Source of the DNA: an uncultured Chlorobiota bacterium
GTDB taxonomy: Bacteria; Bacteroidota; Ignavibacteria; UBA10030; UBA6906
NCBI GenBank assembly: GCA_900696645.1
Contig: CAADGV010000044.1
Location: 1-50,201, forward strand
Length of the DNA stretch: 50,201 nucleotides
Direction of reading: 5' to 3'
The position numbers and the translations under genes were made by a program. This document shows positions 1 to 50,201 of this stretch, in pieces. The notes below the pieces were generated by a model. The model saw only the letters and a program-made list of their open reading frames with translations, did no database searches and had not been told where the DNA came from. Positions within the stretch are counted from its first letter, which is position 1; every line of letters begins with the position of its first letter.

Positions 1-52
1 ATTCGACACGTTTCAGCCCGTAGCCCTCTTTGCTCGGGTTGGATAGCGCCAT
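1..52 (-). CDS. Start of a leftward gene cut by the window edge
   Basis: An ATG at 52-50 on the minus strand is preceded eight bases upstream by AAGGAGG, a near-perfect ribosome binding site. It opens a frame reading MALSNPSKEGYGLKRVE that stays open to the window edge. Only 17 codons are visible, too few to name a family. The gene is divergent from the lipoprotein gene at 199, so 53-198 must hold promoters for both, but I could not pick out convincing -35/-10 pairs there. The start call rests on the ribosome binding site and is fairly secure; the product is unknown. Confidence 0.6.
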   Translation of the reverse strand, partial: MALSNPSKEGYGLKRVE

Positions 53-198
53 AGAAATATCCTCCTTTCGTGAAGGAAATAGCTAATTCTAAATATTCCT
101 ATGGTCATTTGATACGAACTTACGGTAGAGTTCCCCGCAAACCGTTCGGCGCAACCGGGGCCGCCGTTCTTTCTCATACATACAAAAGGGAGGTAGCT

Positions 199-1377
199 AT
201 GAAGCACAACCGATTTCTTTTCACAATTGCCGCGTTGCTCGTGGTGGCGGTGATGGGCCTCGTCGGATGCAGCGACGGCCAGCAGGCACCTGCTTCGGCG
301 GAACAGCCGGACGCAGTGCCAACGGTTCGGCAGGAAATCCTCGACGAACTTGCCGAATTGCGGCGACTCGCGGCGTTGCCCGATCGCGGGATGAGCACAA
401 TCCTCGGTCACTCCGACGCGCCGGCCATAGTTGTACCTGCCGGATCAGTCAACGCGCTTCAAGCGGCAGTTGCCGCGGCAGGCAACAACGGCAAGGTAAT
501 CCTTGCGGCAGGAGTTCATACCGAGAATACGATGGTGACAGTCTCGCAAAACGGCATTACAATCATCGGCGAAAATGGAGCCATCCTTCGTTCAAGTGTT
601 CTACCATCCGGCGCCCTCACTACTGTCGTTGATCCCGCCATCTACGTGTATAACGCAGAACGCGTGAAGATTTGGAACATTGATTTCCGCCCTGTTGGCA
701 CTGTCGCGGGCACGGCTGTGATGCTGGAGAATGCTCCAAAAGCAACAGTAGGGGCATGCTCTATCGAGGACTTTCAATGGGGAATCCTCCTCCACAATGC
801 TCGCGGGGCCACCATCTCCTCGAACCGCATTGTTGCCAGCTCCGAATGGTTGACAGGGGGCCTGCCTGAATGCGATGGCATCATCAATATCAACGGCAAG
901 GATGTTCGCATTGCCGACAACGACGTCAGCAATTCTGTACTCGGTGTCTTTTGTTCGGATGAAGACGGAGTATTTATGCATAACACCGTACATGGTAATT
1001 TCGTTGGGGTGATTTTGTGTTGCGTCCCGGATGAATCATTCAGATTACCGAGCGGGGCCATTGTCGGTTCGTTAGTGAGCGGAAAGAAATGGATGGTGCA
1101 GGGAAACAGCGCAACCGGAAACTTCTACACCGGCTATCTGGTGATTGATGGCGCAAGCCATAACCATCTTGTCAACAATGCCGCTTACGGTAATGGCGCG
1201 TATGATATTGAACTGTTAGGCGGAACGTGCCTCTTCGGCTTCTTCACGCCGACAAGCTTCAATAACACCGTTGTGGTCGGATCGCATCAGAATATCACCA
1301 TCAACGACTTCGGCCAGAACAACAGAATCATCGGGCACGCAACGGTAACCAACAACATCAGCGCACCGTGCCCGTAG
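199..1377 (+). CDS. Lipoprotein with right-handed parallel beta-helix
   Basis: A 392-residue envelope lipoprotein. Residues 1-24 are a lipoprotein signal (K2/R5, hydrophobic core, lipobox LVGC with C24). After a polar linker, residues from about 70 to the end show the spaced V/I-x-I-x-x-N pattern of PbH1 beta-helix repeats (pectate-lyase-like fold), for example VRIADNDVSNS and WMVQGNSATGN. Such folds often bind or cut polysaccharide, but no catalytic motif can be assigned, so the substrate is open. The frame is open upstream to position 70, but the ATG at 199 has AGGGAGG six bases before it and begins the signal peptide. A hairpin and a terminator-like structure follow. It appears to be a single-gene unit. 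Confidence 0.8.
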   Translation: MKHNRFLFTIAALLVVAVMGLVGCSDGQQAPASAEQPDAVPTVRQEILDELAELRRLAALPDRGMSTILGHSDAPAIVVPAGSVNALQAAVAAAGNNGKVILAAGVHTENTMVTVSQNGITIIGENGAILRSSVLPSGALTTVVDPAIYVYNAERVKIWNIDFRPVGTVAGTAVMLENAPKATVGACSIEDFQWGILLHNARGATISSNRIVASSEWLTGGLPECDGIININGKDVRIADNDVSNSVLGVFCSDEDGVFMHNTVHGNFVGVILCCVPDESFRLPSGAIVGSLVSGKKWMVQGNSATGNFYTGYLVIDGASHNHLVNNAAYGNGAYDIELLGGTCLFGFFTPTSFNNTVVVGSHQNITINDFGQNNRIIGHATVTNNISAPCP

Positions 1378-1423
1378 GATTTCCACTTCCGACTCGGTGA
1401 GAGTATTTGTGTGACGCGGAAAC

Positions 1424-1461
1424 GGCTTTCATGAGCGACTGCATTTGCGCTCATGAAGGCC
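1424..1461. repeat. Long inverted repeat downstream of the beta-helix lipoprotein
   Basis: The arms GGCTTTCATGAGCG (1424-1437) and CGCTCATGAAGGCC (1448-1461) pair over 14 positions with a single G-T wobble, around a 10-base loop. No U-run follows, so it is not a classical intrinsic terminator. It may protect the 3' end of the upstream mRNA or act together with the GC hairpin at 1481. Confidence 0.6.
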
Positions 1462-1480
1462 GACCGGTATTCTCCCCACC

Positions 1481-1501
1481 GGAGGCCCCCTCCTCTTTTT
1501 G
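1481..1501 (+). terminator. Probable intrinsic terminator
   Basis: GGAGG (1481-1485) and CCTCC (1489-1493) form a short GC stem with a three-base loop, followed by TCTTTTTG. The stem is only five pairs, so strength is uncertain. Position fits termination of the lipoprotein transcript before the next promoter. Confidence 0.45.
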
Positions 1502-1530
1502 TTGCTTCTTCCCGCCCCTTCCCGTAAATT
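1502..1530 (+). promoter_or_regulatory. Candidate sigma70-type promoter for the Rossmann-fold gene
   Basis: TTGCTT (1502-1507), a 17-base spacer and TAAATT (1525-1530). The start of transcription would be near 1537, about 60 bases before the ATG at 1598. It lies just past a terminator-like hairpin, which is sensible placement. Confidence 0.45.
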
Positions 1531-1597
1531 ACCTCAGTAGTTCTCACCGTTCTTTCCAGTTATTCCCCTGAATCGAAACCAAATCTGAAAGCATACC

Positions 1598-3319
1598 ATG
1601 GACATTAAAGGAAAAACCGTACTCGTTATCGGCGGATGGGGGCTTGTCGGCTCGGCTATCTGCCGCAAATTCATGGAACACGAACCCAAACGCATGATCG
1701 TGACATCCCTCGCAAAAACCGAAGCGATGGAAGCGGTCGAGCAACTCCGGCACGACTATCCTCGCGCGGGCAAGAACTTCTTCGTCCCGTGGTGGGGGAA
1801 CATCTTCGTGCGCCACCAACTGAAAGACATGGCGCGGGAGGATATTCTTGCCACCGACAAGTATCGTTCGATGGTGATCGACGACATTATCGACGAATTG
1901 ACGCCGCCGGTGTTACACCGTTCCAGTCTGTATCGCCTCATGCAACAATACAAGCCGGACATCGTTGTTGATTGCGTGAATTCGGCAACGGGCATTGCGT
2001 ACCAGGATATTTTCCAGGTTTCACGCACCGTATTGCAGACCATCCGCTCGGCAAAGAAAAACCGCAACAAATCGGAAGGCGTGCATTCGCTCGCCCTGGC
2101 AACCGAGAAGTTGCTTGCTACACTGTACATCCCCCAACTCATCCGGCACGTGCAGTTGATGTATCGCTCGATGAGCGAGGCAAAAACGAAGATTTATGTG
2201 AAGATCGGAACAAGCGGAACAGGCGGGATGGGTCTGAACATTCCGTACACGCACAGCGAGGAGCGGCCTTCACGCGTTCTTCTTTCCAAATCCTCCGTCG
2301 CCGGAGCGCACACGCTGCTTCTTTTTTTGATGGGGAGAACGCCCGATGCGCCCATCACAAAAGAAGTGAAGCCGACTGCGGCGATCGCGTGGAAGCGAAT
2401 CGGGTTTGGAGAAATCCGGAAACGGGGAAAGGCGATTGAGTTGGTTGATTGTCCGCCGGAATCAGCAGTGAAGCTTGGTGGCAAACTGCGTCTGCAAGGA
2501 AACGGCACAGCCAGAAAAACCGGCTCGACTCTCAAATCCGTGTTCATTGATACGGGAGAGAACGGCATTTTCTCCCGCGGTGAATTCGAAGCAATCTCCA
2601 CACCGGGACAAATGGAATTCGTGACGCCGGAAGAAATTGCCGAGAGTGTTGTGTTCGAAGTACGCGCCGGGAACACGGGACATGATATAATCAACGCTCT
2701 GGACAATGCAACACTCTCCCCCACCTACCGCGCCGGATACATGTTCAACAGCGCGATGAAAACGATGCAGAAGTTAGAGGAAAGGCACGGCACTGACAGC
2801 GTGGCATTTGAAATGTTAGGCCCTCCGCGACTCTCGAAACTCCTCTACGAAGCATACCTGCTGAAGCGCTGTTTCATCAACATGCGGACGGTTGCGCGAA
2901 CGGATGCAGCATCATTGAGCAAATCCCTCACAACGCTTATCACCGACGATGCGGAGCTGCGCTCGCAGATTATTTCCATCGGCATACCGATTCTTATGCC
3001 CGATGGCAAGTCGCTATTGCGCGGGCCGCTGATGAAAATTCCGCCGTACCGCGGCGAGAATGAACTTCCGCTCAACGCAAAGAACATCGACCACTGGGCA
3101 CACGATGGTTGGGTGGATTTGCGCGTGAAGAACATGGAACTCTGGCGCAAGCGTTTCAAGGAAATCATCGCCGAAGTCGAGAATCTCCCGGCGGACGAAA
3201 CCAGTTCACGCACAATGCACAACCGCGACTATTGGAACAATCTTTCCGAAATCGATCCGGGAAAAATCTGCGGTTTCCTCTTCACGTTTGAAGAAAAAGG
3301 AAAGCGTATGAAGGCCTGA
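1598..3319 (+). CDS. Large NAD(P)-binding Rossmann-fold protein of unknown function
   Basis: 573 residues. The N-terminus has the dinucleotide-binding loop of extended SDR/epimerase proteins: a beta strand VLVIGG then GWGLVGSA (glycines 12, 13, 15 and 18). It is followed by an acidic segment and a DIVVDCVNSATG strand resembling the fourth strand of the fold. The protein is nearly twice the length of an ordinary epimerase (about 300-350), and I recognise no domain in the C-terminal 250 residues. There is no signal peptide or membrane segment, so it should be cytoplasmic. No neighbouring gene gives a pathway; it is flanked by its own candidate promoter and a strong terminator. Oxidoreductase or epimerase activity is inferred from the fold only. 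Confidence 0.75.
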   Translation: MDIKGKTVLVIGGWGLVGSAICRKFMEHEPKRMIVTSLAKTEAMEAVEQLRHDYPRAGKNFFVPWWGNIFVRHQLKDMAREDILATDKYRSMVIDDIIDELTPPVLHRSSLYRLMQQYKPDIVVDCVNSATGIAYQDIFQVSRTVLQTIRSAKKNRNKSEGVHSLALATEKLLATLYIPQLIRHVQLMYRSMSEAKTKIYVKIGTSGTGGMGLNIPYTHSEERPSRVLLSKSSVAGAHTLLLFLMGRTPDAPITKEVKPTAAIAWKRIGFGEIRKRGKAIELVDCPPESAVKLGGKLRLQGNGTARKTGSTLKSVFIDTGENGIFSRGEFEAISTPGQMEFVTPEEIAESVVFEVRAGNTGHDIINALDNATLSPTYRAGYMFNSAMKTMQKLEERHGTDSVAFEMLGPPRLSKLLYEAYLLKRCFINMRTVARTDAASLSKSLTTLITDDAELRSQIISIGIPILMPDGKSLLRGPLMKIPPYRGENELPLNAKNIDHWAHDGWVDLRVKNMELWRKRFKEIIAEVENLPADETSSRTMHNRDYWNNLSEIDPGKICGFLFTFEEKGKRMKA

Positions 3320-3337
3320 CAAGTCCACCAATCAACA

Positions 3338-3385
3338 TCGGGCGTTCGCCTGCTTCCCGCTTTCCGGCGTCGCCCGACCTTTTTT
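3338..3385 (+). terminator. Intrinsic terminator
   Basis: TCGGGCG (3338-3344) pairs with CGCCCGA (3371-3377). An inner CGCC/GGCG helix (3347-3350 with 3366-3369) extends the stem, and six T residues follow at 3380-3385. This ends the transcript of the gene at 1598. Confidence 0.75.
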
Positions 3386-3550
3386 ACAGTAGCCCTGCCC
3401 ATCTCCCCGTCCGGTTGCCATCTCCCCGCCAGTAACGCCCTTTTTGCCGTTTTCCTGCTCGAATTTCACAGAAATATGTTGCGTTCGAGCACGAAACGCG
3501 AGGGCGGTTCTTGCTATTCTTTCCCGTGCCTCAAACTACTTCATAACATT

Positions 3551-3958
3551 ATGGCTGAAGAACAACATACTGCTCAAACGGCGGACGGTACAGAGACAAT
3601 CCTCCTCGTTGAAGACGAGCCGATGTTGCTTGAGCTTGTGCAGTCGCTGCTCGAGTCGGCAGGCTACCGCGTTCTCACCGCAACAGATGGCAGGACTGCA
3701 GTTGAGATGTACAGAACGCATCAGCAGGAAATCCGACTGGTGCTGAGTGATCTCGGTTTGCCGCTGTTAAGCGGATGGGAGGCTTGCCGGCAGATGCTTG
3801 CAATCAATCCGGCACTGAAGGTGGTTGTTGCCACGGGCTATCTTGATCACGCTGCGAAGGATGAGATGATGGAGAGCGGCGTGAAGGAATTTGTGCAGAA
3901 GCCCTACTTTGCCGCTGAACTTATCGCAAAGCTGCGTGATCTGCTCAACGGAAAGTAG
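3551..3958 (+). CDS. Stand-alone response-regulator receiver domain
   Basis: 135 residues consisting of one CheY-like receiver. The phosphorylation site is D67 (SDLGLP), the metal-binding acidic pair is E21/D22, the switch threonine is T95 and the conserved lysine is K117 (QKPY). There is no output domain, so it probably works as a phosphotransfer intermediate or by protein contact. It closely resembles the C-terminal receiver of the hybrid kinase at 9364-13248 (shared ETIL-VEDEPML, SDLGLP and KPY segments), which makes that kinase or its relatives plausible partners. The frame is open back to 3476, but the ATG at 3551 gives the normal receiver N-terminus. It converges with the Sel1 gene, with nine bases between stops. 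Confidence 0.85.
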   Translation: MAEEQHTAQTADGTETILLVEDEPMLLELVQSLLESAGYRVLTATDGRTAVEMYRTHQQEIRLVLSDLGLPLLSGWEACRQMLAINPALKVVVATGYLDHAAKDEMMESGVKEFVQKPYFAAELIAKLRDLLNGK

Positions 3959-3967
3959 TATCCCGCC

Positions 3968-5524
3968 TCAATCGCGAATAACAAACTCCTTGCCCTCCGG
4001 ACGAATTGCATCATGCAGACGATATAGCGCGCGATACGCATCCTGGCTGCCCCGATGGGCGCTGCTTCTGTAGAGTCGCGCCGCCTCAGTCACACTCTTC
4101 GCAACCCCGGACCCGGTTTCAAAGCAATACCCAAGCGCCACTTCCGCAAGCACCGAACCGGACGCCGAGGCCTTTGCCAGAATCGATGTCGCCTCCGCAA
4201 GGTCACTCTTTGCCGAGCGGATATTCATCACCGCACGCCGGACTGTTGCCTCGGCATTTCCGAGTCGGGCGGCTCTTCGCCACATCTCGTCAGCTTTCGA
4301 TTCGTCACGGTTCGTCCAGCGCCCTGAGTAGTAGCATAATCCCAGCTCGATCAGTGCCTGCGAGTGATTTTGTGCCACGGCGCGTTCGAGCATCTGCAAC
4401 GCCTGCGCATCCGTCAGTTGACGGTCGTAGCCCAAGGCAATGAGACATGCCCACACGTACAACGCCTCGGCATCGTTGCGATTGACACGCTGCCGCAAAA
4501 GATCGAAAAACTCCTTCCTCTGAATAAGATCAAAAAGAAGTCTGGACGAACGCGGAGAATCAAGCCTGATTGCTCGAATGTAGAAAAATGCCGCTCGGAT
4601 GATGTCTTTCTGAACATGAATGCCGCGATCATACGAACGCGCAAGAAGCGTGAGCGCCTCGGGGCTTCCCGCTTCCGCCGACTGTTGCAGCAAGCGAAAG
4701 GCCGCCGTATCCAACTCGAACCGGTTCCCTCCTCCGTTCAGCGATCCGAATATTCTCTCCACCGACTTGTCATTGGTCAGTATTGCCGCCTTCACGGCAT
4801 CTTCGAACAACACGGAATCACCCGGCGCTTTCACAGTATCCTGGCTGAAGTTGAGAAACTGGAGTTGAATTCCCGTGGAAGGAGTTGAACTTTGAGCCGG
4901 CGATGTTGCGGATGTCTGCCGGTTGGTTGTGTCGGCAGGGGGACGGATGCCCCGCTTCTCGAATTCCTTCAGTGACTCTTTTGCAGGCGTGTAACCCGAA
5001 TCGGCGGCGAGTCTTACCCAACGATAGGCCTCGTTCCAATCCTGCGGCACAACAAGGTTCTCTGTAAAGAACTGAGCAAGCACAAACTGTGCTTCGGGCA
5101 GATTCCGTTCGGCAACAAACCGGAAGTCGCGGTACGCTTCAAACGGATTCCATTCCGTTCCCCAGCCGTTGAATTTGAAGATACCTAAATTGTAGCGAGC
5201 CAGCAGATGATTACGGTCTGCAGCCCGTTGCGACCAGTATGCGGCCTTCGTCGTGTCGGCCTTGAAGCCCCGTCCCGTGAGATATCGAACACTCAACTCA
5301 AACTGCGAAACCGCATCGCCGGCGTTGGCTTTCTGCATCACCTGAAAGCCCTGCCACATCTGATACGTTGCATCGGATTGTTCGAGAATCGGAGACGTTG
5401 TGGGGGGACGGTAATGCTTGAAGACGGGGCTGTTGGGATTTGATTTTCTGTCGGATTGTGAGAAGGCAACAGAAAGCGACGCAACGGCCGCAACAGCTAC
5501 CACAATCGTCTTCTCAAATATCAT
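3968..5524 (-). CDS. Exported Sel1-like repeat protein
   Basis: About 518 residues. An N-terminal signal peptide (FEKTIVVAVAAVASLSVAFSQ) directs it to the periplasm or surface. The rest is two blocks of Sel1-like TPR repeats (alanine-rich helices with G-x-G turns such as YLTGRGF, YYSGRW and CFETGSGV), separated by a proline/serine/threonine-rich linker near residues 205-225. Sel1 repeats are protein-interaction solenoids; no enzyme domain is present. The ATG at 5524 is preferred over the in-frame TTG three codons upstream (5533): GGA lies 11 bases before the ATG but immediately before the TTG. A hairpin with a U-run on this strand (5578-5606) sits in its leader. Partner unknown. Confidence 0.8.
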   Translation of the reverse strand: MIFEKTIVVAVAAVASLSVAFSQSDRKSNPNSPVFKHYRPPTTSPILEQSDATYQMWQGFQVMQKANAGDAVSQFELSVRYLTGRGFKADTTKAAYWSQRAADRNHLLARYNLGIFKFNGWGTEWNPFEAYRDFRFVAERNLPEAQFVLAQFFTENLVVPQDWNEAYRWVRLAADSGYTPAKESLKEFEKRGIRPPADTTNRQTSATSPAQSSTPSTGIQLQFLNFSQDTVKAPGDSVLFEDAVKAAILTNDKSVERIFGSLNGGGNRFELDTAAFRLLQQSAEAGSPEALTLLARSYDRGIHVQKDIIRAAFFYIRAIRLDSPRSSRLLFDLIQRKEFFDLLRQRVNRNDAEALYVWACLIALGYDRQLTDAQALQMLERAVAQNHSQALIELGLCYYSGRWTNRDESKADEMWRRAARLGNAEATVRRAVMNIRSAKSDLAEATSILAKASASGSVLAEVALGYCFETGSGVAKSVTEAARLYRSSAHRGSQDAYRALYRLHDAIRPEGKEFVIRD

Positions 5525-5577
5525 TTTTGACAATTCCGAAACTCATGGGGAAAAATTCACTGAACCAATCTAAACAA

Positions 5578-5606
5578 AAAGTCCCTGAGAATCAGTCAGG
5601 GACTTT
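5578..5606 (-). terminator. Hairpin with U-run in the leader of the Sel1 gene
   Basis: AAAGTCCCTGA (5578-5588) and TCAGGGACTTT (5596-5606) are perfect 11-base arms with a seven-base loop. Read on the minus strand the stem is followed by TTTTTG, the layout of an intrinsic terminator. It lies about 55 bases upstream of the Sel1 start codon, so it could attenuate that transcript or block antisense transcription into the candidate RNA gene. Confidence 0.5.
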
Positions 5607-5629
5607 CGGAATGAGAAAGTTTAACATGC

Positions 5630-5658
5630 TTGACATCATCGTTGAACCGGATTATTAT
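5630..5658 (+). promoter_or_regulatory. Near-consensus sigma70-type promoter
   Basis: TTGACA (5630-5635), a 17-base spacer and TATTAT (5653-5658): a perfect -35 box and a strong -10 box at ideal spacing. Transcription would start near 5665, more than 330 bases before the next start codon. This suggests it serves a non-coding RNA or a very long leader. Confidence 0.7.
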
Positions 5659-5664
5659 CACACT

Positions 5665-5817
5665 TACAAGGATTCATCGCATGAATGGGGCGAAACGACG
5701 GTCGCGTCACCTGCGGTGGTACAGACCAATCCAACTTGTTGAACACCGCAACACGCGATACGATGTAGTGATACGCGTAAAACAGAGATTCGTTTTCGCC
5801 TTATCTTACGATTGTTC
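5665..5817 (+). ncRNA. Candidate structured non-coding RNA
   Basis: The stretch begins at the inferred start of the strong promoter at 5630 and ends before a second strong promoter at 5818. It contains nested complementary segments. GGCGAAACGA (5689-5698) pairs with TCGTTTTCGCC (5790-5800) with one bulge. TCGCGT (5702-5707) pairs with ACGCGA (5753-5758). TGCGGTG (5712-5718) pairs with CACCGCA (5744-5750). A small 5' hairpin ATTCAT-CGC-ATGAAT lies at 5672-5686. The long rod with an asymmetric internal loop vaguely recalls 6S RNA, but it is shorter and I cannot match it to 6S, tmRNA, RNase P or SRP RNA. No good terminator follows 5800, so the 3' end is a guess and it may be a leader of the lipoprotein gene instead. 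No convincing reading frame crosses it. Confidence 0.45.
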
Positions 5818-5846
5818 TTGACTGTTCTCTATGGCAAATGTATATT
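5818..5846 (+). promoter_or_regulatory. Near-consensus promoter for the lipoprotein gene at 5998
   Basis: TTGACT (5818-5823), a 17-base spacer and TATATT (5841-5846). Transcription would start near 5853, giving a leader of about 145 bases. The same bases can also form a hairpin (TTGACTG 5818-5824 with CAGTCAA 5852-5858, enclosing GGCAA/TTGCC). The leader holds two further small hairpins (CAACT/AGTTG at 5862-5875 and TGGCT/AGCCA near 5910). Confidence 0.6.
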
Positions 5847-5941
5847 GCCCGCAGTCAAAGACAACTTCAGAGTTGCCTTCAATATTCTTAACACTTCGTT
5901 CTTTGATGTGGCTCCTGAGCCAAGGTGTTGAGCAAGTGCCC

Positions 5942-5965
5942 CCCATTCGCCCATTCGCCCATTCG
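5942..5965. repeat. 8-bp tandem repeat, three copies
   Basis: CCCATTCG is repeated three times head to tail, just upstream of the ribosome binding site of the lipoprotein gene at 5998. Such short tandem repeats can vary in copy number and change leader spacing. No functional evidence is visible. Confidence 0.85.
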
Positions 5966-5997
5966 CCTTAGAATTCTCTTGTTCCATGGAGGTGAAA

Positions 5998-7269
5998 ATG
6001 AAGAATCTGCGTGCATTCGTTCTCTGTTTCTTTCCAATAATGTTAGCCGGACTTGCTGCCGAGGGGTGCAAGAAAGAGCCGCCTGTTAAGCCGGAAATAC
6101 CCGAGCGCGTAAAGCTCACGCTGATTGACGTGGGTGTAACGGAAGCGTACCTCCACCTTGCCGTGGGTAACCCGACCGGTAATGAGACGCTTATTTTCCA
6201 GCGTAACGGCGCAACTGTTTTGACCCTGCCCGCCGTTGCAGATACGAACATTGCCGACACCGCACTGACGCAGACCACAACGTACCAGTACAGTGCGCGG
6301 TTGAGCGCAAACAACGAAACGACGGGAGCAAGCAACACCATCTCCACACAGACTCTTGCTCCAACAAGTCACAACTTCACATGGCAGACGTTTCTTTTGG
6401 GCGACGGCAATGGCAGCGCTTTGTATGATTTGGCGCTGATAAACGATACGCTGGCGTATGCAGTGGGAGAGATTTACATGGGCGGTGACCCTCTGCCGTA
6501 CAACCTCGCAAAATGGGATGGGCAGCAGTGGGAGTTGAAGCGGGTGACCGTGATGTTCAGGGGTAGTCCGGTGACGGCTCCTCTCGAGGGAATCTTTGCT
6601 CATTCCGCCACAGACATATGGGTCGTGGGCAGTATACCCATTCACGGAAATGGAATAACTTGGCTCGGTTTTGATATCCAAACGCTGGTGGGAGGTGGGG
6701 CAACGGTTTCGAAGGGATGGGGAACACCCACTGATATGTACTTTGTCGGACGCGCTGGAAACATCATCCGGTTCACTTCCGGCACATGGCGGCGCTTGGA
6801 GAGCGGGACGACGACGAGCATCCTTGATGCGTGGGGAGTCGTAAATCCAGTGACGAATGCAACAGAGGTGTATTGTGTTGCAGGGAACAAGCTTTTGAGA
6901 GTTCGGAATGGAACTCGGATTGACTCAGTACGGTGGGTGGGAAGCAGAACACTCGACGGCATTTGGACACACAAAGGATTTCCCGTTTTCACATCGGGTG
7001 ATGGTGTGTTTGAGAACTCTAGCGGTGAATGCCGGGAGGTGAACATTGGTGCCAGCATCTACACCAATGCAATTCAGGGTTCATCGCTCAACAATATTGT
7101 TGCCGTCGGTGGTTTTGGACTTCTTGCACACTTCAATGGCGTGACATGGAATCCGTTTTTTCAGAACACAGGTGGAGATTACTATAATGTTGTGGTTGAG
7201 GAGAATCTCTTCATCGCAGTGGGTGAGATGAATGCACGGGGGCTTATCATTATCGCCAGGAGGAACTGA
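5998..7269 (+). CDS. Lipoprotein with Fn3-like domain and repeat propeller-like region
   Basis: 423 residues. The signal peptide ends in LAAEGC (C24, lipid attachment). Residues 35-115 look like a fibronectin-III-type beta sandwich (TYQYSARLSANN). The remainder carries short repeats of the type D-I/M-W/Y-V-V/G-G with W-x-R/P ends (DIWVVGSIPIH, DMYFVGRAGNIIRF, NIVAVGGFGLLAHF). These resemble blades of a beta propeller used in extracellular adhesion or recognition. No catalytic motif is seen. ATG 5998 is chosen over ATG 5986 because GGAGG stands five bases before it. The gene has its own strong promoter (5818) and a hairpin downstream. Function unknown; surface location is likely. Confidence 0.75.
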   Translation: MKNLRAFVLCFFPIMLAGLAAEGCKKEPPVKPEIPERVKLTLIDVGVTEAYLHLAVGNPTGNETLIFQRNGATVLTLPAVADTNIADTALTQTTTYQYSARLSANNETTGASNTISTQTLAPTSHNFTWQTFLLGDGNGSALYDLALINDTLAYAVGEIYMGGDPLPYNLAKWDGQQWELKRVTVMFRGSPVTAPLEGIFAHSATDIWVVGSIPIHGNGITWLGFDIQTLVGGGATVSKGWGTPTDMYFVGRAGNIIRFTSGTWRRLESGTTTSILDAWGVVNPVTNATEVYCVAGNKLLRVRNGTRIDSVRWVGSRTLDGIWTHKGFPVFTSGDGVFENSSGECREVNIGASIYTNAIQGSSLNNIVAVGGFGLLAHFNGVTWNPFFQNTGGDYYNVVVEENLFIAVGEMNARGLIIIARRN

Positions 7270-7283
7270 CCAACAACACACAA

Positions 7284-7312
7284 CCCCGCTTAGGCGTACC
7301 ACCCAAGCGGGG
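7284..7312. terminator. GC-rich hairpin after the lipoprotein gene
   Basis: CCCCGCTT (7284-7291) pairs with AAGCGGGG (7305-7312) around a 13-base loop, 15 bases after the stop codon. There is no U-run, so it would be a weak or factor-assisted terminator. Confidence 0.45.
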
Positions 7313-7390
7313 CGATGATGCAAACGCAAATTGCTTATCCTATCGTCTCTTGCACTGGAAATGCCGACGGGGAGGATTCCTTTTTCTCGG

Positions 7391-7428
7391 CTGTCACGGC
7401 ATCAAGAATTTTCCTTGTGCCGTGACAG
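7391..7428. terminator. Perfect inverted repeat between convergent genes
   Basis: CTGTCACGGCA (7391-7401) and TGCCGTGACAG (7418-7428) are perfect 11-base arms with a 16-base loop. It lies between the ends of two convergent genes (7269 and 7448), a usual place for a bidirectional terminator. Neither side has a strong U-run, so transcription-factor binding to the palindrome is an alternative. Confidence 0.45.
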
Positions 7429-7447
7429 AACATAAGTCGGCTCGCCT

Positions 7448-8584
7448 CTACAAACTCTCAACCCCGCGAACTCTATAAACACCCCGCTCCTCCAACCCTG
7501 CAAGAACCTGCTTCGCCTTCTCTCTCCCCATCTCAAACGTCTCGCCCAACTTCGGCTGAACGAACTCGGTGTCCTGTACAGGCAGTTCTTCGTCCGGCGC
7601 AATGATCACGGGATTGATGATCTGCTTGTTGCCCTGCTTGAACGAGAACTTCTGCTCTTCTCCCGCCAGTAACTCTTCAAGCCGTACCCGGTCGGCATCG
7701 TTGCGAACTGTGCCGAGGAGTTTTGTTTTCAGAGCGTTCCACCGTTCAATGTCGTTGTTCACATCCTGCACGGATTCCATGTCACGCCGGAAATACAGGT
7801 TCGGCAGCAGTTCCACCGCCGTGCGGATCAGCATCGAGAACACATTCGGGAATTTCTGGTTAATGCTCTCCTCCGTCTTGTTCGGATATGAGGGATACGT
7901 GTTGACGACGAACAACTCGTTGATGTCGCCGGTTTGCAGAATAGTCTTGAGAGGAGTTTTGTTGGAAATGCCGCCATCGGCATAGAGTTGGGGAGTTTCC
8001 TGCAAGTGTTCGGGAATTTCAGGATCGACAACAACCGTTTTCACCGGCGGATAGGCAACGGTGGTGATCGTCGATGCCATGATGTATTCTTTCGCCTTCT
8101 GCAAATCAGGTTCGGTGGTGAGACATTGCAGATATGCGGCGCCGGTATGCAGCGACGTCAGCGAGACGAAGAAATCGTCAACTGTTCGCCGTGAACGGAT
8201 GGCGTCGAGATCGAGATAGTGTTCGACGTATTTGTTGTACAGAGGCGTATTGTCGAAGATGGAATCGACACCCCGGAGGCTTGGCCACTTTTCAATGCGA
8301 TGCGTTGCAAACTTCGCAATCAGTTTGAAAATCTCCCAGCCGCGAACCTTGTAGATATCGTCGTTCGTCAGCTTCTTCCACTGAAGTTCAATCTCATCTC
8401 TCGCCGCCTTGAGATCGGGCGCCTGCGCAATGCTCATGCCGTTCAGCGCGCCAACAGATGTGCCTGAAAGAATGTTGATGCGTCTTCCCGTTCTCTCAAA
8501 GTACTCCAGCAATTCAACAAGTGCCCCGGCCTGGAACGCGCCCCGCGCTCCGCCGCCGGATAAAACCAAAGCAAGTTTACTCAT
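7448..8584 (-). CDS. Patatin-like phospholipase
   Basis: 378 residues, a serine acyl hydrolase of the patatin family that releases fatty acids from phospholipid-type lipids using a Ser-Asp dyad. The oxyanion-hole loop SGGGARGAFQAG (9-20), the nucleophile elbow GTSVG (S43) and the catalytic aspartate in DGG (D203) are all present, so the enzyme should be active. There is no signal peptide, so it acts in the cytoplasm or at the inner membrane. The C-terminal 100 residues are outside the core and charged. A promoter-like TTGTAA-17-TATCTT lies about 50 bases upstream, suggesting independent expression from the glycosylase gene upstream. Substrate not predictable. Confidence 0.9.
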   Translation of the reverse strand: MSKLALVLSGGGARGAFQAGALVELLEYFERTGRRINILSGTSVGALNGMSIAQAPDLKAARDEIELQWKKLTNDDIYKVRGWEIFKLIAKFATHRIEKWPSLRGVDSIFDNTPLYNKYVEHYLDLDAIRSRRTVDDFFVSLTSLHTGAAYLQCLTTEPDLQKAKEYIMASTITTVAYPPVKTVVVDPEIPEHLQETPQLYADGGISNKTPLKTILQTGDINELFVVNTYPSYPNKTEESINQKFPNVFSMLIRTAVELLPNLYFRRDMESVQDVNNDIERWNALKTKLLGTVRNDADRVRLEELLAGEEQKFSFKQGNKQIINPVIIAPDEELPVQDTEFVQPKLGETFEMGREKAKQVLAGLEERGVYRVRGVESL

Positions 8585-8631
8585 GATGGTACCTGCAAGA
8601 AATCAACACTACCGACAAATATAATGTGTTA

Positions 8632-8660
8632 AAGATAGAAAAGATGGGCGGGAGTTACAA
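8632..8660 (-). promoter_or_regulatory. Candidate promoter for the patatin gene
   Basis: On the minus strand, TTGTAA (8660-8655), a 17-base spacer and TATCTT (8637-8632). The start of transcription would be near 8625, about 40 bases before the ATG at 8584. Confidence 0.5.
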
Positions 8661-8671
8661 TCCTTCGGGCT

Positions 8672-9355
8672 TCATCTATTCAAAATCTTTCTCGCCGAAA
8701 CAAACACGTCATCCAGCATCTTCTCCGTTAATCTTCCTGTGAACGTATTTTGTTGACTCGGATGAAACGATGCAATGAAGGTCAGCCCGTCAAGTTCGAA
8801 CCGCGCTGCGTGCCCGAATTTCGGTTTTGCGGTATATGTAATTCTCCCCGTTTCGCGGAACGCATTCACCGCCGCTTCAAAGCCAATCTTACCCAATCCG
8901 ACAACAACGCGGACGTTTTTCAGCAATCGGATTTCTTTCAGAAGAAATGGCTTGCAGTTGAGAACCTCCTTCGGTGCCGGCTTATTGAGGGGCGGCGCGC
9001 AGCGAAGCGTTGCGGTGACATAACAATCCGTAAGTTCCAACCCGTCATCACGATGCACAGATGTTGGTTGATTCGCGAATCCTGCCTTGTAAAGGGCTCT
9101 GTACAACCAGTTGCCGCTGTTGTCGCCGGTGAACATGCGCCCCGTACGGTTGCCGCCGTGGGCCGCGGGTGCTAGCCCGACCAGCAGGAGGCGGGCATCC
9201 GGATCGCCGAAGCTCGGGATCGGTTTGGCCCAGTATTCTTCATCAGAGAAACGCTTTACCTTTTCTCTTCCGACGCGCTCACGCCATCGTACAAGACGCG
9301 GACACGCCCGACAAGCTATGACATCCTTTTGCAGTCGATACAGTGCAGTTGACAC
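8672..9355 (-). CDS. Uracil-DNA glycosylase, family 5 (UDGb type)
   Basis: 227 residues. It removes uracil and related deaminated bases from DNA to begin base-excision repair. The family 5 signature GLAPAAHGGNRTGRMFTGD occupies residues 60-78, and the second motif HPSQQN contains H198. Four cysteines, C15-x2-C18 and C119-x14-C134, match the [4Fe-4S] ligands of this family. Motif 1 has Ala-Ala rather than the catalytic Asp of family 1 enzymes, as is normal for UDGb. The start is a GTG at 9355, eight bases after the stop of the hybrid kinase gene, so the two are probably cotranscribed. I see no functional link to the kinase. Confidence 0.92.
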   Translation of the reverse strand: MSTALYRLQKDVIACRACPRLVRWRERVGREKVKRFSDEEYWAKPIPSFGDPDARLLLVGLAPAAHGGNRTGRMFTGDNSGNWLYRALYKAGFANQPTSVHRDDGLELTDCYVTATLRCAPPLNKPAPKEVLNCKPFLLKEIRLLKNVRVVVGLGKIGFEAAVNAFRETGRITYTAKPKFGHAARFELDGLTFIASFHPSQQNTFTGRLTEKMLDDVFVSARKILNR

Positions 9356-9363
9356 GGGCAGAC

Positions 9364-12300
9364 TTACGCTGTGGAAACCGTTCCATCCAACACTTCACGA
9401 ATCTTCGCGAGCATATGAGTTGGATGATACGGTTTGTTGATGATGTGGTGAAGTCCCTGATCGGTCAGCATTGCTTTGACAATCGGATCGACAAAACCGC
9501 TTGCAAGAATAAACTTCACCGACGGATCAAGCGCCTTGATGGTACGAAACAACTCGTCACCCCCCATCCGGGGTAAGCCAAGATCGGAGATGATCACTGC
9601 AATCTCCGATTTGTGCTCCGCATAGATTTCGGAGGCTCGTATTCCGTCGGAGGCGCTGAGAACAGTGTAGCCTTTCGACGTGAGCAACTCAGTGACCATT
9701 TCTTGCAGCATCGGTTCATCTTCGACGAAGAGAATTGTCTCGGTTCCGCGTGCCATCCGTGCAGCGGAAACAGTCGAGAGGGGATTTTCGTCAAACCGGC
9801 GAGGTTGAACCGGGAAACATATCATGAACGTCGTTCCTTGGCCGGGTTGGCTTTGGACGTCGATGAATCCCTTGTGTGTTTGCACAATACCGTACACGGT
9901 CGCGAGACCCAGTCCCGTTCCTTTGCCGTGCTCTTTTGTGGTGAAGAACGGCTCGAAGATGCGGGCGCGTGTAGCCTCATCCATTCCGACACCCGTATCG
10001 GCTACGGAAAGAACAACGTATTCCACTTCGGTCGCATCCGGCCAGCGTTCGCGGATTTCGTCAAGAGGCGCAACATGCGTTGACACTGTCAATCGCCCGC
10101 CTGAGGGCATTGCATCGCGGGCGTTCACAAACAGATTCAGCAACACCTGATGCATCTGGTTCGTGTCCGCAACGATCGAAGGGATTTCATCCACGAGCGA
10201 AGTCTCAATCACTATCGTTCTGGGAAATGTCTCACGCAGCAGGGTCGTCATCTCGATGATAATTTCGTTCAGCCTGACAGATTCAAGCAGGACATCCGTT
10301 TTGCGCGCGAAGGTCAAGAGTTGCTTCACGACCCCCACGCCGCGTTCGGTGGCACCCTGAATGATTTCCGTGTGATGCCGCGCCTTCTGAGGGATGGCAC
10401 CCGACTCACCCAACAATGTGGCGTGCCCGAGAATGATGCCGAGGATATTGTTGAAATCGTGGGCAATACCGCTGGCAAGCGTGCCGAGGCTTTCCATTTT
10501 TTGTGATTGAAGAAGATGTTCCTCCAACTGCTTCTGCACGGTCTTGTCCGAGATGTATCCCATGAGTTGTACGAGGTTGCCCTTTTCATCGAACGTCCCG
10601 ATAATATTCTCGAGAATATGGACCTTCCTTCCATCCATGCGGCGGAGTGTCAACTCGAAGTTTTGCAACTCCTTCTTCTTGCGCAGCAAATCAAGCATGG
10701 TGTTTCGTTGCTCGACGCTTTCGTACAATCGTATGGCGTTCGTTCGCAATGCCTCTTCGCGGGAAGCAAATCCGAAAATCCGGAGGAATGCGGGATTGCA
10801 GTCGGCAAATGTTCCGTCGGGGTTTGTGATAAAGATGCCGGTCAAATCCTCCTCGAAAAAGCGGCGGTAGCGCTCTTCACTTTCGCGCAGCCTTTCCTCA
10901 GACCGTATCCGTTCGGTGATATCCGTGGAAACGCCGACAACACCAAGCAGTTTGCCGTTGCGATCAAAGTATGGGGAGTACAGCGTGTCAAAAATATGCC
11001 CCTCGACATTGGCGGTTGCCCTGGTGGCTTCGCCCTTGAGAGAACGTTGAATGCCCTCGACTACCTCGGGGTAGTTCTTGTATAATTCCAGAGCGGAGAG
11101 GCCCACTACTTGACCCGGCTGTAATCCGAGATTTGCAAGGGCGTGTCCTTCGGAAAGTTGAAACACGCCGTTCTTATCAAGAACGAAGATGATTGCCTGG
11201 GCATTCTGCACAACCGACCGGAACTTCTGTTCGTTTTCCCGGAGCGCATCTTCGGTGCGTTTGCGTTCGGAGATGTCGTTCACGACGGAAAGAATGCCCC
11301 GCTCTCCGTTGGGCAGCGAGATAGCTGTTTCGCGCAGTTCAACAATACAGGGCGAGCCATCCTTTCTCAGGTTTACAACTTCATGGTCGAGAGTTTCGCC
11401 TGAGAGTATTCTTTTCAGATGATCATCAACTCTCGCGTGTTCTTCCGCAGGCACCAACATGTGAATTTTTCTGCCGACCATCTCGTCACGCGAATACAAA
11501 TGCGTCTTGTTGAAGGTATCATTCACCTCGAGAATAGTCCCCGAGGCATCGAGCAGCATGATGCCGGCGGGAGAAAGATTGAACAGTGTTCGGTACCGTT
11601 GTTCCTTTGCTGCAAGTTCTTCCTCGGCACGCTTGCGCTCCGTGATTTCTGTATGTGTGCCGAGCATACGCACGGGGCGACCTTCCTTGTCCCATTCCAC
11701 AATCCTGCCGAGCGAGAGAATCCATTTCCAGTCGCCGGACTTTGTCCTTTGTCGAAACTCAACGCGGTACTCACTTCTTCTGCCCGCAATATAGTCTGCA
11801 TAGGTTTGCGTTGTTTCTTCGTGGTCATCCGGATGGAGCCGTTCGCGCCACGATGCGTTCGTTTCATGAAATTCGTCAGGGTTATAGCCGAGCATGCGGG
11901 CATATTCGGGACTCACGATTGCCTCACCGGATCTGAGGTCAAGATCATAGAGACCCTGACTCGACGCCATGAGTGCAAGTCGCAGCCGTTCTTCGTTTTC
12001 TCTCAACGCCTCTTCAACGCTTGCCCGCATTGTGATGTCACGGTCGATGCCGCGGTACCCCCGCAGCTTTCCTACCTGGTCGAACACGGGTACTCCGCTG
12101 GTTTCAAATACCAGAGTATGGCCGTCGCGGTGAATGTTCAAGTTCCGAAGGTTTGTAAACGGTACTTTCTCGGACATGACCCTCTCGACTTGCGACCGAA
12201 GAATGCCCGCCTCGTCCGAAGGCATGAAATCAAACGGTGTTTTTCCGATCACTTCCGACGGCGCATAGCCCAGCAACTTTTCGATCTGCGGACTGGCATA

Positions 12301-13248
12301 CGTGTACACGCATCGGGCATCCACCTCCCATATGAAGTCGCTTGTGGTTTCTACCAGGGCACGAAAGGTTTCCTTGCTTCTGCGCAGCGATTTGTCGCTT
12401 CTACGCCGCACCTCGGCGTTTGCAAGAATCTCCGCCAGCACTTTCAGCAGCGCCGTTTCCTTTTCAGCGTACTGGCGCGGTTCGCGGACGGCATCAAAGC
12501 CCACAAAGCCGAGAAGTTCCTTGTCGTACAACATGGGGAAGAGGATGAGAGATTTGATGTGCTGAGGTTCGAGTACCGCGCGAAAACTGTCTCCTGCGGG
12601 AAGGTCTGCAACTGCAGGAAGGACATACACCTCGCCCTTCCGATGCGCCCGGACAACATCCGGCATCACAACGTTGTGGGGAATATTCTGCGAGTTGTGA
12701 ATTTCACTGGAAATTCCTTCGGCACACCACTCGTGCGTATTGCTCATCGTTTCCGTATCGAAGTCGTACCGGAACAGGTACGCCCGATCGGCTTGAACAA
12801 ATCTTCCGATTGTTGCCAGTGCCTCATCAATGGCTTCGTCGGTTCGTTCAATGGGGATGTTGACGAAGCTTGTTGCCATGCGCATCAGCAGTTCCTGCAA
12901 CTCTGAACTTTGTCGCAACGTTTCCTCGGCCCGCTTCTGGCCGGTAATGTCCTTTGCAAGCACTACTTCAGCACGACGTCCGGCCAATTCTACTTCATGT
13001 GACGTCACTTCAACATCGATGAGATCCCCGAGCTTCGAGCGATGCTGTACCCGTCCTGTAAGGTCGGAACACACATCGCTTGCGTTCATTCTTAGAAATT
13101 CATCCCTCGAATAGCCGTACAACTTGAGAGCGGCATCGTTCACATCAAGAATACGAAATGATTTCCGGTCGAATACCCACGAGGGAATCGGCATGTTCCG
13201 AAACAGGAGTTCAAATGCGCGATCGTTTGTGTGTGATGATCTTGACAT
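9364..13248 (-). CDS. Hybrid sensor histidine kinase with several PAS domains, GAF and receiver
   Basis: 1294 residues with no membrane segment, so a cytosolic multi-sensor. In order: PAS (10-60), a GAF domain (about 130-285), then five more PAS/PAC units between about 300 and 910. Next come the dimerisation helix with the phospho-accepting histidine (ASGIAHDFNN, H930) and a HATPase domain (NARDAMPSGG, DTGVGMDE, GKGTGLGLA). A C-terminal receiver carries D1222 (SDLGLP) and the KPY lysine. It should autophosphorylate H930 and pass phosphate to D1222. Its own final output is not encoded here. The receiver is closely similar to the orphan one at 3551-3958. The ATG at 13248 is chosen over an in-frame TTG at 13260, which has GGAA almost touching it. 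Signals sensed are unknown; the GAF and PAS domains could bind heme, flavin or small ligands. Confidence 0.92.
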   Translation of the reverse strand: MSRSSHTNDRAFELLFRNMPIPSWVFDRKSFRILDVNDAALKLYGYSRDEFLRMNASDVCSDLTGRVQHRSKLGDLIDVEVTSHEVELAGRRAEVVLAKDITGQKRAEETLRQSSELQELLMRMATSFVNIPIERTDEAIDEALATIGRFVQADRAYLFRYDFDTETMSNTHEWCAEGISSEIHNSQNIPHNVVMPDVVRAHRKGEVYVLPAVADLPAGDSFRAVLEPQHIKSLILFPMLYDKELLGFVGFDAVREPRQYAEKETALLKVLAEILANAEVRRRSDKSLRRSKETFRALVETTSDFIWEVDARCVYTYASPQIEKLLGYAPSEVIGKTPFDFMPSDEAGILRSQVERVMSEKVPFTNLRNLNIHRDGHTLVFETSGVPVFDQVGKLRGYRGIDRDITMRASVEEALRENEERLRLALMASSQGLYDLDLRSGEAIVSPEYARMLGYNPDEFHETNASWRERLHPDDHEETTQTYADYIAGRRSEYRVEFRQRTKSGDWKWILSLGRIVEWDKEGRPVRMLGTHTEITERKRAEEELAAKEQRYRTLFNLSPAGIMLLDASGTILEVNDTFNKTHLYSRDEMVGRKIHMLVPAEEHARVDDHLKRILSGETLDHEVVNLRKDGSPCIVELRETAISLPNGERGILSVVNDISERKRTEDALRENEQKFRSVVQNAQAIIFVLDKNGVFQLSEGHALANLGLQPGQVVGLSALELYKNYPEVVEGIQRSLKGEATRATANVEGHIFDTLYSPYFDRNGKLLGVVGVSTDITERIRSEERLRESEERYRRFFEEDLTGIFITNPDGTFADCNPAFLRIFGFASREEALRTNAIRLYESVEQRNTMLDLLRKKKELQNFELTLRRMDGRKVHILENIIGTFDEKGNLVQLMGYISDKTVQKQLEEHLLQSQKMESLGTLASGIAHDFNNILGIILGHATLLGESGAIPQKARHHTEIIQGATERGVGVVKQLLTFARKTDVLLESVRLNEIIIEMTTLLRETFPRTIVIETSLVDEIPSIVADTNQMHQVLLNLFVNARDAMPSGGRLTVSTHVAPLDEIRERWPDATEVEYVVLSVADTGVGMDEATRARIFEPFFTTKEHGKGTGLGLATVYGIVQTHKGFIDVQSQPGQGTTFMICFPVQPRRFDENPLSTVSAARMARGTETILFVEDEPMLQEMVTELLTSKGYTVLSASDGIRASEIYAEHKSEIAVIISDLGLPRMGGDELFRTIKALDPSVKFILASGFVDPIVKAMLTDQGLHHIINKPYHPTHMLAKIREVLDGTVSTA

Positions 13249-13426
13249 AGTTGAAGGCAACTTCCTTGTACAGAACGTGATCTGAAGGGACAGTTCTTAC
13301 GTGCGGGAACAAGAGGGGAGACCGCCGTACAGCAAACAGTACAAACAAAAGGTACGTTGATAGGTGACGAGAAGCAAGAAGAACTCCGCTGTACGCGACG
13401 CGATCACGGTTGGATCTGCACGAGTG

Positions 13427-14158
13427 TCAGAAGCGCGTGCCTAATACATGCGGCAACATTTTTCTCCATGTGGGCCATTCATGAGGAATGTCGTATCCCC
13501 ACAAATCAACAACATGGGGAATTCCCTTCGCCTCGAGAATTCTGCAGAGTTGCAGTGATCGTTCAGGGGCTTCATAGGCACCCTGCCCCGAAAGAATATA
13601 GATGTGGTGCTTCGACCGGAGATTGTTCAGCACATATTCATCGTTCAGATTGGGAAGATAGTCCACCGGCGAATTAAAATAGCAGTTGTCGTCATAGTAG
13701 CCGTTCGTGTACGATTTCAGGTCGTACGTTCCGCTCATGGCAATCGTCCCGTCGAACAGGTCAGGCCGGCGGAACAGCGAGTTCGCGGCATGCAACGCTC
13801 CGAAGCTGGCACCTGTAGTGATGATCGGTGTATCGTGGCTCGTCTTGCTGCGGATGAACGGAACGACTTCTTCCGCAACATATTGGTTGAACTGTTGATG
13901 CCGGATTGCCCTGTACGGGGGCGGAATGTGGCTGTTTAACCATGATTCATTGTTGATGCTGTTGATCGAGAAAGCCTTGAGGATACCCGCATTGATGAAC
14001 GGCGCAATCGAGTCGATAAGCTCAAATCGTTCATATTCGAGATAGTCTGCCGCCGCAGTAGGAAACATCAACAGCGCAAAACCGTAATGGCCGTAAACGG
14101 CAATCTCCATTTCTTTGTTCAAACTCGGACTATGCCAATGGTGGATTTCTCTGTTCAC
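13427..14158 (-). CDS. Putative esterase (alpha/beta hydrolase, esterase D/PF00756-like)
   Basis: 243 residues without a signal peptide. The nucleophile elbow GASFGA (S118) is followed by a strand-helix pattern typical of the alpha/beta hydrolase fold. A late histidine in the DIPHEW segment (near 225) is the likely catalytic base, and acid candidates lie near the SGQGAYEAPE loop. Members of this family cleave acyl esters of small molecules, glutathione adducts or siderophores, and some are annotated as enterochelin-esterase-like. The specific substrate cannot be told here. The start is a GTG at 14158 with GGAG ten bases upstream. It is the last gene of a leftward run starting near 16486, after a 225-base spacer (14159-14383) in which I see no gene. 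Confidence 0.8.
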   Translation of the reverse strand: MNREIHHWHSPSLNKEMEIAVYGHYGFALLMFPTAAADYLEYERFELIDSIAPFINAGILKAFSINSINNESWLNSHIPPPYRAIRHQQFNQYVAEEVVPFIRSKTSHDTPIITTGASFGALHAANSLFRRPDLFDGTIAMSGTYDLKSYTNGYYDDNCYFNSPVDYLPNLNDEYVLNNLRSKHHIYILSGQGAYEAPERSLQLCRILEAKGIPHVVDLWGYDIPHEWPTWRKMLPHVLGTRF

Positions 14159-14383
14159 GCAGGTGACTCCTTCGGCTTCATTGTGGTTGGGGGACGGGCG
14201 ACGTGACCGATTTCAAGGTAGAGAAGTGCTGAGAGAAAATCAATTTCCACCTTGCACCAGATCGTACCTCTCATCTGCGACGATCTGTCGCCTCTGAGTC
14301 TAATCTGTGTTCTGCTTTTTACATCGGATTTCAGGTTGCACTTCAGAATCACATCCCCACGCGACCCGGCACCGGAGAAGATT

Positions 14384-14602
14384 TCACTCCATCTTCTCGC
14401 GAAGGATTGCTTCGGCTTGCTGCCGTTTCGCCTCGTCAACCAGAACCCGAACGCCTGTCGTATGCTGCAAAGAGGGCAGCATACCCCCTGCATCATCCTT
14501 GATGAAACGTGCTTCAATTCCGGCAGCTTCAAGGTGCCCGATGGCGATTTGGGCTTCGAGAGCGCTTTCGAATTCAGCGACAACAACTTTCATGTTCGTC
14601 AC
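14384..14602 (-). CDS. DUF2007-type small protein (putative signal-transducing protein)
   Basis: 72 residues with a ferredoxin-like pattern: strand (KVVVAEFES), helix (ALEAQIAIGHLEAAGI), strand (EARFIKDD), then VRVLVDEA and a closing helix (KRQQAEAIL). This matches the DUF2007 family, which is linked by similarity to PII-like small-ligand sensors; its biochemical role is not established. The start is a GTG at 14602 with AGGAGG five bases upstream; the internal ATG at 14593 is badly spaced. It follows the nucleotidyltransferase gene by 60 bases and is likely in the same transcript. Confidence 0.75.
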   Translation of the reverse strand: MTNMKVVVAEFESALEAQIAIGHLEAAGIEARFIKDDAGGMLPSLQHTTGVRVLVDEAKRQQAEAILREKME

Positions 14603-14662
14603 AGCAACCTCCTCACATATTGGTTATCTGTCAGGAACTTCCACGTACTCGACAATTGTATT

Positions 14663-15235
14663 TTACCATTCAAGCGGACGGGCTTCTTTTCTTAGTCGTT
14701 GCCAATATTGTTCCACGTTCAAGTGACTCACCCATTCTTCAATATAGGGTATGTCAAGAGAAGTGAACTGCAACTCATATACACTGAGCGCATCTCGAAA
14801 CTGGCGCTCGCTGCCCCCCGACAGACTACACCAACGGAGTTTTGCGAGAATGGTGTCCTCGGGTGCCGATACAAATGCTTTCACACCAAGAACTTCTTCG
14901 GTACATCTGCGCGCAAACCTCGATCGATCGAACGGTTCCTGAGTCAACAGCCAGAAATCGACTTTGTCACCCCCCCGCTGGTCGAGCAATCCAAACATGC
15001 TGTTGAGTCGCAGTGCCTCTCGGGCCATCTGTTCATCAAAATAGTAGTCGGGCCAGGGAAATGATTGAGCAAGAATCGGAATCGCTTCACTCCGAAGAAC
15101 AATAACAACATCAATATCATGCGTTGAGCGAGGTTCCCCTTGCAGGCTCGACACAAGCGAACCTGTCAACATATATTCCAGCCCCGCACGTTCCATTGCG
15201 CGGATGACATTCAGTAAGAGTTCCTGCTGTGCCAT
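14663..15235 (-). CDS. Minimal nucleotidyltransferase-fold protein, second gene of a small pair
   Basis: 190 residues. The N-terminus carries the pol-beta-type nucleotidyltransferase signature: G25-S26 in LTGSLVSS, D40-x-D42 in HDIDVVI, and a third acid D93 in KVDFWLL. All metal-binding positions are therefore intact. The SAPEDTILAKLRW and RQFRDALSVYE segments resemble the helical part of AbiEii/MenT-like enzymes. Such proteins may transfer nucleotides to tRNA or protein as toxins, but related stand-alone proteins remain uncharacterised. The start codon at 15235 lies inside the upstream 72-residue gene (25-base overlap), which implies translational coupling and a paired function. Confidence 0.8.
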   Translation of the reverse strand: MAQQELLLNVIRAMERAGLEYMLTGSLVSSLQGEPRSTHDIDVVIVLRSEAIPILAQSFPWPDYYFDEQMAREALRLNSMFGLLDQRGGDKVDFWLLTQEPFDRSRFARRCTEEVLGVKAFVSAPEDTILAKLRWCSLSGGSERQFRDALSVYELQFTSLDIPYIEEWVSHLNVEQYWQRLRKEARPLEW

Positions 15236-15429
15236 CGTTTGTAACGTTCAAGTCTGATGAGACGCAACTCCTCTTCAGTCGCGTCGGGAAAACGTCTGCG
15301 AAGTCCCTGCTCAAACAATTGTCGCGAGTACTCCGTCAATTCGAATGCCTTCAACAAGCGCTGCTCGGGAGTCATTCGTTTCAGTACTTCCAGGTACTTG
15401 CTTCGATATGTCCGCTCATGAGTGGTCAT
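15211..15429 (-). CDS. Small helical partner of the nucleotidyltransferase
   Basis: 72 residues, mostly helical and highly charged, with the segment MTPEQRLLKAFELTEYSR followed by LFEQGLRRRFPDATEEELRL. I recall similar short proteins upstream of nucleotidyltransferase genes in many bacteria, but they have no assigned function. It overlaps the downstream gene by 25 bases, so the two are made together. An antitoxin or substrate-adaptor role is a reasonable guess based only on size and pairing. There is no DNA-binding motif that I can recognise. Confidence 0.7.
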   Translation of the reverse strand: MTTHERTYRSKYLEVLKRMTPEQRLLKAFELTEYSRQLFEQGLRRRFPDATEEELRLIRLERYKRWHSRNSY

Positions 15430-15450
15430 TGCGAGTTTTGCGTATCCGCG

Positions 15451-15966
15451 TTACCGTATTTGATCTGTTGGCGGCTGCATGTTCATCATCTGCTGCTTCG
15501 GCTTCAAAATGGAGTAGCCGATAAGCCCGCCGACAAGGCCGAAGATCACATCGATAATGAGGCCGATAATAAGATTGAAGACGGAGACCTCGCCTTCACG
15601 GATGCCCTGCTCCATTTGATCCCACGCTTCGGGCGGAATATTGTCCTTGAAGTTTTCCATGAACTGCAGCATCATATCGCCTCCGACGTTGCCGGCAAGA
15701 TTCAGAATGATGACGGAAAGCAATCCGCCTACAACGCCGCCGAACACACCGGCAAGCGCGCCGAGTTGCATGCCGTCGCTGCTCGTGAGCGGGGGCATTC
15801 CGGGCAGCAATTCTTTCTTGTAGAAAAACGCGGCCATGAATCCGCCGAACATCACTCCGGCGCAGCAGAGACAGTTGATAAGATTCAGTCCGGGAACCGC
15901 GCCGATCACGGCCATGATAATGCCGCCGTACAACGCTGGCATAAGCATACTGGGTTTTTCTTGCAT
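15451..15966 (-). CDS. Glycine-rich membrane protein of unknown function
   Basis: 171 residues, with about four membrane segments rich in glycine (GGIIMAVIGAVPG, LGALAGVFGGVVGG, LIIDVIFGLVGGLIG). The GxxxG-like spacing suggests tight helix packing. A polar loop rich in Asp/Glu (ENFKDNIPPEAWDQ) lies before the last segment. The two adjacent cysteines in NCLCCAG are notable but not in a known motif. The ATG at 15966 has AAGGA upstream and is preferred over the frame start at 15990, which would overlap the upstream gene. No family recognised. Cotranscription with the DUF2085 gene is likely (13-base gap). Confidence 0.65.
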   Translation of the reverse strand: MQEKPSMLMPALYGGIIMAVIGAVPGLNLINCLCCAGVMFGGFMAAFFYKKELLPGMPPLTSSDGMQLGALAGVFGGVVGGLLSVIILNLAGNVGGDMMLQFMENFKDNIPPEAWDQMEQGIREGEVSVFNLIIGLIIDVIFGLVGGLIGYSILKPKQQMMNMQPPTDQIR

Positions 15967-15979
15967 GGGGAGATCCTTT

Positions 15980-16486
15980 CTAATTGTCAATGATAGTACG
16001 TACTACCGATTTCTGTACAACAAACTGCTGCACACCTTCAATTGCAACGGGAAGAATAACAAATGGAAGAACAAGTCCGAGCAACGCCCCCGTGATCGTT
16101 CGCGTGAGAAATGTCGAATCGTGAATCCCTGCAAACTCCGCCACAACATCCAACAGCATCGGCAGCAACACTGCAAACAGTATTGACCGGGTGTGAGTTG
16201 AGTTGCGGAACAGGGGAGTGATGCGCCGATGGAGAAACGGAAACAGAAGAGTTCCGGCCAGAAATGCAAAATAGATTGATGCACAGCGGGAACACACTCC
16301 CAACTTCTCACCAAAAAGGAAAAACGATCTTTCAGGCAACTGGTGGCAGATGGGTCGAAAAATCTGATAGACGGACGCGCTCAACGGCGATGCTACTGCT
16401 GCCAAATACGGCACTGCCACAATTGCCGTGCACCAGGCAAGCGCGCCGGCAAGAATCACGAGGTATGTTGTTCGCGGGAGATTCAT
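15980..16486 (-). CDS. DUF2085 family membrane protein
   Basis: 168 residues with about four membrane helices. The family hallmark is visible: C47-H48-Q49 after the second hydrophobic stretch, then R53 and C65-SR-C68 (GVCSRCASIY). The conserved Cys/His set suggests metal or redox chemistry near the membrane surface, but the function of DUF2085 is not known. It is first in the leftward run 16486-13427 and has a weak promoter candidate upstream at 16529-16557. It is divergent from the TPR paralogues. Confidence 0.8.
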   Translation of the reverse strand: MNLPRTTYLVILAGALAWCTAIVAVPYLAAVASPLSASVYQIFRPICHQLPERSFFLFGEKLGVCSRCASIYFAFLAGTLLFPFLHRRITPLFRNSTHTRSILFAVLLPMLLDVVAEFAGIHDSTFLTRTITGALLGLVLPFVILPVAIEGVQQFVVQKSVVRTIIDN

Positions 16487-16528
16487 GAGGGATTGAAGGA
16501 ACGATGCTGATGTGCTGCAACAGGAGGA

Positions 16529-16557
16529 AACTTAGGCGAAAAACGGGGGAGAATCAA
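16529..16557 (-). promoter_or_regulatory. Weak promoter candidate for the leftward run
   Basis: On the minus strand, TTGATT (16557-16552), a 17-base spacer and TAAGTT (16534-16529), about 40 bases before the DUF2085 start. The -10 box is poor, so this could be chance. Confidence 0.3.
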
Positions 16558-16637
16558 GTGCAACTCTTTCCGGGCAGAATTCCGATTGCATTAATATTTG
16601 GCGGGCCGGATGTTCATGTGCTGCATTCTTCGCCTGA

Positions 16638-16666
16638 TTGCACATTCCGAACGTAATCCGTATTAT
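16638..16666 (+). promoter_or_regulatory. Promoter for the TPR operon
   Basis: TTGCAC (16638-16643), a 17-base spacer and TATTAT (16661-16666). Transcription would start near 16673, 37 bases before the ATG at 16710. Confidence 0.6.
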
Positions 16667-16709
16667 GGGTTCAGGATCATCCTGATCGAACATCCCTCGA
16701 CTACAATTC

Positions 16710-18605
16710 ATGCCTGTACTTAAGAATTTCTTCGCGGAACTCAAAGCACGCAGCGTACGCAAGACACTCGCGATTTACATGAGTTCTGCCTTGACCTCGA
16801 TTGGTATTCTGCGATTGTTTACCGATGCGTACAGCTTGCCGAAGACGTTGTTCCCTATTGTCGTTACGTTGCTCACGTGCGGACTTGCGAGTGCGTTTCT
16901 TTTCGGATGGTATCACGGCAAGGCAGGAAGGCAGGCGTTTCAGCGGAAGGAAATTGTGCTTCATTCCCTGGTTGTTCTGCTCGCCGTGGTGATTTCGTTT
17001 CGTGTCGGAACCTCGTTGCCGTCCCCGCTGCCGGAGAGAATGGGAAAGTCGATTGCCGTTCTTCCCTTTACCAACACGAGCGGAAACAAGGAGGATGAAT
17101 ATTTCAGTGACGGAATTACGGAAGATATTCTCATACAGCTTGCCAAGATCAACGACCTGAGAGTGATAGCGCACGCAACGGCAGTGAAATACAAGAACAC
17201 ACAGAAAACACCGCGAGAGATCGGGAAGGAACTCGGGGTTGCGGCAATCCTGACCGGCGGAGTCCGTCGCGATGAAAACCGCATCCGGATCAGCGGGCAG
17301 TTGATCAATACGGCATCGGAAGAATACATCTGGGCGGAGACGTACGACCGCGAGTTCAAAAACATCTTCTCCATTCAAAGCGATGTGGCGCGGCACATCG
17401 CGGAAGGATTGCGTGCCCGCATAACCACGGACGAGGAGAAGCGGGTCAATGCCGCTCCCACAACCAACCTTGAAGCATACGCATTGTACCTCCGGGGACG
17501 CGACCACGCGGCCAAGGAAACAGCGGAAGATAACGCTATTGCCATCGATCTATTACAAAAGGCGATAGCGCTCGATCCCCACTACGCGCTCGCTTACGCG
17601 CAGCTCGGCTTGTCGTACCGGCAACAGTATCTCGGGCACGGATTCCCAAGCAACTGGGCGGACTCTGCCGTGGCGGTCAGCCGCAAAGCAACCGAACTCG
17701 ATCCGGCAAGCGCGGATGCGTATCATGCGCTGGGAAGGGGGTACGAAGCGCTTGGAAAACTCAGCTTGGCGCTGCAGAGTTACAACAAGGCGATCGAATT
17801 GAGCCCGAACCATTCCGCGGCAATCTCCGGCGTCGGCTGGGTCGCATTTAACAAGGGGAATCTGGATGAGGCGCTGGCATGGATGCGCAAGAGTGTTGAG
17901 CTTGCGCCGGATGCCGCAGCGAGGTACACGAATGTCGGATTGATGTACAATCTTCTCGGCGAGGATTCGCTTGCATTGCGGTGGTTCAACAGATCACTCG
18001 AGTTGCAACCCCTCCTGACAACCTACACGCATCTCACATACTTTCACCTGTTCGCCAAAAGGATTGCCGAGGCGCGGAAGGTTGTGCACATCGCCCATGA
18101 AAAATTCCCGAACGACATTTGGACTCTCAGCGCATATGGCGACGTCGAATTGATGGCGGGGAATTTTTCACGTGCACGGGAGTACTATGAGAAAGGCGTG
18201 CGGCTTTCTTCCCCTGTGGACGGGCCGGGAAACCAACTCGCATTCACCTTGCTGAAGCTGGGAGAGACAAAGAAAGCAACCGTCATCCTCGATTCAAATC
18301 TTGCGGCATACAAGCAGTTGAGCAATGAAAATGCCGAAGACTATTACAACCCGTTTGTCGTTGCAACGATTCTCGCGATACAGAACAAGCCCGATGAAGC
18401 CCTTTCGTGGCTCCGGATTGCCATTGAGTTGGGCTATACCGAGTATCGATGGCTGAATGTCGACCCCACAATAGACAACCTGCGAACGCATCCTGGTTTC
18501 CGGGAGATCTCGGACAAGCTTCAGGGGCGGCTGAAGGTTATGGCCTCCCGGGCAGAAGAACGCGGATTGTTCCGCGAATCCACCGTACACTCAGGTCAAC
18601 CGTGA
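16710..18605 (+). CDS. Membrane-anchored TolB-like/TPR protein, copy 1
   Basis: 631 residues. The first 105 hold a cytoplasmic start (FFAELKARSVRKT) and about three membrane segments, the arrangement found at the front of TPR proteins annotated as adenylate-cyclase-like. No cyclase domain exists here. Residues about 112-235 are a TolB/FlgO-like domain (SIAVLPFTN, DEYFSDGITEDIL, AETYDREFKNIF). Residues 240-610 are TPR repeats (for example ADAYHALGRGYEALGKLSLALQSYNKAIEL). This architecture suggests a membrane scaffold or sensor; no enzymatic residues are seen. The next gene is a tandem paralogue whose GTG overlaps this stop codon. Regulated by the TTGCAC/TATTAT promoter just upstream. Confidence 0.85.
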   Translation: MPVLKNFFAELKARSVRKTLAIYMSSALTSIGILRLFTDAYSLPKTLFPIVVTLLTCGLASAFLFGWYHGKAGRQAFQRKEIVLHSLVVLLAVVISFRVGTSLPSPLPERMGKSIAVLPFTNTSGNKEDEYFSDGITEDILIQLAKINDLRVIAHATAVKYKNTQKTPREIGKELGVAAILTGGVRRDENRIRISGQLINTASEEYIWAETYDREFKNIFSIQSDVARHIAEGLRARITTDEEKRVNAAPTTNLEAYALYLRGRDHAAKETAEDNAIAIDLLQKAIALDPHYALAYAQLGLSYRQQYLGHGFPSNWADSAVAVSRKATELDPASADAYHALGRGYEALGKLSLALQSYNKAIELSPNHSAAISGVGWVAFNKGNLDEALAWMRKSVELAPDAAARYTNVGLMYNLLGEDSLALRWFNRSLELQPLLTTYTHLTYFHLFAKRIAEARKVVHIAHEKFPNDIWTLSAYGDVELMAGNFSRAREYYEKGVRLSSPVDGPGNQLAFTLLKLGETKKATVILDSNLAAYKQLSNENAEDYYNPFVVATILAIQNKPDEALSWLRIAIELGYTEYRWLNVDPTIDNLRTHPGFREISDKLQGRLKVMASRAEERGLFRESTVHSGQP

Positions 18606-20476
18606 GAACAATTCCAAAATTTTTTGCCGAGCTCAAAGCGCGTAGCGTGCGCAAGACACTCGCGATTTACATGAGTTCCGCCCTGACAACCATCGGTATC
18701 CTCCGACTGTTTACCGATGCGTACAGCTTGCCGAAAACGTTGTTCCCTATTGTCGTTACGTTGTTGACGTTCGGCGTAGCGAGTGCATTTCTGTTCGCAT
18801 GGTATCATGGCAAAGAAGGGCGCCAGCCTTTTCGCCGGAAGGAAATATTTCTGCATCTCATCATTCTGTGCGTTGCGGTTGCCGTCTCGTTCCGTGTCGG
18901 GACTTCTCCAAGAAACCAGAAAGCGTCCGAGCCGGTCGGCAAAACTATTGCTGTTCTTCCCTTCACCAATCTAAGTGATAGTAAAGAGGATGAGTATTTC
19001 AGCGACGGTATCACGGAGGACATTCTCACACAACTCTCCAAAATCAGCGACTTGAATGTCATTTCGCGAACATCTGTCATGAAGTACAAGAATACACATA
19101 AATCCATTCGCGAGATTGCCGGTGAACTCGGGGCAACAGCCATTCTGGAAGGCAGCGTACGGCGTTCAGGTAATCGTGTCCGCATCACGGGCCAGCTCAT
19201 TCAAGCCTCGGAGGACAAGCACATTTGGGCGGAGATGTATGATCGCGAGATCAAGGATATCTTTGCTATTCAGAGCGAAGTGGCGCACAGCATTGCCCGC
19301 GAGCTCAAAGCACGGCTTTCGCCCGAAGAACAGAAGCTTTTGCAGGCCGAGCCGACGAAGAATCTCGAGGCATACGGCCTCTTTCTGAAGGCGAGGGATT
19401 TTCAGAATAAGCGCACACTTGAAGGAAACAGGCGTGCAGTGGAGCTTTTGCACAACGTGATCGCGCTTGATTCGGGTTACGCTGCCGCGTATGCGCTTTT
19501 AGGCATGGCGCATATCTCCCGCTATCTTGCGTTCGGTTTCTCCAGTGCTTCGGTCGATACGGGGGTCAGATACGCGCAAAAAGCGATTGCGCTGGATCCG
19601 GAAATCCCCGACGGCTTTCATACACTCGGAAAGGGGTATGAGGCAATCGGCAAGTTGTCGCTGGCTCTGCCGCAGTACAATCGCGCCATTGCGTTGAGTC
19701 CTAACTACGCGCCTGCGTTTGCGAGTGTCGGTTTCATTGAATTCGGGTTCGGCCGTATCGACCAGGCGGTTGCATGGATGCGCAAAGGTGTGACTCTGAC
19801 GCCCGATGTTGCTTCGAGGTATGTTAATGTCGGAAGCATGTATGATTTTCTCGGCGAGGATTCTCTGTCGCTTCAGTGGTATCGCCGTGCGTTGGCATTG
19901 GATGAGCATTTGATAGTGGCGCATTGGTCGTTGATCTATCATTTTCTTAATCTGGGAGATATGAAGCAGGCCCGATGGCACGCAGCAAAGGCGTTTGAAG
20001 CCTCGCCCGAAGACGTTTCCGTTCTACACGCTGCCGGTGATATCGAGCTGGTGCATGGAAATTACAAGCTTGCGCACGATTACTACAGGAAGTCGGTAGC
20101 GGGCTCATCGTATCATGACGGACCGGGAAACCAACTCGCATTCACACTGCTGAAGCAGGGAAGGATTCAGGAAGCGCACGCTATTCTCGATACGAATCTT
20201 GTATACTTCACACAACAAAGCTCGCTCTCTCCGGAAGATGCATACAATCCTGTCGCTGTTGCTACCATCCATGCCATCAGGTCACAACCGAAGGATGCAG
20301 TCGCGTGGCTTCGCACGGCTGTGGAACGAGGCTGGCGTGACTATCGGTGGGCGAAGATCGAGCCCATGTACGAATCGCTACGCTCCGACTCCGGATTTCA
20401 GGATCTCATGAACGACTTGCGTGCGCGCATCGAAGCAATGCGCCTCCGGGCAAAAGAACGGGGATTGCTCGACTGA
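18602..20476 (+). CDS. Membrane-anchored TolB-like/TPR protein, copy 2
   Basis: 624 residues with the same layout as copy 1: membrane segments (about 15-100), TolB-like domain (about 110-230), TPR repeats (240-600). The frame is open back to 18449, but alignment with copy 1 puts the start at the GTG at 18602, whose last two bases begin the TGA of copy 1 (GTGA overlap). Translation must be coupled. DNA identity between copies is very high across the N-terminal membrane region (for example the shared CTCGCGATTTACATGAGTT) and falls in the repeats, as expected after duplication with divergence of the binding surface. Its own stop overlaps the ATG of the LysE-type gene. Confidence 0.85.
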   Translation: MRTIPKFFAELKARSVRKTLAIYMSSALTTIGILRLFTDAYSLPKTLFPIVVTLLTFGVASAFLFAWYHGKEGRQPFRRKEIFLHLIILCVAVAVSFRVGTSPRNQKASEPVGKTIAVLPFTNLSDSKEDEYFSDGITEDILTQLSKISDLNVISRTSVMKYKNTHKSIREIAGELGATAILEGSVRRSGNRVRITGQLIQASEDKHIWAEMYDREIKDIFAIQSEVAHSIARELKARLSPEEQKLLQAEPTKNLEAYGLFLKARDFQNKRTLEGNRRAVELLHNVIALDSGYAAAYALLGMAHISRYLAFGFSSASVDTGVRYAQKAIALDPEIPDGFHTLGKGYEAIGKLSLALPQYNRAIALSPNYAPAFASVGFIEFGFGRIDQAVAWMRKGVTLTPDVASRYVNVGSMYDFLGEDSLSLQWYRRALALDEHLIVAHWSLIYHFLNLGDMKQARWHAAKAFEASPEDVSVLHAAGDIELVHGNYKLAHDYYRKSVAGSSYHDGPGNQLAFTLLKQGRIQEAHAILDTNLVYFTQQSSLSPEDAYNPVAVATIHAIRSQPKDAVAWLRTAVERGWRDYRWAKIEPMYESLRSDSGFQDLMNDLRARIEAMRLRAKERGLLD

Positions 20477-21189
20477 TGGCAACCGCTCTTCTTCTTGGCA
20501 TATTGCTCGGCTTTGCACTCTCGATCCCGCCCGGCCCCCTTTCGCTTGCTTTCATGAAGAAGGCGGTCAGCAAGGAGTATGCAGCGGCGTTCATGGTGGC
20601 ATTTGGTGCGGCAGTGATGGATATTTTCTACAATCTCATCGCTGCCTCCGCCTCATCTGCACTGGTTGTCTGGTTGAGCGATCTCTTTGTAGAGAACAAA
20701 TGGCTTTCCCTCGTCTTTCAGGCCCTCTGCTTTTTTATCCTACTGGTACTGGGAATTCGCTACCTGCGTGACAAGCACGACCTGAAGGCCGAGCGGAATA
20801 TCGTTGAACGTGAGCGCGCCACGGAAGAACGCGTGCGCAAGATCGGGCACGGCTCGCCGTTCTTTCTCGGAACCCTGATAGCGTTCACGAATCTCGCCAC
20901 GCCGACATTCCTGCCCTCGATGATCGCCGCTATCAGTTACCTCCATGCGGAGGGATTCCTTGAGCGTTCCGTTGCTGCGAACCTTATGTATTCCGTCGGT
21001 TTCGGCATTGGAACGACAATATGGTTCAGTACGGTTCTCCGGTTTATTGTGAAGCATCACGCAAAACTCTCCTCATCATTTATCACCGCGATCTACAAAC
21101 TTGCCGGCGGAGCGCTGATTCTCTTTGCACTTGCCCTCGCTTACAATATGATTGTGAGTACCGAGTGGGCGGTCATATTTAGCAACTGA
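20476..21189 (+). CDS. LysE-family membrane exporter
   Basis: 237 residues with six predicted membrane helices. The LysE/RhtB signature is clear at the start: LLGFALSIPPGPLSLAFMKKAV, with the conserved PPGP in the first helix, and helical hairpins ending with a charged loop (RDKHDLKAERN). The family exports amino acids and small solutes; the substrate cannot be read from the sequence. The ATG overlaps the TPR copy 2 stop codon by one base (TGATG), so it belongs to that operon. The TPR proteins may influence its production or use. Confidence 0.85.
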   Translation: MATALLLGILLGFALSIPPGPLSLAFMKKAVSKEYAAAFMVAFGAAVMDIFYNLIAASASSALVVWLSDLFVENKWLSLVFQALCFFILLVLGIRYLRDKHDLKAERNIVERERATEERVRKIGHGSPFFLGTLIAFTNLATPTFLPSMIAAISYLHAEGFLERSVAANLMYSVGFGIGTTIWFSTVLRFIVKHHAKLSSSFITAIYKLAGGALILFALALAYNMIVSTEWAVIFSN

Positions 21190-21219
21190 GTCAAACATTC
21201 ACTATCAACGGAGGCTCTT

Positions 21220-21717
21220 ATGACATTGCAGGAACTCAAAACCCTTCACGCCTACAACGCGTGGGCAAGCAATCAGATTTTTGAAAGCCTTACAGCAATG
21301 CCCGGCGAACAGTATATGCAGGATATGAAGGCGAGTCACGGCAGCATTCACAACACGCTCGTGCACATGGTCGGAGCCGAGAAAGTCTGGCTTGAAAGAT
21401 TCAAAGGCGCGGCGCGGCCGTTCCTTTCTGAAAACCCGCCTGCGTCGTTGGCAGAATTGAAGACTATTTGGGAGAAGACCGGCTTCGACACGGCAAAGTG
21501 GCTCGATACGCAATCGGACAAATCGCTGCAAGGGACATTTACCATGAAGACTGCGAAGGGAGACATCTACACGCATGTTTTCTGGCAAGCGTTCCAGCAC
21601 GTTGTCAATCATTCCACTTATCATCGGGGACAGGTCATTACCATGATGCGGCAGCACGGAGTGAAACCGCCCACCACCGATCTGATTCGATTCTATCGGG
21701 AAGCGAAGTCCAGATAG
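21220..21717 (+). CDS. DinB-like four-helix metalloprotein
   Basis: 165 residues. Metal-ligand histidines typical of the DinB/YfiT fold are present: H49 in NTLVHMVGAEKVWLERF, and H131 and H135 in VVNHSTYHRGQV. The fold binds a divalent metal. Some relatives are thiol (mycothiol or bacillithiol) S-transferases, while many are only DNA-damage-linked by name. A ribosome binding site GGAGG lies before the ATG. It follows the LysE-type gene by 30 bases and is probably in the same operon. Cytoplasmic; substrate unknown. Confidence 0.88.
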   Translation: MTLQELKTLHAYNAWASNQIFESLTAMPGEQYMQDMKASHGSIHNTLVHMVGAEKVWLERFKGAARPFLSENPPASLAELKTIWEKTGFDTAKWLDTQSDKSLQGTFTMKTAKGDIYTHVFWQAFQHVVNHSTYHRGQVITMMRQHGVKPPTTDLIRFYREAKSR

Positions 21718-21735
21718 GCCAGTCGTTCTGCACTT

Positions 21736-22263
21736 ATGAAATATCTTTTCTTCGCTTTCAAGCTGCTGATTATTGCCTACGCGGCGTACCTTGTTTGGGT
21801 CCTCGCATTCGAGTACTATCCCGCAGACCCGCTGGGATTCCGGCCCCCGTTTGTGCTATGGGTGATCGACACGATCAATCTCTTCATTCATGAAGCGGGA
21901 CATCTCTTCTTTCGGTTGTTCGGGCAAACACTCTACATTTTGGGTGGCTCGATCACGCAATGCCTCATCCCGCTGGCGCTTGCAATCGTCACATGGCGCG
22001 AGAAGCCGCAACAGGCCGGCTACCCGTTGTTCTGGTTCGGTGAGAATCTTGTCAATGTGAGTGTGTACATTGCCGATGCGCCGCACAGAAATCTGAAACT
22101 CATCAAAGAGGGATTGATTCACGATTGGCACTGGCTTCTCTCGGACAATCTCGAATTGGCAGAACCAATGGGGTTTGTAGTCCGCGGGCTGGGATTGATA
22201 GTGTGTGCGGGTTCGTTGCTGTTGTTGATTGTTGCCGCTGTTCGGGCATTTCGTAGAACCTGA
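21736..22263 (+). CDS. Membrane protein with HEAGH zinc-protease-like motif
   Basis: 175 residues with four likely membrane segments (5-25, 40-60, 68-88, 150-170). The second contains H52-E53-A-G-H56, an HExxH zinc-binding motif inside a hydrophobic helix, as in site-2 proteases. The second conserved element of that family (N/L-D-G) is absent, and the protein is half the usual length. It may be an M50-like peptidase with another third ligand, or a non-catalytic relative. The gene starts 18 bases after the DinB-like gene, and a true M50 protease gene follows. No secure family assignment. Confidence 0.65.
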   Translation: MKYLFFAFKLLIIAYAAYLVWVLAFEYYPADPLGFRPPFVLWVIDTINLFIHEAGHLFFRLFGQTLYILGGSITQCLIPLALAIVTWREKPQQAGYPLFWFGENLVNVSVYIADAPHRNLKLIKEGLIHDWHWLLSDNLELAEPMGFVVRGLGLIVCAGSLLLLIVAAVRAFRRT

Positions 22264-22276
22264 CATTCGGGATCCG

Positions 22277-22305
22277 TTGATATTCGCCAAGTATCCCGTT
22301 ACATT
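22277..22305 (+). promoter_or_regulatory. Promoter candidate for the site-2 protease/ATPase pair
   Basis: TTGATA (22277-22282), a 17-base spacer and TACATT (22300-22305). Transcription would start near 22312, about 45 bases before the ATG at 22358, right at a small GGGC-ATAAC-GCCC hairpin. Confidence 0.5.
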
Positions 22306-22357
22306 ACCCGTGGGCATAACGCCCGTTTCTCCTTCATCCTGATAAAGGGTACCAACC

Positions 22358-23476
22358 ATGTTCTCCCAATCAATTCGTTTTGGAAAAATCCTCGGCATAC
22401 CGGTCGGGGTTAATTATTCCTGGTTCATCATTTTCATTCTCATCACGCTTTCGCTTACGACACAGTTCAGGCATTTGCATCCTGATTGGACGTATGCAGA
22501 GCATCTTACCGTCGGCATTGCGACGAGTCTTCTCTTCTTTCTTTCGGTGTTGCTGCATGAGTTGGGCCACAGCGTGATGGCATTGAAATATCAGATTCCC
22601 GTCAAGTCCATTACCTTGTTCGTGTTTGGCGGTGTTGCACAAATCGGGAAAGAACCGCAAAAGCCGCTGCACGAGTTCATGATAGCCATTGCCGGCCCCG
22701 TTGTGAGTTTTGCACTCGGCATCTTCTTCTTCGCGCTGATGTGGACGACGCGAGGCGCAATGGAAGGCGTCAGTGCACTGGGTGAATGGCTTGGAAGCAT
22801 CAATATCATTCTGGCCTTATTTAATCTCATTCCGGGATTCCCTCTTGACGGCGGGCGCGTGCTGCGTGCCATTGTTTGGAAAGTGACCAACAGCTATGAG
22901 CGGGCGACAACCATCGCGGCCGGGTCAGGACAATTCTTCGCGTACGCGTTCATCGTTTTTGGCGTGTGGCAGGCGCTCACCGGCAATTTTTTTGGCGGAT
23001 TGTGGATTGGATTCATCGGATGGTTTCTGCTGAGTGCCGCACAGTCGAGCACCGCGCAGTTACACTTCCGATCAGCACTCAAGGGCGTCTCGGCAGGCGA
23101 TGTCATGCTGCAGGATTGTACGCGGCTTGCCGGCAATACAAGCGTTGCGGATCTTGTGGAACAGCATATGCTAAAAACCGGCATTCGGTGCACAATGGTG
23201 ATGGATGGCGACCGCTTCGGTGGCTTGGTGACGCTGCATGAAGTGAAACAAATACCGAAAGAAGAATGGCCGATGACATCGCTGCAAGCCATCATGGTTC
23301 CCGAAGAACGGCTCTCGGAAGTCGCACCGGAAACACCGATTGATGTTGTGCTTCAGAAAATGAATGAAGAGAACATCAGCCAGATGCCTGTGGTAAAGGA
23401 TGGCAAGCTCCTGGGAGTTATTGGCCGTGATCGCCTTCTCGCACTTGTGCAAACACATCTTGAACTGAAGGCATGA
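22358..23476 (+). CDS. Site-2 protease family (M50) intramembrane metalloprotease with CBS pair
   Basis: 372 residues. The zinc ligands are H67-E68-x2-H71 in LLHELGHSVMA and D164 in NLIPGFPLDGGRVLRA, both set in membrane helices, so the active site is complete. Residues from about 250 carry two CBS motifs (SAGDVMLQDCTRL, LQAIMVPEERLSEV), domains that bind adenine nucleotides and gate activity. This matches the group of S2P enzymes with CBS tails (Rip3-like). The enzyme would cut membrane-bound regulators such as anti-sigma factors; no such target is encoded next to it. The ATPase gene begins four bases after its stop, so a shared transcript is almost certain. Confidence 0.92.
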   Translation: MFSQSIRFGKILGIPVGVNYSWFIIFILITLSLTTQFRHLHPDWTYAEHLTVGIATSLLFFLSVLLHELGHSVMALKYQIPVKSITLFVFGGVAQIGKEPQKPLHEFMIAIAGPVVSFALGIFFFALMWTTRGAMEGVSALGEWLGSINIILALFNLIPGFPLDGGRVLRAIVWKVTNSYERATTIAAGSGQFFAYAFIVFGVWQALTGNFFGGLWIGFIGWFLLSAAQSSTAQLHFRSALKGVSAGDVMLQDCTRLAGNTSVADLVEQHMLKTGIRCTMVMDGDRFGGLVTLHEVKQIPKEEWPMTSLQAIMVPEERLSEVAPETPIDVVLQKMNEENISQMPVVKDGKLLGVIGRDRLLALVQTHLELKA

Positions 23477-23480
23477 GGTT

Positions 23481-26198
23481 ATGAAAAGGAACATCCACGC
23501 ATCCGGTTTGGCTCATGAAAACTGGCATGCAATGGAAATGGATGATGTCTACGAAGAATTGCAAACCGGCCCCGACGGGCTGGACGACGCGGCAGTATCT
23601 CATCGTACGCAGATCTACGGTCGGAACATACTTCCTACGAAGGAACCCCCCTCCGTTTGGGAGATAGTTCTTCATCAGGTACTCAATCCCCTGATTTTCA
23701 TTCTGGTGGCCGCGGCCGTTGCGTCTTTGGCAATCGGCGAAGCGACGGATGCAATTTTCATCTTTCTCGTGATTGTCCTGAATAGCGGATTGGGTACATA
23801 TCAGGAGTATAACGCAGAGAAGAGTGCAGCAGGTCTGCAAAGTCTCTTGAAAATACGGGCAAGAACGAGACGCAACAACAAGGAAGTGGAAATTCCTTCG
23901 GAAGACATCGTGCCCGGCGATATTGTTCTGCTCGAATCAGGGAACAAGGTTCCTGCCGACCTCCGCCTCGCTCAGATAAACAACTTGGCCGCCGACGAGA
24001 GTTTTCTGACCGGGGAATCCGTGCCTGCAGAAAAGCGCGTGAAGCTTCTCCCGGAGAATACCGGAGTGGGTGAACGCAGCAACATGGTATTTGCGGGATC
24101 AACAATTACTGCAGGACGGGGAGCGGGAGTCGTGGTTGCCACCGGCTCACAAACGCAGGTCGGATTGATCGCCAAGACTGTTGCCGAGGCAGAGGGTGCC
24201 AAACCACCGCTTGTGCTGCGCATGGAGAAGTTCATCAGGCACATCAGTATTCTCGTGCTGCTTGTCAGTGCCGGGCTCGCCGTTCTCCTCCTTCATCAGG
24301 GGCACGAACTCTCCGCAGTCTTTTTTTTCGTTGTCGCCCTTGCTGTATCGGCGATTCCCGAAGGCCTGCCGGTGGCGCTGACGGTCGCGCTTTCAATTGC
24401 CACGAAGCGGATGTCTGAACGTCACGTCATCGTCCGAAAACTTACGGCAGTCGAAAGTCTTGGTAGTTGTACCGTTATTGCCAGTGACAAGACGGGAACG
24501 CTGACTGTGAATCAGCAAACGGCGCGTAAGATCGTGTTGCCCGATGGAGAGTCGTTCACCCTTTCCGGTGAGGGATATAATGGAGAAGGAGAACTATCTG
24601 CCGCTAAAGGGAGTGGGATAGACGAATCGTTCCGTACACAACTCAAGATGCTGGCAGAGCTTTCCATACTTGCCAACGAAGCATCTCTCACAAATGAAGA
24701 TGGTGAATGGAAGCACCGCGGCGATGCAATAGACGTTGCATGCCTCGCAATGGGACACAAAATGGGCCTGCGTCCCGAGGAAATCAGGCACAACGTCTCC
24801 CCTGTTGGGGAAATCCCGTACGAATCGGAGAGGAAGTTCTCGGCGGCATTCTATCAACAAAACGGTACAACTCACGTCGCTGCCAAGGGAGCTGTTGAAG
24901 TGATTCTCAGATTCTGTGGCAAAATGCAGTTACGTGATGGGGTGAAACCTCTCAATCGGGAAGTCATCGAGCAACAAGCCGACATGATGTCCGGGAAAGG
25001 GTTACGCGTACTTGCTGTTGCAGGGCGTGTGTATTCAGACTCAGTTACGAAAGGCGTGTATGATGATGGCGACATCTCAAACCTTGTCTTTCACGGACTA
25101 CTCGGATTTATCGACCCACTACGCCCGGAAGCGGTGGAGTCAGTGAAAAAGTGTAAGGAAGCGGGAATCCAGGTAATGATGATTACCGGTGACCATCCTT
25201 CAACCGCGGGCGCTATCGCAAAAGAACTGAAACTGACAGATCGTGATGAACGCGTGGTAACCGGCCAACAGTTGAGCGAGACCGGTACGCCCGACAGTCC
25301 GGCATACGAGAGGTTGGTTTCATCAACGCATGTTTTCGCGAGAGCCTCACCGGTGCAGAAGCTGGAGATTGTTGATGTATTGATTCGTCGCGGGGAGTTC
25401 GTTGCTGTAACGGGGGATGGCGTGAATGATGCTCCTGCCCTGCGCAGGGCAAATATCGGTGTCGCCATGGGGTCGGGGACTGATGTAGCAAAGGAAGTGG
25501 GCTTGATGATTGTAACGGATGACAATTTCGCATCAATTGTGTCGGGTGTTGAAGAGGGCAGGTTCGCGTATGACAATGTGCGAAAAGTGATCTACTTGCT
25601 GATTTCCACCGGAACGGCGGAAGTGTTCATGTTCATCGCCTCGATTTTTGCCGGACTGCCGATCCCCCTGCTTGCTGTTCAGCTTCTGTGGTTGAATCTT
25701 GTAACCAACGGCATTCAGGATGTTGCTTTGGCATTTGAGGGAGGAGAACCGGGAGCAATGAAGCGTAAGCCTCGCAAGACGAGCGAGGGTATTTTTAATG
25801 AGCAGATGGTCAGTCAAACGCTTGTTTCCGGGCTGGCAATCGGCAGTCTCGCGTTTGCTGCATGGTACTGGCTGGTTGAAATCCGGACAATGGATGAAGC
25901 ATCTGCGCGTAACATCATTCTCCTTCTCATGGTGCTGATGCAGAACGTACATGTGTTCAACTGCCGGTCCGAAACCGTGTCTGCGTTCAAAGTGCCCCTG
26001 CGCCGCAACTACGTACTCATCGGCGGCGTTATGCTCGCCCAACTGATACACATACTGAGCATGCAACTGCCGTTTATGCAGGGAATTCTCCGCACCGAGC
26101 CGGTACATCCTTCACACTGGTTGCTGGCATGCGTAATTGCCTTGGTTTTGCTCGCGGTTATGGAGGTGTTCAAGCTAATGCGACATCGGAAGGCGTAA
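23481..26198 (+). CDS. P-type cation-transporting ATPase (P2 group)
   Basis: 905 residues with the standard order: N-terminal cation-ATPase domain, actuator motif T177-G-E-S180, PEGLP in membrane helix 4, phosphorylated aspartate D336 in SDKTGTLT, and hinge motif GDGVNDAPAL, then four to six C-terminal membrane helices. PEGLP points to the calcium/sodium-type P2 group. Helix 6 reads NLVTNGIQDVALA where calcium pumps usually have NxxTD, so the ion may not be calcium; the TN-G-QD form also occurs in many uncharacterised bacterial pumps. It is coupled to the S2P gene four bases upstream. Energy from ATP would drive cation export at the inner membrane. Confidence 0.9.
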   Translation: MKRNIHASGLAHENWHAMEMDDVYEELQTGPDGLDDAAVSHRTQIYGRNILPTKEPPSVWEIVLHQVLNPLIFILVAAAVASLAIGEATDAIFIFLVIVLNSGLGTYQEYNAEKSAAGLQSLLKIRARTRRNNKEVEIPSEDIVPGDIVLLESGNKVPADLRLAQINNLAADESFLTGESVPAEKRVKLLPENTGVGERSNMVFAGSTITAGRGAGVVVATGSQTQVGLIAKTVAEAEGAKPPLVLRMEKFIRHISILVLLVSAGLAVLLLHQGHELSAVFFFVVALAVSAIPEGLPVALTVALSIATKRMSERHVIVRKLTAVESLGSCTVIASDKTGTLTVNQQTARKIVLPDGESFTLSGEGYNGEGELSAAKGSGIDESFRTQLKMLAELSILANEASLTNEDGEWKHRGDAIDVACLAMGHKMGLRPEEIRHNVSPVGEIPYESERKFSAAFYQQNGTTHVAAKGAVEVILRFCGKMQLRDGVKPLNREVIEQQADMMSGKGLRVLAVAGRVYSDSVTKGVYDDGDISNLVFHGLLGFIDPLRPEAVESVKKCKEAGIQVMMITGDHPSTAGAIAKELKLTDRDERVVTGQQLSETGTPDSPAYERLVSSTHVFARASPVQKLEIVDVLIRRGEFVAVTGDGVNDAPALRRANIGVAMGSGTDVAKEVGLMIVTDDNFASIVSGVEEGRFAYDNVRKVIYLLISTGTAEVFMFIASIFAGLPIPLLAVQLLWLNLVTNGIQDVALAFEGGEPGAMKRKPRKTSEGIFNEQMVSQTLVSGLAIGSLAFAAWYWLVEIRTMDEASARNIILLLMVLMQNVHVFNCRSETVSAFKVPLRRNYVLIGGVMLAQLIHILSMQLPFMQGILRTEPVHPSHWLLACVIALVLLAVMEVFKLMRHRKA

Positions 26199-26406
26199 CA
26201 ATGATGTGATTCCGTCATCGGGCAGGATGCTCTGTTATCTCTCTTCTAGATTATGGATGATTCAAAGCCTTTCACTTCTTGCACCATCACCCTTTCGGAA
26301 TCAACAGGAAGAGCCAGGCAAGTTCTGGAAAGTGTAGCTGCTTTTAGCTATTTTTAGCATACGAAAACAAGCAAACGCCCATACACCCCTCTTGCAAAGG
26401 TATCCC

Positions 26407-27744
26407 ATGAACACTCGTACAAAACGCTGGCTCACATTTGGCGGAAGCATACTTGTCACCATTCTCGTCGCGGCACTGTTGATCAACATCTTTGAGCGGC
26501 AGCAAGAAGGGAGGGTGACCTATATGAAAATTGTGGAGATATCCCCCGGCGATCCCGACCCCGAAGCATGGAAAGTGAACTTCCCCCGCGAATACGAAGC
26601 GTACATGCGGACTGTCAGAACCAGCGAGATGGACGAGTACAGCAAATGGGGACGATACGGCGGCTCCGAGTCGTTTTCAAAACTCGAAAAACATCCCGAC
26701 TATCGCCGCCTTTTTGCAGGGTATCCGTTCTCTGTAGAGTAGCGGGAAGAACGCGGCCACATGAACGCGTTGAAAGACATGCTTGCAAGCCCGCGCCTCG
26801 GCGATGAGAAACCGGGAACCTGCATGACATGTAAAAGTTCCCAAGTGCCCGCTTTTGTCGAGCAGTACGGCGCCGAATTGTTCTACAAAACTCCCGTGAA
26901 AGAGTTGGTGGAGAAGCACGGATTCAAGCACTCGGTGGTCTGCGCCGATTGTCATGATTCCAAAACGATGGAATTGAAAATCACGCGCATCGCTTTCAAA
27001 GAAGCAATGCAACGACGCGGCATCGACATTTCCAAAGCATCCCGCCAGGAGATGCGAAGCTACGTGTGCGGACAATGCCACGTTGAGTACTATTTCAAAG
27101 GGCCCGGCAAGTATCTTACATTCCCGTGGGATCAGGGAATGGTGCTGGACAGTATCGATGCATACTATGAGAAGGAGGGATTCTCCGACTGGACGCACGC
27201 CGAATCGAAGGCGCCGATGATCAAAATGCAGCATCCCGAATTCGAAATCTGGTCAACAGGAATTCACGCCCGATCCAATGTCAGTTGCGCAGATTGCCAC
27301 ATGCCGTACCGAAGGGAAGGGGCTATCAAAATTACAGATCATTGGATTCGAAGTCCGCTCGGGAATCTGACGAACGCATGCCTTACATGTCACCGGCAAA
27401 GCGAAACAGAAATGCGCGAGCGCGTTCTGCAAATCCAGGACCGGACATACGGCCTGATGCAACGCTCGGAGCGTGCTATCATCTCGGCAATTGACGGCAT
27501 CAAAGCGGCGATGCAGGTTGGAGCAACAGACGAGGAACTGAAGGCCGCACGCCAGTTGCACCGGAAATCTCAGATGCGTTGGGACTTCATCAGCGCGGAG
27601 AATAGTATGGGCTTTCACAGCTCGCAGGAGGTAGCACGAATTCTTGGCGACGCTATTGACTACGCCCGCCAAGCGGAGCTTGAAGCGTACAAAGTGCTGG
27701 TGAAAAGAGGTGTTCCGGCAAAACAGGTATCATACTCCGAATAG
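26407..27744 (+). pseudogene. nrfA: nrfA, cytochrome c nitrite reductase, interrupted by in-frame TAG
   Basis: Read straight through, this frame is a complete NrfA of about 445 residues, the periplasmic pentaheme enzyme that reduces nitrite to ammonium with six electrons. A membrane/signal helix covers residues 11-30. The catalytic heme site is CMTCK (139-143), with lysine as ligand, and four CxxCH sites follow (CADCH, CGQCH, CADCH, CLTCH). The VEYYF tyrosine and the GIHARS histidine of the active site are present. Codon 112 (26740-26742) is TAG where relatives have tyrosine before the R-G-H segment (FSVE-stop-REERGH), and the frame continues unbroken after it. There is a good ribosome binding site (AAAGG) before ATG 26407. 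No other damage is seen, so it is a very recent mutation, a sequencing or assembly error, or a suppressed codon. Confidence 0.85.
26761..27744 (+). CDS. nrfA: Heme-bearing part of the split nrfA
   Basis: 327-residue open frame after the amber codon, from the first ATG. It holds all five heme sites and the catalytic residues of NrfA but lacks the signal helix. A protein made from here could not be exported and so could not receive its hemes. The ATG has only a weak GGAAG twelve bases upstream. An automatic annotation would probably list this as the nitrite reductase; I regard it as a fragment of the gene starting at 26407. Confidence 0.6.
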   Translation: MNALKDMLASPRLGDEKPGTCMTCKSSQVPAFVEQYGAELFYKTPVKELVEKHGFKHSVVCADCHDSKTMELKITRIAFKEAMQRRGIDISKASRQEMRSYVCGQCHVEYYFKGPGKYLTFPWDQGMVLDSIDAYYEKEGFSDWTHAESKAPMIKMQHPEFEIWSTGIHARSNVSCADCHMPYRREGAIKITDHWIRSPLGNLTNACLTCHRQSETEMRERVLQIQDRTYGLMQRSERAIISAIDGIKAAMQVGATDEELKAARQLHRKSQMRWDFISAENSMGFHSSQEVARILGDAIDYARQAELEAYKVLVKRGVPAKQVSYSE

Positions 27745-27777
27745 ACCCGATTTTCACGTACTGCACGGCAGAGATCT

Positions 27778-28221
27778 ATGAACATCAAGAGGTTACTGGG
27801 ATTCCTCCTTATTGTCCTTCCCGGGACTGTCATCGGGTTAAGTGTTTACACCTTCTACTATGCCAAGGGATACTCATATCTCCTCGATGATCCCAAGGCG
27901 TGCATCAACTGCCATGTTATGCGCGACAATTTCATCGCGTGGGAAGTTTCCAGCCATCGTTCGGTAAGCTGCAACGGCTGTCACGTTCCCCAGGGTCCCG
28001 TCTCGAAATATTACGTGAAAGCCGAGAACGGATTCCGGCATTCGTATGTTTTCACATTTGAGAATCCACAGATCTTTCGGTTGGCGCCAATCGGGCAACG
28101 GACTGTTGAAGCAAATTGCATTCGATGTCACGTTGCGACAGTCTCAAATATCTCACACGGTGTCAGCGATACCGGCATGCGCTGCTTCGACTGTCACCGT
28201 GGAGTTGGACACGCGTTCTAA
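27778..28221 (+). CDS. nrfH: NrfH, membrane tetraheme quinol dehydrogenase
   Basis: 147 residues of the NapC/NirT family. A single N-terminal membrane helix (5-30) anchors a periplasmic domain with four heme sites: CINCH, CNGCH, CIRCH and CFDCH. The methionine in CHVMRD is in the place of the unusual heme-1 ligand of NrfH. It takes electrons from menaquinol and passes them to NrfA, with which it forms a complex. It starts 34 bases after nrfA; the order nrfA-nrfH is the reverse of the common nrfHA arrangement. It is intact, so electron supply remains coded even if nrfA is broken. Confidence 0.92.
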   Translation: MNIKRLLGFLLIVLPGTVIGLSVYTFYYAKGYSYLLDDPKACINCHVMRDNFIAWEVSSHRSVSCNGCHVPQGPVSKYYVKAENGFRHSYVFTFENPQIFRLAPIGQRTVEANCIRCHVATVSNISHGVSDTGMRCFDCHRGVGHAF

Positions 28222-28259
28222 CTTCATTCAGAATCGGAATACGATAACGGAGATTACCA

Positions 28260-28574
28260 ATGCACATTCAGGTGAATACTGACAGACATGTCGAAGGTAC
28301 CACTGAACTCAAACATCTTGTCGAGAATACCATAAAGAATACGTTGGATCGTTTCAGCACTCGTGTTACGCGCGTCGAAGTTCACCTCGGAGACGAGAAC
28401 AGCCACAAAGCCGGGGGTGATGACAAACGATGTCTGATGGAAGCCCGCCTTGCCGGTCTCCAACCGATTGCGGTAAAACACCAGGCTCCGACGCTGGAGC
28501 AGGCAATCGACGGGGCGACAGGAAAATTGGAAAGAGCCATAGAGAGCCGTCTCGGGCGGTTGAACAAACGGTAA
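28260..28574 (+). CDS. hpf: HPF/RaiA-family ribosome hibernation factor, short form
   Basis: 104 residues. The alternating strand-helix pattern (MHIQVNTDRHVEG, a VTRVEVHLGDENS strand, then CLMEARLAGLQPIAVKHQAPTLEQAIDGA) is the single S30AE/HPF domain, which sits in the decoding centre of idle ribosomes. The C-terminal dimerisation domain of long HPF is absent. It follows nrfH by 38 bases. If cotranscribed, ribosome silencing would be tied to anaerobic or nitrite conditions. The strand with VEVHLGDEN fits the family well; confidence is moderate because the family is divergent. Confidence 0.75.
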   Translation: MHIQVNTDRHVEGTTELKHLVENTIKNTLDRFSTRVTRVEVHLGDENSHKAGGDDKRCLMEARLAGLQPIAVKHQAPTLEQAIDGATGKLERAIESRLGRLNKR

Positions 28575-28670
28575 GACGGTCTAAATGTGAGGTTATCACA
28601 GGTTGTTAGCAGAAGATCGTTCCGAAAGAACATTCCCTGAAATCTCTCGATACCTTGGCGGATCAAACGC

Positions 28671-29624
28671 ATGCGAAAGCACACGCTCGAAACACTTCTT
28701 AAAGAAGGTCTGATAACGGGCGACCAACAGTCATTCCTCTCACGCATCTACGACAAATCAGTGTTCTCTCTCTACTATGAGTTGAGAACAATGTTGTACT
28801 TCGGCGTTCTCCTCTTCACGGCCGGCATCGGCATACTCGTCTATCGCAATATCGATACAATCGGACATCAGGCCATCATAGCAGGGCTTGCAGGATTGGC
28901 TGCCATCGCGTTCCGGTATGCTGCAAAACGAAGGCCGCCCTATTCACATCGCGAGACAGAAAGTCCCGGATCGCTGTACGAGTATGTGCTGCTCGGCGCC
29001 TGCCTTCTGTTTGCCACCATCGTCGGGTACATCCAATACCAGTACGGGATCTTCGGAACACGGTGGGAATTGAGCGCACTGATACCCGCGGTTGTGTTTC
29101 TCTATATCGCATACGCATTCGACCATCGCGGTGTTCTTGCCCTCGGCATCGCGGGGTTGGCCTCCTGGCTCGGACTGACGGTTTCGCCGGCAGAATTAAT
29201 GAAACAGGGTATCTTCTCCTCAGAAGCAGTCATCTTCAACGGGCTTGTTTTCGGGATTGTAATTTGCGGAGTTGCGTTTGTTCTTGATCGCTTCGGCATC
29301 AAGAAACATTTTACGTTCACTGCGCTAACCCTTGGGTCGAACGTTCTATTTGTTGCATGTCTTGCAGGGCTGTTTACGCTTGGAATGAGTCTTCTGTTCT
29401 TCCCCCTCTTGATGCTGTGCTGCGCTGGAGGCATTATCTTTGCCCGAAGGGAACAATCGTTTCTCTTTCTTCTTCTTTCTTGTGTGTACGGATACATCGG
29501 GGTGACATATTTTTTGTCGGATGTTCTTGTTGAGGCATTCGGGATATTCTTCTACTTCATTGTTTCGTGCGGCATCATCATCTATTTCATCTTTAACTAC
29601 AAGACCTTTCTGGCGAAACGATGA
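28671..29624 (+). CDS. DUF2157-like polytopic membrane protein
   Basis: 317 residues. A cytoplasmic N-terminal helix bundle of about 40 residues (TLETLLKEGLITGDQQSFLSR), with the 'L-x-x-G-L-I-x-x-x-Q' pattern of DUF2157 proteins, precedes nine to ten membrane helices. No catalytic motif is visible. The next gene has the same plan and starts with an ATGA overlap, so the two are likely paralogous partners made together. Function unknown. Confidence 0.7.
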   Translation: MRKHTLETLLKEGLITGDQQSFLSRIYDKSVFSLYYELRTMLYFGVLLFTAGIGILVYRNIDTIGHQAIIAGLAGLAAIAFRYAAKRRPPYSHRETESPGSLYEYVLLGACLLFATIVGYIQYQYGIFGTRWELSALIPAVVFLYIAYAFDHRGVLALGIAGLASWLGLTVSPAELMKQGIFSSEAVIFNGLVFGIVICGVAFVLDRFGIKKHFTFTALTLGSNVLFVACLAGLFTLGMSLLFFPLLMLCCAGGIIFARREQSFLFLLLSCVYGYIGVTYFLSDVLVEAFGIFFYFIVSCGIIIYFIFNYKTFLAKR

Positions 29625-30796
29625 TCATCTACGACATGCGTTTGGTGGAAAAGTTGCAGGTTGCCCGCGAGGCAAAACAGTGGCGTAACAGCGGGATCAT
29701 CCCTTCAAATCAATACGATGCAATAAAGGCAGCATACACCACGCCTCTCTACTCTCCGACATTATTCATTCGAATCGTACTGTTCGTCTTTGCATGTATT
29801 GCACTTGCTGGAGTGTATGGGATTGTTTTTCTTATTGTGTCGCCTGATCATGATACGACGTTCGCCGCGCTTCTTGTTGTGGTTGGCGGACTCTCCTTTT
29901 TCGTACTTGAGAGAGTTGTGAAGACCCGGCAATTGTACAAGGCAGGAATTGAGGAGGCAATGCTGTATGTGGCATTATTTCTCACAATCGCAGGGATAGT
30001 GTGGCTTTACCTCGAAGCAACGTCGCCGCCACGCACAGGCGTAGTGCCTTGGATTCTTGCGCTCCCGCTTTTGATTTGGGGCGCTGTACGTTTTGCGGAC
30101 AGGCTTGTAACGGCGGGCGCCTATATTTGCGCGCTGGCCGTTGTGCTCGTGCCTTTGTCTGAGAGCGGCCCTGTAACGCGTTCCCTTCTGCCGTTTGTAG
30201 CGATGCTTCTCGGCTTAGGATCATATTTTCTTGTTCGAAAGTACAGCGGAAAGAAGTTTCTTGAGCCATGGAAGGATTGTCTTTTTGTTATCAAGATGCT
30301 GAGTCTTGCGGTGTTGTACTGCGGCGGAAACTACTTCGTGGTTCGGGAAGGAAACGCTGCGTTGATGGGATATGAAATTCCCGAAGGCGGGAATATCCCG
30401 TTTGCGTTTCTGTTCTACATACTTACAGCCTTGATACCGGTTGCGTATATCGTGCGTGGCCTCATGATTCGTGACCATCTGCTGTTGAGAACGGGATTGA
30501 TTGCGGCCGTCGTTTCCGTGTTGACATTTCGTTATTACTTTCATGTTGTTGCTCCCGAGGTGGCACTGACCATCGCCGGTGCGGTGATGTTCCTGGCAGC
30601 AATGTTCTCGTTACGCTTTCTCAAAACCGACAGAAACGGTTTCACGCATCGCAATATCTTGAAAGAGAAACTGAAAGATCTGAATGCAGAAGGATTGCTG
30701 ATTTCCCAGACACTCGGACCTGCACCACAGCCCGCCGCAAAACCTCCACAGGGAGGCGGAGAATTCGGCGGCGGGGGCACGACAGGCAGTTGGTAG
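29621..30796 (+). CDS. DUF2157-like membrane protein with Gly-rich GSW tail
   Basis: 391 residues. The N-terminal segment (KLQVAREAKQWRNSGIIPSNQYDAI) resembles the DUF2157 helix of the preceding gene, followed by about ten membrane helices. The C-terminus is cytoplasmic and disordered, ending in PPQGGGEFGGGGTTGSW. Similar FGGGG-x2-G-x-W tails end unrelated membrane proteins of the TPM-domain type, so the tail may be a shared recognition feature. The start overlaps the upstream stop codon (ATGA). No function assigned. Confidence 0.7.
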   Translation: MIIYDMRLVEKLQVAREAKQWRNSGIIPSNQYDAIKAAYTTPLYSPTLFIRIVLFVFACIALAGVYGIVFLIVSPDHDTTFAALLVVVGGLSFFVLERVVKTRQLYKAGIEEAMLYVALFLTIAGIVWLYLEATSPPRTGVVPWILALPLLIWGAVRFADRLVTAGAYICALAVVLVPLSESGPVTRSLLPFVAMLLGLGSYFLVRKYSGKKFLEPWKDCLFVIKMLSLAVLYCGGNYFVVREGNAALMGYEIPEGGNIPFAFLFYILTALIPVAYIVRGLMIRDHLLLRTGLIAAVVSVLTFRYYFHVVAPEVALTIAGAVMFLAAMFSLRFLKTDRNGFTHRNILKEKLKDLNAEGLLISQTLGPAPQPAAKPPQGGGEFGGGGTTGSW

Positions 30797-30834
30797 GTTT
30801 CACAAATCACTTCAAACAACATACAGGAGACACG

Positions 30835-31263
30835 ATGAAGGCAATGCTGCATTGTATTCTTCTTCTTTCACTGATTCTTGTTTCGTGCGCGTCCATCTCG
30901 GATGCAATCAAAGCAAAAGATGACGGGACAGTTGTAACATACCCTGTAGACTTCGAGCAGGGCTGGAAGATTGCATTGCGAGTCCTGCGTTGGGAAGATG
31001 CAGAAACGATTGAAGAGCACAAGGATGAGAACTACATGGTCACAACAGTCGGTGCCAATCTGATTTCTGCCGGCGCTGTCGTTGCGGTATGGGTCGAGCC
31101 GCAAGGGAACAACAGTGTCAAGGTAACGTGTGTCACAAAACGAAAGATGCAGACTAACATAGCAACAGGGTTGACGGAAACCAAATTCCACACACGATTC
31201 AAGCAAGCGGTTGACATCGTAAAGCAGGGAAAACCGCTGCCCTCCGACGCCCCGAAAAACTAA
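30835..31263 (+). CDS. Small lipoprotein
   Basis: 142 residues. The signal ends in the lipobox LVSC (C18). The mature part has strands and helices like YPVDFEQGWKIALRVLRWEDAETIEE and a predicted beta sheet with VKVTCVTKRK, recalling DUF3568-type small envelope lipoproteins, though the assignment is weak. The ATG at 30835 has AGGAG seven bases upstream; the earlier in-frame start overlaps the preceding gene and has no signal peptide. Probably in the same operon as the two membrane proteins upstream. Location: periplasmic side of a membrane. Confidence 0.7.
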   Translation: MKAMLHCILLLSLILVSCASISDAIKAKDDGTVVTYPVDFEQGWKIALRVLRWEDAETIEEHKDENYMVTTVGANLISAGAVVAVWVEPQGNNSVKVTCVTKRKMQTNIATGLTETKFHTRFKQAVDIVKQGKPLPSDAPKN

Positions 31264-31376
31264 TGCCCCTCCAACTATCTTTTTCTACAAATCGAGGGGA
31301 GCAGTGCCGCAGCAACATGGAAAAAAACTTCACAGTTATGTGGAGATATTTAGTGGAGTGGCACAAGTGAGTCCAA

Positions 31377-31409
31377 GGTTCCCCGCATCCCGGAACGGTG
31401 CGGGGAACC
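31377..31409. terminator. Perfect inverted repeat, possible terminator
   Basis: GGTTCCCCGCA (31377-31387) and TGCGGGGAACC (31399-31409) pair over 11 bases with an 11-base loop. No U-run follows on either strand. It lies 114 bases past the small-lipoprotein stop. Confidence 0.45.
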
Positions 31410-31496
31410 CACTATACCTCAGTCTGTTTCAACCCTGATGGCCAAGATCGGCCCGAATTCTTAGCAATACCACCCATTCTTTTAGATACAAGCCTG

Positions 31497-31525
31497 TTGG
31501 ATTTCCCGCCCTTCTTGTCTATTTT
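31497..31525 (+). promoter_or_regulatory. Promoter candidate for the C39-like gene
   Basis: TTGGAT (31497-31502), a 17-base spacer and TATTTT (31520-31525). The start of transcription would be near 31532, about 70 bases before the ATG at 31605. Confidence 0.45.
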
Positions 31526-31604
31526 TCTACCCCACCATTTCTCAGCAGACGTTGATAGCGATGTGTGGTAAGATTCTTTGAACTCCCGGAGTGTTTGACA
31601 ATCA

Positions 31605-32468
31605 ATGGGTTTGTATCCTCAACCGAATAAGTGGCAGTGCGGGCCGTTTGCATTGAAGCACGCGCTCATCATGCTCGGGAAGTTTGTAAACGAAAAGCGG
31701 GTTTCGGAAATCGCCGGAACCACATGGTGGTCTGGCACCGATGAAATTCAACTCGGGCGCGCAGCACGGGCGTACGACTGCAAGATGACTGTTGTGCGGG
31801 AGAATAATCCGTTGCATGCCAAGCGTGAGCTGCTTCTGACACTCAAGCGGGGCAGGCCCGCTCTGCTGTGCGTTGACAATTGGGGTCATTGGATTACTGT
31901 TGTCGGCGCTGAGAAGGGGCGCTTCATTTATCTTGACAGCAGCAAAGCTCCCGTGGTGTGCGTTGCTTCATGGAAACAACTGAAGAAACGCTGGGCGTAC
32001 AAGGAGCTTGATGAAGGTGATCCGAAGATAGTGGAAACCTTATACGATTTACATCCGGTTATGCCGAAATTCCGGGCACGGACAAAAGCGCGCTTCTCGC
32101 TGGAGCGCGCCCGCTACTTGCGCAGACCGGAGAACCATACGTTCGCCACGCATTGGGATGAATACTTCGACGACCTGACACAAATCTGCGCGCCGCGGAC
32201 GCCGCTCAGCCAGCAAGTATTTCCGATGGGAGAGCTGCTGCGCCGGCACGGCGAAATGATCAAAGATCAAGTGGCGTACTGGCACGGGGCCGTGAAGCGC
32301 GAGCAGGTTGCCAAAGTACTGAAGAATATGAAGTTTGTTGCCGACACGTATGATCTTGTCGTTAAGAAGTCGGAAGAGAAGCGCGCCATCGCCGCCATCT
32401 GCATCAACCTCTCGCTCTGGGCGGCAAGCAAATACGGCGTCGACGAGATGTACGGCAGCAACGAGTAG
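31605..32468 (+). CDS. C39-like cysteine peptidase-fold protein
   Basis: 287 residues. The N-terminal 120 match the papain-like C39 fold: Q11-C12-G-P (oxyanion glutamine and nucleophile), H95 in NWGHWITVVG and D111 in FIYLDSS. All catalytic positions are therefore intact. There is no signal peptide and no ABC transporter domain, so it is not a bacteriocin-processing exporter. The C-terminal 150 residues are helical and unassigned (ERARYLRRPENHTFATHWDEYFDD). Its target is unknown; it may trim an intracellular peptide. The ATG is the only possible start, since a stop codon lies three codons upstream. Stops of this and the next gene are adjacent (convergent). Confidence 0.72.
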   Translation: MGLYPQPNKWQCGPFALKHALIMLGKFVNEKRVSEIAGTTWWSGTDEIQLGRAARAYDCKMTVVRENNPLHAKRELLLTLKRGRPALLCVDNWGHWITVVGAEKGRFIYLDSSKAPVVCVASWKQLKKRWAYKELDEGDPKIVETLYDLHPVMPKFRARTKARFSLERARYLRRPENHTFATHWDEYFDDLTQICAPRTPLSQQVFPMGELLRRHGEMIKDQVAYWHGAVKREQVAKVLKNMKFVADTYDLVVKKSEEKRAIAAICINLSLWAASKYGVDEMYGSNE

Positions 32469-33293
32469 CTATTTCAATTCATCCAACCATTTCCGGGCTT
32501 CTGTGCGTCCGGCTTCCACGACATCCTTACCGGCGCGATACGCCAACTTCCAGTTCGATGACTTGCTTTCGTACGCAGGGTTCACGAACACCCTCTTTCC
32601 ATATTGTCCATCCTTCAACGCGGCGGAAAAATCAACCTCCTTCGTCTCATCCAGAAATTTCGTGAGCCAGTTTCGAATCATCGGTTTCGGTTCGGCCGGG
32701 TATTTCTGCTCCCATTCCGCAAGTCTGTCTTTGTATTCCTGCATAGAAAGATCGTACATCTGCTTCTGCATATCTTCCATTTGCTTGCTGAACATCGGGT
32801 TATCAGGATTGTCATATTCTTTCGCCTGCTGCTTGAGCATATCGACTGTCTGTTTGAAGACCGGACGCTGATCGGCGGGTAATGACTTCATGGTGGTTTC
32901 TGTTTCTTTGATGCTCTGCTGCATTTGCGCCTTTAACTCGGCGCGTTGCTGAGCCATCGGTTTCGGTTTCTCGGGCGGCTCGGGTTTCCGGTTTTCACGA
33001 TACTCACTGTATCGCTTCCGAAAATCGTCTGTTTTTATATAGGATTTTGCAAACGCGGCAATCTCACGAACGGCTGCTGCACGATCGCCGGTTGCTACCT
33101 GCCTCAACCTTGCAACATTCGGATAGTTGAGATAATTTCCGCTGAGACTGTAGTAGATACAATCCTTGCTTATTGTCGGTGATATTCCGACGCGTTCCAG
33201 CGATTGGATTGTAGTACTGAGAACCATTGCGGCCGCGCATACGACTATACCGGCGACAACGATGGCAAGGGTCATTGCTACCCGTGTCCTCAT
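32469..33293 (-). CDS. Membrane-anchored protein with coiled-coil, unknown function
   Basis: 274 residues. One N-terminal membrane helix (MTLAIVVAGIVVCAAAMV) is followed by an extracytoplasmic part. A proline/lysine/glutamate-rich stretch (RKPEPPEKPKPMAQQ) leads to a long charged helical region rich in Gln, Met and Lys (about 115-215), likely a coiled coil. The end is a short globular segment with VFVNPAYE. The ATG at 33293 is fixed by AAGGAG five bases upstream; the frame is open further but has no ribosome binding site. No family recognised. A divergent promoter pair lies between it and the DUF1684 gene. Confidence 0.65.
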   Translation of the reverse strand: MRTRVAMTLAIVVAGIVVCAAAMVLSTTIQSLERVGISPTISKDCIYYSLSGNYLNYPNVARLRQVATGDRAAAVREIAAFAKSYIKTDDFRKRYSEYRENRKPEPPEKPKPMAQQRAELKAQMQQSIKETETTMKSLPADQRPVFKQTVDMLKQQAKEYDNPDNPMFSKQMEDMQKQMYDLSMQEYKDRLAEWEQKYPAEPKPMIRNWLTKFLDETKEVDFSAALKDGQYGKRVFVNPAYESKSSNWKLAYRAGKDVVEAGRTEARKWLDELK

Positions 33294-33334
33294 ACTCACT
33301 CCTTTTTGTTGTGTATTGGGTTTAGGTTTGTGTG

Positions 33335-33363
33335 AATGTACACTTTGTTTATAGAGAACACAA
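33335..33363 (-). promoter_or_regulatory. Promoter candidate for the coiled-coil gene
   Basis: On the minus strand, TTGTGT (33363-33358), a 17-base spacer and TACATT (33340-33335), giving a leader of about 35 bases before the ATG at 33293. Confidence 0.4.
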
Positions 33364-33386
33364 CCGGGATGCTCGAATCGTGCACG

Positions 33387-33415
33387 TTGATTGTGAAGGG
33401 GGGCGTGCGTATCTT
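33387..33415 (+). promoter_or_regulatory. Promoter candidate for the DUF1684 lipoprotein gene
   Basis: TTGATT (33387-33392), a 17-base spacer and TATCTT (33410-33415). Transcription would start near 33422, which excludes the in-frame start codon at 33332. Confidence 0.5.
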
Positions 33416-33466
33416 GATTACGCATTGGATGAAATTGCTGTTATGAGATATAAGAAGGACATATTG

Positions 33467-34138
33467 ATGGCTATTGGAAAGTTCGTGTCTGCATTGACAT
33501 TGACCATTGTGCTAACCGCCTGCGGGCAAAAGGAGAGCCGGCAGTTACTCACGCAAGAGGATAGTCTTGCCATCGTTCAGGACAATCTCAATCACCGGCA
33601 GGAAGTTGACCTGTTTTTTCGCGACAGCCCCAACTCGCCGTTTCAAAAGGATACGACGATCGAGTATGCCGGAATCAATTGGTTTCCCGTCAATCCTCAT
33701 TTCAGAGGTCGATCTGTGTTGCACCGGTACGACAACCCGGAAACTGTTGTCGTGTTCGGCACAAAAGGGGAAGAGAGGAAGAACCTTCGCTACGGATATT
33801 TCGAGTTCGATGTCCCTGATGAAACAGGAAGTTCAACTACCATTCGCATCAATGCGTACAAGTTCACGCCGTACGATAAGAGGCGTTACGAATTGTTCAG
33901 AAACAATCTGAGTGTCTGGTTTACGGACAAAACAACAGGGAAAGAAACCTACGGCGTCGGGAGATATGTGGAAGTGGGAGAAGAACACCCCGATCCGAAT
34001 TTTGTGTACTCAATCGATTTGAACAAGGCTTACAATCCGTACTGCGCGTACAGCGACATGTTCTCCTGTGCAATACCAAGAAAGGAAGACCGGATTAACG
34101 TCGCTTTGCGTGTCGGCGAGATGAACTATCACCACTGA
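33467..34138 (+). CDS. DUF1684 family lipoprotein
   Basis: 223 residues. The signal peptide ends in LTAC (lipid-attached cysteine near residue 19). The mature domain carries the DUF1684 signature: TTGKETYGVGRYVEV, then DLNKAYNPYCAYSDMFSCAIP, with two conserved cysteines and the R-Y patch. The family is widespread but without known biochemistry. The ATG at 33467 has AAGGA eight bases upstream; 33443 is a less likely alternative. It is expressed from the promoter at 33387. Located in the envelope. Confidence 0.85.
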   Translation: MAIGKFVSALTLTIVLTACGQKESRQLLTQEDSLAIVQDNLNHRQEVDLFFRDSPNSPFQKDTTIEYAGINWFPVNPHFRGRSVLHRYDNPETVVVFGTKGEERKNLRYGYFEFDVPDETGSSTTIRINAYKFTPYDKRRYELFRNNLSVWFTDKTTGKETYGVGRYVEVGEEHPDPNFVYSIDLNKAYNPYCAYSDMFSCAIPRKEDRINVALRVGEMNYHH

Positions 34139-34163
34139 CCGGCAAACACTCTCCGGTTATTAT
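34135..34163 (+). promoter_or_regulatory. Promoter candidate for the phosphatase gene
   Basis: CTGACC (34135-34140), a 17-base spacer and TATTAT (34158-34163). The -10 box is good and the -35 box only partial. The leader before the ATG at 34184 would be about 14 bases, with no visible ribosome binding site. Confidence 0.35.
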
Positions 34164-34183
34164 CTGATCATTCCACTACAAAA

Positions 34184-35416
34184 ATGAACCAACACAGACT
34201 CCATCGAACAATTGAAAGTCTTACAGAGAAGAAATTCAGAACGGATGATCAACTGCTGAATCATGTTCTCGCAAGCATCATCCAGAACGATGAAATCCCG
34301 ATCCGCGGCGGACGAATCTGGAAGCTTGATGCATCAGCAGGAACGTACCGCCTGGTTCATCAGTACGGCGATGTGGAACCAATAAAAAAGAATTTCGGGC
34401 TTCGCATTGCCAACTATCCCATGTTTCTTCAGTTGGCGCGCAAGCAAACCATCGTTGCGAACGAAACAGACAAGTATCTTCGCCAGAGGGGCATCAAATT
34501 ATATTCCGCGACAGGCATCGGCGAAAAGGTGCCGTGGAAGGGACACAGTCTCTACCCGTATGTCATCGGCTTCAATGCCGAGTACATGAAACAGGACGAG
34601 GCCTATTCGCTGAATATTATCGGCAAGGTTCTGACGGCCGCTCTCAAGAACAAGAGAATCGAAGTCAAAGCCGCGGCACTCGAAAAAGACCTGGACAAAG
34701 CGAGGGAAATCCAGCGCAGCATTCTGCCCGAACACGAGATGCGCTTTCACAGTTATGAAATGTACGGCGTTTCGCTGCCCGAACGGATTGTCGGGGGAGA
34801 TTTCTTTGATTACTTGCAGGCCTCCGGCGATAAAGACCGGCTCGGTGTTGTTATCGGTGATGCGGCGAGCAAAGGACTTTCGGCCGCGGCGCAGGCTTTG
34901 TACGTCTCAGGGGCGCTGCGGATGGCGGTCGAGTATCAAACCAAGATGGACACGTTCATCGGCAGAATTAACCAGTTGGTGAACAGAACATTCACGACGG
35001 AACATTTTCTTTCGATGGTCTATCTTGAATTGATGGCAAACGACAAGGGGCTTATTTTTTACGTCAATGCAGGTCACAGCAATCCTATCTTGCTGCGCGA
35101 CAAAACCGACGAGATTGAATTGCTGCCGGCAACCGGCCAGATTCTGGGGCCGTTCCCGAATGAGAAGTACAAAACGGATTTCACGTTCATGAAGAAGGGC
35201 GACATTATTCTTCTCTATACAGACGGCATCACCGACGCGGCGAACGAGAAGAGCGAGATGTACGGCGAGCAACGGCTCATTCATGTTCTGAAGGAGAACC
35301 GGTTCAGAACACCGAAGGAAATCTGCCAATTGATTTTAGAAGACGTTCAAGTTCACAACAAGCTGGTGGATTATTCTGATGACAAAACGGTTGTTGTTGT
35401 GAAGCGGGTTAAGTAG
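34184..35416 (+). CDS. SpoIIE/RsbU-type PP2C serine phosphatase
   Basis: 410 residues. An N-terminal GAF-like region (about 20-165) precedes the coiled linker LDKAREIQRSILPE that is typical of RsbU proteins. The PP2C domain follows: GGDFFD (metal aspartates), VIGDAASKG, FYVNAGHSNP and LLYTDGITDA. These residues are needed for two-manganese catalysis, so it should dephosphorylate an anti-sigma-factor antagonist (STAS) protein and thereby control a stress sigma factor. No STAS or anti-sigma gene is adjacent. It ends in a strong terminator. Confidence 0.9.
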   Translation: MNQHRLHRTIESLTEKKFRTDDQLLNHVLASIIQNDEIPIRGGRIWKLDASAGTYRLVHQYGDVEPIKKNFGLRIANYPMFLQLARKQTIVANETDKYLRQRGIKLYSATGIGEKVPWKGHSLYPYVIGFNAEYMKQDEAYSLNIIGKVLTAALKNKRIEVKAAALEKDLDKAREIQRSILPEHEMRFHSYEMYGVSLPERIVGGDFFDYLQASGDKDRLGVVIGDAASKGLSAAAQALYVSGALRMAVEYQTKMDTFIGRINQLVNRTFTTEHFLSMVYLELMANDKGLIFYVNAGHSNPILLRDKTDEIELLPATGQILGPFPNEKYKTDFTFMKKGDIILLYTDGITDAANEKSEMYGEQRLIHVLKENRFRTPKEICQLILEDVQVHNKLVDYSDDKTVVVVKRVK

Positions 35417-35441
35417 CAGAAGATTTCCTCCGGAAACAGAC

Positions 35442-35470
35442 AAGCCGCGCTCAACATCAGCGCGGCTTTT
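35442..35470. terminator. Bidirectional intrinsic terminator
   Basis: AAGCCGCGCT (35442-35451) pairs perfectly with AGCGCGGCTT (35459-35468), followed by TT. It lies between convergent genes (35416 and 35491). Confidence 0.8.
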
Positions 35471-35490
35471 CACTTGTGTGTACGCTCCGC

Positions 35491-37452
35491 TTATTTCGCA
35501 ATGATCATCTTGCGCGTTTCCGCGAATCCCGGTGCCTGAATGCGATAAAAGTAGATGCCCGTCGGAAGTTCTTCCTTATTGAACGTCACCTCGTAGGTGC
35601 CTGCACTCTGCACGCCTTCAAAAATGCGTGCTACTTCCTGTCCGAGCAGATTGAACACGGCAAGCCGAACGTAGCCGCCTTTCGGGATCGTGTAAACGAT
35701 ATTCGTTGTCGGGTTGAACGGATTGGGGAAGTTCTGTTCAAGAACCGCTGCTTCTTCTTGCTCATCTTCGTGCTTGCCCGGTTCCTGAAGTACAACGGGG
35801 ATCGTTACAGAGAAGCGTCGCACGTCGTTGCTGAAAACAGCCTCTTCACCGTCTGTTGCCCGAACCCGCCAATAGTAGCTTCTCGATACACGCGGAAGCT
35901 GGTAGCTCAGAGAAATGTCCGTTCCTGCAACCACACTTCGTAATGCCGGGCTGTCGAACGTGGCGACCGTATCCAACTGTACGCTATAGCGAATCGTATC
36001 AAGGTCGGGGTCAAAAGAAGGCAGCCACGAGAACAACACGGTAGAACCTGTCCCGACGCCAAACACAATCGCTGTGTCCGTTGATGGCGATACCAGCCCG
36101 AAACGTGACGGCGGGTCGTTGACGTTTTGAACCCTGATTCCAAAATGTTGTTCAATGCTGCCCGCGCCGTTTTCGGCCCGTAGGACAACGGCGTGTGTTT
36201 GCTGCAACGCGTGCAGGTTGGCAGGAGTCCAATGAACGGCCCAGGTTGTGGAATCAACGATCATCCCGTCCGGTCCGGCAACAATCGAAAGGCGGGGTGG
36301 CGTTCCGCCGAATTGCGGCGCGTACGTGTATGGCATATCCTGCACTGCCTCAATCACGGGAGGGCTTGCGAAAGAGGGAGGAACAGGACGTAGGCGCAAC
36401 AAAAGTCCCGGCGATGCAGGTCCGCTTGTGGCGTAGATGTATCCGTCCGTTCCAATCTCAATATCTCTGAAACCTGAACCGCTCGCAAAGAACTCCGCAA
36501 TCGAATCTGAAACAAGTGAGTCGCCCGAGGCGGCAAGTTGTGCAGACCAGATTGTGCCCGGATTGTTTCCGGCAAACAGGAGATGGCCTCTCAGTCGTGG
36601 AAACGCCATCGCCCGATACACGGCAATGCCTGTGAAGGCAGGATTATCTGAAACGTAGTGCAGCGGACGGACATAATCGGAATTGTCGGTGTACAAACAA
36701 TTCCCCTCTTTGGGCCAGCCAAGATTAGCGCCTGCCGGAATGTAGTTCACTTCGTTGTTGCAGGTCTGGCCGGCATCCGTTCCGTACATCTTCCCCGTAA
36801 GCGGATCGAAAGTGAAGTCAACGGTATTGCGGTGGCCCAATGACCAGAACGATTTCTTCCCGAAAGGATTGTCGGGGGGGATGGTTCCGTTCGGATTGAG
36901 GCGGAGAATTTTACCGAGAATATTGACCGAGCTTGTATCCTGCGCGTTCAGCATTGTTCCGAAATCGCCGAACGAGCAGTAGAGTTTTCCGTCGGGGCCG
37001 AAATGCAGACTGCCGCCATTGTTGCTTGTCGTAATCTTCACGCGCTGCGCAAGCACAATCAGTCGCGGATCAACGCCGTAGCCGCTGGAATCGCGGAGAC
37101 GAACAACAACATTCGCCCTGTCGCCCTCACGCGTGTATTGAACATACACAAACGGCGAGTCGGGGTAGAGGGGATGAACGGCAATACCGAACATGCCCTG
37201 CTCGGCAACATTGGTCACGCCGAGTTTGGCAAACGGAACGGGCCGTACAACACCGTTTTCGAAAACCCTGATTTTTCCGGAGTTCTTTTCAGTGAAGAAA
37301 AAGCGTACGGATTCGCCCGGCGCAAATGCCATACTGACGGGAGTCGCAATAGCCGGACTCTGCGCGAGTGTATCCAGCGCGAATTCTTGAGCAAAAGAAA
37401 TGTGAAGAGGTACAAGGATGCCGCCCAGAATGGAGCATACCAACTTCTTCAT
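35491..37452 (-). CDS. T9SS-exported sugar (sorbosone/glucose) dehydrogenase-like protein
   Basis: 653 residues. The Sec signal (KLVCSILGGILVPLHISFAQ) leads into a six-bladed propeller of the soluble PQQ glucose/sorbosone dehydrogenase family (GMFGIAVHPLYPDSPFVYV, NNGGSLHFGPDGKLYCSFGD, SLGHRNTVDFTFDPLTGKMYGTDAG). Residues about 380-540 hold cadherin-like and fibronectin-like sandwiches. The last 80 are a type A C-terminal sorting domain (LEQNFPNPFNPTTNIVYTI to TRKMIIAK), which sends the protein through the type IX secretion system to the surface. The sugar substrate is unknown. Start at the second ATG (37452), with AGGA six bases upstream; ATG 37458 has no room for one. Confidence 0.9.
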   Translation of the reverse strand: MKKLVCSILGGILVPLHISFAQEFALDTLAQSPAIATPVSMAFAPGESVRFFFTEKNSGKIRVFENGVVRPVPFAKLGVTNVAEQGMFGIAVHPLYPDSPFVYVQYTREGDRANVVVRLRDSSGYGVDPRLIVLAQRVKITTSNNGGSLHFGPDGKLYCSFGDFGTMLNAQDTSSVNILGKILRLNPNGTIPPDNPFGKKSFWSLGHRNTVDFTFDPLTGKMYGTDAGQTCNNEVNYIPAGANLGWPKEGNCLYTDNSDYVRPLHYVSDNPAFTGIAVYRAMAFPRLRGHLLFAGNNPGTIWSAQLAASGDSLVSDSIAEFFASGSGFRDIEIGTDGYIYATSGPASPGLLLRLRPVPPSFASPPVIEAVQDMPYTYAPQFGGTPPRLSIVAGPDGMIVDSTTWAVHWTPANLHALQQTHAVVLRAENGAGSIEQHFGIRVQNVNDPPSRFGLVSPSTDTAIVFGVGTGSTVLFSWLPSFDPDLDTIRYSVQLDTVATFDSPALRSVVAGTDISLSYQLPRVSRSYYWRVRATDGEEAVFSNDVRRFSVTIPVVLQEPGKHEDEQEEAAVLEQNFPNPFNPTTNIVYTIPKGGYVRLAVFNLLGQEVARIFEGVQSAGTYEVTFNKEELPTGIYFYRIQAPGFAETRKMIIAK

Positions 37453-37718
37453 AGTCATCCTGTAGGTGTTAGCAATTATTCGATACTCTTGAAACCTCCG
37501 ATTGTCTTACGTACAAAATATTCCGCGCAATGTATCAACTGTGCCGGAACTCGAAATCTCCACAACAACACATCTTCCACGATTCACGATACAAACGGGC
37601 ACTCGCAAAGTCAATAAGGTACATCACAGAATTCTTGCTAATTGGAACCGACTTCCTTCACGTTCACCTTCGCTTTTCCGTAACCCATTCTCCAACAAAT
37701 ACTTAGAGGAGAGGGCTC

Positions 37719-38774
37719 TCACTTCTTATACAAATACGCGCAATCGAGCAACCTGGCTGAAGTTCCGTCGTGGAAGGCAAACTTCGGCCCATGCCAAATT
37801 GCGGCTCCTCCGAACTCTCCCTTTTTGTTTATTGCGTAGAAGTTGACATTGAAATCCGGTTTGCCGTCGTCGCGCTTCAGGCGGCGCATCGTGTTGTGTT
37901 CGGCAATACGCTTGCATACATCAAGGCACGCCTGCTCGGGCGACTTGCCCTGCCGCATGAACTCGACAACCATCACGCTGCTGCAGTTGATCAGATTCGC
38001 CTCCCCTCGTCCCGTTGAACCTGCGGATCCGACTTCGTTATCGCAATACAATCCCGCACCGATGATCGGCGAATCGCCGACGCGGCCGGGAATCTTGTAC
38101 GCGAGTCCGCTTGTTGTCGTGACGCAAGAGATGTTTCCTTTGAGGTCGATGGCTCCGCAATGAATCGTACCGGTATTGCGGAAGAATGGTTCGAACATCG
38201 CGCCGATGTCTTTATCATCGGGCGTATGCGGCGGAAGCCAGTCATCTTTTGTTGAGAGATTTTCTTTCCATTTCAGCCACTCCTGACGCGCCCGGTCGGT
38301 CAATAAATTCTCCTCGACAAATCCGTGTGCCCGTGCAAAGCGCAAGGCGCCCTCGCCGACGATAAGCACATGATCAGTTCGTTCCATGACAAGCCTGGCA
38401 ACTTTCGATGGATTCTTGATGTTGCGGATGGAGGCAACCGCGCCTGCGCGATGCGTCGGGCCGTGCATCACGGCGGCATCCAGCTCGACTACGCCTTCTT
38501 CATTCGGCAGGCCGCCGTACCCGACGCTCGTGTCGTTCGGATCGTCTTCCACGATGTTCACGCCCGCAATCACTGCGTCCAGAGCGTCGGAGCCGGAACG
38601 AATCAACTCTATTGCCTTTGTGACAGCGGGGATGCCGTTGCCGCTTGAAATGGCAACCGGTTTTACAGCAGACTGTGTTTGAGAGATGATGGATTCGGGA
38701 AGGGCGGAAACAGCAAGCGCCCCAACACCTGCTGCCGAAGCGCGTTTAAGAAATTCTCGTCGTGTTGTGGACAT
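37719..38774 (-). CDS. Glycosylasparaginase-type Ntn hydrolase with Tat signal
   Basis: 351 residues. A twin-arginine signal TRREFLKRAS (4-13) exports the folded enzyme. The mature part is an N-terminal-nucleophile hydrolase: precursor cleavage at a G-T bond places T203 (RNTGTIHCGAID) as nucleophile, and GSAGSTGRGEANLI forms the conserved binding loop. It matches N4-(beta-N-acetylglucosaminyl)-L-asparaginase and the related isoaspartyl/asparaginase group. It would cut the glycan-asparagine bond of glycoproteins or free aspartylglucosamine in the periplasm. A promoter candidate stands 30 bases upstream of the start. Confidence 0.92.
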   Translation of the reverse strand: MSTTRREFLKRASAAGVGALAVSALPESIISQTQSAVKPVAISSGNGIPAVTKAIELIRSGSDALDAVIAGVNIVEDDPNDTSVGYGGLPNEEGVVELDAAVMHGPTHRAGAVASIRNIKNPSKVARLVMERTDHVLIVGEGALRFARAHGFVEENLLTDRARQEWLKWKENLSTKDDWLPPHTPDDKDIGAMFEPFFRNTGTIHCGAIDLKGNISCVTTTSGLAYKIPGRVGDSPIIGAGLYCDNEVGSAGSTGRGEANLINCSSVMVVEFMRQGKSPEQACLDVCKRIAEHNTMRRLKRDDGKPDFNVNFYAINKKGEFGGAAIWHGPKFAFHDGTSARLLDCAYLYKK

Positions 38775-38804
38775 TGCTTCCTCACGGTGAATGATGATGT
38801 GAGA

Positions 38805-38833
38805 AAGTTAGAGATTAGCTACGTGAGAATCAA
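38805..38833 (-). promoter_or_regulatory. Promoter candidate for the asparaginase gene
   Basis: On the minus strand, TTGATT (38833-38828), a 17-base spacer and TAACTT (38810-38805). The -35 box overlaps the end of the upstream repeat gene. Transcription would start near 38798. Confidence 0.4.
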
Positions 38834-40713
38834 TCGTAAAGTCCCATCGAACCCGGCGTCTTGGGCGGAACAGGGGGAACCGGTGGAGAAGGAGTCGTTC
38901 CGTCATCCAAATACAACGTGATTCCCCAATAGTCGGGATCTTCCGGCGGGTCCTGATTCCAGCTTCGATAGGCGTGGGAATCGTCCGTCATGTAATGCAG
39001 TGTGTATTCTCCTTTGTCAAGCATGATGGTGGTGTTCACCATCCTGTTCTTTCGTGCGCCGCCAGCGTGAAACGTCATGGAGTAGGTCATTTCCCAGACA
39101 ACAGAGCCTGTTCTGTTGTCGGTTATCCATCCGTAGTCGGCCATGCCGCGGTTCACTCCCTCGCCAATGGCGTACACGCGAACTCGCGTCGTTTTGTCGA
39201 GCTTGAACTTCTCTTTCTTCTCGACACTGTTTCCTGCACGGATTATCTGCGCAATCACATTCTTGTCCCGTTGATCAACATACTTTCCGACAATCCCCGG
39301 ATCAAACTTCTCTCCTACACCATACAGTGTAACGCCGTAGCGTTCCTTGTCGAACGGGGGGTCCGCGTTCCATTCATTATATGCATGCGAGTCGTCGGTG
39401 ATATACTGGACGATGTAGCTGCCTTTGGGAAGCGTGATGATTTCGTCCACGAAGCGGTTCTTTGACGCGCCGCCTGCATGATGCGTGTTATCCGAGTTCA
39501 TCGTCCAGACACGCGAACGATTCCTCGCATCGAGAATAACGGCGTAGTCGGCCATGACTCGGCGCGTGTTGCTTTGCTCGCCAATCGCATACACGCGAAC
39601 CTGAGCATCATCCTTCAGTACAAATCCTTCACTTCGGCTCTCATTATCCCGCACTTTTGTAATGCTGAGAATGACGTGGCGTTCTTCCTTTGAGGAAGTC
39701 ATCTTGAAATATGCCTTGTCCTTCTCGTCGTATGCCATCACGGTAATGCCGTAGTTGAGCGGATCAAGCGGCGGGGCGCAGTTCCAGTCCACTGCCGAGT
39801 GGCTGTTATCTGTCACGTAGTAGAGTGTGTACTCGCCCTTGGGCAACGACACCTCACCGTCGAACAACGCATTCTTTGAAGCACCACCGGCGGAGGTGGA
39901 GTTGCGCCATTTCATTTCCCACACACGGCTCCGGGTATTCTGGTTCACAATCCAGCCGTAATCCACAAGATCGGCCGAGTTCCGGTATCCTTCTCCCAAG
40001 GCATAGATGCGCATCTTCATTGCCTCAACAATGGAGAAACTTTGCTTGACGAAGTCGCCCTCACCGAGTCCCGTTTTCTTGAGAAGAACATTTGAGAATT
40101 CCTTCGGCGGCGAGAATTGCTTCACGGACGACGCCTTCGATTCATCGGCGAACATCTCCATGCCCCAGTTGGCGGATCGCTTGTTCCAATCCACACGGAT
40201 ATCATCGCCGAACCACCCGTCAAACCAATCCTGAAACCAGCCTTTCAGTTTATTGGCGGGTTGCCGTTCTCCCATATTGAACAGCCCGGACTCTCTGTGA
40301 TCGACGTTGATGGAAATATTCTTAAAGGTGGAAATATATGTGAACGTGGCAGCCGAGAAGTAGACTTCATAGCTTCCGCGTTGAAGCGTCACGTCGGCGT
40401 CGAATGTCCGGTCGTCGCGTGAACGTGACGTATTGTCGTTCGTCATCTCCCATACAACTTTGCGCGTATCGGCATCGATTATCCAGCCGTACGCAAACAT
40501 GTCGTGCCGTGTATCCTTGCTTGAGCCGACGTTATCGCACTGGCTGCCGCCTGCGCCTCGCGCGCTGATGCGAAAGGTCATCGTCTGCGGAACAATAATG
40601 CCCGCCGATTTCAGCTCCGACGTACTCATGTCGCGCAACGAAACGACCGCCCGCTCGCCCGCCCACGCTGTTGCCGCTATGAGTATGGCTAAGATATAGG
40701 ATGACCTGATCAT
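38830..40713 (-). CDS. Secreted protein with four internal repeats of an unnamed domain
   Basis: 627 residues. After a signal peptide (SSYILAILIAATAWAG) four related units of about 90 residues follow: residues 44-124 (divergent), 234-324, 374-463 and 514-599. Each reads as a strand VRVYAIGEG, then MADYGWI, RSRVWEM, HAGGASKNR, PKGEYTLYYVTDDSHAYNEW and DPPxDPxxYGITLY. This is probably a beta sandwich like a carbohydrate- or pilus-binding module; I do not recognise a named family. A W/D-rich insert (WFQDWFDGWFGDD) sits between units 1 and 2, and a proline tail ends the protein. The ATG at 40713 starts the signal peptide; the frame extends back to 40770 without one. No sorting domain is seen. Confidence 0.75.
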   Translation of the reverse strand: MIRSSYILAILIAATAWAGERAVVSLRDMSTSELKSAGIIVPQTMTFRISARGAGGSQCDNVGSSKDTRHDMFAYGWIIDADTRKVVWEMTNDNTSRSRDDRTFDADVTLQRGSYEVYFSAATFTYISTFKNISINVDHRESGLFNMGERQPANKLKGWFQDWFDGWFGDDIRVDWNKRSANWGMEMFADESKASSVKQFSPPKEFSNVLLKKTGLGEGDFVKQSFSIVEAMKMRIYALGEGYRNSADLVDYGWIVNQNTRSRVWEMKWRNSTSAGGASKNALFDGEVSLPKGEYTLYYVTDNSHSAVDWNCAPPLDPLNYGITVMAYDEKDKAYFKMTSSKEERHVILSITKVRDNESRSEGFVLKDDAQVRVYAIGEQSNTRRVMADYAVILDARNRSRVWTMNSDNTHHAGGASKNRFVDEIITLPKGSYIVQYITDDSHAYNEWNADPPFDKERYGVTLYGVGEKFDPGIVGKYVDQRDKNVIAQIIRAGNSVEKKEKFKLDKTTRVRVYAIGEGVNRGMADYGWITDNRTGSVVWEMTYSMTFHAGGARKNRMVNTTIMLDKGEYTLHYMTDDSHAYRSWNQDPPEDPDYWGITLYLDDGTTPSPPVPPVPPKTPGSMGLYD

Positions 40714-40869
40714 CACCTGGTGCCCCTGATGTACATTGGGATAGTTGTTTTCTCGTAGATGATACGCCAAATCGTCTTACATGTTACGGAATGTGGGATT
40801 TTTGAGGCTATTTTCATTTATTGTTAAACCAAAGCGTTGAGGATTCCCCGTAACTCATTGGCAGAAAGA

Positions 40870-41832
40870 ATGGCAGACGAAGCAATCCGTACAACCAACC
40901 TCACCAAAATCTACAAAGAAAAGTCGAAACAACCAGTCCATGCCCTGAACGGATTGAACCTCTCCGTCCAACGAGGCGAAATATTCGGTTTACTTGGGAG
41001 AAACGGAGCCGGAAAAACAACACTACTCCGAATTCTCACCACGCTGATCAAACCGACAAGCGGCTCAGCGAGTGTCATGGGATTTGATGTGCAGGCACAC
41101 GGCGCTGAGGTCAGGAATCACATCTGTGCCGTGTTGCAGGAAAACGCGCTTGAGCAGTTTCTTTCAGTGAGGGATAATTTGACAACCTATGGGCGGTTTC
41201 ATTCCGTCCCCCCACATGAACGTGAAGCACGTGCTCAGCGCGTACTCGATCAATTCGGGTTGACTGAATACAAGAACAAAAAGGCAATGGATCTCAGCGG
41301 CGGATTGAAGCGACGTTTGCAGGTTGCAAAAGTGTTTATGGTGGACAAGCCGATCGTGTTTCTCGACGAGGCGACAACCGGGATGGATCCCATCAACAAG
41401 CGGGCGGTGCTGGAATCAATACGTGCACAAGCAGATGGAGGACGAACGATTGTTTTGACAACACATATCCTTCAGGAGGCGGAAGACCTGTGCGACACCA
41501 TCGCCCTTATTCATGAAGGAAGAATTATTGCCAGCGGCAGCGTCGCCACTATCAAAGCGCTTGCGACAAGCGTGTTCGAGTTGAGTATTACGTTCGAATC
41601 AATGAACGAGGAACTGCTTGCCCAACTCAAATCGCTATCGCCTGTCCGGTTCGAGCAGACAGGTAACGTCGTCGAGTTGTGCATCAACAGCGTTGACGGA
41701 ACCGTGCTTGATACAATTGCGCAACTTTCACGTATTTCGCGCATCACGCATCTTGAGATCAACGGCGGAACGCTGGAAGACGCTTTTGTCGAACTGCTCG
41801 GCGTCTCGCGGGAGGATACGTCATGGAAATGA
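40870..41832 (+). CDS. ABC transporter ATP-binding protein (drug/antibiotic export type)
   Basis: 320 residues. Walker A LLGRNGAGKTT, Q-loop AVLQENALEQF, signature LSGGLKRR, Walker B IVFLDEATTGMDP and switch histidine LTTHIL are all intact. A C-terminal extension of about 90 residues is the DUF4162-type regulatory region of DrrA/YhhJ-like subunits. With the ABC-2 permease encoded just after it (10-base overlap) it forms an exporter of drugs, polysaccharide or lipids; the substrate is unknown. ATG 40870 is chosen over a TTG at 40837. The gene is divergent from the repeat gene. Confidence 0.92.
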   Translation: MADEAIRTTNLTKIYKEKSKQPVHALNGLNLSVQRGEIFGLLGRNGAGKTTLLRILTTLIKPTSGSASVMGFDVQAHGAEVRNHICAVLQENALEQFLSVRDNLTTYGRFHSVPPHEREARAQRVLDQFGLTEYKNKKAMDLSGGLKRRLQVAKVFMVDKPIVFLDEATTGMDPINKRAVLESIRAQADGGRTIVLTTHILQEAEDLCDTIALIHEGRIIASGSVATIKALATSVFELSITFESMNEELLAQLKSLSPVRFEQTGNVVELCINSVDGTVLDTIAQLSRISRITHLEINGGTLEDAFVELLGVSREDTSWK

Positions 41833-42590
41833 TCCTCGCCGTACTGTACCGTGAGTTTCGCATCCGCACAACGAGCCCGGTGTGGATGTTCTTCGATCTC
41901 TTCATGCCGCTCATCTATCTGCTGATGTTCGGTGTGGGATTGGATCGGGCGATGAGCGGCGGAGTGGGCCAGTTCGGCGGCGAGATGAGTTATCAGAGCT
42001 TCTTTCTTGCGGGCGTTCTCTCAATGGCGTGTTTCGGTATCGCTATCAATACTTCATACGGGTTCTTTGTCGATCGCGAGAACGGAATTTTCTATGAGTT
42101 CCTTACCTATCCTATGACGCGGGGCGAGTTCCTCGTCGGCAAGATTGTCTTCAACTGTCTTCTTGCCGTTGTTCAGTCGGCGCTCACGCTCAGCGTCGGA
42201 ACGCTGGTACTCGATATCGACATTCGGTGGCAGTATGCCTGGTTTGCCGCTTCGGGAATTGTTGTCGGCACGGCGGGATGGTTCTTCTTTCTCACGATTC
42301 TCGCGTTGCGCATTCACCGGAATGATATTTTCAACACCGTGTTGAATGTCGCGTACTTCGTGCTGATGTTCGCCAGCAGCATGTTCTATCCTGTTGATTC
42401 GATGCCCGCGTGGCTCCGGACAATCTCCCTGATGAATCCGTTGACGTGGCATACCGACGTTCTGCGGTTTGCAACAATCGGCATCGGAAATGTCGAAACT
42501 ATTATTCTTGAAGCCGTTGCGTTCGGTGTGTTTTTGCTGGTTTCATTCTGGTTTGCGGTACGAACGCTTCAACATGCGGTCATCAAATAG
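41823..42590 (+). CDS. ABC-2 type transporter permease
   Basis: 255 residues with about six membrane helices and the ABC-2 pattern (YREFRIRTTSPVWMFFDL start, FLAGVLSMACFG, YPVDSMPAWLRTISLMNPLTW near the fifth helix). It begins ten bases before the end of the ATPase gene, so the two subunits are translated together. It would pair with the ATPase as a dimer in the inner membrane. Confidence 0.92.
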   Translation: MEMILAVLYREFRIRTTSPVWMFFDLFMPLIYLLMFGVGLDRAMSGGVGQFGGEMSYQSFFLAGVLSMACFGIAINTSYGFFVDRENGIFYEFLTYPMTRGEFLVGKIVFNCLLAVVQSALTLSVGTLVLDIDIRWQYAWFAASGIVVGTAGWFFFLTILALRIHRNDIFNTVLNVAYFVLMFASSMFYPVDSMPAWLRTISLMNPLTWHTDVLRFATIGIGNVETIILEAVAFGVFLLVSFWFAVRTLQHAVIK

Positions 42591-42616
42591 CTTGAGCATC
42601 ATCCAGGCCCCGGTTC

Positions 42617-43525
42617 ATGACTCACTTGTCAGATAATGCACAAAGGCACCCGGCCTACCGTGGACTCCGGTCAACATTCATCGGTATCGTGACGAACACC
42701 CTGCTTGCCGCCATCAAGGGAATAGCGGGAGTTGTCGGCAATTCGTACGCCCTCATTGCCGATGCCATCGAGTCGACCACCGATATTGCCAGTTCATTTA
42801 TTGTGTGGGGAGGATTGAAAATCTCCGCCCTCCCTCCGGATGCCGACCATCCGTACGGTCACGGCAAAGCAGAACCGCTTGCTGCCGTCGTTGTTTCGTT
42901 GACGCTCATTGCCGCTGCTATCGGCATCGTCATTCAGAGCATACGGGAAATTCTTACTCCGCATCACGCACCAGCCTCGTTCACGCTTGTCGTGCTCGTC
43001 CTTGTTGTTGTCACAAAAGAGATTCTCTTCCGATTTGTCTTCACTGTCGGACAAAGCATGAACAGTACCGCAATCAAAAGCGACGCGTGGCATCATCGCA
43101 GCGATGCAATTACTTCTGCCGCGGCGTTCATTGGAATATCCGTCGCCCTGATAGGGGGAGAGGGATATGAAAGCGCTGATGACTGGGCCGCTTTGTTTGC
43201 ATCATCCATCATCTTCGTGAATGCATACCGGATTCTCCGTCCTGCCCTGAATGAAGTGATGGACGCAGCGCCGCCCGCCGACATCGAACATCGTGTCAGG
43301 AAGGCTGCACAACAGGTCGACGGTGTCCTGTCACTGGAAAAATGCTTCGTTCGCAAAGTGGGTTTTTCCTACTATGTCGATCTCCATGTCACTGTCGACG
43401 GCGATCTGTCAGTCCGTCACGGACACGACATTGCGCGAAACGTCAAGCAGGCTATTCAAGCCGCAAACCCGAACGTCGCCGAGGCGCTGATACATATTGA
43501 ACCATCCGATCTTCTTCAGGAATGA
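42617..43525 (+). CDS. Cation diffusion facilitator (CDF) metal exporter
   Basis: 302 residues. Six helices carry the metal-site residues of the family: LIADAIESTTD in helix 2, the HPYGHGKAE loop and SDAWHHRSDAITS in helix 5. The last 90 residues are the cytoplasmic CTD (VLSLEKCFVRKVGFSYYVDLHV, HIEPSD). It exports a divalent metal (zinc, iron, manganese or cobalt) by proton exchange. The AWHHRSDA site is HxxxD-type, favouring zinc or iron, but the specificity is inferred. It follows the ABC permease by 26 bases in a likely operon. Confidence 0.93.
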   Translation: MTHLSDNAQRHPAYRGLRSTFIGIVTNTLLAAIKGIAGVVGNSYALIADAIESTTDIASSFIVWGGLKISALPPDADHPYGHGKAEPLAAVVVSLTLIAAAIGIVIQSIREILTPHHAPASFTLVVLVLVVVTKEILFRFVFTVGQSMNSTAIKSDAWHHRSDAITSAAAFIGISVALIGGEGYESADDWAALFASSIIFVNAYRILRPALNEVMDAAPPADIEHRVRKAAQQVDGVLSLEKCFVRKVGFSYYVDLHVTVDGDLSVRHGHDIARNVKQAIQAANPNVAEALIHIEPSDLLQE

Positions 43526-43544
43526 ACACTAACGAGGAAACTCA

Positions 43545-44312
43545 ATGCAGATTTTCAAAGACAAAGTCGCTTTGGTGACAGGCAGTACGGGCGAAGGTAT
43601 GGGACGCAGTATTGCATTCACCTTTGCACGCGAGGGTGCCAAGGTAGTTCTCAACTACGGAACGGGACATCCCAATAACGCCCATGCAGCGGAGAAAGTG
43701 TTGCAGGAGTTGCGGGCGCTTGGCGGAAAGGGCTACAGCTTCAAAGCGGATATGCGCGAAGAGGATGATGTGCAGGCAATGATTAAAGGAATCATTACGC
43801 TGTACGGAAAGATCGATTTCCTCGTTTGCAATCACGGCGGAGACTATGCGCCGGCAGATATCACGGAAATCGAGCGTGACCATTGGCGTTCTGTGATCAA
43901 AGCCGAAATAGACGGGCTGTTCTACTGCATTAAACACGCACTACCTCACATGCGACGTGAACACTCCGGACGCATTGTTGCCGTTACACTTGCAGGAGCC
44001 GAACATACTGAAGGCCCGCCATATGACTACAACCTTGGCAAATCCGCCCGCCATGCTCTCATCAAAGCACTTGCAACGGAAGAGATCGAAAACGGCATCA
44101 CGTGCAACATCGTAGCGCCCGGACATGTCCCCCACGCAACATTGCGACAGGCTGTCGATTCTGCAAAACACGCGGCGCCATGGAAGCGACGCGTGCATAC
44201 CCAACCGCAGGATGTTGCCGAAGCGATACGGTATCTGTGTTCCGAGGAAGCACGATTTGTAACCGGAAGTGTGATTGAATTTGCGGGAGGTTCACCCCGC
44301 GCAGCGCATTAG
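43545..44312 (+). CDS. SDR-family oxidoreductase with atypical active site
   Basis: 255 residues, NAD(P)-dependent. The coenzyme loop TGSTGEGMGRSIA has one more residue than the classical TGxxxGIG. YNLGK gives the catalytic Tyr/Lys (Y-x3-K), but the catalytic serine position is filled by leucine or threonine (VAVTLAGAE), and the NNAG motif reads CNHGG. The fold is clear, but the changed serine argues for altered chemistry. The end VTGSVIEFAGGSPRAAH fits the family. It belongs to the run 40870-45251 (19 bases after the CDF gene). Substrate unknown. Confidence 0.85.
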   Translation: MQIFKDKVALVTGSTGEGMGRSIAFTFAREGAKVVLNYGTGHPNNAHAAEKVLQELRALGGKGYSFKADMREEDDVQAMIKGIITLYGKIDFLVCNHGGDYAPADITEIERDHWRSVIKAEIDGLFYCIKHALPHMRREHSGRIVAVTLAGAEHTEGPPYDYNLGKSARHALIKALATEEIENGITCNIVAPGHVPHATLRQAVDSAKHAAPWKRRVHTQPQDVAEAIRYLCSEEARFVTGSVIEFAGGSPRAAH

Positions 44313-44330
44313 CCCAAAGGCGGATTCATC

Positions 44331-45251
44331 GTGAAGAAAGCTTTCAAGCTTCTGATGGTTGGAATCCTCGTAATGTTGTCGGGGCTTGCGTATCTATATT
44401 TGAGAGATTATGCAGACTACTTCGGGAAACAACGGGGAACGTTTGCGCATGCCATTATCACAGCCGCAGAGGGGGATTCTGTTTCTGAGAAATCTTGGCT
44501 GAAGATAGAGAATGCTGACGGCTTTATCGTTGAATGTGGATTGTTGGTGCCGCGCGAAAAAGGCAAGCGATATCCGGCCATCATTCTTCTGGGAGGAAAA
44601 GCCACGGGGAAGCATGCAGTGGATTACGCCCTTGGTATCAAAGATGTAATTATTGCCGCACCGGACTACCGTTACGAGCCGCAGGAGAAGTACTCAGTAA
44701 CGGAATTCCTTGCCGATGTTCCCGAAATTCGCAGGGCGTTACTCGACATGATTCCTTCAGTGATGCTTCTGACGGACTACCTCTTCACGCGAAATGATGT
44801 CGATACGTCGAAGCTTGTGATTGTCGGGTACAGCTTCGGTGCGCCGTTTGTGCCCTGCATTCTTGCACACGACAAGCGAGCCGCTGTCGCTGCAATCGTG
44901 TACGGCGGCGGAGATTTGCGCACACTTATCCGGCACAACGTAAGACGTTATGAAGGAGCGTTCTTGAGTGAGTTTGTCGGGCAGTTCGGAGGCTTGCTCC
45001 TGCGTCCAATTGAGCCGATGCGCTACGTTGAACGAGTTTCCCCCGTTCCCCTTCTTATGATCAACGGAACGGACGACGAGCAGATTCCGAGGGAGAATGT
45101 TGAGTTGTTGTACGCAACCGCATACGAACCGAAGAAGATCATCTGGATAGAATCGAAGCACGTCCATCCTCGCAACCCTGAACTGACAGCGAAGATTGTG
45201 GGCTTGCTGCAGGAGGAACTTGTATCTCTTGGCATTCTTGATGACGAATAG
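44331..45251 (+). CDS. Membrane-anchored alpha/beta hydrolase
   Basis: 306 residues. An N-terminal helix (KLLMVGILVMLSGLAYLYL) anchors it. The domain has the nucleophile elbow GYSFGA (serine near 167), an aspartate in NGTDDEQIP and a late histidine in ESKHVHP. These are the expected Ser-Asp-His. It resembles prolyl-oligopeptidase/dienelactone-hydrolase-type enzymes; the substrate is not predictable. The start is a GTG at 44331 with AAGGCGG upstream; it follows the SDR gene by 18 bases. Confidence 0.82.
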   Translation: MKKAFKLLMVGILVMLSGLAYLYLRDYADYFGKQRGTFAHAIITAAEGDSVSEKSWLKIENADGFIVECGLLVPREKGKRYPAIILLGGKATGKHAVDYALGIKDVIIAAPDYRYEPQEKYSVTEFLADVPEIRRALLDMIPSVMLLTDYLFTRNDVDTSKLVIVGYSFGAPFVPCILAHDKRAAVAAIVYGGGDLRTLIRHNVRRYEGAFLSEFVGQFGGLLLRPIEPMRYVERVSPVPLLMINGTDDEQIPRENVELLYATAYEPKKIIWIESKHVHPRNPELTAKIVGLLQEELVSLGILDDE

Positions 45252-45291
45252 AGTATATGAACTCGTCCGAGATTCCCTGCTTCTGTGCACA

Positions 45292-45320
45292 TTGCATGAA
45301 TATCACAAAAGACTTATATT
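45292..45320 (+). promoter_or_regulatory. Promoter for the tRNA genes
   Basis: TTGCAT (45292-45297), a 17-base spacer and TATATT (45315-45320). The start of transcription near 45327 is about 30 bases upstream of tRNA-Arg. Confidence 0.6.
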
Positions 45321-45356
45321 ATGTGGCAATTTTGACCATCGTTGTGTTCTGAAACC

Positions 45357-45430
45357 GGCCCCGTAGCTCAATTGGATAGAGCAACAGCCTTCTAAGCTGT
45401 AGGTTCCGCGTTCGAGTCGCGGCGGGGTCA
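45357..45430 (+). tRNA. trnR(ucu): tRNA-Arg (anticodon TCT)
   Basis: The 74-base cloverleaf is complete: acceptor GGCCCCG with CGGGGTC (one G-T pair), D-arm GCTC-GAGC, anticodon stem ACAGC/GCTGT with loop CTTCTAA (anticodon TCT, reads AGA/AGG), T-arm CCGCG-TTCGAGT-CGCGG, discriminator A. The CCA end is not encoded, so the organism adds it enzymatically. The tRNA-Glu lies 16 bases downstream; both are likely one transcript. Confidence 0.95.
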
Positions 45431-45446
45431 CGCACCGAATCACCAC

Positions 45447-45519
45447 GCCCCCATCGTCTAGAGGCCTAGGACACGGGCTTTTCAAGCCTGTAACACCGGT
45501 TCGAATCCGGTTGGGGGCA
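45447..45519 (+). tRNA. trnE(uuc): tRNA-Glu (anticodon TTC)
   Basis: The 73-base cloverleaf is complete: acceptor GCCCCCA with TGGGGGC, D-arm with GTCT and GGAC, anticodon loop TTTTCAA (anticodon TTC, reads GAA/GAG), T-arm ACCGG-TTCGAAT-CCGGT and discriminator A. No CCA is encoded. Confidence 0.95.
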
Positions 45520-45695
45520 CAACACTTCTACCCATCAATCACTTCCTTCAGTTCGGCACACAAGGGCTGTTCGAATGGAGAAAGGCATTGGCTCTTCAGT
45601 CGATTCACGGGACTGAATTGCAGTTTTCCACAAAAGCGTGCCTGCAACTTTTCTGCTTTCTCCCGTATATTTCTACACAGACTGATCTTTCTAAA

Positions 45696-45732
45696 GCGAC
45701 CTCTTCCTTTCTTTCCGAATGAAAGAGGTCGT
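45696..45732 (+). terminator. Hairpin just upstream of the TonB-receptor gene
   Basis: GCGACCTCTT (45696-45705) pairs with AAGAGGTCGT (45723-45732) around a 17-base loop, followed by the AT-rich TGTATTTATT. It lies 28 bases upstream of the ATG at 45761. It could terminate the tRNA transcript, or sit in the receptor leader, since a TATATT box occurs at 45666-45671. Confidence 0.5.
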
Positions 45733-45760
45733 TGTATTTATTACCGTTCTGTAATCTTCA

Positions 45761-48280
45761 ATGAAAACGAAACTGACACTTGTCACTCTCCTTCTTTTTG
45801 TCCCGAAGACCCTTGCGCAGACCTACACCGGTTCCATCACAGGAAAAGTGGTTGATGTCGCAACGCAGGAACCGCTTCCGGGAGCCAACATTGTTGTTGT
45901 CGAAAAAGCGTCGCTGGGAGCAAGCACCGATGCAGAGGGAAAATTCCGGATTACCGGACTTCCGGTAGGAACGTTCAGCTTGCGTTCTACTCTCGTCGGA
46001 TATGAAAGCCAGATTGTCACGAACGTCGTCATTTCGACGGGCCGTGCGACACCCGTCAGCATCAAGATGTCGCAAACCGTTGTCGAAAGCGAGCAGGTGA
46101 CTGTGCAAGCGAACTACTTCGGCAGGGCGCAACAAATGTCGCCCCTGAGCACGAACGTGTTCGACCGCGCCGAAATTCGTCGTACGCCGGGTGCAATTCA
46201 AGATGTGCAGCGTGTTGTGCAAGCGTTGCCGGGCGTTGCCAGCTCAACGGATAATATCAACGAGTTGATTGTTCGCGGGGGCGCTCCGTTCGAAAATCTC
46301 ACCGTCATGGATCACATGGAAATTCCCTCCATCAATCACTACTCGAATCAAATGAACTCCGCCGGCCCGATCAACATGGTGAATGCCGACATGATTGAAG
46401 ATGTGCAGTTCTCGGCGGGCGGTTTTCCCGTTCAGTTTGGCGACAAGTCCTCATCAGTCATGAACTTGACGGTCCGCGAAGGAAACAGAAATGTCGGAAT
46501 TTCCTCCAATACCGGATTCAATATGGCGGGAATGGGGACACTTATCGAAGGTGGATTCGCAGACGGCAGCGGCTCGTATATCTTCTCGGCGCGCAACAGT
46601 CTGCTGGAATTGTTGGATAAGATGATCGGGCTTTCATCGCTTTCTCTTACCGCTGTGCCGAAATATTGGGATACGCAAGGGAAGATTGTGTATGATCTCT
46701 CTCCGGCAAACACTCTGAAGTTCAACTTCCTCTACGGCGACAGCAAGATAGCAATTGAAGGTGATCCGAAAGAAAAAGACGATCTCAGAAAGAATGTTAT
46801 TGATTCATCATCCGTCGAACGTATCTATCCACACACAAAGCAGTACGCTGCGGGGCTGAATCTTCAGACGTTGTGGGGGAAGAACGGCTACTCGGTTGCA
46901 ACACTGTACGCCGTCGGTACAATGACGGATGTAACCGTGTTCTCGGACTTTTCGCGACGCGTCCGCGGCGCGCAGGGCGAAGTACTTGAGTTTACACAAC
47001 TGAGTTCACGTCCTATCTTCATCAATAAGGGGGAAGAATCATTCATCGGCTTGAAGTACGAATTGTTCTATCAGCCGCATCAACAGCATGACATTTCGCT
47101 TGGCGGCCAGATTCAAACCGCCAATCTCTGGAAGAACGATGTATGGCTGCAAGGGGATACATCGCGCTATGATCTGGATCGCGACGGCGAGTTTGAAACC
47201 GGGCCGGTTCTTGTGCCGCAGTATCGTTTTGTGCAGGAAATCGGGCTCGCAAAGGAATCGAAATACTTCCTGTATGCCAGCGACAAGTTCAAGATCACTC
47301 CGCAATTTTCGGTGACATTCGGCCTGCGGTACGACTATTTCTCCTATCCCGCGGTCGGCAGTCTGTCGCCCCGCGCCAGTATTTCGTACGAACTGATCCC
47401 ACAGCTCTCAACGCTCACGCTTGCGGTCGGCCGCTACACGCAAACGCAGCCTTTCCCCTATTACAGCGACAGGCGTCAGCTGAATTACAACAAGAATCTC
47501 GAGAACATGATCGCCGACCACATTATTCTCGGTTTCGATCATATCCTTGATGAAGGATTGAAGTTGAGCATTGAGGCGTACTACAAACGATATTCGAAAG
47601 TGGCTGTCTCCGAAGATTTCATCTACTCTGGCGACGAAACATACTGGTCAGACAGAATTCTGACGATTGGCAGGCGGCGCTCGTACGGGATGGAGTTCCT
47701 GGTCGACAAGAAGCAGGTGGGGGATTTCTTCGGGACGATCAGCCTCTCACTCTCAAAAACTGAAGATGCTGATCCCCGTATTCCGAGAAAAGTCAATTGG
47801 TATCCGTCGGAGTACGATTATCCGGTAATTCTGACTGTTATCGGCGGGCATGTTGTGCGGGGAATCCGCGATTGGCTGAATGAGTTGCCGTTCTTCCTCA
47901 AATATCCCGCCTGCATTCTTCCCTTCTCCAACGAAGTAGAGTTCAGCGTCAAGTACCGGTTTCAAACAGGCAGGCCGTTCACACCAAAGTCGTACGTGAC
48001 ATGGAAGCAGTTCAGAGAAGGTGGCGTGAAGTGGTCACAAGGCGCCTGGATTGATTCGGACCGCATTAACGCCTCGCGCTACCGCGACTACAGCCGTCTT
48101 GACCTGCAATGGATCAGCAGGTTCTATTTTCAAACGTGGAATATCAATGTGTACATTGCCCTGCAGAACCTTTTTGACACGAAGAATGTCTTCTTCCACA
48201 ATTATCGCAGCGATGGGACGGTCGAGACAGTTTATCAATTCCGATTCTTTCCGGTGGGCGGCGTTGAAGTGGAATTTTGA
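45761..48280 (+). CDS. TonB-dependent outer-membrane receptor
   Basis: 839 residues. A Sec signal (TLVTLLLFVPKTLAQ) is followed by a carboxypeptidase-regulatory-like domain (about 24-105: GSITGKVVDVATQEPLPGANI, STDAEGKFRITGLP). A plug domain comes next (about 120-235: AIQDVQRVVQALPGVAS, ELIVRGG), then a large beta barrel ending in VEVEF, the aromatic end typical of BAM substrates. The architecture is that of FCB-group receptors that import siderophore, cobalamin or glycan ligands using proton force. No SusD-like partner is adjacent and no ligand is predictable. The downstream convergent gene is 15 bases away. Confidence 0.93.
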   Translation: MKTKLTLVTLLLFVPKTLAQTYTGSITGKVVDVATQEPLPGANIVVVEKASLGASTDAEGKFRITGLPVGTFSLRSTLVGYESQIVTNVVISTGRATPVSIKMSQTVVESEQVTVQANYFGRAQQMSPLSTNVFDRAEIRRTPGAIQDVQRVVQALPGVASSTDNINELIVRGGAPFENLTVMDHMEIPSINHYSNQMNSAGPINMVNADMIEDVQFSAGGFPVQFGDKSSSVMNLTVREGNRNVGISSNTGFNMAGMGTLIEGGFADGSGSYIFSARNSLLELLDKMIGLSSLSLTAVPKYWDTQGKIVYDLSPANTLKFNFLYGDSKIAIEGDPKEKDDLRKNVIDSSSVERIYPHTKQYAAGLNLQTLWGKNGYSVATLYAVGTMTDVTVFSDFSRRVRGAQGEVLEFTQLSSRPIFINKGEESFIGLKYELFYQPHQQHDISLGGQIQTANLWKNDVWLQGDTSRYDLDRDGEFETGPVLVPQYRFVQEIGLAKESKYFLYASDKFKITPQFSVTFGLRYDYFSYPAVGSLSPRASISYELIPQLSTLTLAVGRYTQTQPFPYYSDRRQLNYNKNLENMIADHIILGFDHILDEGLKLSIEAYYKRYSKVAVSEDFIYSGDETYWSDRILTIGRRRSYGMEFLVDKKQVGDFFGTISLSLSKTEDADPRIPRKVNWYPSEYDYPVILTVIGGHVVRGIRDWLNELPFFLKYPACILPFSNEVEFSVKYRFQTGRPFTPKSYVTWKQFREGGVKWSQGAWIDSDRINASRYRDYSRLDLQWISRFYFQTWNINVYIALQNLFDTKNVFFHNYRSDGTVETVYQFRFFPVGGVEVEF

Positions 48281-48295
48281 TGGTGTCGATACCCG

Positions 48296-49495
48296 TTACT
48301 CTGTTGCTTTCTCGCGCGGAGGCACGCTGGCGAAGAAATCACTGTAGAAGCGATTTGTATAGGAATTCAACAGTTCTTCAACGCGAGCATGATTGGGGGA
48401 GCGGAAGATCAATCCGGCGTGGTTCTTTTTGTTCAACCGCCAAACGACTTCCTGATCGTTGTAGCCCGATAGTTCGGGCCATTCCTGCTTTGCAAGCGAA
48501 ATCATCAATCCCGCATAATCAAGCCTCTGCCGATGCACGGTATAGTCGTTCTCCGTTGAGCATTCGATCTTTGCCCACTCCGCCCACAGGTTCAGGCCGG
48601 TTGCAGCCTCTATCAAGTCGGCAATATGCGCGCCGCCGACACGAGCGGAAGTTTCGAGAAAATAGAACCTTCCCTCGCTGTCGCTTCGAATGAACTCCGT
48701 GTGGGACACTCCTTCCACCAATCCGAATTTCTGGAGAGTCAGCCTGTTGAGCGCTTTCAGTGTTTCATCGTCGGGAGATTCGCGCAACACTGTGCGAGTG
48801 CTGAACACACGTCCTTCGTGAGCCACTTCCATCGGGGGGCGGCCGTATTTGCATGCCATAGAGAAGAGGATATCTTTCTTGTAGATGATGGAATCGACAT
48901 GGTAGATATCGCCCGGAACATATTTCTCAAGAAGATAAAATGATTGCTTGTCGCCAAGTGTGTCCAGGGCATCCCACAGTTCCTGTTCGTGATGGATTTT
49001 CCTGATGCCGATTGCGCCGGCCTGCAAACGCGGTTTCAGGACGTATGGCGGTTGAACGCTTGCAAGAAACGCCCGTATCTTGTCGTAGTTGAGAATAGGA
49101 ACAAACGGTGGAACAGGAATGCCGGCGTGCGAAGCTTTTGTCCGCATTGCAAGCTTGTCGCGGAAGTGCCGTGCCGTTGTATCCCCCATGCCCGGTATCC
49201 TCAGATGCTCGCGCAACGCGGCCGCCTTCTCGACATCAAAATCATCCAGCGCAACTATCTTGTCAAAATGAGCAGTCCGGGCCATGAAACTGACGCCGCT
49301 CATTACATCATTCATGTTCCATTCTTTGTCGACATCAGGAATATAGTAGATGTCGTCAATGCTTTCATTCGGCCACTCGGCATGTTCCAGACTTTTTGAG
49401 GTCAGGAGAATGACGCGGGCGCCCTGCCGTTTTGCTTCGCGCAGAAAATCAAAACCTTTGTGAAAGCTGGTGATGCAGAGGAGGGTGATAGGCAT
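48296..49495 (-). CDS. ATP-grasp fold ligase-like protein
   Basis: 399 residues. The N-terminal part (MPITLLCITSFHKG, VALDDFDVEKAAALREHL) resembles the pre-ATP-grasp domain. The ATP-grasp core has PYVLKPRLQAGAIGI (lysine binding ATP phosphate), the strand YLLEKYVPGDIYHVDSI and the metal-binding region YFLETSARVGGAH (Glu/Asn-like metal ligands). Such enzymes join a carboxylic acid to an amine with ATP. The acceptor here is unknown; carnosine-synthase or L-amino-acid-ligase-like proteins are the closest match I can suggest. Cytoplasmic. Confidence 0.85.
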   Translation of the reverse strand: MPITLLCITSFHKGFDFLREAKRQGARVILLTSKSLEHAEWPNESIDDIYYIPDVDKEWNMNDVMSGVSFMARTAHFDKIVALDDFDVEKAAALREHLRIPGMGDTTARHFRDKLAMRTKASHAGIPVPPFVPILNYDKIRAFLASVQPPYVLKPRLQAGAIGIRKIHHEQELWDALDTLGDKQSFYLLEKYVPGDIYHVDSIIYKKDILFSMACKYGRPPMEVAHEGRVFSTRTVLRESPDDETLKALNRLTLQKFGLVEGVSHTEFIRSDSEGRFYFLETSARVGGAHIADLIEAATGLNLWAEWAKIECSTENDYTVHRQRLDYAGLMISLAKQEWPELSGYNDQEVVWRLNKKNHAGLIFRSPNHARVEELLNSYTNRFYSDFFASVPPREKATE

Positions 49496-49536
49496 TTTGT
49501 CTGTCCCTAATTTGTTGAAAGTGTCTGATCGTGATA

Positions 49537-50112
49537 CTAGAAGTAAATCTGTTGGTTATTATTCAGCCACCAAATCATAAGTTGTGGAAAGAAGCGTTCT
49601 GTGTTTGCAAGAAGGCGTTGAACAAACCAGCTTATTTGAGCATCTGGATTGACGACATCAGAGAGCAGTTCTGGTTCGTACCTTACAATGCTTGCTAGAA
49701 TGAACAGGGACACGAAGTAGTAGGCGGGACGAGAAAGGAGGGGGATTGTTTCTGTATTCCTAATAAGTGACCAAACATTCAGGTCTCTGTAGACAAGACT
49801 TGGTTCCAAGTGTTCGGCACAAAATCTCTCAATGTCTGCTTCGGACTCGATTTGTGGTTTCAAAACCCGCAAAATATTTCCATCTGTGTGTAATTCGGAA
49901 CATTCAACCAGTTTTGGAAAATCGGTCAACCAAGTGGAGCGAAAGTCTTTCATCCACGGTGGGAAGACTAGTGTCAAGGCACCTCCTATTTCCGCGTCAA
50001 CCTTGACTGGAACCACAAATGAAGAATCTGGTCTTCCAGCAATGGCGGTATAGTCATTTCTCAATTCAACAATTCTAGCAGGCTGCTGAAAAACTGATGT
50101 TTGAAGAGACAA
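49537..50112 (-). CDS. YaaC-like protein, N-terminus uncertain, AT-rich
   Basis: 191 residues from a TTG at 50112. The C-terminal part (LLSRPAYYFVSLFILASIVRYEPELLSDV, then SWFVQRLLANTERFFPQLMIWW) resembles YaaC family proteins, in which a hydrophobic C-terminal helix pair is conserved; their function is not known. Full-length members are about 300 residues. The frame is open upstream only to 50148, where a stop stands, so either the gene starts in this short stretch at a rare codon or its 5' part is lost or frameshifted. Base composition is clearly more AT-rich than the neighbours, suggesting transfer. It ends 41 bases before the ATP-grasp gene. Confidence 0.5.
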   Translation of the reverse strand: MSLQTSVFQQPARIVELRNDYTAIAGRPDSSFVVPVKVDAEIGGALTLVFPPWMKDFRSTWLTDFPKLVECSELHTDGNILRVLKPQIESEADIERFCAEHLEPSLVYRDLNVWSLIRNTETIPLLSRPAYYFVSLFILASIVRYEPELLSDVVNPDAQISWFVQRLLANTERFFPQLMIWWLNNNQQIYF

Positions 50113-50201
50113 TTCTGTGAAAAATCGTTTTTGAATCTCGGTACAATGTCAACAGAACCTTACCAGGCCAAATTGTGGGTTGGCAAAGACGCCTCGGGTG
50201 G

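Follow-up and report, generated by a model that had tools for sequence, protein, structure and literature searches.

The window, the whole stretch of 50,201 nucleotides that was analysed, carries a frame of 446 codons (terminator counted) for the nitrite reductase NrfA, followed by nrfH (Table 1). Base inspection of the nrfA frame shows a TAG codon about one quarter of the way into it, with the codons for FSVE on its 5' side and those for REERGH on its 3' side. All five heme motifs are encoded 3' of this codon. No second lesion is found in nrfA, whose own terminator is also TAG. Because of the in-frame TAG, the frame is not open from the signal helix to the last heme; the gene is a disrupted nrfA and not a working one.

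Table 1. Coordinates of nrfA, its in-frame TAG, the expected products, and nrfH in the window
Feature	Position	Strand	Basis
nrfA frame, pentaheme cytochrome c nitrite reductase, with one internal TAG and a TAG terminator	26407..27744	+	PF02335, structures
In-frame TAG, codon 112; relatives have Tyr (or Phe/His)	26740..26742	+	sequence, homologue comparison
Expected truncated product, 111 residues, with membrane/signal helix and no heme motif	26407..26742	+	translation
Frame for a possible restart (327 aa with all five heme motifs, lacking an export signal); probably inactive	26761..27744	+	translation; inference
nrfH, intact, quinol-oxidising partner	27778..28221	+	TIGR03153

When the TAG is read through, the translation matches the Cytochrom_C552 profile (PF02335) with an E value of 9.3e-142 over residues 51-438 (profile positions 1-391 of 438), and alignment with solved NrfA structures covers most of the protein. 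The five heme motifs are CMTCK, CADCH, CGQCH, CADCH, and CLTCH, the first of which has the form CXXCK. Also kept are the hydrophobic helix at the N-terminus and both active-site segments, EYYF and QHPE. The initial annotation had described a single TAG inside one continuous nrfA frame, with the five heme sites, the signal helix, and the active-site Tyr and His intact, and both parts of this description are borne out.

The adjoining nrfH scores 146.1 bits against TIGR03153, for which the cut-off is 134.2, and shares the reading frame of nrfA, following 11 codons past the nrfA terminator. The family match, the five heme motifs with CXXCK first, the nrfH partner, and the structure alignment are all shared with NrfA of the NrfHA type (CXXCK active-site heme), from which the gene found here differs by one stop codon. 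The gene order is nrfA-nrfH (26407-28221), and it is the same in the closest relatives. In a more distant relative (L005), nrfH precedes nrfA. Other genomes of the order, one of them from the same genus, encode a different NrfA with about 45-52% identity (L110, L088, and L101), in which the first heme motif is CXXCH and not CXXCK.

In the sister species, which belongs to the same genus, nrfA is intact, with 95% amino-acid identity and a tyrosine codon at the TAG site. This intact gene and the PF02335 match together rule out a chance open frame. Tyrosine is also found at this site in two genomes from another family of the order and in both solved NrfA chains with a printed alignment. Among the 97 homologues that are readable at the position, the residue is Y in 62, F in 22, H in 11, and T in 2; none of the 97 has a stop. 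Within the order, 33 of the 98 genomes carry nrfA, and no true internal stop was seen in the other nrfA-carrying genomes. For G002, G012, and G058, the TGA or TAA codons reported as internal to nrfA proved to be the natural gene ends. The initial annotation had stated that the position is usually tyrosine, had proposed that one tyrosine codon of an otherwise intact nrfA had turned into a stop, and had named related genomes as a check; the comparison agrees with it on the residue and supports the proposed change. A literature search for nrfA nonsense alleles found nothing relevant.

Compared with the sister species, nrfA has a dN of 0.030 and a dS of 1.32, giving a dN/dS of 0.0226. The ratio is 0.0226 on the 5' side of the TAG and 0.0224 on the 3' side. 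It is the lowest among the neighbourhood genes compared over their full length, the others ranging from 0.030 (nrfH) up to about 0.18. When amino-acid changes are polarised with two genomes of another family of the order as outgroups, seven fall on the nrfA branch of the present genome (the stop excluded) and five on the sister branch. Since the two lineages have changed about equally, the time since any loss is limited to a small part of the branch. By a simple Poisson bound, the time without selection comes to about 1.2% of the branch to the sister species; with every ambiguous change assigned to the present lineage, it rises to 3.1%. Given the strong constraint, the absence of a second lesion, and the absence of the stop in relatives, the TAG is very young, its age being no more than about 1-3% of this branch. 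As far as the substitutions indicate, nrfA has been fully selected until very recently, or is so still. An old pseudogene, which had been raised earlier as an alternative, is ruled out by the lone lesion and by the dN/dS of 0.023 on either side of the TAG.

TAG is an ordinary stop in G000, the genome to which the window belongs. It terminates 13 of the 40 likely genes of the window, which were chosen by eye among the open frames. Both release factors, RF1 (357 residues) and RF2, are present and open; the two were distinguished by their motifs. The Rfam tRNA model yields 44 tRNA genes, and ARAGORN assigned a name to each. None of the 44 has a CUA anticodon, and one is an ordinary tyrosine tRNA. 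Ile-GAU and Ala-UGC tRNAs are absent among the 44, which suggests that the rRNA operons are unassembled and that the tRNA inventory is nearly, not fully, complete. The 48 ABC-ATPase and 53 HATPase matches are free of true internal stops; the one further TAG reported, inside a histidine kinase (G000:C31:56839), is where that gene naturally ends. Suppression, one of the options left by the initial annotation, which had named a search for a CUA suppressor tRNA as a check, is unlikely given the tRNA inventory, the intact RF1, and the usage of TAG.

The assembly of G000 amounts to 4.2 Mb in 46 contigs, with a completeness of 100 and a contamination of 0.09. The PF02335 search finds a single NrfA. 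Two weaker matches are other multiheme cytochromes, so a second nrfA as a backup is rejected. Genes for a NarGHI-type nitrate reductase, clustered with transporters, were also recognised by eye. NirS and a NirK above the cut-off were not found in G000.

The region upstream of nrfA differs from that of the sister species. Between the upstream gene and nrfA there are 4.1 kb (22245-26402), against only about 150 bases in the sister species. This segment includes an M50 peptidase/CBS gene (22358-23476) and a gene for a calcium-type P-type ATPase (23481-26198). A promoter scan finds nothing promoter-like on the forward strand ahead of nrfA. Promoter loss through the 4.1-kb segment was considered and not adopted; the intergenic alignment with the sister ends about 20 bases before the ATG and is uninformative at such divergence. 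Over positions 15980-32468, dS to the sister is about 0.4-0.8 before the segment and 1.3 or more after it, a jump that perhaps reflects recombination. One upstream TPR gene (16710-18605) is likewise highly diverged. At 16710-20476 there are two tandem, paralogue-like TPR-repeat proteins with overlapping frames.

We consider it fairly probable that the TAG is a recent nonsense allele that inactivates the only NrfA of the genome. The TAG is then a genuine base, and the product of the allele would be inactive. A point against loss is that the gene seems fully functional apart from the TAG, as would also be expected with a base-call error or with read-through. The TAG may instead be a consensus or assembly error, or a minority-strain allele in a mixed sample, with the gene of the cell intact. 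This is possible, if on the unlikely side: a one-base change suffices, the nrfA of the sister species is intact, and nrfA has no other decay and the strongest constraint among the neighbours compared over their full length. However, the quality of the assembly speaks against an error or a strain mixture, as do the syntenic genes of the window, which are open, and the roughly 100 ABC and HATPase domain matches, which contain no true internal stop.

Read-through of the TAG by a near-cognate tyrosine tRNA or by other low-level misreading, yielding useful full-length NrfA with the stop as an expression brake, is improbable. It would agree with the low dN/dS on either side of the TAG and with the report of Belinky et al. 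2021 (PMC7918605) that in-frame stops are widespread in constrained bacterial genes, with many of these stops lying in genes whose dN/dS stays below 1. The stop is absent in every relative, however, and therefore the low dN/dS stems from the period before its origin. The absence of a CUA tRNA and the intact RF1 also argue against read-through. Furthermore, because nrfA ends in TAG and nrfH follows in frame, general suppression would also pass this terminator and yield NrfA-NrfH fusions. According to Belinky et al. 2021 (PMC7918605), stops of this kind are mostly short-lived, with a polymorphism-like persistence; this agrees with a young allele no less than with read-through. A maintained read-through point that throttles NrfA through near-cognate decoding, with normal RF1 and no suppressor tRNA, is more doubtful still. 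The chance that TAG is read as an amino acid through a code change, pyrrolysine, or a dedicated suppressor tRNA is very nearly nil. Its sole support is the in-frame TAG itself, and it is contradicted by the genes of the window that end in TAG, by the open RF1, and by the tRNA inventory; the other sampled families, too, are without an internal TAG.

If the TAG is a recent nonsense allele, a very recent substitution would have struck the sole nrfA of the genome. Translation would halt at codon 112, leaving a heme-less stub of 111 residues. If translation restarted at 26761, the product would have the heme motifs but, lacking an export signal, could not mature in the periplasm. Attachment of heme to cytochrome c in the periplasm requires an export signal; the restart product is probably inactive because it has none. 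With the only NrfA truncated ahead of its hemes and the restart product not exported, the organism, or the sampled strain, would most likely have lost NrfA-type nitrite ammonification. A lone in-frame stop, purifying selection, and no other decay are shared with the recent nonsense alleles and young low-dN/dS pseudogenes of bacteria treated by Belinky et al. 2021 (PMC7918605). While the main analysis in that study concerned stops present in two or more species, the nrfA TAG is found in one genome only.

The TAG is real as sequence, and the finding is otherwise ordinary biology. If NrfA has been lost, nitrate reduction in this organism probably ends at nitrite, as a NarGHI-type reductase is present and neither NirS nor an above-cut-off NirK was found. 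If the TAG is real, the intact-looking nrfAH pair would lead to annotation of the genome as that of a nitrate ammonifier, although it has no working NrfA. Surveys of ammonifiers that count genes can overlook such a stop.
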